From Methanohalophilus halophilus (lineage in GTDB: Archaea; Halobacteriota; Methanosarcinia; Methanosarcinales; Methanosarcinaceae): 64,000 bases of DNA. Below the pieces are notes generated by a model. That model ran no database searches, was not told the origin of the DNA, and was given only the letters and a program-made list of their open reading frames with translations. The DNA lies in assembly GCF_001889405.1 (NCBI RefSeq), contig NZ_CP017921.1, positions 262,057 to 326,056 on the forward strand. The letters are read 5' to 3'. Made by a program: the position numbers and the translations under genes. Positions 1-64,000 of this stretch are shown in pieces (the first letter of the stretch is position 1; every line of letters starts with the position of its first letter).

Positions 1-1118
1 CCATAGCCAATCATTTCTGAACCGGAAGTGCTATATTCATCCGGAATAGACCAGCCATCAAGAGCCTGTGCAAAATGTTGTTCTTTTTTGTCATAATCCT
101 CCTCAAGTTCGGATTTCATAGCCAGGGCCTTTTTCGGATTTATTTGTTTTAATACCAGGAAAGTATAAAGGTTGGCATAACCTTCATGCATCCAGAGTTG
201 CTCAAAATTGCATGCATGGGTCCAGCTGTGGGAAAGTTCATGTATCAGCACACGATCCCCTGCTGAGTGTAAAAGGGATATTGTACCATTCCCATAATTG
301 AAACCATGGTAACCCTTTGTTTCTGCGACTGAAGATTCCCTTATTATGAGATCTGAATTGCCCGGAAAAGGGACCCCCCAGACATCCTCCAGCAAGGGAA
401 GATATGTAACTGTTTTGTCCAGCACCTCCTGTGCCCATTCATCATTTCCTTTTCGGTATTCAACACTGATGTTGACATTCCTGCCTCCCAGGGAAATAAC
501 CTCACTGGCAACCACGCGGTCCACTGTTTTTACACAATCAATCCGCAAAGGAAATTCCTGGAAACTTTCATTTCCAAACGTATAAACTACACGATCATTT
601 AGATTTTCTTTTGCATAACTCACATCTGCCAGGCATGCCTCATAGTTATCAGGAACAATGAGTTTTACATTTCCAGAATCTGATTGTTCCCCTATTGTGA
701 AAGTAGCATAGATAGGATCCGTCTGGACATCATATTCCAGTGTGAAAGTGTAACTATCCCCATACCAGACATTCTCATTGAATGCGAACATGTAATAGTT
801 GCCACCATTTTCAGCTCTTTTGAGCCTCACTTCAGAAGAATCATCATAGGAACTTAGATTCGAATGATCCTGAAAAAGAGGATAATTCAATGAAGAGTAA
901 AATCCCTGCCAGTAACGAGTATTTGCATCCTTATTGGTAAAAGTGATCTCTTTTGTGACATGGACAACTTCTGGGCCGACTTCATATACAGAATTCACTT
1001 CCACTTCATTCTGTTCCCATTCAGCGCAAGCCGTAGAAGTTGCCAGCACAAAAAACAAAACTAGCGCAATAATAGAACAAAATACAATGCTGATAAAAGA
1101 ATAATGTCCAGATTCCAT
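1..1118 (-). CDS. Secreted M1-like (gluzincin) zinc metallopeptidase, partial (3' end outside window)
   Basis: The frame is open from an ATG at 1118 to the window edge, about 372 residues. The N-terminus is a signal peptide: a hydrophobic stretch at about residues 8-30, then ATSTACAEW. A beta-rich region follows. A zinc site HELSH lies at about residue 293, with the third ligand in LWMHEGYANLY 14 residues further on. Classical M1 enzymes have 18 residues in that gap, so this is a shorter-loop relative of the M1/M61 type. It probably cleaves peptides outside the cell. An upstream ATG in another frame stops at once, which supports the chosen start. The C-terminus is not visible, so an anchoring signal cannot be judged. 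Confidence 0.8.
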   Translation of the reverse strand, partial: MESGHYSFISIVFCSIIALVLFFVLATSTACAEWEQNEVEVNSVYEVGPEVVHVTKEITFTNKDANTRYWQGFYSSLNYPLFQDHSNLSSYDDSSEVRLKRAENGGNYYMFAFNENVWYGDSYTFTLEYDVQTDPIYATFTIGEQSDSGNVKLIVPDNYEACLADVSYAKENLNDRVVYTFGNESFQEFPLRIDCVKTVDRVVASEVISLGGRNVNISVEYRKGNDEWAQEVLDKTVTYLPLLEDVWGVPFPGNSDLIIRESSVAETKGYHGFNYGNGTISLLHSAGDRVLIHELSHSWTHACNFEQLWMHEGYANLYTFLVLKQINPKKALAMKSELEEDYDKKEQHFAQALDGWSIPDEYSTSGSEMIGY

Positions 1119-1288
1119 TACCCGTAATGTTCCATGACCATAGGGATAATAAATATGGCAATGAATATACAATTAATGTACATAAAAAGCCGTATATTAA
1201 TTAACACAAATAAAAATGTAAAATCTAAACCAACAGGTATCAGCAATAAATAAAAAATAAGAGAATATGCCCTAATCAACAGAACACT

Positions 1289-1780
1289 TTAATCAATTTT
1301 CTTGAACTTAGAAGCTGGGGCACCACAAATTGGACATACATCCGGTGCACCATTTTCTACAGTATTGCCACAAACTTCACATACGTAATACTCAACCTCT
1401 TCATTGTTGCCTACATTATCAAGGGCTTTTTTGTAGAGTTCGGCATGAATTGCTTCTACCTGGTTGGCCACATCAAAACTCCAGACAGCCTTACCGTTAC
1501 CTTCCTCTTTTGCTTGTTTTATGAATTCTGGATACATTTCCTCAAACTCATAGGTTTCCCCTTCAATGGCCTCATTGAGGTTTTCCTTTGTGCTTTTTAT
1601 GCCATTCATTATGCCGAGGTGATTGTGGGCATGAATAGTCTCAGCTTCTGCGGCGGCCCTGAACAGTTTTGCTATTTGAGGATAGCCTTCTTCATCAGCT
1701 TTTTTTGCAAAGGCCAGATACTTCCTGTTTGCCATGGATTCACCGGCAAATGCTCCTTCAAGGTTTTCAAGCGTACTCAT
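1289..1780 (-). CDS. rbr: Rubrerythrin
   Basis: A 163-residue protein of normal length. The N-terminal four-helix ferritin-like domain carries the di-iron carboxylate and histidine ligands (GESMANRKY, EAETIHAHNH, EGETYEFEEM, QVEAIHAEL). The C-terminal rubredoxin-like domain has CEVC at residues 134-137 and CPIC at 149-152. Rubrerythrins reduce hydrogen peroxide in the cytoplasm with electrons from rubredoxin or similar donors, part of the anaerobe oxidative-stress defence. The ATG at 1780 is preceded by AAGGAGTAT, a good ribosome binding site. The gene stands alone and is divergent from mptD. Confidence 0.95.
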   Translation of the reverse strand: MSTLENLEGAFAGESMANRKYLAFAKKADEEGYPQIAKLFRAAAEAETIHAHNHLGIMNGIKSTKENLNEAIEGETYEFEEMYPEFIKQAKEEGNGKAVWSFDVANQVEAIHAELYKKALDNVGNNEEVEYYVCEVCGNTVENGAPDVCPICGAPASKFKKID

Positions 1781-1850
1781 AGAATATACTCCTTATTTTG
1801 TAACCGTACCACCTTAGACCTGATACTATGTAAAAATGTGCCTCATCCAC

Positions 1851-1860
1851 AAATATAAAT
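1851..1860 (+). promoter_or_regulatory. TATA box of mptD, leaderless transcript likely
   Basis: The A/T-rich box AAATATAAAT is centred about 28 bases before the mptD ATG at 1884, and no ribosome binding site lies between them. Archaeal transcription starts about 25-27 bases downstream of the TATA centre, so the mRNA should begin at or next to the start codon. Confidence 0.5.
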
Positions 1861-1883
1861 AGCACCCTGCCATCCCACTAATC

Positions 1884-2246
1884 ATGGAAAAGAGACCTGA
1901 TGATACGCAGATGGCCGCTTTTGAGGCAGGGATCAAACTGGGAGCCCTCTATCACCAGTTCACGGGTTCACCACTTAACCTGGAAAATGTGGAAAGCCTG
2001 GAAAAAGCCATTGCTGAAAGCATTTCTGTACAGCCTTTTGTTGAAGAGATCAACGTAACTATAAACAGGGACATGATATCCGAAAAATTAAATGGTGAAT
2101 TCGGATACTGCGAACTTGAAGGGAAAATGTTGACCGTAGGGCTGAAAGTAATTCACGGAGATACCAGAATCCGGGCATCTATGACATACAATAGAGAACT
2201 GGATTACCCACTTATGGAAATAAATGAAATTGAAAGCCTCTCATAA
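1884..2246 (+). CDS. mptD: Archaeal dihydroneopterin aldolase (MptD family)
   Basis: A 120-residue protein matching the small archaeal family first known as DUF372 and later shown to be dihydroneopterin aldolase. It carries the family-like N-terminal [16 protein letters not shown] and the central [13 protein letters not shown]. The enzyme splits dihydroneopterin to 6-hydroxymethyl-dihydropterin and glycolaldehyde in tetrahydromethanopterin (sarcinapterin) synthesis, so it feeds the C1 carrier of methanogenesis. It stands alone on the plus strand and overlaps the end of convergent hisC by 6 bases. Recognition is from remembered family sequences. Confidence 0.8.
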
Positions 2247-3326
2247 ATAGGTCGAAAAGCCTTCCACAACTCTTTCATTTTGCTTTCTTGTGCCCACAGT
2301 GACCCTGATAAAGGAATTTCCTGCATCACGGAAAGAAGTGCAATCCCTGACAATTACTCCCCTGCGCAACAGGTGGTCGCATACATCCTTTGCACCATAG
2401 GGGGCAACATCCACAAGTATAAAATTAGCCTGTGACTCATATACTTTGAAAGGCAGATTTGCCTGCAAATATTTACGACCCTCGATTACCATCTGTTGGC
2501 TGGCCTCCAGATGCTCTTTGTTCGAAAGGGCAGCAATACCTGCTGCAACAGCCGGTGCACTTACATTGAAGGGAGTAGCAGCTTTCATATATTCGACCTT
2601 AAGCCAGGCAGGCATTATACCGTAGCCAAGTCTTAAACCTGCAAGCCCGAAGGCTTTGGAAAAGGTCCTTCCAACAATAAGATTATCATATTCCCCTACA
2701 AGAGATACAATATCTGAGCCTGCAAATTCCACATAAGCCTCGTCCACAAAAACCAGGCACCCAACCGAATCCAGCAATCTGCGCAGTTCCTTTTCAGCAG
2801 TGATATTGCCCGTGGGGTTGTTTGGGGAACAAATGAAGACTACTTTTGTATTCTCAGTTACAGCAGCAATGACCCTGTCAATATCCACGTCAAATTTTTC
2901 GTTCCGTTTCACAAATACCGGTGTGGCACCACATGCAGTTGCAGAAATCTCGTAATACGAAAAAGTGGGAGTTGTAATCACAACTTCAGAATCTGCAGAT
3001 ATGAGCATTCTCATCAGGCCGTCAAGCAAACCATCCATACCCGGACCGGATGCCACTACATTGTCCCGGGGCATACCAACATAAGCGGAGACCGCATCCA
3101 CAAGTTCCCTAGCATCCGCTGAAGGATAAATATTCACATTACCGGCAGCTTCCTGCAGGGCACTGACTGCTGCCGGAGAAGGACCCAGGGGATTTTCATT
3201 TGAGCCGAGTTTGATAATCGAATCAGGTTCCAGATTATATTTTTCAGCGATCTCGGCAATCGATTTGCCCGGCACATAGGGAGCTATCGACCTGATCTCA
3301 GGTTTTACCAGTTCATAAATTGCCAA
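2241..3326 (-). CDS. hisC: Histidinol-phosphate aminotransferase
   Basis: A 361-residue fold-type I PLP enzyme. Typical motifs are [10 protein letters not shown] near residue 41, CSPNNPTG near 166, VDEAYVEF near 194 and the PLP lysine K224 in [18 protein letters not shown]. It converts imidazole-acetol phosphate and glutamate to histidinol phosphate. The start is TTG at 3326: the preceding GGTGG is a suitable ribosome binding site, and the N-terminus ([18 protein letters not shown]) fits the family. It overlaps the 3' end of argD by 14 bases, so the two are translationally coupled. Broad-specificity aminotransferase activity is possible. Confidence 0.93.
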
Positions 3327-4476
3327 TTATATCCACCACCGAATCTACCTGTTCTTCGGTTATGACAAGGGGAGGCACCATACGCAGGATGTTACCTGCT
3401 GTGCAATTGAGCAGTACACCTTTCTCAAGGCCCGCAGTTACCATTTCCGCACATGAGTCCTCCATACGTACGCCCATCATCAATCCTTTACCCCGGATTT
3501 CCAAGAAATCCTCACGGTTTAAACCCTCCAGTTTCTTCACGAAATACTCGCCCATAATACGGGAGCGTTCTAAGAGTCCTTCTTTTTCAATTGCATTGAT
3601 GGATGCCAGGGCTGCTGCAGAGGCAAGAGGACCTCCGCCAAAGGTTGCTGCATGCTGGCCCTTCTGGAAAACAATACCTTCCCTGCTTGCAATGGCGCCC
3701 ATGGGGAATCCACCCCCCAGTGCTTTGGCCATTGTCATTATGTCCGGGGTCACATTGAAATAATCCTTGCAGAACCACTTGCCAGTACGCCCGAAACCAG
3801 TCTGCACCTCATCGAATATCAAGAGGGTATCGGTCTCATCACAGATTTCCCTGACCTCTTTAAGGTAATTTGAGGAAGGAACATTGACACCACCCTCACC
3901 CTGGATGGGCTCCACAATTACCGCTGCTGTATCCGAATCAATAGTATTTGCAATTGCCGGGGAATTATCATAAGGTACAAAATCAACCCTGCCGGGAAGG
4001 GGTTCAAAGGGTTTCCTGTAGGCCTCTTTGGAAGTTACTGCAAGGGCACCCATTGTCCTGCCGTGGAATGAGCCTTCTGCAGCCACGAAATTCTTTTTCC
4101 CAGAATGGGCCCGGGCCAGTTTCATGGCAGCTTCTACGGCCTCGGTACCCGAATTGCAGAAGAACAGGCGATCCATGCCGGTAACCTGTGACAACTTTTC
4201 TGCAAGGTCGGCCTGTACATCAGTATAATAGAGATTGGATACATGGATGAGTTTGCTTGCCTGCTCCTGTATTGCTTTAACAACTTTAGGGTGACAATGT
4301 CCCACATTGTTTACGGCTATTCCTGCCACGCAATCGATATACTGTTTGCCGGCAGTATCCCACACAAGAGCACCTGCTCCTTTATCCAGTGCGATAGGAT
4401 AACGACCGTAGTTTTGCATAACGTATTTTGAATCTTTCTCTACAATAGAGTTATAAATCTCAGTAGTTTCACTCAA
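3313..4476 (-). CDS. argD: Acetylornithine aminotransferase
   Basis: A 387-residue class III PLP aminotransferase. It shows [17 protein letters not shown] near residue 106, [24 protein letters not shown] near 222 and the PLP lysine K251 in [14 protein letters not shown]. It converts N-acetylglutamate semialdehyde to N-acetylornithine in arginine synthesis and may also act on N-succinyl-diaminopimelate. Translation begins at a TTG (4476) with AAGGTG eight bases upstream. The gene sits between the beta-helix protein gene and hisC in a compact minus-strand operon. Confidence 0.93.
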
Positions 4477-4490
4477 AAAAGAACACCTTT

Positions 4491-5336
4491 TTATTGTGGT
4501 TGGTCTGCTATGTCCAGTTTTATCAGTTCCCTGCTCCGGGAGACCTCGTCTTTTTCACGTATGAATGTGGTGCCGCCGGTGGCTCGCATCACACCATCAA
4601 CCCTTGAATCCTCATGAATCCGGATAGAATAAGCATTGATCTCTCCCAGTATATGGGTACCTTTACCCACTACAACCCTGCCACGGGAGACAATGTTACC
4701 ATGAATAGCATTATTTTCACCGATCTCAATATCACTGGCTGTCCGGATACTTCCATACAAAGTAGTAGCACCGCCCATTTTCAAAGATTCAGCCCTTATA
4801 TTGCCTACGAGCCTGCAGCTATCTCCTATGGTGGCCGCCCCTGGTACCCTTATAGAGTCTGCAGATATGCGAGACCCGTTGGGAACTACCATAGCGCCAT
4901 AACTGATCTCTTTTGCTTCCTCTTCAAAGAATTCACTCATAGCCTTCTCTACTTCTTCACCCTTACCCATACGTAAAAGTTCGGAGATATATAGGAAAAT
5001 ATAAGTGATTACAGGCACAGGATTACGAACAACTATCCAGCCATGAGCTTCAAACCCTCTGTTGATCTTCACATCATTACCAACATCAAGATCTCCATTA
5101 ACGAAAAGTTTGCCATCTATATTCACAAACTCGCCAATATAGCCATTTTCGCCACAGCGCACATTGCCACCGATTTTTGACCAGATGTCTATACGAATAT
5201 CAGACCTGGCAAGTACATCACCTGATACAGATACCCTTTCTCCGATTATCACCGAATCAGCAATTATACCGTAGCGTATATCGGAATGGTTTCCTACTAT
5301 AATATCCTCATCCAGAACAATATTATGTTCTTCCAT
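4491..5336 (-). CDS. Polymer-forming (bactofilin-like) beta-helix protein
   Basis: A 281-residue protein built of short repeats in the style of left-handed or bactofilin beta-helices (IIGERVSVSGDVLARSDIRI, GGNVRCGENGYIG, VNGDLDVGNDVKI, LVGNIRAESLKMGG, LYGSIRTASDIEIGENNAI, HGNIVSRGRVVVGKGTHI). The helix is interrupted near residues 100-140 by a hydrophobic/amphipathic segment and an acidic helix. No acyltransferase catalytic histidine motif is evident, so a structural or membrane-associated scaffold is more likely than an enzyme. It is upstream of argD in the same operon, 14 bases apart. The function is unknown. Confidence 0.7.
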   Translation of the reverse strand: MEEHNIVLDEDIIVGNHSDIRYGIIADSVIIGERVSVSGDVLARSDIRIDIWSKIGGNVRCGENGYIGEFVNIDGKLFVNGDLDVGNDVKINRGFEAHGWIVVRNPVPVITYIFLYISELLRMGKGEEVEKAMSEFFEEEAKEISYGAMVVPNGSRISADSIRVPGAATIGDSCRLVGNIRAESLKMGGATTLYGSIRTASDIEIGENNAIHGNIVSRGRVVVGKGTHILGEINAYSIRIHEDSRVDGVMRATGGTTFIREKDEVSRSRELIKLDIADQPQ

Positions 5337-5470
5337 TTTGGTATTTGGAGGAATTACAAAGGTTTTCAGGAGCTGGTCTTCTTCGATAGTTTCACCTTCT
5401 GAGGAAGTACAATATAACTTGCATAGTTATTTGTTGAATATATATTTAGATTTTGATTGCGACGTCCATT

Positions 5471-5950
5471 TCAGCTGCTATCCACCCCAACCCTGACATC
5501 AACAGCCGGGCCGTTGTCCATGGCAAGAACTTCTTCAGGAGCAAGTAATAACTGCCCTGTAGCAATAAGATTGTCCTGTTTATCCACAAGCAAAACTTCA
5601 TCTCCAGCCCTCAGATCAGGGTCTATGTTTTCCACATGCTTGGCAAAGGCAGTTTTCCCTTTTGAGACAAAGGGAATTGCATCGTCACACATCATCACGC
5701 GATAGCCTGGTATTGGAAGATGGGAATGAATCAATGAGGCCCCCTCAATACTCAAAGTGAACATCCCGTCCCTTGCACGTACTGTGGCCATACGTTTTCC
5801 TTCGGAAAATACCTGCCTGATCCTTTTTGTACGGGATAACTTAAATGTGATTTCACCGGAAAAGAGAATGTTCCCACATCCCTTCCCAAACTGGTAATCA
5901 GCCATGGTGCGGACCTGTTTAATACGTGATTCCTCTTTTGTCATAGCCAT
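5471..5950 (-). CDS. PUA-domain RNA-binding protein
   Basis: A 159-residue protein. The C-terminal part (about residues 75-155: PGYRVMMCDDAIPFVSKGK, DLRAGDEVLLVD, NLIATGQLLLAPEEVLAMD, GPAVDVRVGV) is a clear PUA domain of the kind at the end of archaeosine tRNA-guanine transglycosylase. The first 70 residues resemble the small domain that precedes PUA in that family (QFGKGCGNILFSG). No catalytic transglycosylase domain is present. It probably binds tRNA or rRNA as a stand-alone module. ATG 5950 and ATG 5944 are both possible starts. Confidence 0.75.
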   Translation of the reverse strand: MAMTKEESRIKQVRTMADYQFGKGCGNILFSGEITFKLSRTKRIRQVFSEGKRMATVRARDGMFTLSIEGASLIHSHLPIPGYRVMMCDDAIPFVSKGKTAFAKHVENIDPDLRAGDEVLLVDKQDNLIATGQLLLAPEEVLAMDNGPAVDVRVGVDSS

Positions 5951-6142
5951 AAAAAAGCATTAGGACATTAAATGAGTAGCGGTGAATACATGGGGATTAA
6001 TCAAACATTTTAAATATTATAGTCACCCATTGGAAGGTGAGGAAGCGGAACCTGTCATATGGTTTAATACAGAATTACTGTAACCAAGCAAAACCATTCA
6101 TCCCCTCAAACAATGTGTTCCCTTCCTCATATTCTCTCAATC

Positions 6143-7624
6143 TTAACCTTTTACAACACCCAGAGGCATGAGTTTTGCGACCTTACCTGCAATACCAAGC
6201 CTGTGTACAACATCCACAACCTCACTGCTGGATTTGTAAACTCCAGGTGCTTCTTCGGCAATGACCGAAGGGTGGGCTGCCTTGACAGAAATGCCCTGAC
6301 CACTGAGGTCTTTTTGGATCTCTTCTCCCCTGAAAGTGTGTTTCGCACCGGAGCGACTCATTACCCTGCCAGCACCATGACAGGCGCTTCCAAAGGATAC
6401 ATCCATTGCTGACTGCTTACCGCAGAGCACATAGGAGGGGGTGCCCATACTGCCGGGAATAAGCACCGGCTGACCTACATCCCTATAAGCCTGAGGGACA
6501 TCGGGATGGCCTGCAGGGAAAGCACGGGTGGCACCCTTGCGATGTACATAGACCTGTTTTTTTCCACCGTTTACATCATGTTCTTCCAGTTTGGCGACGT
6601 TGTGGGCTACATCATAGACCAGATCCAAACCCAATTCATCCACATCCATATTCATTTGTTGTTCAAAAACTTCGCGACAGTGGTGCATTATGATCTGACG
6701 ATTGGTCCAGGCATAGTTGGCTGCTGAGGCCATTGCACCGAAATAAGCCTGTGCTTCTTCTGATTGTGCCGGTGCACAGGCAAGCTGCTTGTCAGGCAGA
6801 TCGATTTTGTATTTTTCCACTGCACGGGTGAGATTGCGCAAGTGGTCGGTGCATACCTGATGACCCGCACCTCGCGATCCACAATGGACCATGAAAGTAA
6901 GCTGGCCCTGTTTGAGATTAAAGGCTTCAGCTGCGACCGGATCATATATCTCATCCACATACTGCAATTCCAGGAAATGATTGCCGCTTCCCAGGGTTCC
7001 AAGCTGTGGCCTGCCTCTTTTGTGGGCTTTGGCACTAACCTGTGCAGGGTCGCTTCCTTCAATGCACCCTTCACCTTCACAGTGGGTAAGATCAGCTTCT
7101 ACACCATAACCCTGCTCCACAGCCCAGCGGGAGCCATTAGTGAATATGGCTTCAAGTTCACTTTCCGATGCACGTATGCGGCTTTTGGAACCCACACCCG
7201 AAGGTACAGCCTTGAAAAGGGAATCCAGCAAGTCATTGACTTTACCGTCCACATCGGATTTTTCCAGGTTGGACCTGATCAGGCGTACACCGCAATTGAT
7301 GTCAAATCCCACGCCTCCGGGACTGATGACACCTTCCTCGGCATCAAAAGCGGCAACTCCCCCTATGGGGAAACCATATCCTACATGGGCATCGGGCATT
7401 GCCATTGAGAATTTCTGTATTCCTGGCAGGGTGGCCACATTGGCTACTTGGTCAACTGCTTCCTTTTCCAGATTGGTGAACAATTTATCTGAAAGATATA
7501 TCCTGCCCGGTACCCTCATCCCGGGTTTGTAGCCGATGGGAACTTGCCATATATCATTATCTATCCGTTCAAGTCCTTCTATTTCAGGTCCTTCTGTATC
7601 CATCCTATCAAATCCCCTTTTCAT
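6143..7624 (-). CDS. rtcB: RNA-splicing ligase RtcB
   Basis: A 493-residue RtcB, full length and without an intein. It carries the metal-binding GFDINCGVRLIRS near residue 107, the GSGNHFLE block, MVHCGSRGAGHQ, and the C-terminal GSACHGAGRVMSR region with the guanylated histidine. The enzyme joins 2',3'-cyclic phosphate and 5'-hydroxyl RNA ends, chiefly tRNA exon halves, using GTP and Mn2+. The start ATG overlaps the stop of the archease gene (ATGA at 7621-7624). Archease is the known activator that lets RtcB turn over many times, so the coupling is functional. Confidence 0.96.
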   Translation of the reverse strand: MKRGFDRMDTEGPEIEGLERIDNDIWQVPIGYKPGMRVPGRIYLSDKLFTNLEKEAVDQVANVATLPGIQKFSMAMPDAHVGYGFPIGGVAAFDAEEGVISPGGVGFDINCGVRLIRSNLEKSDVDGKVNDLLDSLFKAVPSGVGSKSRIRASESELEAIFTNGSRWAVEQGYGVEADLTHCEGEGCIEGSDPAQVSAKAHKRGRPQLGTLGSGNHFLELQYVDEIYDPVAAEAFNLKQGQLTFMVHCGSRGAGHQVCTDHLRNLTRAVEKYKIDLPDKQLACAPAQSEEAQAYFGAMASAANYAWTNRQIIMHHCREVFEQQMNMDVDELGLDLVYDVAHNVAKLEEHDVNGGKKQVYVHRKGATRAFPAGHPDVPQAYRDVGQPVLIPGSMGTPSYVLCGKQSAMDVSFGSACHGAGRVMSRSGAKHTFRGEEIQKDLSGQGISVKAAHPSVIAEEAPGVYKSSSEVVDVVHRLGIAGKVAKLMPLGVVKG

Positions 7625-8049
7625 GTATCCACTGTAATACGTACCGTAACTCCTTGTGATGTAATTTGTACACCAAGGTCATTATATGTTACCGCTTTAA
7701 CTTCGGTGTCAAATACGTGCTTTTCAAGATTCAGGGGCTCCCCCTCTGCTTTTGCTGAAAGTAGGTATTCATCACCTTCCTTTTCAATAGCAAACACTTC
7801 AAAGCTACTGAACACAACCATATTAACTTCAAAGAGGTAAAGTAGTTCAGAAAGCCAGTCCACAAGGAGGTTTTCCATATCAGGTGCCTGTAATTCAATA
7901 TACTCAGTAATCTGTGGATTAATGTCAGAAGTATCGATCATAACATTGAACATAGCCTCGGCAGCATTTGCGAAGGCTTCTTCTGCGGTTCTACCAAAGG
8001 CTTTGAACCTCGCATCTGCGGTATGTTCGATATATTCGTATTTTTTCAT
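7621..8049 (-). CDS. Archease (RtcB activator)
   Basis: About 142 residues from the ATG at 8049 (MKKYEYIEHTADARFKAFGR). An in-frame TTG twelve bases upstream is less likely. It has the archease hallmarks: the HTADA motif near the N-terminus, NLLVDWLSELLYLF in the middle, and the C-terminal EVKAVTYNDLGVQ. Archease helps RtcB form the RNA-guanylate intermediate during tRNA splicing and RNA repair. It overlaps rtcB by four bases (ATGA), so the two are translated together. Confidence 0.93.
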   Translation of the reverse strand: MKKYEYIEHTADARFKAFGRTAEEAFANAAEAMFNVMIDTSDINPQITEYIELQAPDMENLLVDWLSELLYLFEVNMVVFSSFEVFAIEKEGDEYLLSAKAEGEPLNLEKHVFDTEVKAVTYNDLGVQITSQGVTVRITVDT

Positions 8050-8093
8050 TAGGACAACCAATTACAGGGAGTAATTTAAATCATGCGTCTGTT

Positions 8094-8705
8094 TCAGCCC
8101 AGACGTGTGCGAATAAATCGTATACGTTGCAGGGCAGTTACATGGGAAGCAATGCCCATAAGGATAAGGGACCAACCAAGCAGGGTGTAACCAAATATAG
8201 CCTGCGGATAGATTATGTGTAACAGCGATGCGGCCATGATCAGTACAAGACGGTCCGCCCTGCCCATAATTCCACCGTAGAAACGACCTATGGATAATGC
8301 CTGGGCTTGGGTACCGAGATAACTTGTGAGAAGAATGCCCACCATTGTGAACAGGCCGATACCCCAGCCTGCATATTCACCGAAGATCAGGCCCCCGACG
8401 ATAAAGACATCTGCATAGCGATCGACCACATGGTCAAGGAAATCACCGGCTTTGTCGTTTGTGAGAAGATAGCGGGCCATGCTGCCGTCCAGCGCATCAA
8501 ACAGGGAGTTGAGGACCACAAATATGAGTGCCGCACCTATCAGAAAAATGTTGGCCGCCCCCAGGGCATAGCACAATCCTGCGGCTGCGGAAAAAAGCAG
8601 GGAAGCAAGTGTTACCTGGTTGGGGGTTATGCCCGTGTCTGCAAATATCTTTGCGAGTCTTGATATGGGGCCTGCAAAAACAGGCCTGAAGCGGTCCAGG
8701 GTCAT
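8094..8705 (-). CDS. CDP-alcohol phosphatidyltransferase, probably archaetidylinositol-phosphate synthase
   Basis: A 203-residue integral membrane enzyme with five to six hydrophobic helices. The family motif starts near residue 70 (FDALDGSMARY, then GDFLDHVVDRYAD), matching DGxxAR...GxxxDxxxD. These enzymes move an alcohol headgroup onto CDP-archaeol. The short N-terminus and the FFGxxMGRADR-like loop (YGGIMGRADRLVLI) point to the archaetidylinositol-phosphate type over the PssA type; a clear PssA is found at 48194-48877. It lies 44 bases upstream of the archease start and may share its transcript. Confidence 0.8.
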   Translation of the reverse strand: MTLDRFRPVFAGPISRLAKIFADTGITPNQVTLASLLFSAAAGLCYALGAANIFLIGAALIFVVLNSLFDALDGSMARYLLTNDKAGDFLDHVVDRYADVFIVGGLIFGEYAGWGIGLFTMVGILLTSYLGTQAQALSIGRFYGGIMGRADRLVLIMAASLLHIIYPQAIFGYTLLGWSLILMGIASHVTALQRIRFIRTRLG

Positions 8706-8750
8706 TGTATAATCCCCTTAGTTGTCCTTCCATGATTTAATCTTTTACTT

Positions 8751-9308
8751 TCACAACGAACTTTTAGCAAGATCGTAGTAATAGCGTATCTTGCAGGTGT
8801 GCTCGATCTGTGTGGTATTGATGTAGGCATGATCCAGGGTTTTTCCTGTAGAGATGGTGCCGTGGCTTTTGACGATAAGCCCGTCGCATTCTGTCAGGGC
8901 CGCAGCGGAGTTTGCGGCGAGTTCTTCACTGCCGATAGCCCCTTCCACAACCGGAACCGGCCCGAGGAAACATACACCTTCACTATCCAGTGGTTCGATA
9001 CTACCTGATTCATCCAGCAGTGACATGACTACGGCAAAGGGGCAGTGCCCGTGCACGATGCATCCGGCATCAGTCTCCTGATAGATACGCCGATGCACCC
9101 GGGTTTCCGAAGACGCAAGACTGTCAAATTCGCAGGTGGTCTGAATGGGCACCTCCACCACATTTTCCTCACAAATCTCATCCAGCGGGCATCCGCTGCG
9201 GGTTATCACCATGCTGTTGCCCCGACGTACACTTATATTTCCAAAATGAGACTCAACCAGCCCGTGATCCACGAGTTTTTTCCCGATTCTTGCCATTTCC
9301 TGCCACAT
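8751..9308 (-). CDS. fucA: Class II aldolase/adducin family, L-fuculose-phosphate aldolase-like
   Basis: A 185-residue single-domain class II aldolase. SHFGNISVR and TRSGCPLDEI match the substrate phosphate region. Zinc ligands are seen in VHGHCPFAVV (two histidines) and near the C-terminus in TTQIEHTCKIRYYYDLA. A catalytic acidic residue lies in SSETRVHRRIY. The family splits fuculose 1-phosphate to dihydroxyacetone phosphate and lactaldehyde. In methanogens a homologue has been linked to lactaldehyde supply for coenzyme F420. The gene is 45 bases upstream of the CDP-alcohol transferase, same strand. Confidence 0.85.
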   Translation of the reverse strand: MWQEMARIGKKLVDHGLVESHFGNISVRRGNSMVITRSGCPLDEICEENVVEVPIQTTCEFDSLASSETRVHRRIYQETDAGCIVHGHCPFAVVMSLLDESGSIEPLDSEGVCFLGPVPVVEGAIGSEELAANSAAALTECDGLIVKSHGTISTGKTLDHAYINTTQIEHTCKIRYYYDLAKSSL

Positions 9309-9387
9309 AAGTGTTAGATATAGTCCAACCAGCCATAAAATTTATGTGCCATTATGCTATCTATGGGTTGCATTCGATACCATAAGC

Positions 9388-9461
9388 GCCTCGGTGGCTC
9401 AGCCTGGCAGAGCGAGTGACTTGTAATCACTAGGTCGCGTGTTCAAATCACGCCCGGGGCT
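9388..9461 (+). tRNA. tRNA-Thr (anticodon TGT)
   Basis: Acceptor arms GCCTCGG and CCGGGGC pair over seven bases with U as discriminator. The anticodon stem AGTGA/TCACT encloses loop CTTGTAA, giving anticodon TGT at 9422-9424. The T arm GCGTG-TTCAAAT-CACGC is complete. CCA is not encoded. Confidence 0.95.
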
Positions 9462-9771
9462 TTCTACTCCCAGTATGAATCCTAATGTTTTCATATGTTT
9501 TTTTGTTTATTTATCCAAATAAAAGAAGATATTAAGTATAGCATTTTAGAATCATAAAAGACAAGTGAAAACTGCCTTAGTTTAAAAGGCTAATCCAAAT
9601 TACTAATTCAATATTGATGGCTATATTTCTTTAGAAATAATTATATTGAGGATTTTTACAAAGCCACCTTTTCTTTCTCTTAATAATTAACATCGATATT
9701 TTAAAGCAAACATGTTATATCGATGCTATTCCAATTACTAATAGTCTAATTTGGGAGTAGAAAGGGTAAAC
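9462..9771. other. AT-rich intergenic region with a 9-bp inverted repeat
   Basis: There is no gene in these 310 bases. Two things stand out: a perfect inverted repeat (CATCGATAT at 9691-9699, ATATCGATG at 9717-9725, 17-base spacer), and a direct near-repeat of TCCAAATTACTAAT near 9593 as TCCAATTACTAAT near 9730. Both lie upstream of the PsiE-like gene and could be control sites for it. Confidence 0.4.
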
Positions 9772-10194
9772 ATGATCAATCATGATGAAATATTTGATAC
9801 AGTTATAAAGTATGTTACTTTTTCCGTCCTTTATATACTAATAGTAGCAATAATTGTTGGGTTACTAAAAATTATATATAATGTCGGATATATTATATAT
9901 GAACTTCTTGGCGGCAATTTCATCCATATAAATTTCATCGACGTAGTTGTTGGCGTTCTTACAATTTTTATTCTTATTGACCTTTTCAAAACTTTCGTTG
10001 ATTATCGTGAGCATAAACGAATCAGAATTGTCTATATAACGGATGCTACTATTTTGATAGTTATGCGTGAACTAGCAGCTGGAATTTATGTAAATCGAAT
10101 CCAATATGAATTTATTTTAAGTTTATCAATCTTACTACTCGTATTGGGCCTGATAAGAATTCTAGTTATAAAATATCCTGCTGATAAAGTATAA
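9772..10194 (+). CDS. PsiE-like membrane protein
   Basis: About 140 residues from the ATG at 9772, preceded by AAAGGG. An in-frame TTG at 9751 is less likely. Four hydrophobic segments are visible at about residues 15-37, 52-74, 88-108 and 114-132. The layout, and the loop LFKTFVDYREHKRIRIVYITDATILIVMREL (read in parts), match the phosphate-starvation-inducible PsiE family (Pfam PF06146). Its biochemical role is unknown. The gene is much richer in A+T than its neighbours and stands alone, consistent with acquisition from elsewhere or weak expression. Confidence 0.75.
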   Translation: MINHDEIFDTVIKYVTFSVLYILIVAIIVGLLKIIYNVGYIIYELLGGNFIHINFIDVVVGVLTIFILIDLFKTFVDYREHKRIRIVYITDATILIVMRELAAGIYVNRIQYEFILSLSILLLVLGLIRILVIKYPADKV

Positions 10195-10575
10195 GCTTCT
10201 GTCCTTGTTATTTGCAGTCCATTAACAAGTATAGGCCTTTTGATATAATGTTTCACAGAATAGCAAATAATAAATTCTAAGAAGGTTTTTAAATTTCTTT
10301 ACCTAATAAGAGTGGCCATTTTGCTTAAAACGATTCTCTTGAAAGGACCATTAACAATTAAGTACTGTATGTCAATTACACCCACCTGACAAAGGTGCCT
10401 TTAAGCAAGAAAAACATAAAATTAATTGCCACGACAATTATAATATAACATTTACCCCCATGAGCAGGATTGAAACTCTGGGAAGAGGAACCACTCATGG
10501 ATGTGCTTTTGGTCAAAATTCAATATCCACCAAAACAAGGACTTAAAGCACATTAAACCAATTCAGGAAATAACC
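10195..10575. other. Intergenic region with nested inverted repeats, possible structured RNA
   Basis: No gene is seen in these 381 bases. TTGCTTAAA (10321-10329) is complementary to TTTAAGCAA (10400-10408), and between them CACCT/AGGTG (10383-10387, 10393-10397) forms a small hairpin. Further on, CCATGAG (10458-10464) pairs with CTCATGG (10494-10500). A TATA-like stretch (TTATAATATAAC) near 10438-10449 could drive the downstream cupin gene. Whether the repeats fold as RNA or bind a protein cannot be told. Confidence 0.35.
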
Positions 10576-11085
10576 ATGACCAACGCTGATGAAATCATAA
10601 AATATCTTGATATGAATGAACACCCCGAAGGTGGGTATTTTAAAGAAACTTACAGATCCGGAGAAACGATCAAACACAAATACCTACCAGACAGATTTAC
10701 TCTGGATCATGTGTTTTCCACGGCAATCTACTTTTTATTAAAGCAAGGTGAATTTTCAGCACTTCACACAATAAAACAGGAAGAAATCTGGCATTTTTAC
10801 AGCGGGGCGCCTATTGACATACATATGATACTTCCAGATGGTGTTTATGAATCGATCCATCTTGGAAACGACATATTAAACGGTGAAGTACCACAGGGTG
10901 TTGTCCCTGCAGGTTCAGTCTTTGGTGCAACAGTGTGTGACAGTACCAAACATGACTATTCACTTGTGGGATGTACGGTCGCACCGGGTTTTGAATTTGA
11001 GGACTTTGCACTCCATAAGAAAGATGAATTACTTGAAAGATTTCCCCATCACAGGGAGTTAATTGAATCATTGACAAGAGAATAA
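10576..11085 (+). CDS. Cupin-domain protein (DUF985 family)
   Basis: About 169 residues from the ATG at 10576 (MTNADEIIKYLDMNEHPEGG). The upstream codons of the open frame do not look like family sequence. Motifs HPEGGYFKETYRS, STAIYFLL and EIWHFYSGAP, and the pair VPAGSVFGA / YSLVGCTVAPGFEFEDF, are characteristic of the DUF985 cupins, which have a conserved metal-free or metal-binding pocket and no settled substrate. The protein is soluble. It stands alone; the following MoxR gene begins 73 bases later, after a new promoter-like region. Confidence 0.85.
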   Translation: MTNADEIIKYLDMNEHPEGGYFKETYRSGETIKHKYLPDRFTLDHVFSTAIYFLLKQGEFSALHTIKQEEIWHFYSGAPIDIHMILPDGVYESIHLGNDILNGEVPQGVVPAGSVFGATVCDSTKHDYSLVGCTVAPGFEFEDFALHKKDELLERFPHHRELIESLTRE

Positions 11086-11158
11086 TATTCTTAAAATGAT
11101 CAAATAAACATACTCAACTTCCCACTACCTACATATAAATGAGAATACAGACATAAAC

Positions 11159-11992
11159 ATGGACACGATGAAAAAGATCAATTACCAGGAGCAGCCTGTT
11201 GAAGAATACGTCATCAGGGAAGAGCCTTATTACGTTCCTGTAAAAGATGAAGTTGAAATATTCACCGCTGCTTACGAAAACAATCTGCCTGTCAACCTGA
11301 AAGGACCTACAGGTTGCGGGAAAACCCGGTTCATGGAATATATGGCATACAAATTAGAATGCCCACTTATTACAATAGCCTGCCATGAAGACCTTACAGC
11401 CAGTGACCTTATAGGGCGATTCCTCATAAAAGGCGAATCTACCGAATGGAATGATGGACCCCTTACAAAAGCGGTAAGAAACGGTGCCATCTGTTACCTG
11501 GATGAATTCGTGGAAGCCAGGATGGACACAAGGGTTGTCATACACCCCCTCACTGACGACAGGCGGGTAATGCCAATTGATAAACTGGGAATAATACTTC
11601 ATGCCCCTCCGGAGTTCATGTTAACTATTTCCTACAATCCTGGCTACCAGAGTGTCTTGAAAGACCTCAAACAGAGCACCCGGCAGAGATTTGTTGCCAT
11701 AGATTTCGATTACCCGCCTGCAGACATTGAGTATGAAATCGTGGCACATGAGAGCGGAATTGATATGGAAGACGCCCGGACTCTTGTGGAAATCGGTCAG
11801 AAAATCAGGAACTTCAAGCAACACGGGCTTGAAGAGGGAGTCAGTACACGCCTCTTAATCTATGCAGGCATGCTTATGCGCTCTGGCATTGAACAAAAAG
11901 AGGCTTGCAGGGCGGCAATGATCAAGCCTATAACTGATGATCATGAGCTCCAGAAAAGCATTGATGAAATAATATCCGCTATTGTGGAGTGA
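11159..11992 (+). CDS. MoxR-type AAA+ ATPase (CbbQ/NorQ-like)
   Basis: A 277-residue AAA+ ATPase. Walker A is [12 protein letters not shown] near residue 44, Walker B is [11 protein letters not shown] near 110, sensor 1 lies in [11 protein letters not shown], and the CbbQ/NorQ C-terminal lid follows ([17 protein letters not shown]). Such ATPases pair with a VWA-domain protein to insert metal or remodel a target complex. The adjacent gene encodes exactly such a partner. The two frames overlap or abut (stop at 11992, next start TTG at 12000 or 11982), so they form one operon. Confidence 0.93.
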
Positions 11993-11999
11993 GGGACTA

Positions 12000-14972
12000 T
12001 TGCCTGCAGATAAGGAAAATATTGCAATCCGGAATAAGAGGGTCGCAAATACATACGAGGGAGCAAAAAAAGAATTAATACCCCTGATGGATGAAGAAAT
12101 TTTTCATTTATGGCAATCAGTGATAAATATTGTAGCTGAAAAGGAAACAAAATGTGCCATCAAATTCATCCGGAAAACAAAAAAAGTCTTCCCGGTAATT
12201 CCCCCCTCTCAACGTCTACAACTACTTCTCGCAACACAAAGGTTTGCTGCTAAATATCCCCGCACATCCCTCGTCTTCTTTAGTGATGCTCCTCTTGCAA
12301 TAGCCAGTCTTGATAAAGCAGGTTTTGAGAAATGGGAAACTACAGCATCAAAACTGGTCGAAAAGGAAGAGGATATCGCAATAATATTTATCCAAAAGAC
12401 ATCCAGATTACTAAATGATTTCGAGCTGGATGAGATACTGGATTGGATCGAGAGAGGTTGCCAACTTTTCTCGACAAGGCCAGAAGCTGTGCAATTGTTT
12501 TTTGAAGGAATATTCACCGGACTTGCAAATCACACGAGGAAAACCAGCAGAAAACAGAGAAACTGTTTGCTTGAAAAGGGTTTCAAACTTGCACTTACAA
12601 ATCATAGGTGTGTGCAAAGCTATTTTGAAAATGCCCCTCCTGTTATCATAGAACTTACAAAGGATGATTTTAAAAAATGGACCAGCACCGGCGAGAAAAT
12701 AGCGGAAAGAAGTACATTTTATGGCAGGGAATATTACAATAATTCCTATACCACTCTGAAAAGAATAAAACCTGTATTCTATGATTTAATCTTTGATAAT
12801 GCACAATCCCTGCTGGAAAAAGAGCAATTGATTGCAGGAATTTATTTTTCAAAACTTCGGGAAATCCTGCTCAATATCCATCCTGAAGAACTAAAACCCT
12901 GGGTAAGCACCGGTATTAAATTATTTGAAAGAGACCGGGAAATAGCAATACAGTATTTCCGCAATTCACCCATCCTGCTTCAGGACCTGGAAATAACCGA
13001 ACTTGAAGAATGGGCAATGAAAGGCCTGGAGATTTTTGAAAATGATTCTGCTGGCGCAGGATTGTATTTCTCCCTTAAATCGGGAAATTCCAGAGAATTC
13101 ATAGAATATTTGATGAGCGGAGTTGCTCTTAAAAGGGTTACCAAAGTCCTGACATATTATGCATTAGGCATCTCAGGAATAAATTTTAACATCCGTTCCA
13201 GGAATCTCCTGCCAAAAGACCATGTAAATTCCATACAACCTGTAGTTTCCGGAAAAACCATCTACCTTGTACCAACAATGAAAGGGTACGGGGATTTTGA
13301 AGATAACTTCATGATCTACAAGTTAAGTGTTATGCATGAAGTAGGGCATCAGAAATTTGGCACCACAGAATATGCAACAAAAGCAATCCTGTCACTATTA
13401 AACAAAACATCAATAAACATTAATTCTACACCTCTGGAAAAAATTATTGGTTCTGTAGATGACAGGGAAAACACGGTCAGTCTTCAAGATGTAATCAGCC
13501 TGTTTCCGGAACCATCTATTGCAACAGATATCATGGGAATTGTAGAAGATGCCAGAATAGAATATATGACAACACATGTTTACAGGGGTCTGCGCCGGGA
13601 TTTTGAAAAAGTCAGGGAAAAGATGGTCAAAAACAGGAAAGTACCACAAAATGGGAGTGGAAAATTCATGGAAGCCTTTCTTTTATCATCTGTGGGCCAT
13701 GAGCCATCATTCGTAGTTGATGAATTCCTAAAAATTCTTCTGGAAAAAGCCAGGATTCTCCTGGACTTGAGAATCTTCCAGCCAAAATCTTCCACTCTTG
13801 ACTCTCTGGAAGTTACATTTGAAATATACGAAATGCTTGAAAAAAATAACCTTACTGAAAATTCCCAACAGTATACTAGCGTGCAAAACCTTGAGTACCG
13901 GGGTGTCGGGGCCGGGTTACATTCTGGAAAAGAGATAGATGGGGATACAGGGAAAACATTAGAACGGTTTATACCCCTGACAGAATTAGAACTTGATGAA
14001 AAGGAGATTACACAAGAAAACACTCAGGCAGGACCAAAGTGTGCCCTGGCAAAAAAATGGGAGGTACTTAGCAGTTTTACCTACGATGAGTGGGACAGCA
14101 GGTTGAGGGATTACAAATCCAGATGGAGTACCGTCTATGAAGTCTGTCCGGCGGGTAGACCGACCGATTTTTATCGGGACACCCTACAAAACTACATCCA
14201 TGAAATTTCACTAATAAAACGTATATTCAGGATGATGAAACCGGTTTCCTTTCGTAAATTAAGAAGACAAAACGAGGGGGATGAAATCGATTTTGATGCG
14301 ATTACCGAAGCTTTCACAGATAGAAAATGTGGTATAAATCCCACTGAACGCCTCTATATACGCCGGGATAAGCGCGAGAGGGATGTTGCCACCCTTTTTC
14401 TTGTTGACATAAGTGCATCCACCAGCAAAAAACTGGATAATAACAAAAGCATACTGGATGTAGAAAAAGAGGCACTTGTACTGATGGTAGAGGCCCTGGA
14501 AAGCATTGGGGATAAATATGCAATCTATGCTTTTTCCGGCGATACCAGAAATGATGTGGAATACTATACCATAAAAGATTTCAGGGAAGTTTTTTCAGAA
14601 AATATTGAATGTAAAATCGATGCACTGGAACCTGCAGATAACACCCGTCTGGGCCCTGTAATCAGGCATTCCATAACAAAGCTGAAAGGAATCGATGCGA
14701 AAATTAAACTTTTGATATTATTGTCTGACGGGGAACCATATGATTTTGGGGTTGGCGACGGGAAATACGATGGAGAAGTAGCAATTGAAGATACGAAAAT
14801 GGCAATTCAGGAAGGAAAAGCCCTTGGAATGCACTTTTTCTGTATAACTGTCGATTCAAAAGCAAGCGATTATATGCATTCAATATTTTCCGATGTGGGA
14901 TATACCATCATTGATAATGCAACTACACTTCCAGAAAAACTTCCTATGCTCTATAACAGGCTTACGACCTGA
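12000..14972 (+). CDS. NorD/CbbO-like VWA protein with helical repeats and HExxH motif
   Basis: About 990 residues. The TTG at 12000, preceded by GAGGG, is the best start; a TTG at 11982 in the same frame is the alternative. Residues 1-380 are degenerate helical repeats of about 40 residues around the pattern W..G..LFE.D...A..YF..S...L. Residues 440-450 carry HEVGH, followed about 70 residues later by EDARIEYM, an HExxH plus acidic helix arrangement. The C-terminal domain is VWA with MIDAS residues DISASTS at about 803 and a SDGEP loop. With the MoxR ATPase it should form a NorQ/NorD-type activation machine. The target is unknown. Confidence 0.85.
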   Translation: MPADKENIAIRNKRVANTYEGAKKELIPLMDEEIFHLWQSVINIVAEKETKCAIKFIRKTKKVFPVIPPSQRLQLLLATQRFAAKYPRTSLVFFSDAPLAIASLDKAGFEKWETTASKLVEKEEDIAIIFIQKTSRLLNDFELDEILDWIERGCQLFSTRPEAVQLFFEGIFTGLANHTRKTSRKQRNCLLEKGFKLALTNHRCVQSYFENAPPVIIELTKDDFKKWTSTGEKIAERSTFYGREYYNNSYTTLKRIKPVFYDLIFDNAQSLLEKEQLIAGIYFSKLREILLNIHPEELKPWVSTGIKLFERDREIAIQYFRNSPILLQDLEITELEEWAMKGLEIFENDSAGAGLYFSLKSGNSREFIEYLMSGVALKRVTKVLTYYALGISGINFNIRSRNLLPKDHVNSIQPVVSGKTIYLVPTMKGYGDFEDNFMIYKLSVMHEVGHQKFGTTEYATKAILSLLNKTSININSTPLEKIIGSVDDRENTVSLQDVISLFPEPSIATDIMGIVEDARIEYMTTHVYRGLRRDFEKVREKMVKNRKVPQNGSGKFMEAFLLSSVGHEPSFVVDEFLKILLEKARILLDLRIFQPKSSTLDSLEVTFEIYEMLEKNNLTENSQQYTSVQNLEYRGVGAGLHSGKEIDGDTGKTLERFIPLTELELDEKEITQENTQAGPKCALAKKWEVLSSFTYDEWDSRLRDYKSRWSTVYEVCPAGRPTDFYRDTLQNYIHEISLIKRIFRMMKPVSFRKLRRQNEGDEIDFDAITEAFTDRKCGINPTERLYIRRDKRERDVATLFLVDISASTSKKLDNNKSILDVEKEALVLMVEALESIGDKYAIYAFSGDTRNDVEYYTIKDFREVFSENIECKIDALEPADNTRLGPVIRHSITKLKGIDAKIKLLILLSDGEPYDFGVGDGKYDGEVAIEDTKMAIQEGKALGMHFFCITVDSKASDYMHSIFSDVGYTIIDNATTLPEKLPMLYNRLTT

Positions 14973-14977
14973 TCAAT

Positions 14978-15571
14978 TCAAAGACGGTTTTCTTTTTCAG
15001 AAATAATTTTCCTCAACATCTTCACAACTTGTGGTTCATCTTTTTGCGGTCTCAAAAATACAGCCAACAATGCAATTAATATCAAAGCGTAGTCTGACAA
15101 TCCGTATAACAGTTCAGGAGGGTTGGCATAATCGTAAGTGCAATCAGACACATGAGCTGCATTGACATCCAGTCCATAATACATATGTTCCTCATCCGAG
15201 CCAATCATGCAAAAACCACACGATACATAGAACCGGCCAGCAGCGTAATGGTGTGGAGATCTATAGGAGGTAGTCACATAAACACGGCTGTATCCCTTAT
15301 GGCGGGCATGCTCAATGATGCAATTGACCAATCTGTGGCCGTGCCCCCTGTTCTGCTGGCGGGAAAAAAGAAGCAATATATAGATAGCATCCCTGGCATC
15401 ATATGCATAAGCAACAGCACTTCCCCATGAAAAACGGCGGGAATGCATTGCAAATTCGCAGTCATGGAAATAATCCAGCAGTGAGAAACTGTCATAGATT
15501 GCCCGGGAAGCATCGATGGCCTCCTTGCAACAGGCCACTCGGCCTAGGTCCCTCTCTTCGTCTGAACGCAT
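14978..15571 (-). CDS. GNAT-family acetyltransferase with C-terminal membrane helix
   Basis: A 197-residue protein. The middle has the GNAT acetyl-CoA loop (QQNRGHGHRLVNCIIEHA, near residue 71) followed by SRVYVTTSYRS and YAAGRFYVSCGFCMIG, typical of the fold. After the catalytic domain a hydrophobic stretch (LLYGLSDYALILIALLAVFL) is followed by a charged tail, suggesting membrane attachment. The substrate is unknown. It is convergent with the VWA gene (5 bases between stops) and is not obviously linked to the following operon. Confidence 0.8.
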   Translation of the reverse strand: MRSDEERDLGRVACCKEAIDASRAIYDSFSLLDYFHDCEFAMHSRRFSWGSAVAYAYDARDAIYILLLFSRQQNRGHGHRLVNCIIEHARHKGYSRVYVTTSYRSPHHYAAGRFYVSCGFCMIGSDEEHMYYGLDVNAAHVSDCTYDYANPPELLYGLSDYALILIALLAVFLRPQKDEPQVVKMLRKIISEKENRL

Positions 15572-15676
15572 AAAACACCTTAAAGGAAATCAGGAAGGTC
15601 GCAAGTATAAATGTTATGGTGGAAAAGCAAAATTGAAGTGAAAAAAGAAAGAAGGAAAACAGGAAAGTGCGGGAAA

Positions 15677-16042
15677 TTATTCCCCTATATCCTCCGAAGC
15701 CCTGCCAAGAGCTTTCAGGAATTCAATGGCTATCCCCAGCCCTTTCTGGAAATCCTCATCCCCCATCTCACGAAGTGCGCCATACATCCCCACCTTTGGA
15801 GGGTTCATCAAAGCCCTATCCAGACCCGGATCCTGCATACTCCTTTCCATTACATCCACAAGATCGGTACTGGCAACCCCGTTGAGCAGTTTTAACATGG
15901 GAGTCATCACATTCGCAACGCCGTGGATCGTCTCATCATTTAAGTAACTCTGCATGATACGGGCAGTCCTGACAATATCCAGGAAGGCGTCGATGTCTGC
16001 CTGTGTCATTCCTATATTAACATTCTCTATATCTTCAGCCAT
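15677..16042 (-). CDS. DUF1641 protein, partner of SQR-like flavoprotein
   Basis: About 121 residues from the ATG at 16042. GAGGTGAT just upstream is the ribosome binding site, which makes the overlapping GTG at 16051 unlikely as a start. Mostly helical, with the family motif MTPMLKLLNGVASTDLVDVMER and a C-terminal KGLGIAIEFLKALG. DUF1641 proteins are typically encoded beside sulfide:quinone-reductase-like flavoproteins or formate dehydrogenases, as here. The 10-base gap to the SQR-like gene shows co-translation. No enzymatic activity is assigned. Confidence 0.85.
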   Translation of the reverse strand: MAEDIENVNIGMTQADIDAFLDIVRTARIMQSYLNDETIHGVANVMTPMLKLLNGVASTDLVDVMERSMQDPGLDRALMNPPKVGMYGALREMGDEDFQKGLGIAIEFLKALGRASEDIGE

Positions 16043-16052
16043 ACCAATCACC

Positions 16053-17243
16053 TCACATCAATGCCTTAATACTCATGTCCCAGTGCAGGTAGTAATACAT
16101 CCGGTACAGATACCAGCCAAGCTGGGTGGTATCGAACGACTGGGGTGGGTTCTTGTAACTCCAGGTTGCAATGTATGCCCTACCGGTATGGGCATCAGAG
16201 GCCATGTCCGTAATTATCGGGCAACCGGTCTCACCCTTGTACTTCGATTTGATATTGTTGCCATTGATCGTATTGATCAGATTATGAGATACAACCTGCG
16301 CCTGATAGTGTGCACCAATTCCTGTTTTAAGGATGTCAGCCGGACCATTGTCCCCCACAATATACACATTATCCTTGTCCCCTACCGGACCGCGATATTG
16401 TAATGTTGTTTTATCCGCGGGGATCCACCCTTTCTCATCTGTAATACCCGAATCCAGTACAGCCTGTTGTGGCTTATGGGGAGGAACTGTGATAAGCAGG
16501 TCATAGTTTTCCTGCCTGCCGTCGGTAGATTCAACCGTCTTGTTTGAAGCATCAACCTTGCCAAGCTGGAATTGCCTGATGGCCTCAATTCCTTTTTCTT
16601 CAAGGCGACCGGTAACCAGTTTGTTAAACTCCGGCGGACCTATTGGTTCCATGGGCCAGAGAAGCGTCAGTTGCACATCATCCCTGATATTGCGTATATC
16701 TCTCAGGTAACTCTCCAGCAAAAAGGAGAATTTTACCGGCGCACCGGGACAGGGTATAGGCATCCTGGAAACTGAAACCACTATCCTGCCACCTTTGAAA
16801 TTGCGGATAAGCTCCCCGACTTCCAGGGCATCTTCCATAGATGTATAGAATGTATTTAGATCATCTTCAAGACCCTCCACACCGGAAGCATCCGGTCTTG
16901 CCCCCATTGCAATCACAAGATGATCATAGGAATACTTTGTACCGGATTTGACCGTTATCTGCTGTCTGTTCAGGTCAATACCCATGACTTCACCCCGGTC
17001 ACCAAAACGACTCTTAATCCTGGGACTCAGTGATTCTTTCCTGGGCCTGACCAGGTCTTCAGGAGTGTATAAGCCAAAGGGCAGAAAAGTAAAACCACCC
17101 TGGTTGATCCCCATATCGTTCCTGTCAAGCACTGTAATTTCAAGTTCATCCTTTGCAATTTTGTGCCTGAACTCACGGGCCAGTGTGTTTGCAATCACCG
17201 CACCCGCATAACCGGCTCCAAGTATCAGTACTCTCTCTTTCAT
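16053..17243 (-). CDS. Sulfide:quinone oxidoreductase-like FAD/NAD-dependent flavoprotein
   Basis: A 396-residue two-dinucleotide-fold flavoprotein starting at ATG 17243 (MKERVLILGAGYAGAVIANT); the frame extends upstream but that part lacks family features. FAD motif GAGYAG at residues 9-14, second motif AMGARPD, and GDNGP near residue 310. Cysteines in MPIPCPGAP and GETGCPIIT resemble some of the redox cysteines of SQR-type proteins. The C-terminus (LGWYLYRMYYYLHWDMSIKALM) is an aromatic amphipathic helix as used by SQR to enter the membrane. It probably passes electrons from sulfide or a thiol to methanophenazine, which is inference. It is followed by DUF1641. Confidence 0.82.
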   Translation of the reverse strand: MKERVLILGAGYAGAVIANTLAREFRHKIAKDELEITVLDRNDMGINQGGFTFLPFGLYTPEDLVRPRKESLSPRIKSRFGDRGEVMGIDLNRQQITVKSGTKYSYDHLVIAMGARPDASGVEGLEDDLNTFYTSMEDALEVGELIRNFKGGRIVVSVSRMPIPCPGAPVKFSFLLESYLRDIRNIRDDVQLTLLWPMEPIGPPEFNKLVTGRLEEKGIEAIRQFQLGKVDASNKTVESTDGRQENYDLLITVPPHKPQQAVLDSGITDEKGWIPADKTTLQYRGPVGDKDNVYIVGDNGPADILKTGIGAHYQAQVVSHNLINTINGNNIKSKYKGETGCPIITDMASDAHTGRAYIATWSYKNPPQSFDTTQLGWYLYRMYYYLHWDMSIKALM

Positions 17244-17467
17244 GACAATCGCCTGTTGCAATATTATTACAGTACTGATATTGGATGCCAGTCCTATATA
17301 AATCAAATTAAGTACGGCTACTGTAACAAGAATATTAGAAGTACTGCAACCTGAATAGGAAAAAGTCCGTAACGGCGTTAATCGCCCCTTTTCGGGAAAA
17401 CACCCATAAGCAGATAGCACCGCAAATAATGAATAGGCAGGTTCCAAATATTAATATAGTGAACAAT

Positions 17468-17656
17468 ATGCCACCTGAAAAAGGAATATTCCAGATAATA
17501 GTGTTAATCACTACAGTAATAATATATGTTGCAACAGTTAACCTGATTTTTCAAATGGCGGGTGGAACTATTCCTATTTATGCACCCGGGACCCTGGTTG
17601 TAGCATTGCTGGGTTATGTACTTGGAACGTACCTTTACTCGAAAATATATGAATGA
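17468..17656 (+). CDS. Small two-helix membrane protein
   Basis: 62 residues from ATG 17468 (MPPEKGIFQ), or 75 residues from an in-frame ATG at 17429. Two hydrophobic segments (IIVLITTVIIYVATVNLIF and YAPGTLVVALLGYVLGTYLY) form a helical hairpin with short termini. No family is recognised. It is 57 bases upstream of the universal stress protein on the same strand, but that gene has its own promoter. A TATA-like element at 17451-17458 would start transcription after ATG 17468, so the start remains doubtful. Confidence 0.55.
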   Translation: MPPEKGIFQIIVLITTVIIYVATVNLIFQMAGGTIPIYAPGTLVVALLGYVLGTYLYSKIYE

Positions 17657-17663
17657 GAAGCCT

Positions 17664-17682
17664 TTCCAAATGTTAATATAAT
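17664..17682 (+). promoter_or_regulatory. Promoter of the universal stress protein gene
   Basis: TTCCAAAT precedes the TATA box TTAATATA (17673-17680). The box centre is about 25 bases before the predicted transcript start near 17701, leaving a short leader with GGGG before ATG 17714. An almost identical element (17 of 19 positions) stands at 17442-17460. Confidence 0.5.
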
Positions 17683-17713
17683 CTATCTTCATTATTATGT
17701 AGTGGGGAATTTA

Positions 17714-18154
17714 ATGAATAATGTAAAAAAGATTTTAATTGCAACAGATGGCTCTGAACATTCCAAAAAGGCAGCATCCGAAGGAATAGGTCTGGCAAAA
17801 ACCTATGGAGCAAAGGTATTTGCAGTATACGTAATGAAAGAACTTTCATCAAAAACCCTTCCTTATGGAGCAAAAATCACAAATTTTGACATCCCCCACG
17901 AAGACATAAAGAGGGAAGGACAGGAAGCCCTTCAGTATGTGGAAGAACTGGGAGACCCTCAAGGAGTAGCGGTTGATACAGCTCTTTTGACAGGGAATCC
18001 TGCAGAGGAAATACTGGATTTTGCAAAAGAAAATGAAATAGACATAATCGTTATGGGCTCACTGGGACGCACAGGCCTGGAGCGCTATCTGATGGGAAGC
18101 GTTTCTGAAAAGGTCCTAAGACATGCAAAAACTGCGGTAATGGTAATCCCTTGA
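17714..18154 (+). CDS. Universal stress protein (UspA family)
   Basis: About 146 residues from ATG 17714 (MNNVKKILIATDGSEHSKKA), preceded by GTGGGG; a GTG at 17702 would put the start before the ribosome site. The ATP-binding UspA pattern is complete: the N-terminal DGSEHS, then the glycine-rich MGSLGRTGLERYLMGSVSEKVLRHA near residues 115-140 (G2xG9xGS/T type). It probably binds ATP and acts in stress survival as a soluble dimer. Its target is unknown. It has its own promoter (17664-17682). Confidence 0.93.
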   Translation: MNNVKKILIATDGSEHSKKAASEGIGLAKTYGAKVFAVYVMKELSSKTLPYGAKITNFDIPHEDIKREGQEALQYVEELGDPQGVAVDTALLTGNPAEEILDFAKENEIDIIVMGSLGRTGLERYLMGSVSEKVLRHAKTAVMVIP

Positions 18155-18156
18155 AA

Positions 18157-18363
18157 TTATTCAAGGGATTCCAGTGCTTTTCTCAACATATCTGTTGATT
18201 GTTCCATTTCAGAAGAGGCTGCAGAAACGTATTCTGCAGCCTGCTGGAATCCCGCATCCTCAAGCTGGGGAATCCATTTTTCAAAACTATCACAATGATT
18301 TTCGTTGTGCTCTATCCAATGCCCAAGCAAATGTTTCAGTTTATCCCTGTTTATTTCTTCCAT
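18157..18363 (-). CDS. Small helical protein of unknown function
   Basis: 68 residues, soluble and almost wholly helical: MEEINRDKLKHLLGHWIEH is followed by two more amphipathic helices. A run HWIEHNENHC offers histidines and a cysteine that could bind metal. I do not recognise a characterised family, although similar short acidic helical proteins are common in methanogens. It lies 9 bases downstream of the leuC-type gene, same strand, so the two are probably co-transcribed. Its stop is convergent with the universal stress gene (2 bases between). Confidence 0.65.
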   Translation of the reverse strand: MEEINRDKLKHLLGHWIEHNENHCDSFEKWIPQLEDAGFQQAAEYVSAASSEMEQSTDMLRKALESLE

Positions 18364-18372
18364 TGTACCATC

Positions 18373-19614
18373 TCATACCTTACGCGGATCGGTAATCTCA
18401 CCTTTTATAGCCGAAGCAGCAACCGTTGCGGGGGAAGCAAGATAGATATAGCCACCTGTACCCATACGACCCCGGAAGTTGCGGTTTGCAGTAGAAATAC
18501 ATACTTCACCCTCACCAATTACTCCCATGTGACCACCCAGACATGGACCGCATCCCGGGGTACCCATAGTTGCACCTGCATCTAGGAAAATCTCTATTAA
18601 TCCTTGTCTTGCGGCTTCCTTCATAATCTGCCTGGAAGCCGGTATTATAATCGTCCTCACAGCAACTTCATTTCCTTCCAGAACTTCTGCCGCAGCTTCG
18701 AGATCCTCCAGCCGGCCATTGGTACAGGTACCAATAAATGCCTGATCGAGTTTTTTGCCTGCAATCCCGGAAACACCACAAACGTTATCCACTTCATGGG
18801 GACAGGCAACCTGCGGTTCAAGGGAGTTCACATCGATGTGATATTGGGCTACGTAATCTGCATCCTCATCCGAATAAACAGGTTCATAATCACTAACTGC
18901 CCTGTCTTTCAGGTATTCAAAGGTCGTGGCATCGGGAGGTACTATACCCGCCTTGGCACCCATTTCGATAGCCATATTGGAAAGGGTCATCCTGCCTGCC
19001 ATGGAAAGGTCCTCTATGGCATCCCCATAGAATTCAACTGCCTTGTAGGTCGCCCCGGAAGCGGTCACCTCCCCGATGATCTTGAGGGTAAGGTCCTTGG
19101 CATAAACCCTCTCTCCCAGTTTTCCTTCAGCTGTAACCCTGATGGATTCCGGTACACGGAACCAGAGTTTGCCGGATGCGAATATTTCGGCCATGTCCGT
19201 TGCCCCTACACCAGTACCGAAGGTACCGAAGGCACCATATGTACAGGAATGAGAGTCAGCACCCACGATCAACTTACCTGGCATTGCAAAACCCTTCTCA
19301 GGCAACACCTGATGGCAGATACCGTTACCAATGTCATAGAAATTGCGTATGCCCTGCTGACGCACCCAGCCCCTGATATCCTTCTGCAAACCTGCAGTAG
19401 TATCGGAATTCGCTGGTGCCAGATGGTCAAAGGGGATCACTATACGTGAAGGATCCCAGACATTTTCAACTTCCATCTGACGGAAAGAACGGACGGCCAG
19501 AATGCTGGTACCGTCGTGGGCCATTGCATAATCAATATCAGCTATCACAAAATCATTGGCCTTTGCCTCTTTGCCGGCTGCCCGGCTGAATATCTTCTCG
19601 CTGATAGTACTCAA
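18373..19614 (-). CDS. leuC: 3-isopropylmalate dehydratase / homoaconitase large subunit
   Basis: 413 residues, the length of archaeal LeuC/HacA large subunits. [4Fe-4S] ligands are visible in [12 protein letters not shown] near residue 294 and in [13 protein letters not shown] near 353. Substrate-side motifs include AHDGTS near 33, [14 protein letters not shown] and GVGATDMA. The start is TTG at 19614 with AGGTG upstream. Methanogens carry two such paralogues, one for leucine (also citramalate to isoleucine) and one for coenzyme B (homoaconitase). Specificity lies mostly in the small subunit, which is not here, so the choice is open. Located 80 bases after hdrB. Confidence 0.85.
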
Positions 19615-19694
19615 AATTAAACACCTGTGAGATTCATGGGGAAAATACGCTTTTACCCTGTATAGATGTTATGCACCATAATCTTTTCCAATAC

Positions 19695-20630
19695 TCAGAG
19701 ATTCTCCAGGAAACCAGTCAGGTCAACCGAATGGGTTTGGAAGCCACAAATATTCATAGGATCACCGCCCAATGCCAGAGCAGTGAACTGGGCAACGTTC
19801 ATGTGAACCATATCATACTCCTGGCCAAACTCCTTTTCTATAACAGGCTGATAACGGTCATACTGTACCTGACAGTTGGGGCACATATGGAGTACAAGTT
19901 GCACACCTGCTCTTTTCAGGCTTTCCAGTTTGGCATGGGTGGCTTTCAGGGACATTTCACGGTTTACATAACGCTGGGAAAATCCCGCACCGCATGTCAG
20001 GGTCCTGTCCTCATACCATTCCACCACATCACCACCGCAGGCTTTTGCAATACGGTCGATGAGCTCTGGATGTTCCGGGTTGCCGGCTACGTCTTCATAA
20101 TCTATCTTGTAGTAATGACAGGCATGATGGGTAGCTATTTTAACATTGGAAAAATCGATTGTCGATAGTTCTGCGATCCTATCGGCCATTTTTGCCAATA
20201 CTTCCACAACATGATAGAAGTTTCCAACCTCATCGAAGCTGTCCACTTCATATTTCAGGTCATCAAGCCCTGCAGCCTCTGCATTGTCATTGACAAGGTT
20301 GATGACCTGCCTGTTATTATTAAGCAGGGAGCAGGATTTCTTATTGATGGCATAACATGTGGCACACATTGTTGTGATATTGGTGTAGCCTTCTTTTCTG
20401 GCCACGGCAAAGTTGCGGGCTGCAATCGCCGTGGTGGTCATCTGGTCAAACAGGTCAAAATAATGTCCCAGACCGGTACAGCAGGACTGCTTCCCGCTGA
20501 CAAGGTAATCCACCCCAAGCCTGTCGAATACGTATTTGGTGGAACTTTCAATACCGGGGTACTCCGCACTCACAAGACAGGATTTAAACAACAACAATCC
20601 CTTTACAGGTACATCCGCAAGTTCCTTCAT
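19695..20630 (-). CDS. hdrB: CoB-CoM heterodisulfide reductase subunit B (soluble, HdrB1 type)
   Basis: 311 residues with two CCG domains, which in HdrB hold the noncubane iron-sulfur clusters that split the CoM-S-S-CoB heterodisulfide. First motif: C18, C50-C51, C89 and C92, complete. Second motif: C171, then T212-C213 where paralogues known to me have two adjacent cysteines, C250 and C253. One cluster ligand therefore appears to be missing. Cytoplasmic; works with HdrA and HdrC. The start overlaps the hdrC stop (ATGA), giving the order hdrA-hdrC-hdrB, as in the hdrA1C1B1 operon of Methanosarcina. Confidence 0.93.
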   Translation of the reverse strand: MKELADVPVKGLLLFKSCLVSAEYPGIESSTKYVFDRLGVDYLVSGKQSCCTGLGHYFDLFDQMTTTAIAARNFAVARKEGYTNITTMCATCYAINKKSCSLLNNNRQVINLVNDNAEAAGLDDLKYEVDSFDEVGNFYHVVEVLAKMADRIAELSTIDFSNVKIATHHACHYYKIDYEDVAGNPEHPELIDRIAKACGGDVVEWYEDRTLTCGAGFSQRYVNREMSLKATHAKLESLKRAGVQLVLHMCPNCQVQYDRYQPVIEKEFGQEYDMVHMNVAQFTALALGGDPMNICGFQTHSVDLTGFLENL

Positions 20631-21232
20631 TCATCCTCACCTTCTTCTGCAGCCATCTCCTTAAGCATGGCAAAGCGGCCCTCAAATCCGATTCCCTTAA
20701 GTAGCGCTTTAATCTCACCCCTTTCGTCTTCTATGGACAGGGGACCCAGACCGAGTTCCTTCCGGATATCCTCCAGATTGTCCCTGAAATACTGCCAGTG
20801 TTTACCCAGATCCTCCTCCATTTGTCCGATATAGGGTGCAGGTATCTGGCTGATACCCAATTTGGCAAAAGATTCGGGATATTCGAAAAGCACACTCAAC
20901 CTCTCCATACCAATGCCTTTGTTAATTGCCATCTGACGTAATACCTGCACAGCCTGTGAAGGACTATTGTTGCGCGGACAGCGCAGGTTACATGTATAGC
21001 AATAAAAGCAATTCCATATCGTCTTATCTTCAATTACACTCCAATCGTTCTCTTTGACCCTTTTCATTACATCGCGGGGATTGTAATCACTGTATCGTGC
21101 CGCAGGACACGAAGAGGTACATGCACCACACTGCATACAGCGTTCGATACCGATAGAATCCGAGGTCCGGAGGCTTTTCTTAACGGTTTCTACAAGTGAT
21201 TCACATTTTGGAGTATCATAATTTTCATTCAT
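20627..21232 (-). CDS. hdrC: CoB-CoM heterodisulfide reductase subunit C (soluble)
   Basis: 201 residues. Two [4Fe-4S] motifs carry electrons between HdrA and HdrB: CMQCGACTSSCPAARYSDYN near residue 34 and CFYCYTCNLRCPRN near 75. A helical C-terminal half follows, with an acidic tail (EEGEDE). The protein is soluble, without membrane helices, so it belongs to the cytoplasmic HdrABC class and not to membrane HdrDE. It overlaps hdrA and hdrB by four bases each (ATGA), which indicates strict co-translation and balanced stoichiometry. Confidence 0.95.
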   Translation of the reverse strand: MNENYDTPKCESLVETVKKSLRTSDSIGIERCMQCGACTSSCPAARYSDYNPRDVMKRVKENDWSVIEDKTIWNCFYCYTCNLRCPRNNSPSQAVQVLRQMAINKGIGMERLSVLFEYPESFAKLGISQIPAPYIGQMEEDLGKHWQYFRDNLEDIRKELGLGPLSIEDERGEIKALLKGIGFEGRFAMLKEMAAEEGEDE

Positions 21233-23526
21233 TCTTCCACCTCTTCCAGGGAAGAGAACATGTCACTGAGCCCCTTTGCATGAGGAATATAAGCCTTCTT
21301 GAGATGCAATCGATCCCCATATTCTGCCTTATATTCAAGGAAGCGTGTCTCAGCCAGTGGATAAATTATTTCACCAATCTGGTTATCCGGTGGTTCTTCC
21401 ACAAAAATGACATGGCAGATGCCTCTACTGAATGCCATGTCAAGCACCTCCGCTGTCACAATGGTTGTTGTCGGCACCCTTATGATCTTTGTAGAAGCGG
21501 GATAATCCTGCGCACTACTTCCTATATTATCAATAGTTGAATATGCGATGTTGCGACTGGCAAAGACAATCGTATCCCCTGCTTCAGCCAGACCTTCTAT
21601 CTCGGCCACAAGTTCTTCCCTGCTGTAGCCCTTAACATGGATTGCACCTTCATCACAGAGGGAGGTGCAATAGCCACATCCATTACACACAAGCGGATCG
21701 ATTTTTACCTCATCTTCGATGGAAATAGCCCCAAAAGGACATGATACACACTTGCCGCATAAAGTGCACACATCTGGGTCTGCAACTGCAATATGCGAAT
21801 CCAGGTATATCTCGCCTGCCGCCAGGAAAGCATGAGCACGGGATGCAGCAAGGCCGGATTGGGCGATTGAATCTGTTATATCCTTGGGAGACTGGGCACT
21901 CCCACAGACAAATATACCTTCCTTTGATGTATCAACCGGCCTGAGCTTGGAGTGTCGCTCCTTGATGAAACCGTCTTCACTGAGATTGGCATCCATTATC
22001 CTTGCAATCTGCTGTGTACCCTCTGAAGGTTCCATGGCAGCAGAGAGTACCACCATATCCGCAGGCAATTCCATAAGTTGCTGGTTCAGGGTATCTTCTA
22101 CCTTCACCACAAGATCGGAATTATCTCTTTCTGCAATCTCTGCGGGTCTTCCACGCACAAATTGTACACCCATTTCCTGTACGGCACGGTAGTAGTTTTC
22201 ATACAGTCCAAAAGCACGCATATCAATGTAACAGATGGTAACATTCACATCCGGATATTTTTTCTTTATAAGGCTGGCATGCTTAAGAGCTGCCATACAA
22301 CAGTAACGGGAGCAGTAACGGTTTCCCGAAGATTTCTCATCCCTGGAACCCACACACTGGATCATAACAACGTTTTTTGGTTTTTTTGCATCAGAAGGGC
22401 GCAGTAATTTACCTTGAGTGGGGCCATTAACACCAAGTATGCGGGCAAGTTCCATCTGGGTTGTGACATTGGGAAAGCGACCGTAACCGTATTGGGGTTT
22501 AGCGGAAGGATCATATTCATCAAAACCGGTCGCAGCAATAATGGCCCCCACCTGTATTCCGATATGTTTGTCCTGTTGGGAGAAATCAATAGCATCTACA
22601 TTACAAACCTCCCTGCACCTGCCACAGTTGCCTCCCTTAAGTTCTATGCAATGCTCAGGATTGATGGAATATATCTGGGGTACTGCCTGGGCAAATTTTA
22701 TTGATATGGCTTTTTTGTCCTTTGACCCACAGTTGAAGTCATTTTCAGTAACTACAGGGCATACTTCAGCGCATTTACCACAACATACACATTTATCAGT
22801 TACATATCCGGGATTCTGAGTGATGCTTACCTGAAAATTACCGGTAGTGGAATTTATATTCCTGATCTCACAACCAGTCAGCAGTTCTATGTTGGGATGA
22901 GATGCAATCTCATTCATCAGGGGACTGAGAGAACACATGGCGCATTCCTCAACCAGTTTCTCCGGGGAAAATATTTTACCAATCTTTGCGGCATTGCCAC
23001 CTATTGTCGTTTCTTTTTCCACAAGATAAGTGTGCACTCCACTATTGGCAAGATTCAGGGCGGCATTTATACCGGAGATTCCACCACCAATTACAAGGCC
23101 ATCCGGGTTTATAGGTAAACTTTCCTGTTCAATAGGTTGTGCCCGAAAAAGGCGAAACATACCGGAATTAAGCATAGAAAACGCTTTTTGGGTGGCCCTG
23201 TCGGAATCGGTATGCACCCAGGAGCATTGTTCCCTTAAGTTGACAACTTTGAGAAATTCCTGATTTATTCCGCATTGGGAAGCACATTTTTTGAAAAGGT
23301 TTTCATGCTTGGCGGGTGTACAGGCCCCCACAACCACCCTTTCAAGACCGCTATTTTCAATCTCGTCCTTAAGGTACTGTTGACCCCGATTGGAGCACAG
23401 GTACTCATAATCGAATACTTTACTGTCCGGAAAAGATTTCTTAAGCTGGTTAATATCAATATTGTCTGAAATATTGCCCCCACAATGGCAAATAAAAATA
23501 CCTGAGGGTTTTTTCGTATAATTCAT
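21229..23526 (-). CDS. hdrA: CoB-CoM heterodisulfide reductase subunit A with C-terminal MvhD-like domain lacking cysteines
   Basis: 765 residues. In order: an N-terminal iron-sulfur domain (FICHCGGN at residue 12, later CTPAKHE, CASQCG, REQCSW), the FAD site VIGGGISGINAA at about 145, an inserted ferredoxin (CVCCGKCAEVCP) and Cys-rich loop, and two C-terminal clusters (CTLCGKCVSCP at 587, with one residue fewer than usual, and CNGCGYCTSLC at 614). About residues 650-765 look like MvhD, but the cysteine positions of its [2Fe-2S] site are filled by other residues. HdrA normally does flavin-based electron bifurcation. No hydrogenase or F420-reactive subunit adjoins. Confidence 0.94.
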   Translation of the reverse strand: MNYTKKPSGIFICHCGGNISDNIDINQLKKSFPDSKVFDYEYLCSNRGQQYLKDEIENSGLERVVVGACTPAKHENLFKKCASQCGINQEFLKVVNLREQCSWVHTDSDRATQKAFSMLNSGMFRLFRAQPIEQESLPINPDGLVIGGGISGINAALNLANSGVHTYLVEKETTIGGNAAKIGKIFSPEKLVEECAMCSLSPLMNEIASHPNIELLTGCEIRNINSTTGNFQVSITQNPGYVTDKCVCCGKCAEVCPVVTENDFNCGSKDKKAISIKFAQAVPQIYSINPEHCIELKGGNCGRCREVCNVDAIDFSQQDKHIGIQVGAIIAATGFDEYDPSAKPQYGYGRFPNVTTQMELARILGVNGPTQGKLLRPSDAKKPKNVVMIQCVGSRDEKSSGNRYCSRYCCMAALKHASLIKKKYPDVNVTICYIDMRAFGLYENYYRAVQEMGVQFVRGRPAEIAERDNSDLVVKVEDTLNQQLMELPADMVVLSAAMEPSEGTQQIARIMDANLSEDGFIKERHSKLRPVDTSKEGIFVCGSAQSPKDITDSIAQSGLAASRAHAFLAAGEIYLDSHIAVADPDVCTLCGKCVSCPFGAISIEDEVKIDPLVCNGCGYCTSLCDEGAIHVKGYSREELVAEIEGLAEAGDTIVFASRNIAYSTIDNIGSSAQDYPASTKIIRVPTTTIVTAEVLDMAFSRGICHVIFVEEPPDNQIGEIIYPLAETRFLEYKAEYGDRLHLKKAYIPHAKGLSDMFSSLEEVEE

Positions 23527-23549
23527 TAAATGAGGTCTTCAGAAAGCAA

Positions 23550-23558
23550 TATATAAAA
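23550..23558 (-). promoter_or_regulatory. TATA box of the hdrACB operon, leaderless start likely
   Basis: Read on the minus strand the box is TTTATATA, centred about 27 bases before the hdrA ATG at 23526. There is no ribosome binding site before that ATG, so the transcript probably starts at the codon itself. Confidence 0.5.
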
Positions 23559-23702
23559 TTAGCCCGAAAGGGTACATTTGTTGCCTGAAACAGACAATAC
23601 TAATGTATAAATCTCCAATCGGGCAAGAGGGTGAGATAAATATTTAATCTGTATTTAAAAAAGGGAAATTAACAAGGAATCAGATGAAAAAAGAAATGCC
23701 AA

Positions 23703-24080
23703 TCAGGAGAATTCCTTGAGACGATTGATATTTTCCAGTAGAATCTGATTCTCTGAAAGAATTTCATGTTCTATACTTTCAATAATGGAATCCATGGGCA
23801 CTGCAAGTTTATAGACTTTGATAGGCCTTCCCTTTCCTTCATTGCGTTTTATTTCCTCAAACTTAACCCAGCCTTTTTTCTTCAAGAGGAAATTCATAGC
23901 AATGCTCACTTCCGGTTGCCTTAACTGTGACATTGATTCTATTTTCCGAGAAGATACTTCTTCGCCACATGAAAGACAAGCAAGTGTCCTTGCAATCGGT
24001 TTTGAAAGGTGTAGCCTTCTTAGCAGCTTTGCAATTTCTCTTTGATTTTCATTCATTGAAAGTAGTTCATCTTCTTCCAT
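23703..24080 (-). CDS. Winged-helix transcriptional regulator (archaeal ArsR/TrmB-like)
   Basis: About 125 residues from ATG 24080 (MEEDELLSMNENQREIAKLL); an ATG at 24116 is an alternative that adds twelve hydrophobic residues. The helix-turn-helix lies at about 30-90: ARTLACLSCGEEVSSRKIE, SQLRQPEVSIAMNFLLKKK and the wing KRNEGKGRPIKVYKL. A C-terminal helix (IIESIEHEILSENQILLENINRLKEF) should make the dimer. It lies between tRNA-Ile and hdrA on the same strand. Control of the hdr operon is a guess from position. Confidence 0.8.
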   Translation of the reverse strand: MEEDELLSMNENQREIAKLLRRLHLSKPIARTLACLSCGEEVSSRKIESMSQLRQPEVSIAMNFLLKKKGWVKFEEIKRNEGKGRPIKVYKLAVPMDSIIESIEHEILSENQILLENINRLKEFS

Positions 24081-24240
24081 GGAAACACCGATAAATAATT
24101 TGAATGGGATGTTCATCAGAATATATAATATTCATATATGTACTTAATATTTATATTATACATTCAATATATAAAGTTATGGAAGTACGGACGTTATCAG
24201 TTGTTCAATCGAAAAAATTGTACAAAAACAGATATGATGG

Positions 24241-24314
24241 TGGGCCCGCTGCGATTCGAACGCAGGACCTCACGGTTATCAGCCGTGCGCTCCACCAAGC
24301 TAAGCTACGGGCCC
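24241..24314 (-). tRNA. tRNA-Ile (anticodon GAT)
   Basis: On the minus strand, acceptor arms GGGCCCG and CGGGCCC pair fully with A as discriminator. The anticodon stem ACGGC...CCGT region encloses loop CTGATAA; the GAT anticodon is complementary to 24278-24280. The T arm has CTGCG-TTCGAAT-CGCAG. CCA is not encoded. Confidence 0.95.
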
Positions 24315-24499
24315 ATTGGAACACGATTTGACATCGCGCAACCACTCAAATACACACCCTTATACTTTAAGGTTTCGGCTAATTAGCTTCATTATAAACC
24401 AGATTTACTGAACAAAACAAAAATCCCGATATATCCAGGAAAAATGTAACAACGAGATACCGAAGATACTTTTTTAAACCAATAACCCAAATTTAAATT

Positions 24500-25813
24500 G
24501 TGTACAATAAAAATATATTAAGATCAATTGTATTCCTCACATACGGAATCTTTACTGTACTAATAATAATTATATTTGCAATCTTATATTACAATGTGAA
24601 CATGTCCCTGTATAATTTCATTGTTACCATTACATCTATTTTAATATACCTATTTATATTTACAATTTTAACATTTAAATTATTAATTAATTCCAGCAAA
24701 ATGGAAAAAGACATTTTAATAAAAGAAAACGCTGTCGAAAAAGCAATCAATCCTATAGGCTTTATAAATATGGATTATAAATTTATTGATGTAAATAATG
24801 CTTTTCTAAATTTATGGGGATACGACAACAAAGTGGACGTTTCTGGAAAAACTATCTTTGATTTTTTCAGGAGAGAAAAAAGGACCAGAGAAATAGTACA
24901 AACTTTGATTTCAGAAGGAAGGTGGGAGGGAGAAGTAGTATGTGTCAAAAAGGATGGGACAGAATTCCCTTCATTGCTGTCAGCAAACTTATTACTGGAC
25001 AAAGATGGCAAACCCCTTGGCATTATGGGATCTGCTATGGACGTCACCAAATACAAAGAAGCAGAAAATGCAATAATAGAAGGCAAAATTGCTGCAGAAA
25101 ACGCAAATAAAGCAAAAACTGAGTTTTTAAGAAATGCAAGTCATGAACTCAGAACACCCTTAAATTCGATCATAGGCTTTTCCAGTATACTGATTGATAA
25201 GCGTGATTCAGAGCCATTAACTAAAAATCAGTTGAAATATATCAAAATTGTACTGAAAAATGGTGATCATTTATTGAAGGTATTTAATGACATTCTGAGT
25301 ATCGCAGACATTGACCTGCGAAAAACAGAGATTTATGCCCGTCCATTCAATATATTGGAAGCGATAAAGAATATTGAAGAGGGCCTAAGGCCTTTTGCTG
25401 ACTCCAAGAAAATAAAATTGACATTTGATGTAGATCCAAATTTAGAAATAATAAATGGAGACAAGGAAAAGCTGAAACAAACATTATATAATCTTACTGA
25501 AAACGCCATTACTTTCACACCCCAAAATGGTTTTGTATCTCTAACAGCAAGAAAAATAAATGGTTATATTGAGATTAGCATAAAGGATACAGGTATCGGC
25601 ATATCCCAAGAAGATAAGAGCAGACTGTTTCTACCCTTTGTACAACTTGATGGTTCAACAACTCGCAAATATGATGGTTTGGGACTTGGCCTCACTATTG
25701 CCCAAAACTTCATAGAAGCCCATAATGGCGATATCTGGGTTGAAAGTGAAATTGATAAAGGCAGTACCTTTACTTGCAAAATTCCAACTAATCTCCAAAT
25801 TCCTGAAAATTGA
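24500..25813 (+). CDS. PAS-domain membrane sensor histidine kinase
   Basis: 437 residues from a GTG at 24500. Two transmembrane helices (about 8-32 and 40-63) have almost no external loop, so sensing is probably inside or within the membrane. A PAS domain follows (about 78-190, AINPIGFINMDYKFIDVNNAFLNLWGYD read in parts), then the dimerisation/phosphoacceptor H box ASHELRTPLNSIIGFS near 214 and the catalytic domain with N box NLTENAITFT, DTGIGIS and GLGLGLT. It is an orphan kinase with no response regulator beside it. Low GC compared with neighbours. Confidence 0.93.
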   Translation: MYNKNILRSIVFLTYGIFTVLIIIIFAILYYNVNMSLYNFIVTITSILIYLFIFTILTFKLLINSSKMEKDILIKENAVEKAINPIGFINMDYKFIDVNNAFLNLWGYDNKVDVSGKTIFDFFRREKRTREIVQTLISEGRWEGEVVCVKKDGTEFPSLLSANLLLDKDGKPLGIMGSAMDVTKYKEAENAIIEGKIAAENANKAKTEFLRNASHELRTPLNSIIGFSSILIDKRDSEPLTKNQLKYIKIVLKNGDHLLKVFNDILSIADIDLRKTEIYARPFNILEAIKNIEEGLRPFADSKKIKLTFDVDPNLEIINGDKEKLKQTLYNLTENAITFTPQNGFVSLTARKINGYIEISIKDTGIGISQEDKSRLFLPFVQLDGSTTRKYDGLGLGLTIAQNFIEAHNGDIWVESEIDKGSTFTCKIPTNLQIPEN

Positions 25814-25916
25814 TCTTTAATTATTATTATAAAAAATATAACTATGGAATTCATCCTAAAAAATGAATTCATACATAGGTGAATTATCAAACTTTTGCTT
25901 TTTCAAGGCAAACGCA

Positions 25917-26351
25917 TCACTTTCTTTTCAATTTCCCGGCCAGGTCTTTGCCAAGCCTGTTGCATTCCAGAAGGTCCTTTTCATTTGGAGAATACTGGAT
26001 TCTCAGTACAGGGTCTATAACTTCCATACCTGCTTTACGTAGTTTATTTGCTATCTGGACAGGAGCTTCCCCACTCCAGCCATAGGAACCAAAAGCAGCA
26101 CCGGTTTTACCCTCCACTCCAGCATGCACCATTTTATCAATGAACTTCGAAATTGGTGGATGCATTGCATAGTCAAATGTGGATGAACCCACAGCAATCG
26201 CATCGGCAGAAGCGGCTTCTGCGGGATCCCATTCGAAGAAACTGTCCACCTTTACTTCAACATGTCTTGTCCTTGCACCTTCAGCTATGGCCTCAGCCAT
26301 CTTTTTGGTGTTCCCCTGAGTACTCAGGTATACTACTGCCAGTTCTGCCAT
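25917..26351 (-). CDS. Flavodoxin
   Basis: About 144 residues from ATG 26351 (MAELAVVYLSTQGNTKKMAEAI). GGAGG ten bases upstream decides this start over GTG 26360, which would sit almost on the ribosome site. The FMN phosphate loop is STQGNTKKMA, with later flavin contacts in VGSSTFDYAMHPP and SYGWSGEAP. A short-chain flavodoxin, one-domain, cytoplasmic electron carrier; its sequence also resembles the flavodoxin half of FprA, which is encoded about 0.75 kb downstream on the other strand. It stands alone. Confidence 0.92.
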   Translation of the reverse strand: MAELAVVYLSTQGNTKKMAEAIAEGARTRHVEVKVDSFFEWDPAEAASADAIAVGSSTFDYAMHPPISKFIDKMVHAGVEGKTGAAFGSYGWSGEAPVQIANKLRKAGMEVIDPVLRIQYSPNEKDLLECNRLGKDLAGKLKRK

Positions 26352-26516
26352 CTTTTCCACTCCTCCCTGTTGATTATAAAAATATGTGATGTTTGCTACT
26401 TTAAGTGTTTCCCATAAAAATCCAAAACCGGTATTAAAGTAAGAAAATAATAGTTATGCAAAGCAAAATTGGCGATAGGTTTATTAGTAATGATTGCAAC
26501 TGTGGATTGCAAATGT

Positions 26517-26593
26517 GGGCCGGTAGATCAGCTCGGAAGATCGCTACCTTGGCATGGTAGAGGCCTCGGGTTCGAATCCCGACCGGTCCACCA
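26517..26593 (+). tRNA. tRNA-Ala (anticodon GGC)
   Basis: Acceptor arms GGGCCGG and CCGGTCC pair with a G3-U70 wobble, the alanine identity element. Anticodon stem CTACC/GGTAG holds loop TTGGCAT with GGC at 26551-26553. The T arm TCGGG-TTCGAAT-CCCGA is perfect. CCA is encoded at 26591-26593, unlike the other tRNAs here. Confidence 0.95.
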
Positions 26594-26794
26594 CAATTTT
26601 GATTCCTTTCTATAATTTAATGCTCAAAGGACAAGAGCAATCTATACCTATTTGGTTACAATTTTTTAGATATACAATTTTTGTAATAAATTAATATTAC
26701 ACCAATTTCCCATGCTACACCCAATATTGATAAATATCAGTGGATCAAATTTGGAATGGGTACATTACAGATTGCTAATAGGGGAGTAATATAA

Positions 26795-27025
26795 ATGGCA
26801 GACAAAGCAAACAAAGTTCCGCTGAACGTTGAAGGTCCATACTATGTGGATGACCAGTGCATAACATGTCGTCTTTGTACAACCGATGCACCGGCTAATT
26901 TCAAGATGGCTGATGACGAATCAACAGCATATGTCTATAAACAGCCTGAAAATGACGCCGAAAAGGAAGCCTGCGAAGAAGCACTGGACACATGCCCTGT
27001 AGATGCTATTGGCAATGATGGATAA
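26795..27025 (+). CDS. Small [4Fe-4S] ferredoxin
   Basis: 76 residues. One cluster motif, CITCRLC near residue 30 plus a later CP (TCPVDAIG near 70), with an acidic stretch between (ENDAEKEACEEALD). This is the single-cluster 'long spacer' ferredoxin type, a soluble low-potential electron carrier. It has a clear ribosome site (GGGGAG) and sits 73 bases before fprA on the same strand, so it may donate electrons to the flavodiiron protein or act with it in oxygen defence (inference). Confidence 0.93.
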   Translation: MADKANKVPLNVEGPYYVDDQCITCRLCTTDAPANFKMADDESTAYVYKQPENDAEKEACEEALDTCPVDAIGNDG

Positions 27026-27098
27026 ACATTGCCCGGAGTAATAAAATAACTTTTTTTACATTGTTCAAATCTGCGTAGATTTAAAGGAGTTGTAGATA

Positions 27099-28283
27099 GT
27101 GGATAGCTATTTTGTACCAGAGATTTCCGATAATGTGTACTGGGTGGGAACAAAGGACTGGAACCGGCGCATGTTCGATGCGCTGATACCCCTTCCACAG
27201 GGAACTTCATACAATGCCTACCTTGTGAAAGGTGATGAAAAAACGGCCCTGATAGATTCCGTAAACCCGGGGTTTGAGAAGGAACTTGAACAGAAGATCA
27301 ACCAGATCCATAAGATAAAGGATATCGATTATGTAGTCATGAACCATGCCGAACCGGATCATTCGTATTCCATACCCCTGATAATGGAAATGGCCCCTGA
27401 TGCCATGCTCGTGACAACAGAGAAAGGGGCCGGGATGGCGCAGACCTATTACAACATTCCGCAAGACAGGATAATGCCAGTAAAGGATGGGGATACCCTG
27501 AATCTCGGTAACCGGAAACTGAAGTTTATCAGTGCACCCTGGCTTCACTGGCCTGAGACAATGTTCACTTATCTCGAAGAGAACAAGGTCCTGTTCCCCT
27601 GTGACTTTTTTGGTGCACATACTGCCTTTGGCATATATGACGGGGACGTTGATGACCTGATGAGCCTGGCAAAAAGGTATTTTGGTGAAATCATGATGCC
27701 TTTCAGGAAAATGGGAAAGAAAGGACTGGAGAAGGCACAGGAACTATCCCCGGCAATGATCGCACCCAGCCATGGGCCCATATACAAAAACCCGGAGAGG
27801 ATTTTTAAAGCATACTCCGACTGGACTGCGGGGAATACCAGGGAAAAGGCAATCGTTGTTTATGTCAGCATGTGGCAATCCACCCAGGACATGGTTATGC
27901 AGATGGTGGAGACACTCCAGTCAGAGGGTATCGAGGTATGCCTGTATAACCTCGAAAATGCGGATATCGGAGACATCGCCATGGACCTTGTGGATTCCAG
28001 GGCGGTTGTGCTTGGCACACCTACGGTACTTGGCGGGATGCACCCACTTGCACTGCATGCAGCAAATCTTGTAAAGACCCTTCGCCCACCTCTCAAATAC
28101 GGGGCCGCCCTGAGTTCCTATGGGTGGGGTGGAGGTGCTCTGTCCCAGCTACAGGACGTGCTGGGCTCGACAAAGATAGAACTTGTGGGGGCAATGGGCG
28201 TGAAAGGACCCTGCACTAAGGACGACACCGGCAAAATAATAGAGCTAGGCAGGGAACTTGCAGGGAAAATAAGAGAAGGATGA
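27099..28283 (+). CDS. fprA: Flavodiiron protein FprA (F420H2 oxidase type)
   Basis: 394 residues from a GTG at 27099, with AAAGGAG nine bases before it. The N-terminal metallo-beta-lactamase-like domain has di-iron ligands in NHAEPDHS (near 87), with further ligands around the WLHWPET and CDFFGAH segments and SHGPIY near 226. The C-terminal flavodoxin domain begins near residue 250 (VYVSMWQSTQDM, GTPTVLGG, SYGWGGGALSQ). In methanogens FprA oxidises reduced F420 with oxygen to water, an oxygen-scavenging role. Together with the upstream ferredoxin and nearby flavodoxin it forms a redox-stress neighbourhood. Confidence 0.94.
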   Translation: MDSYFVPEISDNVYWVGTKDWNRRMFDALIPLPQGTSYNAYLVKGDEKTALIDSVNPGFEKELEQKINQIHKIKDIDYVVMNHAEPDHSYSIPLIMEMAPDAMLVTTEKGAGMAQTYYNIPQDRIMPVKDGDTLNLGNRKLKFISAPWLHWPETMFTYLEENKVLFPCDFFGAHTAFGIYDGDVDDLMSLAKRYFGEIMMPFRKMGKKGLEKAQELSPAMIAPSHGPIYKNPERIFKAYSDWTAGNTREKAIVVYVSMWQSTQDMVMQMVETLQSEGIEVCLYNLENADIGDIAMDLVDSRAVVLGTPTVLGGMHPLALHAANLVKTLRPPLKYGAALSSYGWGGGALSQLQDVLGSTKIELVGAMGVKGPCTKDDTGKIIELGRELAGKIREG

Positions 28284-28341
28284 AGCAAGAGCCTCGAGAT
28301 TCCGGGGAACAAAGGCTACCGAATATAGTTACCGCTGATAC

Positions 28342-29700
28342 TTAATTGAACTTTTCTTCCAGACTGGCAACCTTTTCCACGTAGCCGTCAGCATCAAATT
28401 TACGCTTGAGGCCATTGGCGTTCATATACCGCACCTTCCCGAAAATATCCCGTTCCTTCCAGGCCCGGTCATGTTTACCAAAACACCAGGCAATACCCGC
28501 ATAACCATTAGGGTCCCTGCCGTCCAGTTCATATTTGTTGTTAAGGTACAGGGCGATCTTATATGCCTGCTCGGGGGAATCCGTCCATTCCAGTATCTTC
28601 TTGCCCCAGTACATGCGCATGTAGCCGTGCATTTTTCCTGTCAGGACCATTTCTTTCTGGGCTGCGTTCCAGTATGGATCATGAGTCCGGGCCTGTTCAA
28701 ACTCTTCCAGAGTATATATGTACTGCCTGAAATCATCCCTGTGTTCTGCAAGAGTCTTTTTTGCCCAATCGGGAATACAGTGAAGGGAATCGTAATATTG
28801 ATCATAATACACAAAGTTCATTGCCAGTTCCCTGCGAACAACAAGTTCTTCCATATATGCTGTTGATCCACCCTTTTTGGCATCCTGCACCTTTAATGCA
28901 ATCTCAAGAGGTGAAATTTGACCGAAATGCAGGTAGGGACTCATCCCCGAAAGGAAATCAAGGTTTGGATCATTACGTTTTTCAGCATAATCTTCAAGTT
29001 TGTCTGCTATAAAATCTGACAGCTTCTTTCTGGTCTGATGAATACCCCCTTTATATGTTGGAGAGGGTTTTACATTCCTGTCAATATCCATATTTTTCAG
29101 AATGCGTTCAAAATCATTCGGATCCAGAGAATCCAAATCAATTGCCAGAGATGAATTGGCCAAAGTGGATAATTCAAAAGGATGCATGAATTCATCAAGA
29201 TGTTTATGGATTTTCTTGCGCAGGGTGGCTGCCGACCATTCCTCCTTGCCGGAAACATTCTCCACCGGCACTATAACATTGCTTTCCACCTGCGCAAAAG
29301 GACAGGAAACCGATGCAGCAAGATTCCCACGCCAGCTGCGTTGTAATTTCTGGTAATCCTGATCGGTAATCAACAGGCGTGCATCCCGGGCAAATTCATG
29401 GACAACATCAACTGGGTTTCCCTTTAAAATTGCAAATTGTATTCCCAATTTTTCCAGGGATTTTTTTGTTTGGACCAGACCTTCAAACATGAATGTATAA
29501 TGCCGCAAATTAGCTTCAGGATATTCTGTCAGGCAGAATAAAACCAACAAAGGCAAATCCCTTTCATTGGCCCGCTGTATAGCAAATTCCAGTGCATGGT
29601 TGTATTCCACGCGTTGGGAAGATTGCATCCAGTAAAGTACGTATGTCTCCCTTCCAATGGGTTTCTCATTGAGCCAGTGGATCCTTCCAGCATTTGCCAT
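28342..29700 (-). CDS. phr: Class II CPD photolyase
   Basis: About 452 residues from ATG 29700 (GTG 29703 also possible). The N-terminal alpha/beta domain begins VLYWMQSSQRVEYNHALEFAI, a class II hallmark. The FAD domain has SGMSPYLHFGQISP near 270 and the C-terminal FKHDRAWKERDIFGKVRYMN block, which is read here as GKHDRAWKERDIFG. Class II photolyases repair cyclobutane pyrimidine dimers with light and bound FAD. The methanogen enzyme of this class is well known. The gene stands alone, convergent with fprA. Confidence 0.95.
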   Translation of the reverse strand: MANAGRIHWLNEKPIGRETYVLYWMQSSQRVEYNHALEFAIQRANERDLPLLVLFCLTEYPEANLRHYTFMFEGLVQTKKSLEKLGIQFAILKGNPVDVVHEFARDARLLITDQDYQKLQRSWRGNLAASVSCPFAQVESNVIVPVENVSGKEEWSAATLRKKIHKHLDEFMHPFELSTLANSSLAIDLDSLDPNDFERILKNMDIDRNVKPSPTYKGGIHQTRKKLSDFIADKLEDYAEKRNDPNLDFLSGMSPYLHFGQISPLEIALKVQDAKKGGSTAYMEELVVRRELAMNFVYYDQYYDSLHCIPDWAKKTLAEHRDDFRQYIYTLEEFEQARTHDPYWNAAQKEMVLTGKMHGYMRMYWGKKILEWTDSPEQAYKIALYLNNKYELDGRDPNGYAGIAWCFGKHDRAWKERDIFGKVRYMNANGLKRKFDADGYVEKVASLEEKFN

Positions 29701-29807
29701 CACAAGGAATTTTATCTTCTATCACATAAAAGACTAGTCATCGATACAAAAATATTTCTAGGTCACACACATTGGTCGAGGAAAGTAAGATTAAGGGGAA
29801 ATTAAGC

Positions 29808-30191
29808 ATGGAAAAGGAAGAAAAGGTAATTGCAATTTTGCTGACAATGGCGATATTATCCCTGGCTGTAGCATATGTCACCTATTTTCCCAACTCTTTT
29901 AACAAAACAGGTGAACAGCCCTTAACAGATTCTACAGAAGTAGGAAAAACTGTGACAATCGAAGGAACCCTCTACAGTAAAGAAACTACATTCAACGGAA
30001 ATCACCTTATTCTTCAGATAGATTATAATTCCGATTTGCTGACTGTATTTATACCGGAAGATAACGGTGCAATGCACATAGATTCACGGATAACTGTAGG
30101 GGATAAATTAAGGATAAGAGGAGAAGTGGATGAATATAAGGGTGAGCCGGAGATCATAGTGGAAAATGAAAACGATATCAAGAAAATGTAA
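29808..30191 (+). CDS. Membrane-anchored OB-fold protein
   Basis: About 127 residues from ATG 29808, preceded by AAGGGGA; an in-frame TTG at 29772 is less likely. One N-terminal transmembrane helix (VIAILLTMAILSLAVAYVTYF) is followed by an extracytoplasmic domain of about 90 residues with the strand pattern of an OB fold (VGKTVTIEGTLYSKETTF, HLILQIDYNSDLLTVFI, VGDKLRIRGEVDEYKGEPEI). Such anchored OB domains resemble tRNA_anti-like nucleic-acid-binding modules. The ligand is unknown. It lies 41 bases before the nucleotidyltransferase. Confidence 0.75.
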   Translation: MEKEEKVIAILLTMAILSLAVAYVTYFPNSFNKTGEQPLTDSTEVGKTVTIEGTLYSKETTFNGNHLILQIDYNSDLLTVFIPEDNGAMHIDSRITVGDKLRIRGEVDEYKGEPEIIVENENDIKKM

Positions 30192-30232
30192 ATCGGTACA
30201 ATTTTAAGTCATTAAAAATATCATTTCTATAC

Positions 30233-31393
30233 ATGAAAGCCTGTATTATGTGTGGAGGAAAGGGTACCCGACTTAGGCCTTTAACTTTTGACAGACCAAA
30301 ACCAAATATTCCAATCATCAACAAAGCATCAGTTGTACACCTTGTGGAGCATCTTGCAAAAGAAGGATTCACTGAGATAATAATCACCCTGGGCTACATG
30401 GGTGATAAGATCCTGGAGGAGCTGGGCGACGGCAGCATGTTCGGAGTCCATGTGGAATATGTGTACGAGGAGACAAAACTGGGTACTGCTGGAGGTGTGA
30501 AGAATGCTGAGAAGTACCTCTGTGATGAACCTTTCCTGGTAGTTGGGGGAGACCATATAATGGACCTTAAACTCCGTACTATGTACAGGTTCCATGAACG
30601 CAATGACGCAATCATTACAATAGGTCTGCTATCCATAGATGATCCCAGGGAATTCGGTATCGCGGATATGGATGTGAACAACCGTATAAATCGATTCCTT
30701 GAAAAACCAGGACCCGGCGAAATATTCAGCAATCTTGCAAGCACGGGTATATACATGTGTGACCCGGAGATATTCAAATGGATCCCGGAAAACCAGCCCT
30801 ACGATTTTGCCAAAGACCTATTCCCATCACTGATGGCAGAAGACAGAAGAATCAATGGTTTGCTTGTGCGAGGACACTGGACTGATGTAGGCAATCCGGC
30901 AGCCTATCGCCAGGCACAGCGCTGGATGCTTGAATCAATGCCTGGAACGACCATTGAAGGTCACTTCAACACCAAGGATTCCCGTATAAACGGACCCCTC
31001 AAAATAGGCAACAATGTGGTGATCGGTTCCAACACCGCAGTTGTGGGACCAGTGGTGCTCGGTGAGAACACAACCATCGGGGATAATGTCCTGATCGGCC
31101 CGTATACGACGATCGGTTCGAACTGTGTCATCAAGGATGGCTGCAGGATCCTTTCATCCTACATATTCAATGATGTGACCATAGGAAGTAATTGTAACAC
31201 TTCGGGTACTGTGATTGATAACACTACAGTGGTTGGCCAAAACTGCAGTCTGGAAAACGGAACCGTAATTGGCCCCAGGGTACATATAGGGAAAAATTCG
31301 ACTATTCATTCCAATGTAAAGGTCTGGCCGGACCTGACAATCAAAAATGGATCCATAATAAAGGATAACTTGCTTAATCCTGATTATGATTAA
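30233..31393 (+). CDS. Sugar-phosphate nucleotidyltransferase with beta-helix domain
   Basis: 386 residues. The N-terminal nucleotidyltransferase starts MKACIMCGGKGTRLRPLT, with RPKPNIPIINK, KLGTAGGVKNAE and GGDHIMDL. The C-terminal third is a left-handed beta-helix of hexapeptide repeats (IGNNVVIGSNTAVVGPVVLG, IGDNVLIGPYTTIGSNCVIK and onwards). It should make an NDP-sugar, glucose-1-phosphate thymidylyl/uridylyl or mannose-1-phosphate guanylyl type, for S-layer glycosylation or surface polysaccharide. Exact sugar and base cannot be read from the sequence. It begins nearly leaderless, with no strong ribosome site. Confidence 0.85.
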   Translation: MKACIMCGGKGTRLRPLTFDRPKPNIPIINKASVVHLVEHLAKEGFTEIIITLGYMGDKILEELGDGSMFGVHVEYVYEETKLGTAGGVKNAEKYLCDEPFLVVGGDHIMDLKLRTMYRFHERNDAIITIGLLSIDDPREFGIADMDVNNRINRFLEKPGPGEIFSNLASTGIYMCDPEIFKWIPENQPYDFAKDLFPSLMAEDRRINGLLVRGHWTDVGNPAAYRQAQRWMLESMPGTTIEGHFNTKDSRINGPLKIGNNVVIGSNTAVVGPVVLGENTTIGDNVLIGPYTTIGSNCVIKDGCRILSSYIFNDVTIGSNCNTSGTVIDNTTVVGQNCSLENGTVIGPRVHIGKNSTIHSNVKVWPDLTIKNGSIIKDNLLNPDYD

Positions 31394-31447
31394 TTAAAAA
31401 AGGGATTGAGTATCCTGAGCGGATATTCAATCATTTAATGTTTCTTT

Positions 31448-31978
31448 TTATTCTTCTATGGACACCAGCGTAATATTGAATTTCAGTGTTTCCCCTGCCA
31501 TAGGATGATTGAAATCAATCATTGCAGCGGTGTCATTAACATCGACAATAACTACCTGCTGGCCATAAGCGGTTGAAAGCCGGTCACCTATTTGATATGG
31601 TGTTGTTTTATTGGGCAAATCATCAAGGGGTACTGGCCTGACAAGTTCTTCTTTGTAGGGGCCATATGCTTGTTCAGGTGAAAGTTGCACTGTCTTTTCT
31701 TCCCCGACAGCCATTCCCTGCACTGCGCTGTCAAAACCTTTGATCATCCCTTCCCCTCCCAGAGTAAAGCCCAGGGGTTCATATGGTCTGGCAGGGTTGT
31801 GTATGCCCTCTTCCAGGGCAACTTCTTCTATGGAAGTGTCAAATACCGTACCGTTTTCGAACTCACCAACATAATCCACGGTGACATTGTCTCCTTCCTC
31901 TGCAACTTCAGCAGGGGTCGAGCAGCCACTTATGAGAAGAATTGCGGCAAGTGCTAAAATAAATAGTAGTTTTCTCAT
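31448..31978 (-). CDS. FKBP-type peptidyl-prolyl isomerase, lipoprotein
   Basis: 176 residues. The N-terminus is a lipoprotein signal: MRKLLFILALAAILLISGCS with the lipobox cysteine at residue 19. The rest is a long-insert FKBP of the SlyD class (VDYVGEFENGTVFDTS, PLGFTLGGEGMIKGFDSAVQGMAVGEE, DFNHPMAGETLKFNITLVSIE). It catalyses proline isomerisation of proteins outside the cytoplasmic membrane and probably aids folding of exported proteins. The insert-in-flap region lies at about 100-150. Convergent with the nucleotidyltransferase. Confidence 0.93.
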   Translation of the reverse strand: MRKLLFILALAAILLISGCSTPAEVAEEGDNVTVDYVGEFENGTVFDTSIEEVALEEGIHNPARPYEPLGFTLGGEGMIKGFDSAVQGMAVGEEKTVQLSPEQAYGPYKEELVRPVPLDDLPNKTTPYQIGDRLSTAYGQQVVIVDVNDTAAMIDFNHPMAGETLKFNITLVSIEE

Positions 31979-32012
31979 GCTCCGACTAATTTACTATTCA
32001 TGATAAAACTTG

Positions 32013-33548
32013 TCATTCACGAACTACTGTGGCTGAAATAGACCTGAAACCGTGACCTGTTACCCTCACATCAACAAATTCACCCAGGGGAAGTTTTTCT
32101 GAGATACCTACAAGTATCGGATAGGACCCCATCTGCCTGCCAAAGGTACCCACAGAACCCTCACTCCATACCTCACAAAGCACATCCTTAAGTACAGTCC
32201 CCTCGGGTACTACCTTCCTCAACATGGGTAAATCAATATCCTTGCGGACTTTTTCCTTGTATTTCAAAAACATTTTCCGGTTTTTGGCCAGAGGCAGCTG
32301 CTGTTCTGCTACAGGAGTACCGCTAAAAGGCATAACCTGGCGAATGTTAATCCTGCGCAACAAAAAACCAGCATCCAGGATATTTTTCAAAAAATCATAA
32401 TTCAATCCGAAGGTTTTCTTTGTTTCTCCTCCAAGACCGTGTACAAAATTAAGCCCGGGAAGCAGATGTGAAAGACCATTGGAGCCTCTTATGCTTCCAA
32501 TATCATTCATCAATTTTACAGCTTCAAATACATCATCTGGCATTGCTTTGAGATTGTTGGCCCTGATTACAGCAGGATCAGCACTTTCCATGCCCATAGC
32601 CGCTACATCCCCGGGTGTGTGATATTTCAAAATGGACTTCATTATTTTACTGCATTCATCAGGATAGGTAGCTATAGTTGCCGGATTGGCATTGTCCATA
32701 TGCAATACCTCCAGCCCGGGAGCCACTTTCCGAATCCCCGAGTACAGGGATTCAAGCGCCTGCGGATTTGGCCTTGGGAGAGAATCCCCTAAATCCACTG
32801 AATGATAGGTGAAAAGATCAGGTTGGCGACCCAGGCGGAAATACAGGGCACCTTCCTTATAAAGACTGGAGGCTTCGGCAACGACATCCTTCACAGGACG
32901 GTAGGTTGACGGACCATAGAAAAATTCAGTACAAAAAGAACAGTGGGTATCCCTGCCACATCCGCGGTAAGTTTCCATCTCACACATTATATTCGGGAAA
33001 TCCGGATGCCTCCTGATTATAAATGCCCCCTTGTCGGCCCATCTGCCAATCTCCCCAACCGTACGCATCCGGTGTTCAACGTTATCAGGGTCCTCGATAC
33101 AAGGACCGGGGCCAATTATATCATGCACAAATGCCTCAATGTCCTGCCGTGCAACAAATACATCATCACCAGCCATTTCAAGGGTTGACGCTGCCATGCC
33201 GCCTTCACTACTGTAACCCAGGCGTATAGGACCACCGATCACCTTCACACCCGAAGTGGCCCTGCAAAGGTATTCGATTTCCTTCAGGGTGATAGGTGAG
33301 GAGCGCAGGTACTTACCGGGAACGGTCATACCCGACAGAATTACCACAAGATCAGCCCGGGCAAGCAGGGTAAGGTCTTCCCGTTTACTGTTCCTTATAC
33401 CGTCTATTGTGAAATAGGATACATCATCCCGACCTATACCACGCTCAACCAGGGCTCCCGCTATATAGCGTATGTAGGGAGAAATATAGGGAGGAACTCC
33501 GAAACATGCGGGTTCGTCAACATAACCGTCTATGATTGCAACTTTCAT
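32013..33548 (-). CDS. Radical SAM protein with TRAM domain and CX5CX2C cluster motif
   Basis: 511 residues. The N-terminal part (MKVAIIDGYVDEPACFGVPP, residues 1-140) looks like a cobalamin-binding-type Rossmann domain. The radical SAM motif is C197-x5-C203-x2-C206, with five instead of three residues in the first gap. A TIM-barrel region follows (GMESADPAVI, NFVHGLGGET, RRINIRQVMPFSGT). The C-terminal 60 residues form a TRAM domain (LKDVLCEVWSEGSVGTFG, RVTGHGFRSISATVV) as in tRNA methylthiotransferases. It resembles the archaeal COG1031 group. The substrate is unknown, possibly RNA. Confidence 0.8.
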   Translation of the reverse strand: MKVAIIDGYVDEPACFGVPPYISPYIRYIAGALVERGIGRDDVSYFTIDGIRNSKREDLTLLARADLVVILSGMTVPGKYLRSSPITLKEIEYLCRATSGVKVIGGPIRLGYSSEGGMAASTLEMAGDDVFVARQDIEAFVHDIIGPGPCIEDPDNVEHRMRTVGEIGRWADKGAFIIRRHPDFPNIMCEMETYRGCGRDTHCSFCTEFFYGPSTYRPVKDVVAEASSLYKEGALYFRLGRQPDLFTYHSVDLGDSLPRPNPQALESLYSGIRKVAPGLEVLHMDNANPATIATYPDECSKIMKSILKYHTPGDVAAMGMESADPAVIRANNLKAMPDDVFEAVKLMNDIGSIRGSNGLSHLLPGLNFVHGLGGETKKTFGLNYDFLKNILDAGFLLRRINIRQVMPFSGTPVAEQQLPLAKNRKMFLKYKEKVRKDIDLPMLRKVVPEGTVLKDVLCEVWSEGSVGTFGRQMGSYPILVGISEKLPLGEFVDVRVTGHGFRSISATVVRE

Positions 33549-33639
33549 GAATACCGTGGACCTTGCTATAAGGACAAACAGAAAGCTTACTTATATTTAA
33601 TGATTCATAAATATGAAGTAATTACCCAGAGGTTTCCAA

Positions 33640-35301
33640 ATGAGAAGTGACAGTATCAAAAAAGGGACAGAGAGGGCACCCAACCGTTCCCTCCTCAGAG
33701 CTACAGGAGTTACCGATTCTGAAATGGAAAAACCGTTTATCGCGGTGGTCAATTCCTGGACTGAAGTTGTTCCCGGCCATATTCATCTTGATAAAGTATC
33801 CGAAGCCGTCAAGGCAGGTATCCGCAACGCAGGAGGAGTGCCCTTTGAATTCAATACTATAGGCATATGTGATGGTATTGCGATGGGGCATGAAGGAATG
33901 AGATATTCCCTCCCCAGCAGGGAAGTTATCGAGGATTCGATCGAGCTCATGCTCGAAGGCCACCAACTGGATGGCATGGTCATGATCACCTCATGTGACA
34001 AAATCACACCCGGCCATCTCATGGCTGCCGGCCGGCTGGATATTCCGACTATTGTGGTCACCGGAGGACCTATGCTACCCGGTTTTTCAGGAGATGAGCC
34101 AAGGGACCTGGTCTCCGTATTCGAGGGGATCGGGGAACACCGCACCGGCAAAGCTACAGCCGAACAACTGAAGGTACTGGAAAATGTATCATGTGCAGGT
34201 GCCGGGTCATGTGCCGGAATGTTTACTGCCAATACAATGGCGTGTATGACTGAAGCACTGGGACTGAGCCTGCCCGGCTGTGCCACAGCCCATGCGGTAG
34301 ATGCCAAAAAGATCCACATCGCCAAGGAATCCGGAGAACGTATCGTTACAATGGTGGATGAAGGGTTGTCAGCACGCAAGGTGGTCAGCCAGAAATCTTT
34401 CGAGAATGCGATCATGGTAGACATGGCAGTGGGCGGAAGTACCAACACAGCCCTGCACCTGCCGGCTATTGCCCATGCATTCGATATGGAACTGCCCCTG
34501 GATACATTTGACCGCCTGGGTCGCTCAATCCCGCATCTAATCGGATTGAGACCTGGTGGCAAATATCACATGATCGACTTTGAAAGAGCCGGTGGCGTGC
34601 ATGCAATAATGCAGAGATTGAAATCAAAACTCAACCTCGGGGAAAAAACTGTCACCGGAAAGGCAGTTGGAGAAAATATCGACGAATACGTGATAATAAA
34701 TCCTGCCATAAATAAGAAGATTATCCATACCCTTGAGAAGCCCCTCCATCAGGAAGGAGGCCTGGCAATACTGAAAGGAAACCTAGCCCCGGAAGGAGGA
34801 GTGGTCAAACAGGCAGCTGTTGAGCCCGGAATGATGCAGCACAAGGGCCCTGCAAGGGTCTTTGAAAGCGAGGAGGAGGCCATGCATGCAATCCTTGATA
34901 ATAACATCAAACCCGGAGATGTTGTGGTAATCCGTTATGAAGGTCCCAAGGGTGGCCCTGGAATGAGGGAAATGCTTTCCCCAACCTCAGCAATTGCAGG
35001 CATGGGACTTGCCGATTCAGTTGCCCTTATCACAGATGGCAGATTCTCCGGTGGAACCAGGGGACCCTGCATAGGCCATATTTCCCCGGAAGCCATGGAA
35101 GGCGGGCCAATCGGCCTTATCGAGGAAGGGGATATGATAGATATCGATATCCCTGCAAGGAAACTGGAGCTTCTCATCGATGAAGAAGAAATGCAAAAGA
35201 GAAAAGAAAACTTCAAACCTCTTGTTAAAGAAGTAAAAGGATATCTTGCCCGTTACAGGAAATCCGTAAGTTCTGCCAACAAGGGCGCTATCAGAGAATA
35301 A
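33640..35301 (+). CDS. ilvD: Dihydroxy-acid dehydratase
   Basis: 553 residues, full length. Iron-sulfur and Mg ligands: [12 protein letters not shown] near residue 70, [13 protein letters not shown] near 117, [14 protein letters not shown] near 190 and the carbamylated-lysine region downstream. The C-terminal block [19 protein letters not shown] is diagnostic. The enzyme dehydrates dihydroxy-isovalerate and dihydroxy-methylvalerate in valine and isoleucine synthesis. GAGGT seven bases before ATG 33640 is the ribosome site. It stands alone, divergent from the radical SAM gene with a 91-base shared promoter region. Confidence 0.97.
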
Positions 35302-35302
35302 A

Positions 35303-35872
35303 TCAACAACGTTGAATGCAGGTGCCGTCTCCTTTCTCCACAGTGGAGACGGTGCCTTCCCCTATCATATCTTCGATATTTCTTTCAACTTCATCCTTTG
35401 GATAGCGGACCGAAAGCAGGCTTATAAGAACTTGCTTTTTAATTATCATGCCATCAGGAAGGTACTGAAGTATACTCTGTTTAATAGGAGAAGGCGCTTC
35501 GTCTGCTGAACTTGTTTTTTCATTGTCCTTTATCCGTTTCATTTTAGTATAGAATGGATCATCCTCTTGTTCGGCAACTTCCTCGGGTGCAGGATTTGCA
35601 GCCACTACAGGTTTTTCATCCGGAGATAATGTATCGGTCACAGGAGAAGGTGGGACTGGATCTGTCGAGGAAGTGCCTGCTATGTGATTTTCAATAGATT
35701 TCAATCTGTTTTCAATTGACATGAGTTTTTGGGCCAGCAATACTGAATCATCCCTTGTCTTTCCAGGATCAAGGGCTTCTTCGAGCAAACTGCATATAAA
35801 GTTGTCACTGTCCGGCATCAATTCCAGTTTCGCAAAGAGAGTATCAGGAATGTCTATTTGCAATTGTCTCAT
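35303..35872 (-). CDS. Ribbon-helix-helix-like protein with C-terminal helical domain
   Basis: About 189 residues from ATG 35872 (MRQLQIDIPDTLFAKLEL), preceded by GTGAT; an in-frame ATG at 35899 is possible. The first 45 residues have a strand-helix-helix pattern reminiscent of Arc/MetJ regulators. A helix (LLAQKLMSIENRLKSIENHI) is followed by a Pro/Ser/Glu-rich linker (about 80-130) and a folded C-terminal domain (IKQSILQYLPDGMIIKKQVL...VERNIEDMIGEGTVSTVEKG). No known family name. It could be a DNA-binding protein. Convergent with ilvD, 24 bases downstream of mtxH's stop region on the operon's far side. Confidence 0.6.
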   Translation of the reverse strand: MRQLQIDIPDTLFAKLELMPDSDNFICSLLEEALDPGKTRDDSVLLAQKLMSIENRLKSIENHIAGTSSTDPVPPSPVTDTLSPDEKPVVAANPAPEEVAEQEDDPFYTKMKRIKDNEKTSSADEAPSPIKQSILQYLPDGMIIKKQVLISLLSVRYPKDEVERNIEDMIGEGTVSTVEKGDGTCIQRC

Positions 35873-35923
35873 CTGAATCACTTCATTACTATAGACCATT
35901 GACTTATGTACAAAACCATATAA

Positions 35924-36856
35924 TCAGACCAACCTGTTAAACGGATGGGAAGAAGCAGGTTCTATTTCAAATTCTTCGGCAGATTCATAAATCATGATAT
36001 CTGACATCGCAGCTACCGGGAAAATGTAGGGTGCATTCTCAATGGGGCCGTAAAGCACAAAATTCCCGGCTGCAGACTGCTGCATTACGGCAGATGCGAT
36101 ATCACACATCTTAAACACAAGTGGATCATGTTTCTTTTTATCCCTGAGCCATTCCCATGAAGAAGGAGCGTTGTGAATTCCCGAACCTACCGGAAATCCC
36201 CATTTTGCCTTGGATGCAAGCGTAATCCTCAGGCAGACCCCGGAACCATTGCCCATAGGAGTTACACCCGGATCAATCAATATATTACACATCCCGCATT
36301 CCAGAGCAATATCAATCAGGCCTTTGTCCATTGAAGAGATACCGGACTCCAGAAGTTGCATTCTGCCTTTGAAACCTGAATCCATGGCATTGAAACCCAG
36401 GACTATGGAGCTGTCTATATCTGAATCTTTTAACACCTTGCGCTCCTTTTCACCGATGGTCATATTTATGGAGTTATAAACTGCCCTGTCCCCGAGGCCG
36501 ATCTCGCTCACATATTCTGCCGCAGCCATCCGGGCCAGCGGGTCGGGTGAATCAATAAGGAAAGGAGAGTCCGTAATCTCACTGACAAAGTCAATATAGT
36601 TGCGGAGGGCTTGTTCGGTATTGCCGAATATGTGCACCAGGCAGGGATTACCGGTTTCATCGGATGAGGCTCGCTGGGAAATGAGCAGCTCCTCTGCAAT
36701 TTTGTGATCAAACAACCCTTCATTAGCATTCTCCACTATATCGTGTCCTTCATAGAATATTGTGCCTGCAAGGGCCGTGGGCAGTTCACCGGGATTGCCT
36801 CCAATCTTCACACCGGCAATATTGGCAATTTTTTGATCTTTTTGGAACCTGAACAT
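35924..36856 (-). CDS. mtxH: MtrH-like methyltransferase subunit MtxH
   Basis: 310 residues, clearly of the MtrH family (MFRFQKDQKIANIAGVKIGG, GTIFYEGHDIVENANEGLFD, GNPCLVHIFGNTEQALRNYIDF, VLGFNAMDSGFKGRM, PVGSGIHNAPSSW). MtrH moves a methyl group between tetrahydromethanopterin and the corrinoid on MtrA. Because it is encoded with mtxX and mtxA, and none of mtrEDCBFG is present, this is the mtx paralogue and not part of the membrane Mtr complex. It is probably cytoplasmic. The actual methyl donor or acceptor in vivo is unknown. Confidence 0.85.
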   Translation of the reverse strand: MFRFQKDQKIANIAGVKIGGNPGELPTALAGTIFYEGHDIVENANEGLFDHKIAEELLISQRASSDETGNPCLVHIFGNTEQALRNYIDFVSEITDSPFLIDSPDPLARMAAAEYVSEIGLGDRAVYNSINMTIGEKERKVLKDSDIDSSIVLGFNAMDSGFKGRMQLLESGISSMDKGLIDIALECGMCNILIDPGVTPMGNGSGVCLRITLASKAKWGFPVGSGIHNAPSSWEWLRDKKKHDPLVFKMCDIASAVMQQSAAGNFVLYGPIENAPYIFPVAAMSDIMIYESAEEFEIEPASSHPFNRLV

Positions 36857-36865
36857 CTGAATACC

Positions 36866-37450
36866 TCAAGCAATCTCGTAAATTAAGCCGGAAAAAGCAT
36901 CCATAACCACTTTTTCACTGATAAGTATATCAGCACCGATGGATTCAGGGGCCTGATATTTCCTGACAGCTTTTTTAAAAGATACAGGAGAAACGTCAAA
37001 GGGCTCCTCCTGATCATGATAACTGTCAACAATAGAACATATTTCATCAAGATCAGTAAGTCCGATACGGTCTATAAGTTCCACCTGTTTACGGAAACGC
37101 TGAATGGTTTCAATTTCCAGATTCTCAATAAAGGGAATCGCCCCCTCTGAACCCAGAATCCTCCCATCTTCATCAATACCGTTTTCGTAAAGGGCTTTCA
37201 GGGTCTGCCCGGCAAGATGTCCCCGGGATTCGCCACCACAGAGAAGCACGTACCTGATATTGCAGTTGGAAACGACATTCATTACAACTTTCTCAGCTCC
37301 CAGGTTTTCCGTTTTGCAACTACCCCAGATTGCTGCTTTTTCGAACAGAGGCATCGAACTTGCAAGAGTTACCACGGCAATACAGGATTTGGGATTGCCT
37401 GCACTGAAATCTCCTTTTGTAACGGGCCATTTCTCTGAAACTGTATCCAA
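36866..37450 (-). CDS. mtxA: Soluble MtrA-like corrinoid protein MtxA
   Basis: 194 residues matching the corrinoid-binding part of MtrA: KWPVTKGDFSAGNP near the N-terminus, and CGGESRGHLAGQTLKALYENG with H78, which corresponds to the histidine that ligates cobalt in MtrA. The C-terminus ends without the membrane helix that anchors MtrA, so it is a soluble methyl carrier. mtxH begins 9 bases downstream, and mtxX ends 1 base upstream. Known from Methanosarcina barkeri as part of the mtxXAH operon, whose role has not been settled. Confidence 0.87.
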   Translation of the reverse strand: MDTVSEKWPVTKGDFSAGNPKSCIAVVTLASSMPLFEKAAIWGSCKTENLGAEKVVMNVVSNCNIRYVLLCGGESRGHLAGQTLKALYENGIDEDGRILGSEGAIPFIENLEIETIQRFRKQVELIDRIGLTDLDEICSIVDSYHDQEEPFDVSPVSFKKAVRKYQAPESIGADILISEKVVMDAFSGLIYEIA

Positions 37451-37451
37451 T

Positions 37452-38294
37452 TTATACTACCTCCCTTTTGTTGGAAACAAGAGCTGCAGCAAGCATTATT
37501 GCCAGGGTATAATGGCCGCCCACCCGGGATGTGTCAATAAACACATGCCTGTCCATAAGGACGGGGGCCCCAATTCCATTGCCCCCACCCAGAAATACAA
37601 GTGAACGGAAGATAAGATTGCCTGATATGCCATCCGGAGCAAGGATGAAGTTAGATTCCCTGATGGCATCCTCTATAAGAATCGTGTAATGTTTCGCATC
37701 AATTCCTGCATCATTTAAACGGTTTGCCAGAAAATCCGCATCTGCCAGGGTACGATCCACGCGTTCGTCCCGACCAAGGTCCCCCATACGCCCTCCAGAC
37801 AGGATACCAACCACGGGTTCAATACCAAACCTGCGGATATAGGCAGCACTTCTTTTTACAAGCTCGATTTTATCGGAAAGGGAGTGCCCTTCATCAATAC
37901 CCACAGGTGCAAGGAAAAAAGGATTATTGTCATGAGTGAGCAGGAAAGCAACCCTGTATAATTTCTCGATGCCGAGTACCTCTTTGAGGTGAGACAGGGT
38001 GCCCGAGGCTTTTGCAGTGCCTCTTACAGCAGCCTCAACGTCCCCGGATGCAAGCAGACTGCCGAGAACTTCTTCCGGTTGTGGGGTATCGATCACTTCA
38101 AGGTTTGTCCCGATTGCCGATATATCACGCTGGTCGCCTACAAGAACCACCCTGGCATAACCCTCAACCTGGGCTTTTTCTGCACTCTGGATCAGTTTGG
38201 GAGTGGGATTGCGCACACCCAGTGCAACCCGGGGACAATTATCAAGAGCCCTTGTACGTATGATATCCAGCAATCCGTCTGTCTTTTTCTGCAT
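37452..38294 (-). CDS. mtxX: MtxX (methanogenesis marker protein 4)
   Basis: About 280 residues from ATG 38294 (MQKKTDGLLDIIRTRALDN), which has GAGG six bases before it; an ATG at 38306 is alternative. Parts such as RVALGVRNPTPKLIQSAEKA, VGILSGGRMGDLGRD, EDAIRESNFILAPDGISGNL and FLGGGNGIGAPVLM recall phosphotransacetylase/PlsX-type folds. The protein is a methanogen marker found in nearly all methanogens, so it has a general role beyond the mtx pair. It is first in the mtxXAH operon, divergent from rfcL. Confidence 0.85.
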   Translation of the reverse strand: MQKKTDGLLDIIRTRALDNCPRVALGVRNPTPKLIQSAEKAQVEGYARVVLVGDQRDISAIGTNLEVIDTPQPEEVLGSLLASGDVEAAVRGTAKASGTLSHLKEVLGIEKLYRVAFLLTHDNNPFFLAPVGIDEGHSLSDKIELVKRSAAYIRRFGIEPVVGILSGGRMGDLGRDERVDRTLADADFLANRLNDAGIDAKHYTILIEDAIRESNFILAPDGISGNLIFRSLVFLGGGNGIGAPVLMDRHVFIDTSRVGGHYTLAIMLAAALVSNKREVV

Positions 38295-38382
38295 GGGCAG
38301 CCTCATTAATATGCGAAGTTAAACAATCAACAAACAACACAATTATTAATTAGTTTTCGCTTTAATATAGGTGAGGTCACAG

Positions 38383-39852
38383 ATGACAATAGAGCAAGAT
38401 TGGGCAGAAAAATACCGTCCTACAAAACTGGCAGATGTTGTGGGGAACAATAAACCCCTGCAGGCTCTCCGTGACTGGGAAGAAGAATGGGAACACGGAG
38501 TTCCTGAGAAAAAAGCAGCCATATTGAGTGGACCTGCCGGTGTTGGAAAGACATCAGCTGCCCATGCCCTGGGAAATGAGATGGGCTGGGAAATAATAGA
38601 GATGAATGCAAGTGACCAGCGGACTGCCGGGATTATCGAGAGGGTGGCAGGTTCTGCTTCACGCATGAGTACACTTACAGGGATACAAAAGCGCCTCATA
38701 ATACTGGATGAAGCAGATAATATGCACGGATCGGCCGACAGGGGTGGAACCCGGGCCATTACGAATGTGATCAAGAAATCCGATCAACCCATTATACTCA
38801 TTGCCAATGACCTGTATGCCCTCTCATCAACCCTGCGTTCTCATTGTGCGAACATAAAATTCAATTCCATTCCCCAGCGTTCCATCCTGCCTGCATTGAA
38901 AAAGATATGCAAGATGGAAGGGATAACATGTGGCACAGGCGTGCTGGAGAAAATCGCTGAAAATACAGGCGGTGATCTTAGAAGTGCCATAAAAGATTTG
39001 CAGGCAACAGCAACAGATAAAAAAGAGATAGAAGTTGTGGATGTTACCACTGCAGAAAGGGATACAAAGGAATCTATTTTCAAAGTACTTACCAAAGTTT
39101 TCAAGGGCAAGGACCCTCTTGAAGCCTACAGGGCAACCTTTTCCCTTGACGAAACACCTGAAGACCTTATCCAATGGGTTGATGAGAACCTTCCCAACCA
39201 GTACCTGGACAAGGACGAAACACTAAGTGAAGACATGACAGCCGCCTATCACAATCTTTCAAGGGCTGATATATATCTTGGCAGGGTACGATTGCGGCAG
39301 AACTACGGACTCTGGAGATATGCCGGATTCCTGTTAAGCGGAGGAACGGCAATGGCAAAGAAACACTCCCATTCCGGTTTCCGCAAGTTACAGCCCCCCT
39401 CCATGTGGAGACGTATGGGCCAACTGCGCTCCAAACGAAACATGAGGGATAACATAGCTGCAAAAGTGGGATTACACTGCAATGAACCAATCCGGGATTG
39501 CCGTATAGATCTGCTTCGGATGTATGGGCTTTTGCTCAAAAGCGAGGACTATGCAGTTGATACAGCATATTCTCTTGAACTCGATGTAGATGAGATTGCT
39601 TACCTGACTGAAAGCAAAAAGGTAACCAAGAAAATCCAGAAGATCTATGATGCTTCCCGGGAAATGATGCATGAAAAGGAAGATGAAGATATCGATGTAT
39701 TCATGCATGTTGCTGAAAAAGACAGGGGACAGTCAACCCTTGATTCCATGTTTTCAGCAGAAAAAGACCCTGCAGAAGAAAATAAAATGGACGGAAAGGA
39801 AAAGGATGATCCAAAACCTGCCAAATCCCAGAAGACTCTTTTTGATTTTTAA
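38383..39852 (+). CDS. rfcL: Replication factor C large subunit
   Basis: 489 residues from ATG 38383 (MTIEQDWAEKYRPTKLADVVGN); GTGAGGTCA just upstream is the ribosome site, which excludes the GTG at 38371. Walker A GPAGVGKTSAAHAL near residue 46, Walker B LIILDEADNMHG near 106. The clamp-loader lid and collar follow. The acidic, Lys-rich C-terminal tail ends in QKTLFDF, a PCNA-interacting (PIP) box, with a second similar STLDSMF upstream. It loads PCNA onto primed DNA. PCNA itself is encoded at 51262. Confidence 0.96.
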   Translation: MTIEQDWAEKYRPTKLADVVGNNKPLQALRDWEEEWEHGVPEKKAAILSGPAGVGKTSAAHALGNEMGWEIIEMNASDQRTAGIIERVAGSASRMSTLTGIQKRLIILDEADNMHGSADRGGTRAITNVIKKSDQPIILIANDLYALSSTLRSHCANIKFNSIPQRSILPALKKICKMEGITCGTGVLEKIAENTGGDLRSAIKDLQATATDKKEIEVVDVTTAERDTKESIFKVLTKVFKGKDPLEAYRATFSLDETPEDLIQWVDENLPNQYLDKDETLSEDMTAAYHNLSRADIYLGRVRLRQNYGLWRYAGFLLSGGTAMAKKHSHSGFRKLQPPSMWRRMGQLRSKRNMRDNIAAKVGLHCNEPIRDCRIDLLRMYGLLLKSEDYAVDTAYSLELDVDEIAYLTESKKVTKKIQKIYDASREMMHEKEDEDIDVFMHVAEKDRGQSTLDSMFSAEKDPAEENKMDGKEKDDPKPAKSQKTLFDF

Positions 39853-39914
39853 ACTATATTTGCGATATACATTTATCTTCCAGACGCCTAATTTTCCCCG
39901 GAGGGTTGAAGGAA

Positions 39915-41258
39915 ATGGCCAGAGAGTATGACATTATTATCATTGGGACAGGCGTAGCAGGCACCGTTTGTGCGAACAAGGCAGCTGCGGCAGGAATGAA
40001 GATCGCGATTACAGATATCAGGGAATATGGCGGGACATGTGCACTTCGGGGATGTGTGCCAAAAAAAGTACTTGTGGGTGTTGCCGAAACTGTTGAACAG
40101 GTTAATCGTTTCAACAAACTGGGAATCATGCCACAATCTTCCATGAACTGGAGTAAGTTAATGGACTTTAAACAAACTTTTGTGGAAAAATTCCCTCAGA
40201 ACAAGGAAGAAAAGTTCAAAAATATGGATATTGATACCTATCATGGCGGGGCAAAGTTTGTTTCCCAAAACGAAGTCAAGATAGCAGATACAGTCCTGAA
40301 GGGCAAACACATTCTGATTGCACCCGGCTCGTTGCCCCGAAAAATAGGAATCAAGGGCGAAGAAAACCTGATTACAAGTGAGCAATTTCTCAATCTCGAT
40401 GAATTGCCCGGTAGAATTGTTCTTGTGGGTGGTGGCTATATTTCGTTTGAATTTGCCCATATCGCTGCACGTGCCAAAAGTCAGGTAACTATTTTGCAAA
40501 GAAGTGAAGTGCTCAAACACTTTGACAGGGATATGGTCAAATTGCTGGTAAAGGCTTCCCAAGAAGCCGGCATAAATGTAAATACCGGTGTCTCGGTCAG
40601 CTCTGTTGAAAGTACTTCAGCAGGATATATTGTGAAGACCAGAGATGGTGAGGGCAAAGAATCGCAGATTGAATGTGACCTGGTTGTAAACGGTTCCGGC
40701 AGGATTGCAGCCCTTGAAGGAATGGAACTTGAAAAAGGGAATGTTGAGACAAAAGAAGGATTCGTGGAGACGAATGATTACATGCAAAGTATCTCCAACC
40801 CTTACGTATATGCAGCCGGAGATTGTGTAAAGTCTGGAGCTCCTTTAACCCCTGTTGCAAGTTTGCAGGGAACGACTGCAGCAGACAATATGATAAAAGG
40901 AAATGTCAAGACAGTGGATTATACCGGCATTCCTTCCACGGTATTTACCCTGCCTCCTCTCTCAAGCGTAGGAATCACCCTGCCTCAATCTACTGACAGG
41001 TATGAAGTCCTGATTCATGATCGCAGCCATTGGTATAACAGTAGGCGCCTGTCGGAAAACTATGCGGCCTCAAAAGTCATCATAGAAAAAGAAAGCCAAA
41101 AAGTTGCAGGCGCCCACATACTGGGATCCCATTCAGAAGAAGTGATTAATCTCTTTGCAATGGCAATAAGACTTGGACTGACACTTTCCGAATTCAAGAG
41201 AGTGGTTTATGTGTTCCCCACGGTCAGTTCAGAAATCCAGTCCATGATACGTGGATAA
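39915..41258 (+). CDS. Pyridine nucleotide-disulfide oxidoreductase (glutathione reductase/mercuric reductase-like)
   Basis: About 447 residues from ATG 39915, with GGAGGG nine bases before it; TTG 39906 is less likely. FAD site GTGVAGTVCANKA at residue 10; redox-active pair in GGTCALRGCVPKK (CxxxxC) near residue 43; NAD(P) site VGGGYISFEFAHIAA near 175; second FAD motif YAAGDCVKSGAP near 300. The C-terminal dimer interface is present, but the HPxxxE catalytic pair of glutathione reductase is replaced by a YVFPTVSSEIQ stretch. Substrate unknown: CoA disulfide, thioredoxin-like or metal ion. Confidence 0.9.
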   Translation: MAREYDIIIIGTGVAGTVCANKAAAAGMKIAITDIREYGGTCALRGCVPKKVLVGVAETVEQVNRFNKLGIMPQSSMNWSKLMDFKQTFVEKFPQNKEEKFKNMDIDTYHGGAKFVSQNEVKIADTVLKGKHILIAPGSLPRKIGIKGEENLITSEQFLNLDELPGRIVLVGGGYISFEFAHIAARAKSQVTILQRSEVLKHFDRDMVKLLVKASQEAGINVNTGVSVSSVESTSAGYIVKTRDGEGKESQIECDLVVNGSGRIAALEGMELEKGNVETKEGFVETNDYMQSISNPYVYAAGDCVKSGAPLTPVASLQGTTAADNMIKGNVKTVDYTGIPSTVFTLPPLSSVGITLPQSTDRYEVLIHDRSHWYNSRRLSENYAASKVIIEKESQKVAGAHILGSHSEEVINLFAMAIRLGLTLSEFKRVVYVFPTVSSEIQSMIRG

Positions 41259-42053
41259 TCACCAGGCGTGATAGTAACCATCTTTAGAGAAAACCTGTAC
41301 CTGTATTCCAAATATATCAGACAGGTTTTCTGCAGTTAATATTTCATCCGTTGGCCCGTCCCTGTATACACTTCCCTCACTTAGCAGGACCACCCTGTCA
41401 ATTTCAGGGACCAGGTCTTCGAGATTATGTGTCACAAGAATTATGTTTTTACCTTTGGAAGCAATCGTGCGCATGGACTGCCTGAAAATATGCTGTGCCC
41501 TGAGATCTAAACTGTTTGTAGGTTCATCCAGTATCAGTACATCGGGGTCATGCACAAGTGCCCTGGCAACCAATAGTCTGCGGGCCTGTCCAGTTGACAT
41601 TTCGTTTATGGGGCGTGAGGCAAGATTTTCAATGCCAAGAAAGCCGAGCACCTCATGAGCCCGCCTCTTCATATCCCCGGTAATAGAATGGTTGCGATAG
41701 AGGCCTATGCTGCTAAAAAACCCGGACACTACCACCTCGATACCCGGAATATTACGCATATATTCATCCTGCAAATCACCACTGATGATACCCATTTTGT
41801 TGCGCAACCCGAAAATGTCCCGGCGCTCCTTTCCAAATAAGCGGACAATTGTCTTTTCAGAGTGAAGGGGACGTAGGTCTCCTGTGACCGTTTTGATAAA
41901 AGAGGATTTGCCCGCTCCATTTGGACCGATAATCGCAACATTTTCTCCATTTTTAATATTAAGAGAGAAATTGTCCAGTAATATGTTACCCTTTTTGCAA
42001 ACTGTGACATTTTCCATTTCAATAATCATAGGCTTCGCATTTTTCGTTTCCAT
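41259..42053 (-). CDS. ABC transporter ATP-binding protein, stand-alone
   Basis: 264 residues. Walker A GPNGAGKSSFIKTV near residue 41, Q-loop region following, signature MSTGQARRLLVARAL near 149, Walker B DPDVLILDEPTNSLD near 168, H-loop VTHNLEDL. The order FGLRNKMGIISGDLQDEYMR matches the molybdate/photorepair-type single ATPases (ModF/YjjK-like) and not a cobalamin importer. No permease or binding protein adjoins. Could power a distant transporter. Convergent with the flavoprotein gene (one base between the stops). Confidence 0.85.
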   Translation of the reverse strand: METKNAKPMIIEMENVTVCKKGNILLDNFSLNIKNGENVAIIGPNGAGKSSFIKTVTGDLRPLHSEKTIVRLFGKERRDIFGLRNKMGIISGDLQDEYMRNIPGIEVVVSGFFSSIGLYRNHSITGDMKRRAHEVLGFLGIENLASRPINEMSTGQARRLLVARALVHDPDVLILDEPTNSLDLRAQHIFRQSMRTIASKGKNIILVTHNLEDLVPEIDRVVLLSEGSVYRDGPTDEILTAENLSDIFGIQVQVFSKDGYYHAW

Positions 42054-42102
42054 GTGTTACACAACAACAGTTAAATAATTTATAAATTTTTTTAGACATA
42101 AC

Positions 42103-42150
42103 ATATCCTGCTATACACAGATATCCTAAGATATATATCCATATAAAAAT
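42103..42150 (+). promoter_or_regulatory. Promoter region with three ATATCC repeats before the RecA-like ATPase
   Basis: ATATCC occurs at 42103-42108, 42121-42126 and 42135-42140, directly before a TATA-like ATATAAAAATATAC (from 42141). The repeats could be activator sites; the 14-18 base spacing is not regular. The gene itself has a strong GGAGGAA at 42163-42169. Confidence 0.35.
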
Positions 42151-42174
42151 ATACTAACATATGGAGGAAATGAC

Positions 42175-42936
42175 ATGGGGATTGAAGACAGTAATTTCTC
42201 AACGCATCAACAAGGAATGATTCCTAGTGGAATCGAGGGGCTTGATATCTATCTGGAAGGTGGGATAACAGAAGGAACTACAGTACTTCTGATGGCAGAA
42301 CCCGGGGCAGGATCATCCATTTTTGTCCAGCAATTTGCATACGGTGGCATCGAAAACAATGAGTAGGTCCTGTTTTTTGACAGTGAACAAAGGCCGGAAA
42401 TGATAAATTCAAATATGGCCCGTTTCGGGATGAATATATATCCACATATCGGCAAAAATATCAATATTATTGATGTCCACAAATATCGTGAGCAAGGACG
42501 CGAAGATGAACTTTATAATAAATACCTGAAGGATACGGACATAAACCCTATACTTGAAGAAATGTTGTCGGAAATCACCGAAAACGAGTCTGATAAAAAA
42601 TGTCGTACCATTGTGTATTCACTGTCATATTTTATACGCCTGGTAGGCCTGGATCCTGTAGTTGAAGCTATTGAATCGCTATCAAAGAAAGGGGACATAA
42701 ATAAATCGGTCAATTTCCTCCACATTACAAAAGGAATGCACGGGACAACTGTGGAAAACACATTAAAACAGGTTTGCGATACTGTAATTGAACTTCAGGT
42801 GGAAGAGAGAAGTTTCAATGTACAAAGAACAATATTTATCAGAAAACTCTACGGCTCCATTGCACCGGATAATTTCCTGCCCTTTTATATAGGAAAAGAA
42901 GGAATAAAACTGGATACGATAAAACGTATTCTTTAA
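42175..42936 (+). CDS. RecA/KaiC-superfamily ATPase-like protein with in-frame TAG (probable pyrrolysine)
   Basis: 253 codons from ATG 42175 (GGAGGAA five bases before it) to TAA 42936, interrupted at codon 64 by TAG (42364-42366). The sequence on either side is one protein: residues 1-63 carry GIEGLDIYLEGGITEGTTVLL, and VLFFDSEQRPEMINSNMARF follows directly after the TAG. In Methanosarcinaceae, UAG can be read as pyrrolysine, so the full-length protein is the likely product. The P loop is degenerate (EPGAGSS, no lysine), so ATPase activity is doubtful. Convergent with the downstream regulator (4-base overlap). A 63-residue truncated product or recent pseudogene cannot be excluded. Confidence 0.75.
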
Positions 42937-43340
42937 CGGTTCCTGATACCTTTTTGTCTGTCAATTTCTGAAGCAATGGCTTCCAATTCATCAAACATGC
43001 GTTCGGAGTCTTTACGCATTTCATGTACTGCTGCCTTCAGGCTTCCCCCCCTTAGATAAAGCAGGCGTTTTTCACGATAAACAAGTCCTGCCTTTACCAA
43101 ATTCCTTACATGGTGATTAACACGGGAGAGATTTATGCCAAGAGCCTCAGCTATCATTTCCGATGAAACACGCTCATTCTCGGCAATGTTATCAAGCAAA
43201 GTCATTACGACCTGGTTTGCCGTGTTTTCTATATCCCTTCCCGAAGACAGGCCAAAGCTATCACATAACCAGTGTAAATCCTTTTCAGGGTCCTTTTCCC
43301 TTGGTTTTTCCAGATTTACCAATATAATCTGCCGACTCAT
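42933..43340 (-). CDS. Winged-helix regulator divergent from groESL
   Basis: 135 residues. The helix-turn-helix is at about 60-110: NQVVMTLLDNIAENERVSSE, MIAEALGINLSRVNHHVRNLVKAG and the wing YREKRLLYLRG. A C-terminal amphipathic helix (DSERMFDELEAIASEIDRQ) should dimerise. It is transcribed away from groES with a 167-base shared region. No ribosome site precedes ATG 43340, and a TATA box lies about 26-33 bases upstream, so the mRNA may be leaderless. Position suggests it controls the chaperonin genes and itself through the palindrome at 43381-43409. Confidence 0.8.
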   Translation of the reverse strand: MSRQIILVNLEKPREKDPEKDLHWLCDSFGLSSGRDIENTANQVVMTLLDNIAENERVSSEMIAEALGINLSRVNHHVRNLVKAGLVYREKRLLYLRGGSLKAAVHEMRKDSERMFDELEAIASEIDRQKGIRNR

Positions 43341-43380
43341 AGGAGATGAATTAAAGAATAATAGTATATAAAAATAACTG

Positions 43381-43409
43381 TATTACGTAGATATGATATC
43401 TACATAATA
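43381..43409. promoter_or_regulatory. Long imperfect palindrome, candidate operator between regulator and groES
   Basis: Two 13-base arms with one mismatch are separated by TGA. The left arm reads TATTACGTAGATA and the right arm TATCTACATAATA. It lies just downstream of the regulator's TATA region (about 43364-43373, minus) and just upstream of the groES-side TATA box (43411-43420). A dimeric winged-helix regulator bound here could block both promoters. No bacterial CIRCE element is present. Confidence 0.6.
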
Positions 43410-43410
43410 C

Positions 43411-43420
43411 ATATAAAATA
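43411..43420 (+). promoter_or_regulatory. Possible TATA box on the groES side
   Basis: ATATAAAATA abuts the palindrome. A second candidate, TTTAAATAA at 43437-43445, gives a start near 43470. In that case the small hairpin at 43469-43483 (ACTGAC-CGA-GTCAGT, perfect) would be at the 5' end of the mRNA, before GGTCAGGAGG and ATG 43508. Confidence 0.4.
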
Positions 43421-43468
43421 CACAAAAAACAAAAAGTTTAAATAATAGATTCCCCATTAAGATTCCAT

Positions 43469-43483
43469 ACTGACCGAGTCAGT
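43469..43483 (+). promoter_or_regulatory. Perfect 6-bp hairpin or second operator in the groES leader
   Basis: ACTGAC, CGA, GTCAGT. It ends 24 bases before the groES ATG, immediately ahead of the ribosome binding site. It could be a stabilising 5' hairpin or a protein-binding palindrome. Confidence 0.35.
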
Positions 43484-43507
43484 CTGAAAAGGTCAGGAGG
43501 ACAAAGC

Positions 43508-43783
43508 ATGAATATAAAACCAGTTGGAGAAAGAGTTCTTATCAAACCCATAAAGGAAGAGGAGGTCACTTCGGGAGGAATATACATCCCGGAAAGTGCC
43601 CAGAAAGAAAAAAAAGAAGGAAATATTGTAGCCGCAGGCACATATGAAGACGGTAAAGAATTACCGGTCAAAAAAGGTGATCATGTCATCTATGGTGGAT
43701 TCCAGAGTGATGAAATGGAAATGAACGGGGAGAAATATCTATTCATAGATTTCAAAGATGTACTTGCAATTGTTGAAGAATAA
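43508..43783 (+). CDS. groES: Co-chaperonin GroES (group I)
   Basis: 91 residues. MNIKPVGERVLIKPIKEEEV matches the GroES N-terminus, the mobile loop is in SGGIYIPESAQKEKKEG, and VKKGDHVIYGGFQSDEMEMN and EDVLAIVE-like ends follow (DFKDVLAIVEE). GroES caps the GroEL ring and makes the folding chamber. Archaea usually have only group II chaperonins; a bacterial-type pair in Methanosarcinaceae is explained by ancient transfer. groEL follows 17 bases later. Confidence 0.96.
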   Translation: MNIKPVGERVLIKPIKEEEVTSGGIYIPESAQKEKKEGNIVAAGTYEDGKELPVKKGDHVIYGGFQSDEMEMNGEKYLFIDFKDVLAIVEE

Positions 43784-43787
43784 ATTA

Positions 43788-45411
<1,624 letters not shown>

Positions 45412-45423
45412 TGGCACCAGGCA

Positions 45424-45454
45424 AGCCCTGCTATCTTGCAGGGCTTTTTTTTTT
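45424..45454 (+). terminator. Bacterial-style intrinsic terminator after groEL
   Basis: A perfect 8-base stem (AGCCCTGC and GCAGGGCT) with a 6-base loop is followed by ten T residues. Archaeal termination usually needs only a T run, so a GC-rich hairpin plus T run is unusual here. It may also stabilise the mRNA 3' end. Confidence 0.75.
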
Positions 45455-45544
45455 GAGGCATTACACCCGGGGGAGAATGTCTTCAGAAAAACACTCCAAA
45501 AGTATAAAGCCCTGAAATATTGAATTAAATAATGGAGGATCATT

Positions 45545-48154
45545 ATGGACCTGAATAATTTCACACAGAAAGCCCAGGAGGCAATACAAAATTCCCGCAC
45601 CATTGCTGCAAGATATTATCATCAGCAGATTGATGCGGAGCATCTATTCCTTTCTCTTTTGGAACAAAGGGAAGGGCTTGTGCCTTCTCTGCTTGACAAG
45701 ATGAACATTTCCAGTGCAATGGTTAAAGAACAACTCGAAAAACACATGTCAGGGCTTCCGCAAGTTTCAGGTCCTGGGAGTGAGAATGTTTACTTCACAC
45801 AGAAAGCCATCCGGGTACTGGATAATGCTGCATCCCTGGCAGGCAAGATGGGTGACGAGTATACCAGTGTAGAGCACATACTGGTATCCCTGGTCCGGGA
45901 AAAGGACAGTTACAGCAAGGAACTGCTCGAGGAATTCGGGGCAGATGAAGAGCGCCTGAATCAGGCGATCAAGGAAATCAGGGGGAATCGCAGAGTGACA
46001 TCAGAAAACCCGGAGGATACATATGAACCTCTGGAAAAATACGGCATAGATTTTACAGAACTTGCCAATCAGGGGAAACTTGACCCGGTAATAGGCAGGG
46101 ACCATGAGATCAGGCATACGATAGAAATACTGTCCCGGCGCAGGAAGAATAACCCGGTACTCATCGGAGAGGCAGGTGTGGGCAAGACCGCCATTGTAGA
46201 AGGACTGGCGCAGCGTATTGCAAAAAAGGATGTCCCCGATGCAATGAAGAACAAACGTATTGTGGCCCTGGACATGGGTTCCCTGGTCGCAGGAGCCAAG
46301 TTCCGGGGAGAATTTGAGGAAAGGCTCAAGGCAGTCCTGAAGGAAGTAGCCGAATCTGAAGGCCAGATTATACTGTTCATCGATGAGTTGCACACCATTG
46401 TAGGAGCAGGAGCCACTGAAGGTGCAATGGATGCAGGCAATCTGCTCAAACCTATGCTAGCCAGGGGAGAACTGCACTGTATAGGTGCAACCACCCTTGA
46501 TGAATACCGGAAATACATCGAGAAAGATGCAGCCCTGGAACGCAGGTTCATGCCAGTGATGGTGAACGCTCCGGATGTCGAGAACACCATCTCTATTTTG
46601 AGGGGTCTGAAAGAAAAATATGAGGTTCATCACGGGGTTCGTCTCAAGGACAGTGCCCTTGTGGCAGCTGCTGTCCTGAGTGATCGGTATATCTCGGACA
46701 GGTTTTTGCCCGACAAAGCCATTGACTTGCTGGACGAGGCAGCATCGAAGGTTAAGACTGCCATCGACAGCAAACCGGCCAGTCTGGATGAAGCTGACAG
46801 GAAACTTATGCAACTTGAGATCGAGAAGGAAGCCCTGAAAAAGGAAAAGGATGCTGCTTCAAAAGAAAGGCTGCAGAGCCTGGAGAAAGAGATCTCAGAA
46901 ATCCGGGCCGAATCCGATGCAATGCGCACTCGCTGGGAAAACGAGAAGGCCACTATTGCAAAACTGAACAGCCTCAAAGAGCAGATTGATGATACCAAGA
47001 CCCAGCTGGAACTGGCAGAGACAGAAGGCGATTTTGAAAAAGCATCCCGCCTGAAATATGGTACCCTGGTCCCCCTGCAACATGAATACGAGGAAGAGGA
47101 AAACCGCCTGAAGGAAAAGCAAACCAATATGCTGCTCAAGGAAGAGGTGGATGAAGAAGATATCGCATATGTAGTCAGTGAGTGGACCAGAATCCCGGTT
47201 ACCAGACTCATGGAGGGAGAACGGGAAAAACTGGTGTATCTGGAAGATCGCCTGCATGAAAGAGTGATAGGCCAGAACGAGGCAGTAAAAGCCGTTTCAG
47301 ATGCTGTGATCCGTGCCCATGCAGGTATCAAGGACCCCCGCCGGCCAATAGGCAGTTTCATCTTCCTGGGACCTACCGGCGTGGGTAAGACCGAACTCGC
47401 CAAAGCTCTTGCCAATGAACTTTTCGATAGCGAAGATCATATGATCCGCATTGATATGTCCGAGTACATGGAAAAACACACAGTTGCAAGGCTTATCGGT
47501 GCGCCGCCGGGCTACATCGGTCATGAGGAAGGGGGCCAGCTTACCGAAGCCGTACGCAGGAATCCCTATTCAGTCGTCCTGTTTGATGAGATCGAAAAAG
47601 CCCATCACGATGTATTCAATATCATGCTCCAGTTGCTCGATGACGGCAGACTGACCGATTCAAAGGGCAGGACTGTGGATTTCAAGAATACGATAGTGAT
47701 CATGACCTCCAACATCTGTGTGGATTACGCCATCTCCAAACTGGAAGAGGGAGTTGCCTACAGCAAGATGCAGGAGACGGCCATGAACGAACTTACCAAA
47801 CACTTCAGGCCGGAATTCCTCAACCGTATCGACGAGATCGCCATATTCCGCGCCCTTACCAAGGACCAGCTGACATACATCGTGGATATCAAGATAGAGG
47901 ACCTCGTGCAGAGGCTCAAAGAGCGCAGGATCGATCTTGAAATCACCGCCCGGGCGAAGAAATACCTGGGGGATGCTGGCTACAGTGAGACATATGGTGC
48001 GAGACCACTGAAAAGGGTCATCCAAAACGAACTAGAAACCGAAATCGGCAAACGTATTGTCAGCGCAGAGGTTATGGAATCCGATACTGTTGTTGTCGAT
48101 GCCGATGAGCGTGGCCTTAGCTTTGAGGTCAGAAAGGGAGAAGAACATACATAA
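45545..48154 (+). CDS. clpB: Disaggregase ClpB
   Basis: 869 residues. N-terminal Clp_N repeats ([20 protein letters not shown]), NBD1 with Walker [14 protein letters not shown] near residue 207 and Walker B LFIDELHT, a long coiled-coil middle domain (about 400-530, [20 protein letters not shown] region), and NBD2 with [14 protein letters not shown] near 600. The C-terminal D2-small domain is complete. ClpB threads aggregated proteins and needs DnaK/DnaJ/GrpE, which are not in this window. Another bacterial-origin chaperone. GGAGG is eight bases before ATG 45545; the TATA box is near 45498-45508. Confidence 0.97.
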
Positions 48155-48193
48155 GCTCCCTTTTCTTTTTTTTAATTAATTAAACCACTTAAC

Positions 48194-48877
48194 TCATTTT
48201 TCATAATACTGCCTGGGAATCCTCATTATCGGAGATTCCAGGTACAGCATCAGGGATAAAAACAGGATAGTGGAGAATATCCACATATAGGAATTAAGCA
48301 GGAAATAGGACAGTATTGTTGAGAAAAAGAGTATTGATACAGCACCCATGGCCCTGGGACCGCGAAGTTTGGGATAAGGATGATCACTGATCATTAGATA
48401 GCACAACAGCACGACCAGACCGAAGATAACCCAGGTATAGATATATTGAGGGGCAAGCAGGACATAGGATGATAAAACCACAGCAGAAGCCGTGATTGGC
48501 AAACCTTCAAAATCCGGGATTGTTTTTTTCTTAGTGTTGAAACGGGCAAGCCGCAATATTCCACAAACCAGATACATGCAGGCAAAAAAACCCGCTGCGT
48601 ATCGCAGGGGACCTGATATACTTAAAAAGATCAGACATGCAGGAGCCACTCCGAAAGAAACAGCATCTGCAAGGGAATCAAGGTATTCCCCCATTGGACC
48701 CTGACTTATGGTGCGTGCCAGATAACCATCCATCCCATCGGCTACCGCTGCAACCAGTACAAAAATAAAACCCAGCTTAATCTGTCCGCTGAAGGCCGCG
48801 AAAATAGCCAAAAGTCCGAAAACAGCATTTGTCAACGTCATTATGTCCGGCAGGACCAGATCCTTGAAGATATCCAT
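48194..48877 (-). CDS. pssA: Archaetidylserine synthase (PssA-type CDP-alcohol transferase)
   Basis: 227 residues, about six membrane helices. The CDP-alcohol motif is VADGMDGYLARTISQGPMGEYLDSLADAVSFG read in two parts (DGxxAR...GxxxDxxxD) near residue 45-75. It exchanges serine onto CDP-archaeol. Overall it matches PssA, with IPDFEGLPITASA and DHPYPKLRGPRAMG typical. Three bases downstream of asd in one operon with the archaeosortase. Together they make the ethanolamine headgroup lipid archaetidylethanolamine. Confidence 0.92.
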   Translation of the reverse strand: MDIFKDLVLPDIMTLTNAVFGLLAIFAAFSGQIKLGFIFVLVAAVADGMDGYLARTISQGPMGEYLDSLADAVSFGVAPACLIFLSISGPLRYAAGFFACMYLVCGILRLARFNTKKKTIPDFEGLPITASAVVLSSYVLLAPQYIYTWVIFGLVVLLCYLMISDHPYPKLRGPRAMGAVSILFFSTILSYFLLNSYMWIFSTILFLSLMLYLESPIMRIPRQYYEK

Positions 48878-48880
48878 CCA

Positions 48881-49582
48881 TTACCTCTCATGATGTGGAG
48901 TTTTTGCAATTTTTGTATCACCTGCATATACCTTATCCCCTTTACTGACACAAATATCAAATCCTTCAGGGATAGTAACATCCACCCGGGACCCCAGCCG
49001 TATCATTCCAATTTTTTCTCCCTGCAGGATTTCATCCCCTTCCTCCACATAAGTAACTATCCTGCGTGCCAGGAAACCGGCTATCTGGGTTACTTCTATT
49101 TTTCCTACGGATGTCTGCAGCTGAATATTTGTTCTCTCGTTGCGTGAGGAATCCTTGGTAAATGCCGGTAGATAACTTCCTTTGAAGTGTTTTACAGATA
49201 AAACTTTACCGCAAAAAGGAGCGCGATTGACATGAACATTGTTAAGGTTCATGAAAATGCAAACCTTACGACCCCTGATATCCGAAATTTTACCATCAGC
49301 CGGGGCAAGGATACAGCTTTTACAGAGAGTAGAATCCCGCTTAGGATCACGGAAAAAGAAAACAAAAAATACTGTCAGCAACCCAAACCCAAAAGTGGAG
49401 TAGAGGAATATTTGCCAGCCGGAAAACAGGCTCAAAAAGAAAGTGTTTCCCCCCAGCAGAGGGACATCCAGCATTGATTGAACGGTAAATATCTGCAATC
49501 GCGAAGTTACATACATAAATCCCATTGCAATTGTGAGCAATGAGGCCGTAAAGACCCAGCTATGAGAACCTTTTGCAAGCAT
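48881..49582 (-). CDS. asd: Archaetidylserine decarboxylase
   Basis: 233 residues of the short phosphatidylserine-decarboxylase family. N-terminal membrane segments (residues 10-30 and about 45-70), LAPADGKISDIRG, FMNLNNVHVNRAPFCGKV, and the self-cleavage site in MIRLGSRVDVTIP near 200, where Gly-Ser is split to give the pyruvoyl cofactor. It removes CO2 from archaetidylserine. It begins directly at the stop of the archaeosortase gene, so the operon reads artA-asd-pssA. Confidence 0.92.
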   Translation of the reverse strand: MLAKGSHSWVFTASLLTIAMGFMYVTSRLQIFTVQSMLDVPLLGGNTFFLSLFSGWQIFLYSTFGFGLLTVFFVFFFRDPKRDSTLCKSCILAPADGKISDIRGRKVCIFMNLNNVHVNRAPFCGKVLSVKHFKGSYLPAFTKDSSRNERTNIQLQTSVGKIEVTQIAGFLARRIVTYVEEGDEILQGEKIGMIRLGSRVDVTIPEGFDICVSKGDKVYAGDTKIAKTPHHER

Positions 49583-50404
49583 TTACCTGTTTCCTGCAAT
49601 TTTATCAATAATGTCCTTTAACCTGAATCTTGAAAGGGACACAAGCCCATCAATCAGGTCGAAGAGCTGGGGAAGAATCTTCAGGACAGCATAGCCAATT
49701 ACAAAGAGGGCTACCGCCGAACCCATCTTGGCAATCATATGGTGGGCGATCTCAAAACTTTCTGCACCAAACCATTGCTCTCCATAAGCTATAATTACAA
49801 AAACATCACGAAAAATATTCAGTATATAGATAACCGGTACTGAAACCATAAATGCCTGGAACAACTTAGAAGCAGGAGCCCTGACAGAAGCAATCAGGCC
49901 GCAAAAGAGGGCAATACTTTCAATGGCAGTACAGGCAAGGATAATCTCCACTGTATAGCCATTATAGGAAATCAGGTTCCAGGAATCCTGAGTAACTTCA
50001 TAGCCCAGAGAACCGAGAAGCCAGGTTATGTTATCTGTAACGCCAGCAATGATCCAGTAATTAAGTGAAGGCAACTGAGCAAAAGGAAAATAGAAAAAAG
50101 AACCTATTGCAGTCGCGCTGGTCACCATTGAAGTAATATCCAGATTCGCAACCGGCAGGGTGTTTGACCTGTATTCGTCTATCATTGAGTAGGCCATCAT
50201 AAGACAGAAACAGGCAATCATTATTGTAAGGAATACATTGAAATAATCGTAAATTTCCATGTAATGGATTGGCTGGTAAGCCCAGTGTGCACCAAAAGTA
50301 ATCCATCCAAAAGCGCCTATCATTTTACGATAGGATAATTTACCGGGAAGAATAGCTGAAAGAATCATTAATCCTATTGCTATCAATAAAATGTAGTCTG
50401 TCAT
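49583..50404 (-). CDS. artA: Archaeosortase A
   Basis: 273 residues, seven or eight transmembrane helices. Catalytic triad of the exosortase/archaeosortase family: C158 in IILACTAIESIALFCG, R199 in NIFRDVFVIIAYG, and H221/H222 in EIAHHMIAKMGS. ArtA cleaves C-terminal PGF-CTERM signals and attaches archaeal lipid to exported proteins such as the S-layer glycoprotein. In haloarchaea the lipid comes through PssA and PssD, so the adjacency with asd and pssA is meaningful. The start ATG 50404 is divergent from the nudix gene. Confidence 0.9.
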   Translation of the reverse strand: MTDYILLIAIGLMILSAILPGKLSYRKMIGAFGWITFGAHWAYQPIHYMEIYDYFNVFLTIMIACFCLMMAYSMIDEYRSNTLPVANLDITSMVTSATAIGSFFYFPFAQLPSLNYWIIAGVTDNITWLLGSLGYEVTQDSWNLISYNGYTVEIILACTAIESIALFCGLIASVRAPASKLFQAFMVSVPVIYILNIFRDVFVIIAYGEQWFGAESFEIAHHMIAKMGSAVALFVIGYAVLKILPQLFDLIDGLVSLSRFRLKDIIDKIAGNR

Positions 50405-50469
50405 TTTGGAAGCACCTTAATAAGTATCCAATCTTAATATAGTATCTATCCTATTAAGGTTTTGTCAGA

Positions 50470-50886
50470 ATGAGACCAAAAACACCCCTACTGACAGTCG
50501 ATGGCGTAATCATATTAAACGGGAAGATAGTACTTATTAAAAGGAAAAATGAACCTTACAGGGGATCGTTTGCCCTGCCGGGTGGTTTTGTAGAGATTGG
50601 CGAAACCACAGAAGAAGCGGTAAAGAGAGAAGTAATGGAAGAAACGGGCCTTCTAATCGAAATACTCAAATTAGTTGGTGTATATTCAGACCCTTCCCGT
50701 GATCCCAGGGGTCACACAGTATCCGTGGCCTACCTTGCAGTAGGCAAAGGCGAACCAAGGGCAGATACAGATGCTGCAGAAGTTGGATGTTTTGATCCCG
50801 ACAGTCTGCCAGGACTCGCTTTTGACCACCAGCGGATTCTAAATGATGCAGGAGATGATATTGATGGAATTTTGTCCAAAATGTAA
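50470..50886 (+). CDS. Nudix hydrolase
   Basis: 138 residues. Nudix box [24 protein letters not shown] near residues 38-61 is complete (GX5EX7REUXEEXGU). The sequence resembles ADP-ribose pyrophosphatase/MutT-like enzymes that remove nucleoside diphosphate derivatives. [20 protein letters not shown] follows, typical of ADP-ribose-type relatives. It overlaps the tfs gene by 23 bases, so the two are co-translated. Substrate not fixed. Confidence 0.92.
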
Positions 50887-51178
50887 GAGTATGATGTTTC
50901 CCAGCGACGGGGACCTTAAGTGTCGCAAATGTGGATATGAGAAAAGCAGGGAAGAAGGCGCAGAAACCATGGTTTCAAAAACCAAGCGTGATGAACGTGA
51001 GGTTACAGTGCTTGAGGAAAATGTCGATGAAGGGTTACCTACAACACTTGTCCAGTGTCCGGAATGTGGAAATAACAAAGCATACTGGTGGATGCGACAA
51101 CTACGTTCAGCAGATGAATCGGAGACCAGATTCTTTAAGTGCACAAAATGCAGTTATACCTGGAGAGAATATGACTGA
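50864..51178 (+). CDS. tfs: Transcription elongation factor TFS
   Basis: 104 residues from ATG 50864 ([20 protein letters not shown]); GGAGATGAT four bases before it settles the start inside the nudix gene. The N-terminal zinc ribbon has CPKC...CRKC, and the C-terminal TFIIS-like ribbon has CPEC...CTKC. The catalytic acidic pair is in [16 protein letters not shown] rescues backtracked RNA polymerase by stimulating RNA cleavage. Followed by pcn after 83 bases. Confidence 0.95.
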
Positions 51179-51261
51179 TATCCTCCGACAAAATAAAAAC
51201 TTATATAACCTGTCGCGTATAATGATTTTCAGATTTTAAAATAATCAGGCGGAGCGACAAA

Positions 51262-51999
51262 ATGTTAGAGGCAACAATTGATGCATCACTTCTGAAAGAT
51301 TCCATTGAATCATTATCTGTATTGGTTGACGAAGCCCGAGTACACATCTCACCCGAAGGTATAGGCGTGAAAGCTGTGGACCCGGCCAACGTTGCCATGG
51401 TCAGCTTTGAACTTCAGGCTGATGCCTTTGATGAATACCAGGCAGAGGAAAGCGAGATCGGATTGGACCTTACAAGAGTACTGGACATATTGGGTGTCGC
51501 AGAAAAAACGGACAAAGTGAAGATGAAGCTGGAAGAGGATTCCAGGAAACTCTCCATAAGCATTGGCGGAATATCATATACACTTACATTGCTTGACCCG
51601 TCTACAATCCGTGCAGAACCCAGGATCCCACAGCTCGAACTGCCTGCAGAGATCGTTGTGAACGGTAAAGGATTCAGCAGGACCGTTAAAGCAGCCGAAA
51701 AAATAAGTGACCATATGTCAATGGGAGTTGAAGGAGAAACCTTCTTCCTGGAAGCAGAAGGCGACACAGATCGTATGCGTCAGGAAATGCCCCGTGATGA
51801 ACTGATAAGCATCACACCGGGACCTGCACGATCATTGTTTTCCCTGGATTATCTTTCAGACATCGTTAAACCTGCCTCCAAATCCAATGAGGTAACCCTC
51901 CAGATAGGAAATGATTTCCCTATCAAGATAAATTTTGAAATTGCAGGTGGAAGGGGTAAGGTCGGATACCTGCTGGCCCCCAGAATAGAGTCTGAGTAA
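51262..51999 (+). CDS. pcn: DNA polymerase sliding clamp PCNA
   Basis: 245 residues, the standard size for the archaeal homotrimer. Motifs MLEATIDASLLKDSIESLSV, VHISPEGIGVKAVDPANVAM, LDLTRVLDILG and the C-terminal YLLAPRIESE. The interdomain loop and IDCL are where PIP-box partners such as RfcL (QKTLFDF) bind. It encircles DNA for polymerases, ligase and nucleases. priL begins 3 bases after its stop, and tfs precedes it, so replication and transcription factors share an operon. Confidence 0.97.
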   Translation: MLEATIDASLLKDSIESLSVLVDEARVHISPEGIGVKAVDPANVAMVSFELQADAFDEYQAEESEIGLDLTRVLDILGVAEKTDKVKMKLEEDSRKLSISIGGISYTLTLLDPSTIRAEPRIPQLELPAEIVVNGKGFSRTVKAAEKISDHMSMGVEGETFFLEAEGDTDRMRQEMPRDELISITPGPARSLFSLDYLSDIVKPASKSNEVTLQIGNDFPIKINFEIAGGRGKVGYLLAPRIESE

Positions 52000-52002
52000 A
52001 TT

Positions 52003-53058
52003 ATGGAAAGGGCAGAACTTGCGCTGTACCCCTTTACATCCGCCGCTTCGCAATATGTCGGAGAACTGGATTTTGATCTGGATCGCCTTATAAATTCAAG
52101 AGCGTTCCAATCAGCCAGACTCAGGGGTGAGGAAAGATTAATCCAGTCTCTGACCTCGGGCATCAGTAAACCCTCCCTCACAAATACAGATGAGGGACGG
52201 GTACTCACAGAACTTCTTTCCTACCCTTATGCAAGGATACTCGTATCCTGCCTGAACGATCCCTACCTTAACCGAAAATATTCTCACGCTGAAGCCGAAG
52301 CTGCATATTCCCTGCTGTTAGAGAGAGAAGATTTTTTTCTCAGGGAAATAGGAGAAGAATTCGGAATCCATGCCAAACAGCATGAAAGAGGCTTCCATCT
52401 ACACTTTGCGGATTTTTTGAAATATTCCACAACCCTCAAAGCAATTGAGTGGAAACTGATAAACCAGAGAATGGTACATGGCAAAGTTTTTGTTGAAAGA
52501 AAAGATTTTGCCCGATTGCTGCAGGAAGCAATCAAAAAAAGTATTCATGACAGCCTTCCCCTCAAAGTTCCCGAGAAGACCTGCACAGATTGCTCAGGTG
52601 CACTGTCAAGATTGAAGGAACTACTCCAGCAAAAGAAAGGTGATATTGAAAGTGGACAGATCGGAGAAGTAGACAGTAAACTGTTTCCTCCCTGCATCAA
52701 TTATGCCATCAATAATGTTCGTACAGGGGTAAACCTTGCTCATTCAATGCGTTTTGCAATGACTTCCTTTTTGACAGGTATTGGCATGACAGTGGATGAT
52801 ATAATCAACATGTTCAATGTATCCCCGGATTTTGATGAAGAAAAAACAAGATACCAGATTGAACATATTGCTGGTTCCTCAGGTACAAAATATACTCCTC
52901 CCTCATGCAGCACCATGAAGACTTACGGCAATTGCCATGGAGCTGATGAGCTTTGCAAGAGAATCAACCATCCCCTGAACTATTACCGCAGGAAAATGTG
53001 GTATAAAAATAAATTTAAAAAGCCTGCAAATACAAAAGAAAAGAAAGAGACAGAGTAA
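52003..53058 (+). CDS. priL: DNA primase large subunit
   Basis: 351 residues. The N-terminal part is mostly helical; the C-terminal half bears the cluster cysteines FPPCINYAIN, PSCSTMKTYGNCHG and ELCKRINHPLNYY, consistent with a [4Fe-4S] in eukaryote-like PriL. It regulates the small catalytic subunit (not encoded here) in primer synthesis. ATG 52003 follows pcn directly. A C-terminal Lys-rich tail (KNKFKKPANTKEKKE) is present. Confidence 0.95.
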   Translation: MERAELALYPFTSAASQYVGELDFDLDRLINSRAFQSARLRGEERLIQSLTSGISKPSLTNTDEGRVLTELLSYPYARILVSCLNDPYLNRKYSHAEAEAAYSLLLEREDFFLREIGEEFGIHAKQHERGFHLHFADFLKYSTTLKAIEWKLINQRMVHGKVFVERKDFARLLQEAIKKSIHDSLPLKVPEKTCTDCSGALSRLKELLQQKKGDIESGQIGEVDSKLFPPCINYAINNVRTGVNLAHSMRFAMTSFLTGIGMTVDDIINMFNVSPDFDEEKTRYQIEHIAGSSGTKYTPPSCSTMKTYGNCHGADELCKRINHPLNYYRRKMWYKNKFKKPANTKEKKETE

Positions 53059-53082
53059 CTGGCATAAATCATATCACTCGTC

Positions 53083-55838
<2,756 letters not shown>

Positions 55839-55845
55839 TTATACC

Positions 55846-57225
55846 TCAATTGACATTAAGGTTATATTTTACTGCTATTTCCTTAAATGCATCTGAAAGA
55901 TAGTCTATCTTTTCCCTGCTGAGACCATAGGTGTTAAGTTTCCATGCCCTGGTGGCGCCCGGGAACATCCCTACAACCCCTAGTTGTGAAAGTTCATCAC
56001 TCAGGAAGAATCCACGGCGTTTGTGCTCCTTTGCCACTTTATCGAAGGTCTGTGTTGTATCCACTTTGGTCAGTGTGTGTCTTCGCGGGTACTCAGAAAT
56101 CACCTTATTGCCTTCTATTTTCAAGAACTCTTCCATGAAACGGTTGGAATTGCGGACTTGCTCATCCCATTTCTGTGTACGTTTTTTCACATGTGGGAAT
56201 GAGGCCATCATGGCAAGCAAGGTACCTCCCATAAGAGTACATCCCATCATCTCCACTTCCTTGATGCCAAATTTGCGTCCCGTGACATCTCCTTTCATCC
56301 GGGTTGTGCGAAAAACCAGGTCCGAATATTCATCAGTGGTGGCCAGTATTCCAGAAGGGGCGGGAGAAGCCATACTTTTGTGACCGGAACCGACTACAAA
56401 ATCTGCACCCAGTTTCTTGCCATCGACGGGCATAACACCCACAGTGTATGCACCGTTATAGAGCACCGGTATGTCATAATCATGTGCAATACTGGCGATG
56501 GATTTGATATCATGCTCATTTGCATACTGGTAATCATAGTGGTCTATCATCATCAGCGAGGGATTTTTCCCATCTTCTCCGATAACATCCTCTATCTTTT
56601 CAGCCATTGAGTTAACATCTACCTTGTTTTCACCATCCAGTGGTATTTCCCTGACCTTGCCTCCTGCAGCTTCAACTGCCAGGAATTCCGTGTAGTGAGC
56701 CAGGGATGAAACGATTACCGAATCATCTTTTCCCACAAGAGACGATGTAACTGCCTGGAAACCTCTTCTGGCTCCGGGAACCACCCTGGCGGTATCCATA
56801 TTCACAAAGCTTGCCAGTTCTTCGTGGAAATCAGCAATTGGAGGGCGACTAATTTTGTCTAGACGAAAAGGCTTGCGGCATGAGTCACAGGTAGAATATC
56901 CATCCCCGTAGGATATGAGAGCCTTCCGGGCCTCAGGTGTAAGCCTGCCTGCAGCCTGGATAGGCTGGATGTTTATATTTCCCTCTTCCCTGTACCTCAA
57001 TCCTATACGGTCAACTATTTGGGGAAAATTGGCCTGTTTTTCAGAAGTGCCTTTTTCGAGGTCCTCAATCACCGATTTAAGGTTAGCAGTAGATTTCATG
57101 AATGCATCCTCTTCTCCGGCAGACATACCGTTGGGAAGGGATCGACGAATAATCTCCCGCATATCCTCCAGCTCAAAAAGGGCCTCAAAGGTCTTCTCTA
57201 TCAAATGGTCTTTGGCGCCTTTCAT
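55846..57225 (-). CDS. pscS: Sep-tRNA:Cys-tRNA synthase
   Basis: About 459 residues from ATG 57225 (MKGAKDHLIEKTFEALFEL) with GGAGGA upstream. The frame extends further back only into the tRNA gene. PLP site in VGSGHKSMASPAPSG. Cysteines in YSTCDSCRKPFRL and later cysteines fit the sulfur-relay sites of SepCysS. It converts O-phosphoseryl-tRNA(Cys) to Cys-tRNA(Cys) using a sulfur donor. This is how methanogens make cysteine. The 14-base gap to the tRNA-Cys gene upstream means they are on one transcript. Confidence 0.93.
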   Translation of the reverse strand: MKGAKDHLIEKTFEALFELEDMREIIRRSLPNGMSAGEEDAFMKSTANLKSVIEDLEKGTSEKQANFPQIVDRIGLRYREEGNINIQPIQAAGRLTPEARKALISYGDGYSTCDSCRKPFRLDKISRPPIADFHEELASFVNMDTARVVPGARRGFQAVTSSLVGKDDSVIVSSLAHYTEFLAVEAAGGKVREIPLDGENKVDVNSMAEKIEDVIGEDGKNPSLMMIDHYDYQYANEHDIKSIASIAHDYDIPVLYNGAYTVGVMPVDGKKLGADFVVGSGHKSMASPAPSGILATTDEYSDLVFRTTRMKGDVTGRKFGIKEVEMMGCTLMGGTLLAMMASFPHVKKRTQKWDEQVRNSNRFMEEFLKIEGNKVISEYPRRHTLTKVDTTQTFDKVAKEHKRRGFFLSDELSQLGVVGMFPGATRAWKLNTYGLSREKIDYLSDAFKEIAVKYNLNVN

Positions 57226-57239
57226 TTTCTTCCTCCTAA

Positions 57240-57310
57240 AGGCCGGGGTGAGAATCGAACTCACCTACACCGATCTGCAGTCGGTTGCATAACCGCTCTG
57301 CCACCCGGCC
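57240..57310 (-). tRNA. tRNA-Cys (anticodon GCA), upstream of SepCysS
   Basis: On the minus strand the acceptor GGCCGGG pairs with CCCGGCC, with U as discriminator. Anticodon stem CCGA/TCGG holds loop CTGCAGA, anticodon GCA (complement at 57276-57278). T arm GTGAG-TTCGATT-CTCAC. CCA is not encoded. The ribosome site of SepCysS begins 3 bases after its 3' end, so processing of the tRNA releases the mRNA 5' end. Confidence 0.95.
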
Positions 57311-57370
57311 GGTACGCATCATATATTAATCCACATCATTGCTTTTCCCGATAAGAACCTATGAATAGTT

Positions 57371-57395
57371 GATGAAGACATCTGTCGCCTTCATC
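57371..57395. promoter_or_regulatory. Hairpin in the leader of the tRNA-Cys operon
   Basis: GATGAAG (57371-57377) and CTTCATC (57389-57395), extended by one pair on each side, form an 8-base stem with an 11-base loop. On the plus strand it is followed by six T residues; on the minus strand, where the operon leader runs, it has no T run. It could be an RNA structural element or a terminator for plus-strand transcripts. Confidence 0.35.
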
Positions 57396-57441
57396 ACGTT
57401 TTTTGTGGTGGTTGGTGGTGGCAGGCATCTATCACCTGCAT

Positions 57442-57469
57442 TTCACAATAGTGAATTAACAATTGTGAA
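57442..57469. promoter_or_regulatory. Two abutting TTCAC-N4-GTGAA operator copies
   Basis: TTCACAATAGTGAA (57442-57455) and TTAACAATTGTGAA (57456-57469). They lie 18-45 bases downstream, on the minus strand, of a TATA-like TATATCTATA (complement of 57481-57490), so at the predicted transcript start of the tRNA-Cys operon leader. Confidence 0.55.
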
Positions 57470-57480
57470 TTGTGCTTCCT

Positions 57481-57490
57481 TATAGATATA
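57481..57490 (-). promoter_or_regulatory. Predicted TATA box of the tRNA-Cys/SepCysS operon
   Basis: Read on the minus strand: TATATCTATA. The predicted start, about 25 bases downstream, is near 57460, inside the operator pair. This gives a leader of about 150 bases before the tRNA. Confidence 0.45.
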
Positions 57491-57528
57491 GTTTGTGGAT
57501 GGGAAAGTAAAAAGAAAAAGTAGAACCA

Positions 57529-57846
57529 TTACTTATCGGCGGGACAGGCATCATCCGACCTGAGCTGGCGGCAAATGTCACAGAACCTGTGAGAGAGATC
57601 ATCAACCGTCCCATTCTGGATATCGACCGCTAGATTGGCTATGGAAGCTTTTATTTCGTCATCAAATTCTATCCTGTAACCTCTTTTTTTAGTAAGATAC
57701 TGGGAAACCGCTGAAGGAGCCATCCCGAAAAGCTTAGCCACTTCCTGTTGGGTTACACCGTTATCCACCAATTCTTTTGCAAGGGCAGCCCTGATAGCAG
57801 GCAGAACATCCCATACCACAACCTGACACGGAGTTTCAGTTTTCAT
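57529..57846 (-). CDS. Helix-turn-helix regulator with candidate metal-cluster cysteines
   Basis: 105 residues from ATG 57846 (MKTETPCQVVVWDVLPAIRAAL), preceded by GTGAG; ATG 57861 is possible. XRE-type helix-turn-helix at about 32-60 (NGVTQQEVAKLFGMAPSAVSQYL). Cysteines C7 and the C-terminal C89, C92, C101 (FCDICRQLRSDDAC) could bind an Fe-S cluster or metal. This is the COG2522-type archaeal regulator. It sits between the SepCysS operon and the divergent nifS operon. TTCAC-N4-GTGAA repeats stand at its own promoter and those of both neighbours. Confidence 0.8.
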   Translation of the reverse strand: MKTETPCQVVVWDVLPAIRAALAKELVDNGVTQQEVAKLFGMAPSAVSQYLTKKRGYRIEFDDEIKASIANLAVDIQNGTVDDLSHRFCDICRQLRSDDACPADK

Positions 57847-57888
57847 ATTCTCACGCTTCATTTTCTATAGATACTGATCTACAAGTAT

Positions 57889-57902
57889 ATCACTATTGTG
57901 AA
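57889..57902. promoter_or_regulatory. Operator copy at the regulator promoter
   Basis: ATCACTATTGTGAA. Its left end overlaps the regulator's own TATA region (minus-strand ATATACTT, complement about 57884-57891). The sequence fits the consensus TTCAC-N4-GTGAA. Confidence 0.55.
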
Positions 57903-57967
57903 TGGTAGTTGATACCTTCCATCGAATATACGTGCAAAAACTTAAAAGGCATTAAAAAAACAATATA

Positions 57968-57981
57968 TTCACAATTGTGAC
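57968..57981. promoter_or_regulatory. Operator copy at the nifS promoter
   Basis: TTCACAATTGTGAC. It overlaps the downstream edge of the nifS-side TATA box (AATATATT, 57962-57969) and precedes ATG 58040, so binding would block transcription of nifS-iscU and following genes. Confidence 0.55.
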
Positions 57982-58039
57982 ACAAACATATTAAGAATTG
58001 AAGAACGATAAGATCTCACAATAAATAAAGGAGGTCACA

Positions 58040-59233
58040 ATGAAAAACAATATGGACAGTACAAGCAAGACCGTCTATCTGGACCATGCAGCCACAACGT
58101 TTACTGATACCGAGGTGCTGGAGAAGATGTTGCCATATTTCACCGAAAAATTTGCCAATCCCTCTTCACCTTACAATATTGCACATGTGTCCAGGGATGC
58201 AATAGACCGCGCCCGAAAGCAGGTAGCCGATGCCATCAATGCAGAAATCAATGAGATATATTTCACAAGTGGCGGGACTGAATCCGACAACTGGGCCATC
58301 AAGGGTGTTGCCTTTGCCAACAGGAAAAAAAGCAACCACATAATTACCTCCGCCATTGAACACCATGCTGTACTGCATACATGCCAGTGGCTGGAAAAGC
58401 AGGGTTTTGAGGTTACCTATCTTCCAGTAGACAAATTCGGGCAGGTCAGAATAGAGGATGTAAAAAAAGCCATCAGAGAAGACACAATCCTTATATCTGT
58501 AATGCTGGCAAACAACGAGATCGGCACAATTCAGCCAATTTCGGAGATCGGCAGGATTGCACGGGAGAAGGGCATATATTTCCATACGGATGCCGTGCAG
58601 GGGATCGGCCAGATACCCTTGGATGTGGAAGGCCTGAATGTGGATTTACTCTCCCTCTCCTCCCATAAGTTCTACGGACCAAAGGGAGTAGGTGCCCTGT
58701 ATATCAAAAAAGGTACCCGGATCGACAGCTATAGTCATGGGGGTGCCCAGGAAAAGAAAAAAAGGGCAGGCACAGAAAACGTACCCGGTATCGTGGGACT
58801 GGGCGCAGCTATCGAACAGGCAACATCTCAACTAGAAGAACATGCTACTCACATGAAAAACCTGAGAACACGCTTGTTAGAAGGCCTTCTGCAGATCCCG
58901 GCCACCCACCTTGCAGGACATCCGGAAAAACGCTTGCCGAACAATGCAAATGTGATATTTGAGTACATAGAAGGTGAATCGATCCTGTTGATGCTGAATT
59001 CTTTCTCTATTGCAGCCTCTACGGGAAGTGCCTGTACCTCGGCTTCCCTTGAACCATCTCATGTGCTCATTGCCTGCGGATTCCCCCATGAGATCGCACA
59101 TGGGTCCCTACGCCTGACCCTGGGCAAGGAAAATACGGAAGAGGACGTGGATTACCTGTTGCAAACGCTGGAGCCAATTATCAAGAGGCTCAGGGCGATG
59201 TCACCTATGACACCAAAGGAACTGAGGGAATGA
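58040..59233 (+). CDS. nifS: Cysteine desulfurase (NifS/IscS type)
   Basis: 397 residues. PLP aminotransferase fold V: YLDHAATTFTDTEVLEKM at the N-terminus, HAVLHTCQWLEKQGFEV, NEIGTIQPI, LSSHKFYGPKGVGALY with the PLP lysine, and the active-site loop STGSACTSASLEPSHV with the sulfur-carrying cysteine. It takes sulfur from cysteine and gives persulfide to IscU or the later enzymes. AAAGGAGGTCAC just before ATG 58040 is a very strong ribosome site. It overlaps the iscU region (ATGA at 59230). Confidence 0.96.
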   Translation: MKNNMDSTSKTVYLDHAATTFTDTEVLEKMLPYFTEKFANPSSPYNIAHVSRDAIDRARKQVADAINAEINEIYFTSGGTESDNWAIKGVAFANRKKSNHIITSAIEHHAVLHTCQWLEKQGFEVTYLPVDKFGQVRIEDVKKAIREDTILISVMLANNEIGTIQPISEIGRIAREKGIYFHTDAVQGIGQIPLDVEGLNVDLLSLSSHKFYGPKGVGALYIKKGTRIDSYSHGGAQEKKKRAGTENVPGIVGLGAAIEQATSQLEEHATHMKNLRTRLLEGLLQIPATHLAGHPEKRLPNNANVIFEYIEGESILLMLNSFSIAASTGSACTSASLEPSHVLIACGFPHEIAHGSLRLTLGKENTEEDVDYLLQTLEPIIKRLRAMSPMTPKELRE

Positions 59234-59238
59234 TATTA

Positions 59239-59652
59239 ATGATGTACAGTGAAAAAGTAATGGAACATTTCATGAATCCCCACAACGTAGGCGAGATGGA
59301 AAATCCCGACGGAGTCGGAGAGGTAGGCAATCCCCAGTGCGGGGATATCATGCGGATATACCTGCGCATTGAGAATGATGTGATAACGGATGCAAAGTTT
59401 ATGACCTTCGGGTGCGGTGCCGCCATTGCTTCCAGTAGCATGGCAACCGATCTGATCAAGGGCAAAACGCTGGAGGAAGCCTGGAAGATCACAAACAAGG
59501 CAGTGGCAGAAGCCCTCAACGGCCTGCCTCCGGTGAAAATGCACTGCTCGGTGCTTGCGGAAGAAGGCATCCACAAGGCAATCAATGACTACAGGGAAAA
59601 ACAGGGCCTGGAGCCCCTGGAGGAAAAGCCGGATGCTGACTGCTGCGGATAA
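59239..59652 (+). CDS. iscU: Fe-S cluster scaffold IscU/NifU
   Basis: 137 residues from ATG 59239 or 140 from ATG 59230, which overlaps the nifS stop; GAGGGA lies nine bases before 59239. The three cluster cysteines and the aspartate are present: GNPQCGDIM near 36, MTFGCGAAIASSS near 60, and MHCSVLAEEGIHKAI near 104. It receives sulfur from NifS and iron and builds [2Fe-2S]/[4Fe-4S] clusters. The C-terminus ends DADCCG. It overlaps the next gene by 20 bases. Confidence 0.95.
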   Translation: MMYSEKVMEHFMNPHNVGEMENPDGVGEVGNPQCGDIMRIYLRIENDVITDAKFMTFGCGAAIASSSMATDLIKGKTLEEAWKITNKAVAEALNGLPPVKMHCSVLAEEGIHKAINDYREKQGLEPLEEKPDADCCG

Positions 59653-60358
59653 GGAACTGTACGGCCGGCAGGTCATGATGATCGGGGAAGACGGGCAGGA
59701 AAAGCTTAAAGGAGCAACCGTACTTGTGGCCGGCTGCGGAGGGTTAGGTTCCCCTGTTTTGCATTACCTGGCCGTTGCCGGTATCGGCCATATCCGGCTT
59801 ATCGATAAGGATACCGTTGAACTGAGCAACCTCAACCGACAGATACTGCACTGGCACCGGGATATAGGAAAAGCCAAAAGTCAGTCTGCTGAAGAAAAAC
59901 TTGCAGAACTCAATCCTAATATCAGGCTGGAAGCTTTCAATACAGAAATCAATGCTGAAAACGTAGATGAATTGATACAGGGAGCAGATATAATCGTAGA
60001 TGCACTGGATAACTATGAAACACGAATGTTGCTCAACAGGGCCGCAATCCGGCAATCAGTACCCCTGGTCCACGGTGCCGTTCACGGGTTCCACGGGCAA
60101 CTCACCACAGTCATTCCGGGAAAAACACCCTGCATCGAATGCCTGATCCCTGAAAAACCCCCGAAAGAAGTATTTCCAATCATCGGTTGCACTGCGGGTG
60201 TTGTGGGAACCATGCAGGCAAACGAGGTCATAAAGTACCTCCTTGGTGAGGAAGGATTGCATACCGGACACATTGTTATGTGGGACGGTAAAAATGGGAC
60301 ACTGGAGAAAATGAGAATCTGTCGCAGGCCAGACTGTCCTGAATGCGGCCATCTTTAA
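59633..60358 (+). CDS. E1-like sulfur-activating enzyme (ThiF/MoeB/HesA family)
   Basis: 241 residues from ATG 59633 (MLTAADKELYGRQVMMIGED), with GGAGG about ten bases before; the frame runs further back only inside iscU. ATP site VAGCGGLGSPVLHYL near 32, DTVELSNLNRQ and adenylation Arg. The zinc-binding CxxC pairs are CIEC near 171 and CPEC at the end. Cysteine of GCTAGVVGTMQANEVIKYL is the active site region. It adenylates the C-terminus of a ubiquitin-like sulfur carrier (MoaD/ThiS/SAMP), to which NifS could supply sulfur. No carrier gene adjoins. Confidence 0.9.
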   Translation: MLTAADKELYGRQVMMIGEDGQEKLKGATVLVAGCGGLGSPVLHYLAVAGIGHIRLIDKDTVELSNLNRQILHWHRDIGKAKSQSAEEKLAELNPNIRLEAFNTEINAENVDELIQGADIIVDALDNYETRMLLNRAAIRQSVPLVHGAVHGFHGQLTTVIPGKTPCIECLIPEKPPKEVFPIIGCTAGVVGTMQANEVIKYLLGEEGLHTGHIVMWDGKNGTLEKMRICRRPDCPECGHL

Positions 60359-60365
60359 GAAAAAT

Positions 60366-61163
60366 ATGCCTGATAATAAGTTAAGGAAACTGGAAGATAT
60401 CATAAAAGACACCGGCCCCATGGCAATTCTTTTTTCCGGCGGCGTGGACAGCAGCCTGCTTGCAGTTGTAAGCAGGAAAGTGCTGGGAAAAGATCACATC
60501 TGCATCCTTCTGGATTCACCCCTTATCCCCGGGAGTGCAGTTGATAATGCCAGAAAAATTGCAGATGAAAATAATTTGGAACTTCACGTACTGAACTTCA
60601 ATCCCCTGGAAATCCGTGACATACGTAAAAATCCAAAGGATAGATGTTATCATTGCAAAAAACAGATCATAAAAACTGCAAAAGAATATGCCTCTTCCCT
60701 TGGGTTTGCAATTATTGCCGACGGAACCAACGTCTCGGATACACAGACATTGCGACCTGGGCTTGCTGCTTGCAGGGAAGAAGGGATATTTCATCCATTC
60801 ATCTCTGCAGGCATCAGTAAAGCGGATATCAGACAAATTGCCAGACAGGAAAAATATGATTTCTGGGGGCTGCCTTCTTCTGCCTGTCTGGCCTCACGTA
60901 TACCCTATGGCGAAATGCTGGACAGCGGGAAACTCAGAAAAATCGAACAGGGAGAAGACATTCTGCACAGAATGGGATTTTTACAATGCCGTATGAGGTT
61001 GCATGATGAAGGAAACCTTGCACGTATAGAGGTCCCCGCAGAACAAATCCCAACGGCTGTCCTGAAAAAAGATGAACTGGTCAGGCACCTGAAAACAACA
61101 GGTATCACCCATGTCTGCCTGGACCTCAAAGGCTACAGAAGCGCCAGCATGGATGAGACCTGA
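60366..61163 (+). CDS. larE: LarE-like ATP-dependent sulfur transferase
   Basis: 265 residues of the adenine-nucleotide alpha-hydrolase (PP-loop) fold. SGGVDSSLLAVVS near residue 24 is the ATP site. Cysteines in DRCYHCKKQII near 94 and in SSACLASRIPYG near 180 recall LarE, the sulfur donor of the nickel-pincer cofactor. No larB or larC is seen here. Its start is 7 bases after the E1 gene, so it belongs to the same sulfur operon. In this context it may be a general sulfur insertase. Confidence 0.85.
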   Translation: MPDNKLRKLEDIIKDTGPMAILFSGGVDSSLLAVVSRKVLGKDHICILLDSPLIPGSAVDNARKIADENNLELHVLNFNPLEIRDIRKNPKDRCYHCKKQIIKTAKEYASSLGFAIIADGTNVSDTQTLRPGLAACREEGIFHPFISAGISKADIRQIARQEKYDFWGLPSSACLASRIPYGEMLDSGKLRKIEQGEDILHRMGFLQCRMRLHDEGNLARIEVPAEQIPTAVLKKDELVRHLKTTGITHVCLDLKGYRSASMDET

Positions 61164-61165
61164 GA

Positions 61166-62482
61166 TCAGCGTTGTTTGTACTTGCGACAGCTTTCCACGA
61201 AATCATCCACCGGAAATGAGCCCGGATGAGCATGCATATAACTTGCCACCGAATTGTGTTCATAGATACCATCCATACCATCAACAATTCCTTTGCCCCG
61301 CTCCATAGTGTAAGCCAGACGGCTGTCAGACGCACAATCTGTTACAGAGTAATGGAATTCATGGCCACGTACTTCTCCCCTGAATATGGGGGAATCGGCG
61401 TGCCCTTTGGTGTAGCCCAGTGCCTGCAATTTTTTCGTCATGACGGTTTCAGCGGGGAAAAGGTCAGCCAGTTTATAGACCCTGTCCTCTATTTCATAGG
61501 AAGTACAGAGATATTGCAGACCGCCACATTCACCATAGATTGGCATCCCGTCTGCTGAAAGGTCCTTTAGTTTGTGAGTGGTCTGTGACTTTTCAAGTTC
61601 TGCTATGTGGAGCTCAGGATAGCCACCTCCGAAATACATACCATCCACATCAGGAATTTCACCTTCAAGCGGACTGAAGAATTTAATTTCAGCCCCTGAC
61701 CTGCGAAAAGAGTCCAGCATGTCCTGATAGTAGAAACAGAAAGCACTGTCCATTGCCACACCTATTGTCACATCAGCCTCCCTGCTGGCAACGCATTTCC
61801 CAGGTGCAGCCGGGAGAGGTTCGTTTGCCAGGGATAGCACACTATCCAGATCAATGTTCTCTTCAATGAAGTTACCCAGTTTTTCCAGATCATAATCCCG
61901 TTCATCAGCCATGTGCAAACCAAGATGACGGGAAGGGACGGTCAGGTCCTGGTTACGAGGCAGGGCACCAACTACCGGCACATCTCCCAGGGCATCCCTG
62001 ATCATTTGAGCATGTCTGGGACTTCCCACGCGGTTAAGAACCACACCATCAATATGTACATCACTGTCAAATTCAGAATAGCCTTTGATGAGGGCCGCAG
62101 CACTTCTGGACATGCCGTGCACATTGACTACAAGAATCACAGGAGCACCCAGGGATTTGGCCACATGAGCCGAACTTGCAAGATCAGAGGAATTCATTCC
62201 GTCAAAAAGCCCCATGACACCTTCAACGACCCCTATATCCGCATCATTATAACTGCAATGAAAACTCTGCCTGACACCTTCTTCACCCATCATGAACGTA
62301 TCAAGGTTCCTTGAAGGCCTCCCGCAAATTGCTGTATGATGAGTGGGATCGATGTAATCCGGCCCCACCTTATAGGGCTGGACGTGCATTCCCCGACGGG
62401 TCAGGGCCGCCATGATACCCATGGAAACGGTTGTTTTACCGACTCCACTGTGTGTGCCTGCAATAACTATTGATTTTTTCAT
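61166..62482 (-). CDS. Cobyrinate / Ni-sirohydrochlorin a,c-diamide synthase (CbiA/CfbB family)
   Basis: 438 residues from ATG 62482 (MKKSIVIAGTHSGVGKTTVS). P loop at 8-16, VGPDYIDPTHH near 38, RNLDTFMM near 55, and the C-terminal glutamine amidotransferase domain with YGECGGLQYLC near 320 and a histidine in GHEFHYS. It amidates two carboxylates of a corrin or, as CfbB, of nickel sirohydrochlorin for coenzyme F430. Both paralogues occur in methanogens; which one this is cannot be decided by eye. Convergent with larE and divergent from moaA. No ribosome site, a TATA-like region about 26 bases upstream: leaderless. Confidence 0.88.
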   Translation of the reverse strand: MKKSIVIAGTHSGVGKTTVSMGIMAALTRRGMHVQPYKVGPDYIDPTHHTAICGRPSRNLDTFMMGEEGVRQSFHCSYNDADIGVVEGVMGLFDGMNSSDLASSAHVAKSLGAPVILVVNVHGMSRSAAALIKGYSEFDSDVHIDGVVLNRVGSPRHAQMIRDALGDVPVVGALPRNQDLTVPSRHLGLHMADERDYDLEKLGNFIEENIDLDSVLSLANEPLPAAPGKCVASREADVTIGVAMDSAFCFYYQDMLDSFRRSGAEIKFFSPLEGEIPDVDGMYFGGGYPELHIAELEKSQTTHKLKDLSADGMPIYGECGGLQYLCTSYEIEDRVYKLADLFPAETVMTKKLQALGYTKGHADSPIFRGEVRGHEFHYSVTDCASDSRLAYTMERGKGIVDGMDGIYEHNSVASYMHAHPGSFPVDDFVESCRKYKQR

Positions 62483-62604
62483 GGCACAAGTTGGGTTGAT
62501 TTGATATTTAAAATATGGGGCAGTAAGCTTCACTGTTACCGGATAAACTTAAGTTTATATACCCCCTTCACCATCCCAAATTAAACACCAATTCCCGATA
62601 TAGC

Positions 62605-63525
62605 ATGATTCCCGGAAAACAGCTCACAGATTCCTACGGACGCACTATAAAAAGCCTCAGAATATCGATTACTGACAGGTGTAATCTCAATTGTATTTAT
62701 TGCCACAATGAAGGGAATATGAAAGTGGCAGATGAAATGTCAGCCCAGAAAATATCTGATATCATCAAGGCAGCCAGCCTGTATGGAGTGGACAGGGTGA
62801 AATTCTCCGGCGGAGAGCCACTTGTCCGCAGGGATTTCGAGGATATACTGAAAAGCCTGCCCCCCTTAAAGGATGTATCTGCAACTACCAACGGTATACT
62901 GCTGGAAGAAAGGGCCCAGAGTCTCAAGGAAGCAGGACTGGACCGGATAAATGTAAGTTTGGATAGTGTTGATGACAAAAACTACAGTTTGATTACTGCA
63001 GCAAATCCGGGTGATGTATATAAAGTGCTCAGGGGAATAGAAAAAGCAATCGAGGTTGGCCTTACTCCTGTAAAACTGAACATGGTAATGCTCAAAGGGA
63101 TCAATGAAGACAAAATCGACCAGATGCTTGAATTTGTCCGTAAGCACAAAGGCAACATCATACTACAACTCATACAGCTAATGGATTTCCAGGATGTTGT
63201 AAAATATCAGGTTGACGTGGAAGGAATTGAAAAACAACTTGAAGAAAGGGCCGATGAAGTCCGGGTACGTAAAATGCACCGCCGCAAAAAGTACATCATC
63301 GGCGGTGCTGAAGTTGAAGTAGTAAGACCCATCGACAATACTGAATTCTGTGCCAATTGCAACCGGCTGCGTGTGACAGCCAACGGGAAACTCAAACCAT
63401 GCCTGTTGGTTAATGATAATCTTGTGGATACAAAAGGCTCAAATGCAGAAGATATTCCACGATTGCTGGAGGCAGTTGTGAAAAAAAGGGTGCCTTATTA
63501 CAGAGGAAACGTAACTGAAGGGTAA
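62605..63525 (+). CDS. moaA: GTP 3',8-cyclase MoaA
   Basis: 306 residues. Radical SAM motif CNLNCIYC near residue 27 (CX3CX2C), FSGGEPLVRRDF near 73, and the C-terminal cluster cysteines in FCANCNRLRVTANGKLKPCLL near 250-270. It makes the first molybdopterin precursor from GTP with SAM. Molybdopterin is needed for formylmethanofuran dehydrogenase. The terminal Gly-Gly of many MoaA is absent (ends VTEG). Divergent from the CbiA gene by 122 bases. Confidence 0.94.
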   Translation: MIPGKQLTDSYGRTIKSLRISITDRCNLNCIYCHNEGNMKVADEMSAQKISDIIKAASLYGVDRVKFSGGEPLVRRDFEDILKSLPPLKDVSATTNGILLEERAQSLKEAGLDRINVSLDSVDDKNYSLITAANPGDVYKVLRGIEKAIEVGLTPVKLNMVMLKGINEDKIDQMLEFVRKHKGNIILQLIQLMDFQDVVKYQVDVEGIEKQLEERADEVRVRKMHRRKKYIIGGAEVEVVRPIDNTEFCANCNRLRVTANGKLKPCLLVNDNLVDTKGSNAEDIPRLLEAVVKKRVPYYRGNVTEG

Positions 63526-63536
63526 CAGGTAAATTA

Positions 63537-64000
63537 TTACCTGAAATTTATCTCGATATCCTCCTCAAATGCATCATTCACATGTGAACTCAACTTCGAT
63601 TTTGTATTTACCAGCTGCTCTTCCAGGGATTGCAGGCGTTCTGTTTCATCTTCCAATTTATCCTCTGTGGAAAACAGGGCCTCTTGCTTTTTTGAAATAT
63701 CCTTTTCCATGGAGGTTTTCTGGCGATACACATCCATCTGGTCCAATTGATCCCTTAACTGCCTGAGCCTGTTATCGTATTTCTTTTTATCCTCATATAA
63801 GGATTTGAGAGAAGAAGAGGTTTTTATTGAATGCACCTGTTCAAGAGTTTTATCTTTCTTTTTATCCTTCAGACCAAGTGAATCACTTTGAAGTCTCAAA
63901 ATCAACTCATCATAGAGCGGATCCAGGTTGTTATCCAGTGCCGAGACAGGATCTTGCATGACAGTATCAAGTATATTGCGCACTTGTGGCGACAGGGTAT
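63537..64000 (-). CDS. Coiled-coil protein of unknown function, probably partial
   Basis: The frame is open from TAA at 63537 to the window edge, with LSPQVRNILDTVMQDP before the first candidate start (GTG 63983), so the real start may be outside. The visible 150 residues are mostly a long coiled coil rich in Lys, Glu, Leu and Gln (KKKYDNRLRQLRDQLDQMD, QEALFSTEDKLEDETERLQ), ending EEDIEINFR. No family is recognised. It is convergent with moaA (11 bases between stops). Confidence 0.7.
   Translation of the reverse strand, partial: TLSPQVRNILDTVMQDPVSALDNNLDPLYDELILRLQSDSLGLKDKKKDKTLEQVHSIKTSSSLKSLYEDKKKYDNRLRQLRDQLDQMDVYRQKTSMEKDISKKQEALFSTEDKLEDETERLQSLEEQLVNTKSKLSSHVNDAFEEDIEINFR

Follow-up and report, generated by a model that had tools for sequence, protein, structure and literature searches.

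The window analysed here is a stretch of 64,000 nucleotides (C1:262057-326056) from the genome of Methanohalophilus halophilus, a complete single contig of 2,022,959 bases. In it, ATG 42175 opens a frame of 253 codons that ends in TAA at 42934-42936 and whose sole in-frame stop is TAG at 42364-42366 (codon 64), as described in an earlier note made from the sequence alone; no other frame among the roughly 60 genes called in the window ends at a TAG. The features of the locus are listed below in window positions, where RSK denotes Methanohalophilus sp. RSK, the source of the closest orthologue (NZ_RDSK01000013.1; G036:C13).

41259 to 42053, minus strand: ABC transporter ATPase gene, divergent neighbour; order kept in RSK
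42079 to 42088, plus strand: TTTATAAATT, a possible archaeal TATA box, placed by inspection
42163 to 42167, plus strand: GGAGG ribosome-binding site, with the ATG 7 nt downstream; kept in RSK
42175 to 42936, plus strand: KaiC-like (PF06745) gene with in-frame TAG; read-through product MGIEDSN...KRIL, collinear with the RSK orthologue
42198 to 42906, plus strand: stretch deleted in G031, G033 (M. mahii), G034 and G035, which retain a scar
42295 to 42324, plus strand: degenerate Walker A motif AEPGAGSSIF, residues 41-50, with Ser in place of the P-loop Lys
42364 to 42366, plus strand: in-frame TAG (codon 64), which we propose to encode pyrrolysine; the RSK orthologue has TAT (Tyr)
42616 to 42618, plus strand: codon 148, where Tyr replaces the Asp of Walker B, as it does in the RSK orthologue; the other 28 of 29 aligned relatives have D
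42933 to 43340, minus strand: winged-helix (MarR-like) regulator gene, convergent, overlapping the 3' end of the KaiC-like gene by 4 bases

The GGAGG bears out the strong ribosome site that had been claimed. A scan for promoter and terminator consensus sequences at the gene gave chance-level results, with a promoter type that is the wrong one for archaea.

Both sides of the TAG do read as one conserved protein, as the earlier note had it. Coding scores are positive before (0.26) and after (0.16) the TAG, and the whole read-through product matches Pfam KaiC (PF06745) over residues 16-246 at 4.5e-27 (95.3 bits, against a curated cut-off of 26.6); the half that follows the TAG, taken alone, still matches (6.4e-8). 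Orthologues ending near residue 63, which the note regarded as evidence against read-through, are not what we observed: the RSK orthologue, the only close one among the genomes searched, is uninterrupted, runs full length, and is collinear across 253 residues with 94% amino-acid identity. The protein resembles the single-domain proteins of the KaiC/RecA superfamily, among them PDB 2DR3 (PH0284), to which its sequence matches, but it has lost the Lys of Walker A and the Asp of Walker B, the P-loop Lys being absent from every aligned relative as well. With both residues lost, ATPase activity is improbable. The use of pyrrolysine by a RecA-like ATPase, which had been thought of interest, therefore finds no support, all the more as the site is variable and holds Tyr in RSK. 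A TAA reported with another KaiC match was discarded, being the ordinary end of that gene.

Codon 64 of the RSK orthologue is TAT (Tyr), one base off TAG, and the in-frame TAG is private to the M. halophilus genome. We infer that the change went from TAT to TAG, there being no third close orthologue with which to polarise it. The K, Q, W or O for which the earlier note would have orthologues compared at this position did not appear: across 29 aligned Methanosarcinaceae sequences (RSK plus relatives of about 40% identity, all single full-length proteins) residue 64 is E in 16, D in seven, N in two, S in two, and Y (RSK) and H in one each. By entropy the column ranks 190 of 233, towards the variable end, and its neighbours are a conserved E/D and an invariant V. 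Residue 64 seems to lie at the surface, where substitutions are tolerated, directly before a predicted core beta strand. An AlphaFold model built from two sequences was set aside (mean pLDDT 41.6, residue 64 not placeable).

The sequence past the TAG evolves under purifying selection comparable to that on its neighbours. Between M. halophilus and RSK, dN/dS is 0.09 for the whole gene and 0.073 after the TAG, and the values for three neighbouring genes are 0.044, 0.072 and 0.101. With a dS of 0.25 after the TAG, a fully unconstrained M. halophilus branch should have gathered about 55 non-synonymous changes there, versus the 8 seen on both branches combined, and a non-functional spell longer than about a quarter of that branch is unlikely. 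The downstream frameshifts considered in the earlier note do not occur, and the gene shows no second lesion, so that the marks of a pseudogene (multiple lesions, relaxed selection) are not seen in it. A very young pseudogene state is possible.

The absence of pylT and pylS, also raised there as an objection, does not apply to this genome: tRNA-Pyl(CUA), at C1:420819-420890, is followed by pylS (identified by its family model, 8e-111) and by pylB, pylC and pylD (recognised from sequence and order), in a cluster at C1:420.8-425 kb. No further CUA tRNA was called among 45 Rfam tRNA hits, a set in which tRNA-Pyl itself is unlisted and which could miss another tRNA as atypical as that one; the idea that a different suppressor tRNA reads UAG was dropped, none being called among the tRNAs found. 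ARAGORN left uncalled two Rfam tRNA hits (L218, L227) and one of the two at L220, which probably contain introns. The genome also encodes one full-length aRF1, and pylB (L040:8202-9263, plus strand) terminates in TAG directly 5' of the pylC ATG. Because of these two observations, UAG can probably also terminate in M. halophilus, and it is possible that read-through at the end of pylB serves as autoregulation of pyrrolysine synthesis. The apparent pylB of a Methanosarcina genome (L140:17064-18116, minus strand) is likewise TAG-terminated. In the 100 nt from the TAG of the KaiC-like gene we found no structured recoding element (fold z = -0.47). A PYLIS-like downstream RNA structure has been reported only for mtmB and mtbB, not for mttB, and PYLIS structures are unnecessary for UAG decoding (PMC3639795).

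How TAG is used elsewhere was assessed in 883 kb (44% of the M. halophilus genome), with ORFs of at least 100 aa. TAG ends 8 of 708 ORFs there (1.1%), as compared with 14 of 238 (5.9%) in the Methanosarcina control, where most are real ends with short extensions. Four of the eight are internal (mtbB, mttB, a Trm5-like gene and a histidine kinase), one runs off the end of its stretch, and three are apparent true ends, namely pylB, a 175-residue ORF in which TAG is directly followed by TGA, and a 140-residue ORF; possible true ends in TAG are at most about 4 of 708, i.e. at most about 0.5% of genes in this sample. A scan for stops flanked by coding sequence showed that mtmB and mfnA also have an internal TAG, joining mtbB, mttB, the Trm5-like gene and the histidine kinase in the sampled stretches; mttB has exactly one TAG in all 8 of 8 genomes of the genus. 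No clear mid-gene TAA or TGA was seen in these stretches. Since nearly all TAA and TGA cases of the scan are, by inspection, boundaries of adjacent genes, the interruptions in M. halophilus are TAG-specific, as expected for a tolerated sense codon and unlike those of ordinary pseudogenes.

Several of these genes, and some in sister species, have further peculiarities. The Trm5-like tRNA methyltransferase gene (L069:14771-15592, minus strand) has Ser (TCG/TCA) at the place of its in-frame TAG in five sister species, and RSK has a TAG in another Trm5 homologue (G036:C15:115718-116392). Because the genome holds two other Trm5 homologues, we did not take this gene as proof that UAG is decoded in an essential gene. 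In the PAS histidine kinase (L086:1960-3582, plus strand) the in-frame TAG stands right before the DTGIGI motif of the ATPase domain. The 175-residue ORF (L075:16689-17216, plus strand) is TOPRIM-like by eye, and in its M. mahii homologue (L121:3831-4283, minus strand) the TAG likewise directly precedes another stop. An MFS transporter gene of M. mahii (L115:1150-2300, minus strand) contains a TAG in frame, as codon 290 of the stretch that was translated.

The conserved UAG in mfnA, which encodes the tyrosine/aspartate decarboxylase of methanofuran synthesis, is a by-product of this survey that is more interesting than the KaiC-like case itself.

L071:13438-14574, plus strand: mfnA (TIGR03812), with the TAG of codon 41 at L071:13558-13560

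This TAG, in the context CTYPHEIA-TAG-HAHC/YAHC, is found in six species (M. halophilus, RSK, M. mahii, G031, G034 and G035), and codon 41 is Ala in two more distant species of the genus (loci compared: L176-L183). A UAG is thus conserved in frame in a cofactor gene that does not encode a methyltransferase. Downstream of the TAG, dN/dS is 0.09-0.14 among the five intact copies; that of G035 has an extra frame break just downstream of the TAG, which may be an assembly error. The mfnA gene is probably essential, and the M. halophilus genome has no further copy that passes the family cut-off. As six species have kept the TAG, UAG alone would not appear to inactivate a gene in Methanohalophilus. 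An in-frame UAG older than the split of these species, in a gene whose remainder is still under purifying selection, would be very hard to explain if it were untranslated. Of the independent evidence for UAG decoding, mfnA is the strongest.

The claim that read-through of UAG makes a 253-residue KaiC-like protein is very probably right, judging from the orthologue, the pyl genes, the pattern of selection and mfnA. We regard a full-length protein with pyrrolysine at residue 64 as the best reading, and hold it with fair confidence. Since TAG is scarce as a stop, occurs inside genes and is conserved under selection in mfnA, UAG is very probably a working sense codon in M. halophilus. The substitution at codon 64 is most likely neutral and recent, because the site is variable, there is no mRNA signal, the Walker A Lys is absent and the gene has been deleted in four species. 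Under this scheme, a T-to-G change would have turned the Tyr codon TAT, kept in RSK, into TAG in a cell that makes pyrrolysine and tRNA-Pyl(CUA) for growth on methylamines and has almost abandoned TAG as a terminator. At UAG, tRNA-Pyl would compete with the release factor, and ribosomes would place pyrrolysine at codon 64 and go on to complete 253 residues without any dedicated mRNA signal. A change from TAT to TAG would be cheap where UAG hardly stops translation, so that in-frame UAGs could drift in. We infer both that the UAG of this particular mRNA would be decoded and that the residue would be Pyl.

The main rival, to which we give a small but real chance, is a recent nonsense mutation: UAG would mostly terminate, and a dispensable gene would be starting to be lost. 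Besides the TAG being private to one species, the history of the gene agrees with such a scenario. The flanking genes persist in G031, M. mahii (G033), G034 and G035, but all that is left of the KaiC-like gene is a scar, about 7 codons from its start joined to about 10 from its end; the deletion junction is essentially identical in the four species (window 42197/42907 in M. mahii). This is most simply read as deletion of a gene that was ancestral to the group; because the four sister species share this internal deletion, the gene is, on this comparison, dispensable. Dispensability, however, suits a tolerated substitution as well as incipient loss. Citrate synthase offers a similar case for loss: of the gene that carries an amber codon in M. 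mahii (PMC3017947), several species, M. halophilus among them, have nothing but remnants. Against a nonsense mutation stand the lack of a second lesion and the low downstream dN/dS, although a young mutation would look alike, the fact that interruptions in the genome are TAG and not TAA or TGA, and the in-frame UAG maintained in mfnA in six species.

Two observations may be added on these genes. In G031 and G034 (L043, L046, L051, L052) the ABC gene is separated from the KaiC scar by about 2 kb of extra sequence that ends in an apparent histidine kinase; this sequence is absent from M. halophilus (G000), G033, G035 and RSK. Citrate synthase (G000:C1:203334-203480; L145, L168-L173) is complete in two species, carries the amber codon in M. 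mahii, persists as C-terminal remnants in four species including M. halophilus, and was not found in one.

A sequencing or assembly error, with TAT as the true codon 64 as in RSK, would need a difference of only one base in a single assembly. We consider it very improbable, given that the genome is a complete single contig and that the in-frame TAGs of mttB and mfnA recur independently in several assemblies, so that the phenomenon is no artefact (an argument that leaves base 42366 itself unaffected). Two separate proteins, one of the 63 N-terminal residues and one of 178 residues restarting at ATG 42400, where a frame of 178 codons does open, are the least credible alternative, since the P-loop would be severed from the core strand that follows it in the RecA-like fold, ATG 42400 lacks a good ribosome site (by inspection), and every aligned relative is a single full-length protein.

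Returning to UAG as a sense codon, we think it rather likely that in Methanohalophilus it is effectively a genome-wide Pyl codon, drifting through ordinary genes and fixed in at least one cofactor gene (mfnA codon 41, six species), and that methanofuran synthesis is thus pyrrolysine-dependent. If true, methanofuran synthesis as well as methylamine use would rest on pyrrolysine, and annotation pipelines that take TAG as a stop would truncate or drop real Methanohalophilus proteins, mfnA included. The KaiC-like gene would then be a clean case of a stop becoming an ordinary codon: two close species and one base, TAT versus TAG, in a conserved gene.

With the methylamine methyltransferases of Methanosarcinaceae (mtmB, mtbB and mttB) the KaiC-like gene shares an in-frame UAG, a conserved downstream part, and tRNA-Pyl, PylS and PylBCD encoded in the genome. 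In those enzymes, however, Pyl is catalytic and invariant, whereas codon 64 of the KaiC-like gene is variable, is TAG in one species only, and is Tyr in the nearest orthologue. A UAG shared among orthologues is typical of the methyltransferases, but one that arose neutrally need not be shared. Kivenson and colleagues reportedly described in 2025 archaea that read all TAG codons as pyrrolysine, the 'Pyl code', in which, as in the present case, TAG is said to be nearly absent as a terminator and present inside ordinary genes. Unlike what is said of that code, M. halophilus has a TAG-terminated pylB and encodes a full aRF1. A neutral route to in-frame UAG has been proposed for cluster 7 of T. potens and clusters 19 and 23 of M. 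acetivorans (PMC3639795), and pyrrolysine has been suggested for the amber codon of M. mahii citrate synthase (PMC3017947), in which we likewise found one TAG. The KaiC-like gene resembles these cases in being an intact non-methyltransferase gene with a single change in a Pyl-decoding host, with no mRNA structure needed. Beyond them, it is a different gene, and it comes with an orthologue that differs by one base, a test of selection and a genus-wide background of stop-codon use.

Follow-up and report, generated by a model that had tools for sequence, protein, structure and literature searches.

A tRNA-Cys gene, the SepCysS gene and metYX probably form one operon in the genome of a salt-loving, Methanohalophilus-like methanogen, transcribed from an operator-bearing promoter under the control of a small HTH regulator, with the tRNA processed out of the transcript afterwards. 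We give this whole model a probability of about 0.7. The window, the whole 64-kb stretch of DNA that was analyzed, lies in a 2.02-Mb genome held on one contig. Gene order, the conservation of the predicted promoter and operators, the pairing of operator with regulator, and the repeated presence of the operator at tRNA-Cys genes are all apparent from sequence comparison. It is the regulon including tRNA-Cys genes, and not the gene pairing, that gives the finding its interest. The pairing is an already-known pattern and is not new, because Mukai et al. 2017 described clade VII loci with tRNA-Cys ahead of the SepCysS gene and sulfur genes alongside (PMC5424206). The operon comprises the following features.

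57240..57310, minus strand, tRNA-Cys with anticodon GCA, G37 and U73, a divergent isodecoder (ARAGORN, Rfam, alignment)
57226..57239, minus strand, spacer TTAGGAGGAAGAAA, 14 nt with the Shine-Dalgarno sequence AGGAGG (sequence)
55846..57225, minus strand, SepCysS with a ~75-aa N-terminal extension (NCBIfam, PDB alignment, relatives)
54531..55835, minus strand, metY, O-acetylhomoserine sulfhydrylase (TIGR01326, 660.7 bits)
53083..54534, minus strand, metX, homoserine O-acetyltransferase with a C-terminal CBS pair (profile matches)

The original prediction had placed the tRNA 3' end at 57240, 14 nt from the SepCysS ATG, with the ribosome site in between and all on one strand. ARAGORN, Rfam and the sequence itself confirmed this arrangement: position 57240 is U73 of a gene without an encoded CCA, the ATG lies at 57225, and the gap holds no terminator-like T run. 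That metY and metX follow was likewise borne out by profile matches and gene spacing, with 10 nt between the SepCysS stop and the metY start and a 4-nt overlap between metY and metX. The C-terminal CBS pair of MetX (53083-54534) is a possible nucleotide or SAM sensor.

SepCysS scored 625.6 bits against PRK09331 (cut-off 301) and 400.2 bits against TIGR02539 (cut-off 365.25). Residues C113 and C116 (CxxC), K283 and C329, which we take to be catalytic, aligned with 3wkr and were invariant in six relatives. The ~75-aa N-terminal extension, a feature expected of the clade VII type with its fused SepCysE-like part, was conserved in relatives, although the PDB chains of SepCysE did not match it in sequence. 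The closest matches were N-extended relatives, including a 94% identical copy from Methanohalophilus euhalobius, the nearest of the named organisms whose loci were recovered. Judged by its architecture and context, the enzyme is expected to be of the clade VII (SepCysSN) type, and the clade VII association with tRNA-Cys and sulfur genes is present at this locus.

We searched 111 family genomes for SepCysS and fetched the 30 best-matching loci, which are of the N-extended type. Native SepCysS occurred in nearly all 111 genomes, the N-extended type in a minority. Synteny in relatives agreed with the predicted pairing: tRNA-Cys lay ≤100 nt upstream of the SepCysS start in 21 of the 30 best loci (≤15 nt in 13 of 30), a recurrence that leaves chance aside as an explanation. 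The remaining best N-extended loci, from two genera, had no upstream tRNA-Cys. Methanosarcina-type loci commonly carried two or three consecutive tRNA-Cys genes. Gaps between tRNA and SepCysS measured 10-16 nt in many relatives and 27-71 nt in others.

The genome encodes three tRNA-Cys genes (Rfam scan and ARAGORN), along with SepRS, CysRS and a second SepCysS (42% identical). The SepCysS-linked gene was called as tRNA-Cys (GCA) by both ARAGORN and Rfam RF00005 (57.6 bits). The two other genes, missed by BLAST with the tRNA as query, are identical to each other and each 64% identical to the linked copy; the notion that the latter is the genome's sole tRNA-Cys was thus rejected. The tRNA at 57240-57310 carries the SepRS substrate determinants given in PMC9976931, namely the GCA anticodon, G37 (reported as a determinant in its m1G37 form) and U73. 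Methanosarcina-type tRNA-Cys genes at loci L098, L099, L102, L106, L109, L112, L115, L235, L239 and L245 have A37 and C38 after GCA in place of G37, and some of these directly precede SepCysS. Judging from these substitutions, such tRNAs may be charged differently. Two genus mates, G032 and G037, have no CysRS above the family cut-off and appear to rely on SepRS alone; G037 retains the tRNA-Cys/SepCysS operon, and G032 has lost it.

Three TATA-like sequences lie upstream of the tRNA.

57481..57490, minus strand, distal TATA box, the predicted tRNA-Cys/SepCysS/metYX promoter, conserved in position in L006, L091 and L007
57360..57367, minus strand, weak internal TATA-like sequence, 53 nt upstream of the tRNA, a possible secondary tRNA promoter
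57321..57330, minus strand, proximal TATA-like sequence, too near the tRNA, weaker in L006 and absent from L091

Scored with a matrix built from operator-linked promoters, the distal, proximal and internal sequences of this genome reached 3.6 (modest), 7.7 and 3.2 bits, respectively. The center of the proximal sequence lies ~15 nt from tRNA-Cys, so a normal start would land within the tRNA. The claim that 57321-57330 is too close for normal start spacing therefore stood, and we rejected this sequence as a promoter on spacing and lack of conservation. The promoter predicted at about 57485 coincides with the distal TATA, whose position is conserved in the three relatives.

Comparison of leaders appears to settle most of the promoter question. 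In L091 (genome G033, same genus), TATATATA, two palindromes, 17 nt and the tRNA all fit in ~70 nt, and L007 has the same compact TATA-palindromes-tRNA order, with 6 nt ahead of the tRNA. A ~115-nt insert that carries the proximal TATA in the window species is missing from both, and the tRNA and operon remain. From the TATA center to that of the first palindrome is 24 nt in L091 and L007 and 23 nt here, so that the palindrome coincides with the expected start site. As the compact leaders leave no space for another promoter, they support one transcript from the distal promoter; together with the absence of a T run in the gap, they make it likely that tRNA-Cys and SepCysS share that transcript, as originally predicted.

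A constitutive promoter belonging to the tRNA itself, within the 57311-57441 leader (57360-57367 or 57321-57330) and leaving SepCysS mainly to read-through or a distal promoter, seems unlikely to us. The proximal TATA does score best here, and the internal one has normal tRNA spacing and scores better in L006 (4.6 bits). However, the misplaced start of the proximal sequence and its weakness in L006 argue against it, as does the persistence of tRNA and operon in L091 and L007 without the insert. In most relatives, moreover, the tRNA is joined directly to the operator promoter.

The predicted regulator and its sites lie between the operon and a divergent set of sulfur genes.

57442..57455, no strand assigned, operator 2, TTCACTATTGTGAA, predicted from palindrome matches
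57456..57469, no strand assigned, operator 1, TTCACAATTGTTAA, centered ~23 nt after the TATA center (predicted start site)
57529..57846, minus strand, HTH regulator, 105 aa, the predicted operator binder (Pfam HTH_3, alignment, co-occurrence)
57889..57902, no strand assigned, operator upstream of the HTH gene, predicted autoregulation
57968..57981, no strand assigned, operator upstream of nifS (palindrome match)
58040..59233, plus strand, nifS/iscS cysteine desulfurase, divergent, a predicted regulon member (TIGR03402, 600 bits)
59230..59652, plus strand, nifU/iscU scaffold (TIGR03419)
59624..60358, plus strand, ThiF/MoeB-family adenylyltransferase (PF00899)
60366..61163, plus strand, LarE-like sulfur transferase (TIGR00268)

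Four copies of the palindrome TTCACAATTGTGAA flank the HTH gene and occupy the interval between it and nifS. Counting both strands, the window held 11 matches against 2.6 expected, a number reached by none of 100 shuffles, and the whole genome held 14 against 2 for a reversed control. Other intergenic sites in the genome precede a tusA-dsrE-nifS-nifU cluster and thiM; two of the three remaining sites fall inside ORFs. The site directly ahead of thiM-thiE (L120, G000:C1:1747182-1747195) suggests that thiamine synthesis may be linked to the same regulon. A gene encoding a small exported protein likewise has an operator-like site, ~70 nt upstream (L127, G000:C1:1868227-1868240). The palindrome was not found in the literature searched.

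Across the family, the exact palindrome occurred at 132 sites in 43 of 111 genomes, and the reversed control once each in two genomes. Exact sites were present in 42 of 78 genomes with an ortholog of the HTH gene versus 1 of 33 without, the lone exception being a genome that is 75% complete. The co-occurrence p value of 9e-8 is uncorrected for kinship and overstates independence, because the genomes are related. In Methanomicrobiales, each of the four genomes whose SepCysS is operator-linked encodes the ortholog, and an operator sits no more than ~70 nt away from it. Sites are missing from Bathyarchaeota and two other genomes, where homologs of the regulator are distant or absent altogether. 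Methanospirillum stamsii has the ortholog and zero sites.

The operator also recurs at tRNA-Cys genes. In the set of loci retrieved by SepCysS or tRNA without reference to the operator, it lay ≤150 nt from 22 of 37 tRNA-Cys genes, as compared with a mean of 0.04 and a maximum of 4 for 198 permuted palindromes. Over all loci the counts were 36 of 52 tRNA-Cys versus 2 of 41 other tRNAs, a comparison that is biased because the operator or regulator had itself served to retrieve some of the loci. Both exceptions are tRNA-Arg genes that have an operator-linked tRNA-Cys nearby on the opposite strand. The distance from operator to tRNA-Cys is usually 3-22 nt, and Methanosarcina tRNA-Cys genes adjoining SepCysS often have no operator of their own.

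The regulator matched HTH_3 with 21.8 bits (E 2e-4), just under the gathering score of 23. Alignment revealed four cysteines (C7, C89, C92 and the final one) that are conserved and arranged as PC, CxxC, C, a pattern suggestive of a metal or Fe-S site. Its AlphaFold model (mean pLDDT 75.5) gave no confident PDB match (best E 0.54), and a profile search of the PDB returned HTH-level or doubtful matches only. A paralog with 40% identity lies at G000:C1:440982-441266, and related copies occur in most family genomes. It is doubtful that another protein binds the palindrome and that the HTH gene is merely one more target. In favor of such a binder are the 36 family genomes that have the ortholog without an exact site, but a dozen or more genomes show operators adjoining the ortholog in an autoregulatory arrangement, and sites are absent where the ortholog is absent.

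We surveyed about 20 operator regions for likely targets, which outside this genome include cysK-cysE, nadA, metYX, larE and tusA. Operators lay near the HTH gene, nifS-nifU, nadA, cysK-cysE, SepCysS, metY-metX, larE, TusA and tRNA-Cys, such that regulator, operator and functionally linked targets are conserved together, as expected of a regulon. What these associations point to is probably a new cysteine/Fe-S regulon with tRNA-Cys genes among its members. The literature searched yielded no cysteine regulon of methanogens.

SepCysS is not retained in all relatives. G036 keeps the operator, tRNA-Cys and metYX with only remnants of SepCysS, G034 keeps the operator and metYX with SepCysS reduced to a C-terminal remnant, and in G032 the operator and metYX persist with SepCysS missing. 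Remnants of the N-extended gene sit between operator and metY at 5888-6194 of L250 (G034) and 6342-6644 of L251 (G036); they mark losses inside the genus. In several relatives the operator and metYX occur without SepCysS, and in some cases without the tRNA as well. As judged from these genomes, SepCysS is the dispensable member, and the losses in G036, G034 and G032 identify the conserved unit as an operator-controlled sulfur operon and not a tRNA-enzyme pair. The original prediction that substrate and enzyme are co-regulated is upheld as regards joint regulation, but it is framed too narrowly. A strict logic of substrate with its enzyme is disfavored by the absence of SepCysS or tRNA in relatives and by A37 in many Methanosarcina-type copies.

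These losses could also be taken to mean that the pairing is an inherited or mobile cassette without functional co-regulation, and gene transfer is suggested by Mukai et al. 2017 to spread one such compact operon (PMC5424206). We regard this as quite improbable: the leader and surrounding genes vary around a conserved promoter and conserved operators, and the operator is found as well ahead of tRNA-Cys genes that do not adjoin SepCysS.

For the operator-regulated operon we propose the following sequence of events. tRNA-Cys, SepCysS, metY and metX would be transcribed together from the promoter at about 57485. The 105-residue HTH protein would bind directly to the TTCACAATTGTGAA palindromes overlapping the start site and would probably repress rather than activate. 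Falling cysteine, sulfide or Fe-S supply might then release it, allowing joint expression of nifS/nifU, the operon, the HTH gene and the tusA-dsrE-nifS cluster. Excision of the tRNA by RNase P and RNase Z would leave an mRNA with a 14-nt leader that bears the ribosome site. It is plausible that RNase Z cleavage sets the mRNA 5' end, as had been proposed; the enzyme acts ahead of CCA addition, according to PMC7479834.

A transcription factor with start-site operators is a likelier means of control than processing. That processing acts as a switch, the uncut precursor hiding the ribosome site until RNase Z frees it, found no support and is very improbable: the site does directly follow the tRNA, in a gap of 14 nt in this genome and of 10-16 nt in many relatives, but the precursor fold is ordinary (z -0.56), and the variable gaps (27-71 nt in some) and loss of the tRNA under the same operator in relatives make a switch unlikely.

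Elements of this arrangement have parallels elsewhere. Methanosarcina tRNA-Pyl is grouped with pylS/pylBCD, likewise a tRNA gene beside enzymes for its own amino acid, although that amino acid is non-standard, unlike cysteine; we know of no link between these genes and a sulfur regulator. In bacteria, CysB, CymR and IscR are single regulators of cysteine synthesis and/or isc genes, and IscR uses cysteines. They likewise place cysteine/isc genes under one regulator, but belong to protein families unrelated to the HTH regulator here, and to our knowledge tRNA genes are not their typical targets. Clade VII loci, as described in the available text of PMC5424206 and its follow-up PMC8762117, likewise have tRNA-Cys before SepCysS plus sulfur genes; unlike here, those descriptions name no regulator, operator or promoter. 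The compact Bathyarchaeota BA2 tRNA-Cys/SepCysSn/SepCysS/SepRS operon, recovered as L012, also keeps tRNA and enzyme close on one strand, but differs in having no operator and only distant regulator homologs. Its SepCysSn is a separate gene, according to Mukai et al. (PMC5424206).

No description of the regulation of archaeal tRNA-based cysteine synthesis was found in the literature searched. We lean somewhat toward the view that Methanosarcinales and some Methanomicrobiales share a four-cysteine HTH repressor regulon with tRNA-Cys genes as direct targets, in which sulfur sensing would set tRNA supply. We propose that tRNA-Cys supply falls under a sulfur-sensing factor because tRNA-Cys is also the carrier for cysteine synthesis. 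With a named regulator, operator and target list, the regulon is directly testable. If true, a specific metabolic transcription factor in control of tRNA genes would be an unusual case. The regulon may also clarify the circumstances in which cells use the second SepCysS copy, a point that Mukai et al. left at "under certain conditions" (PMC5424206).
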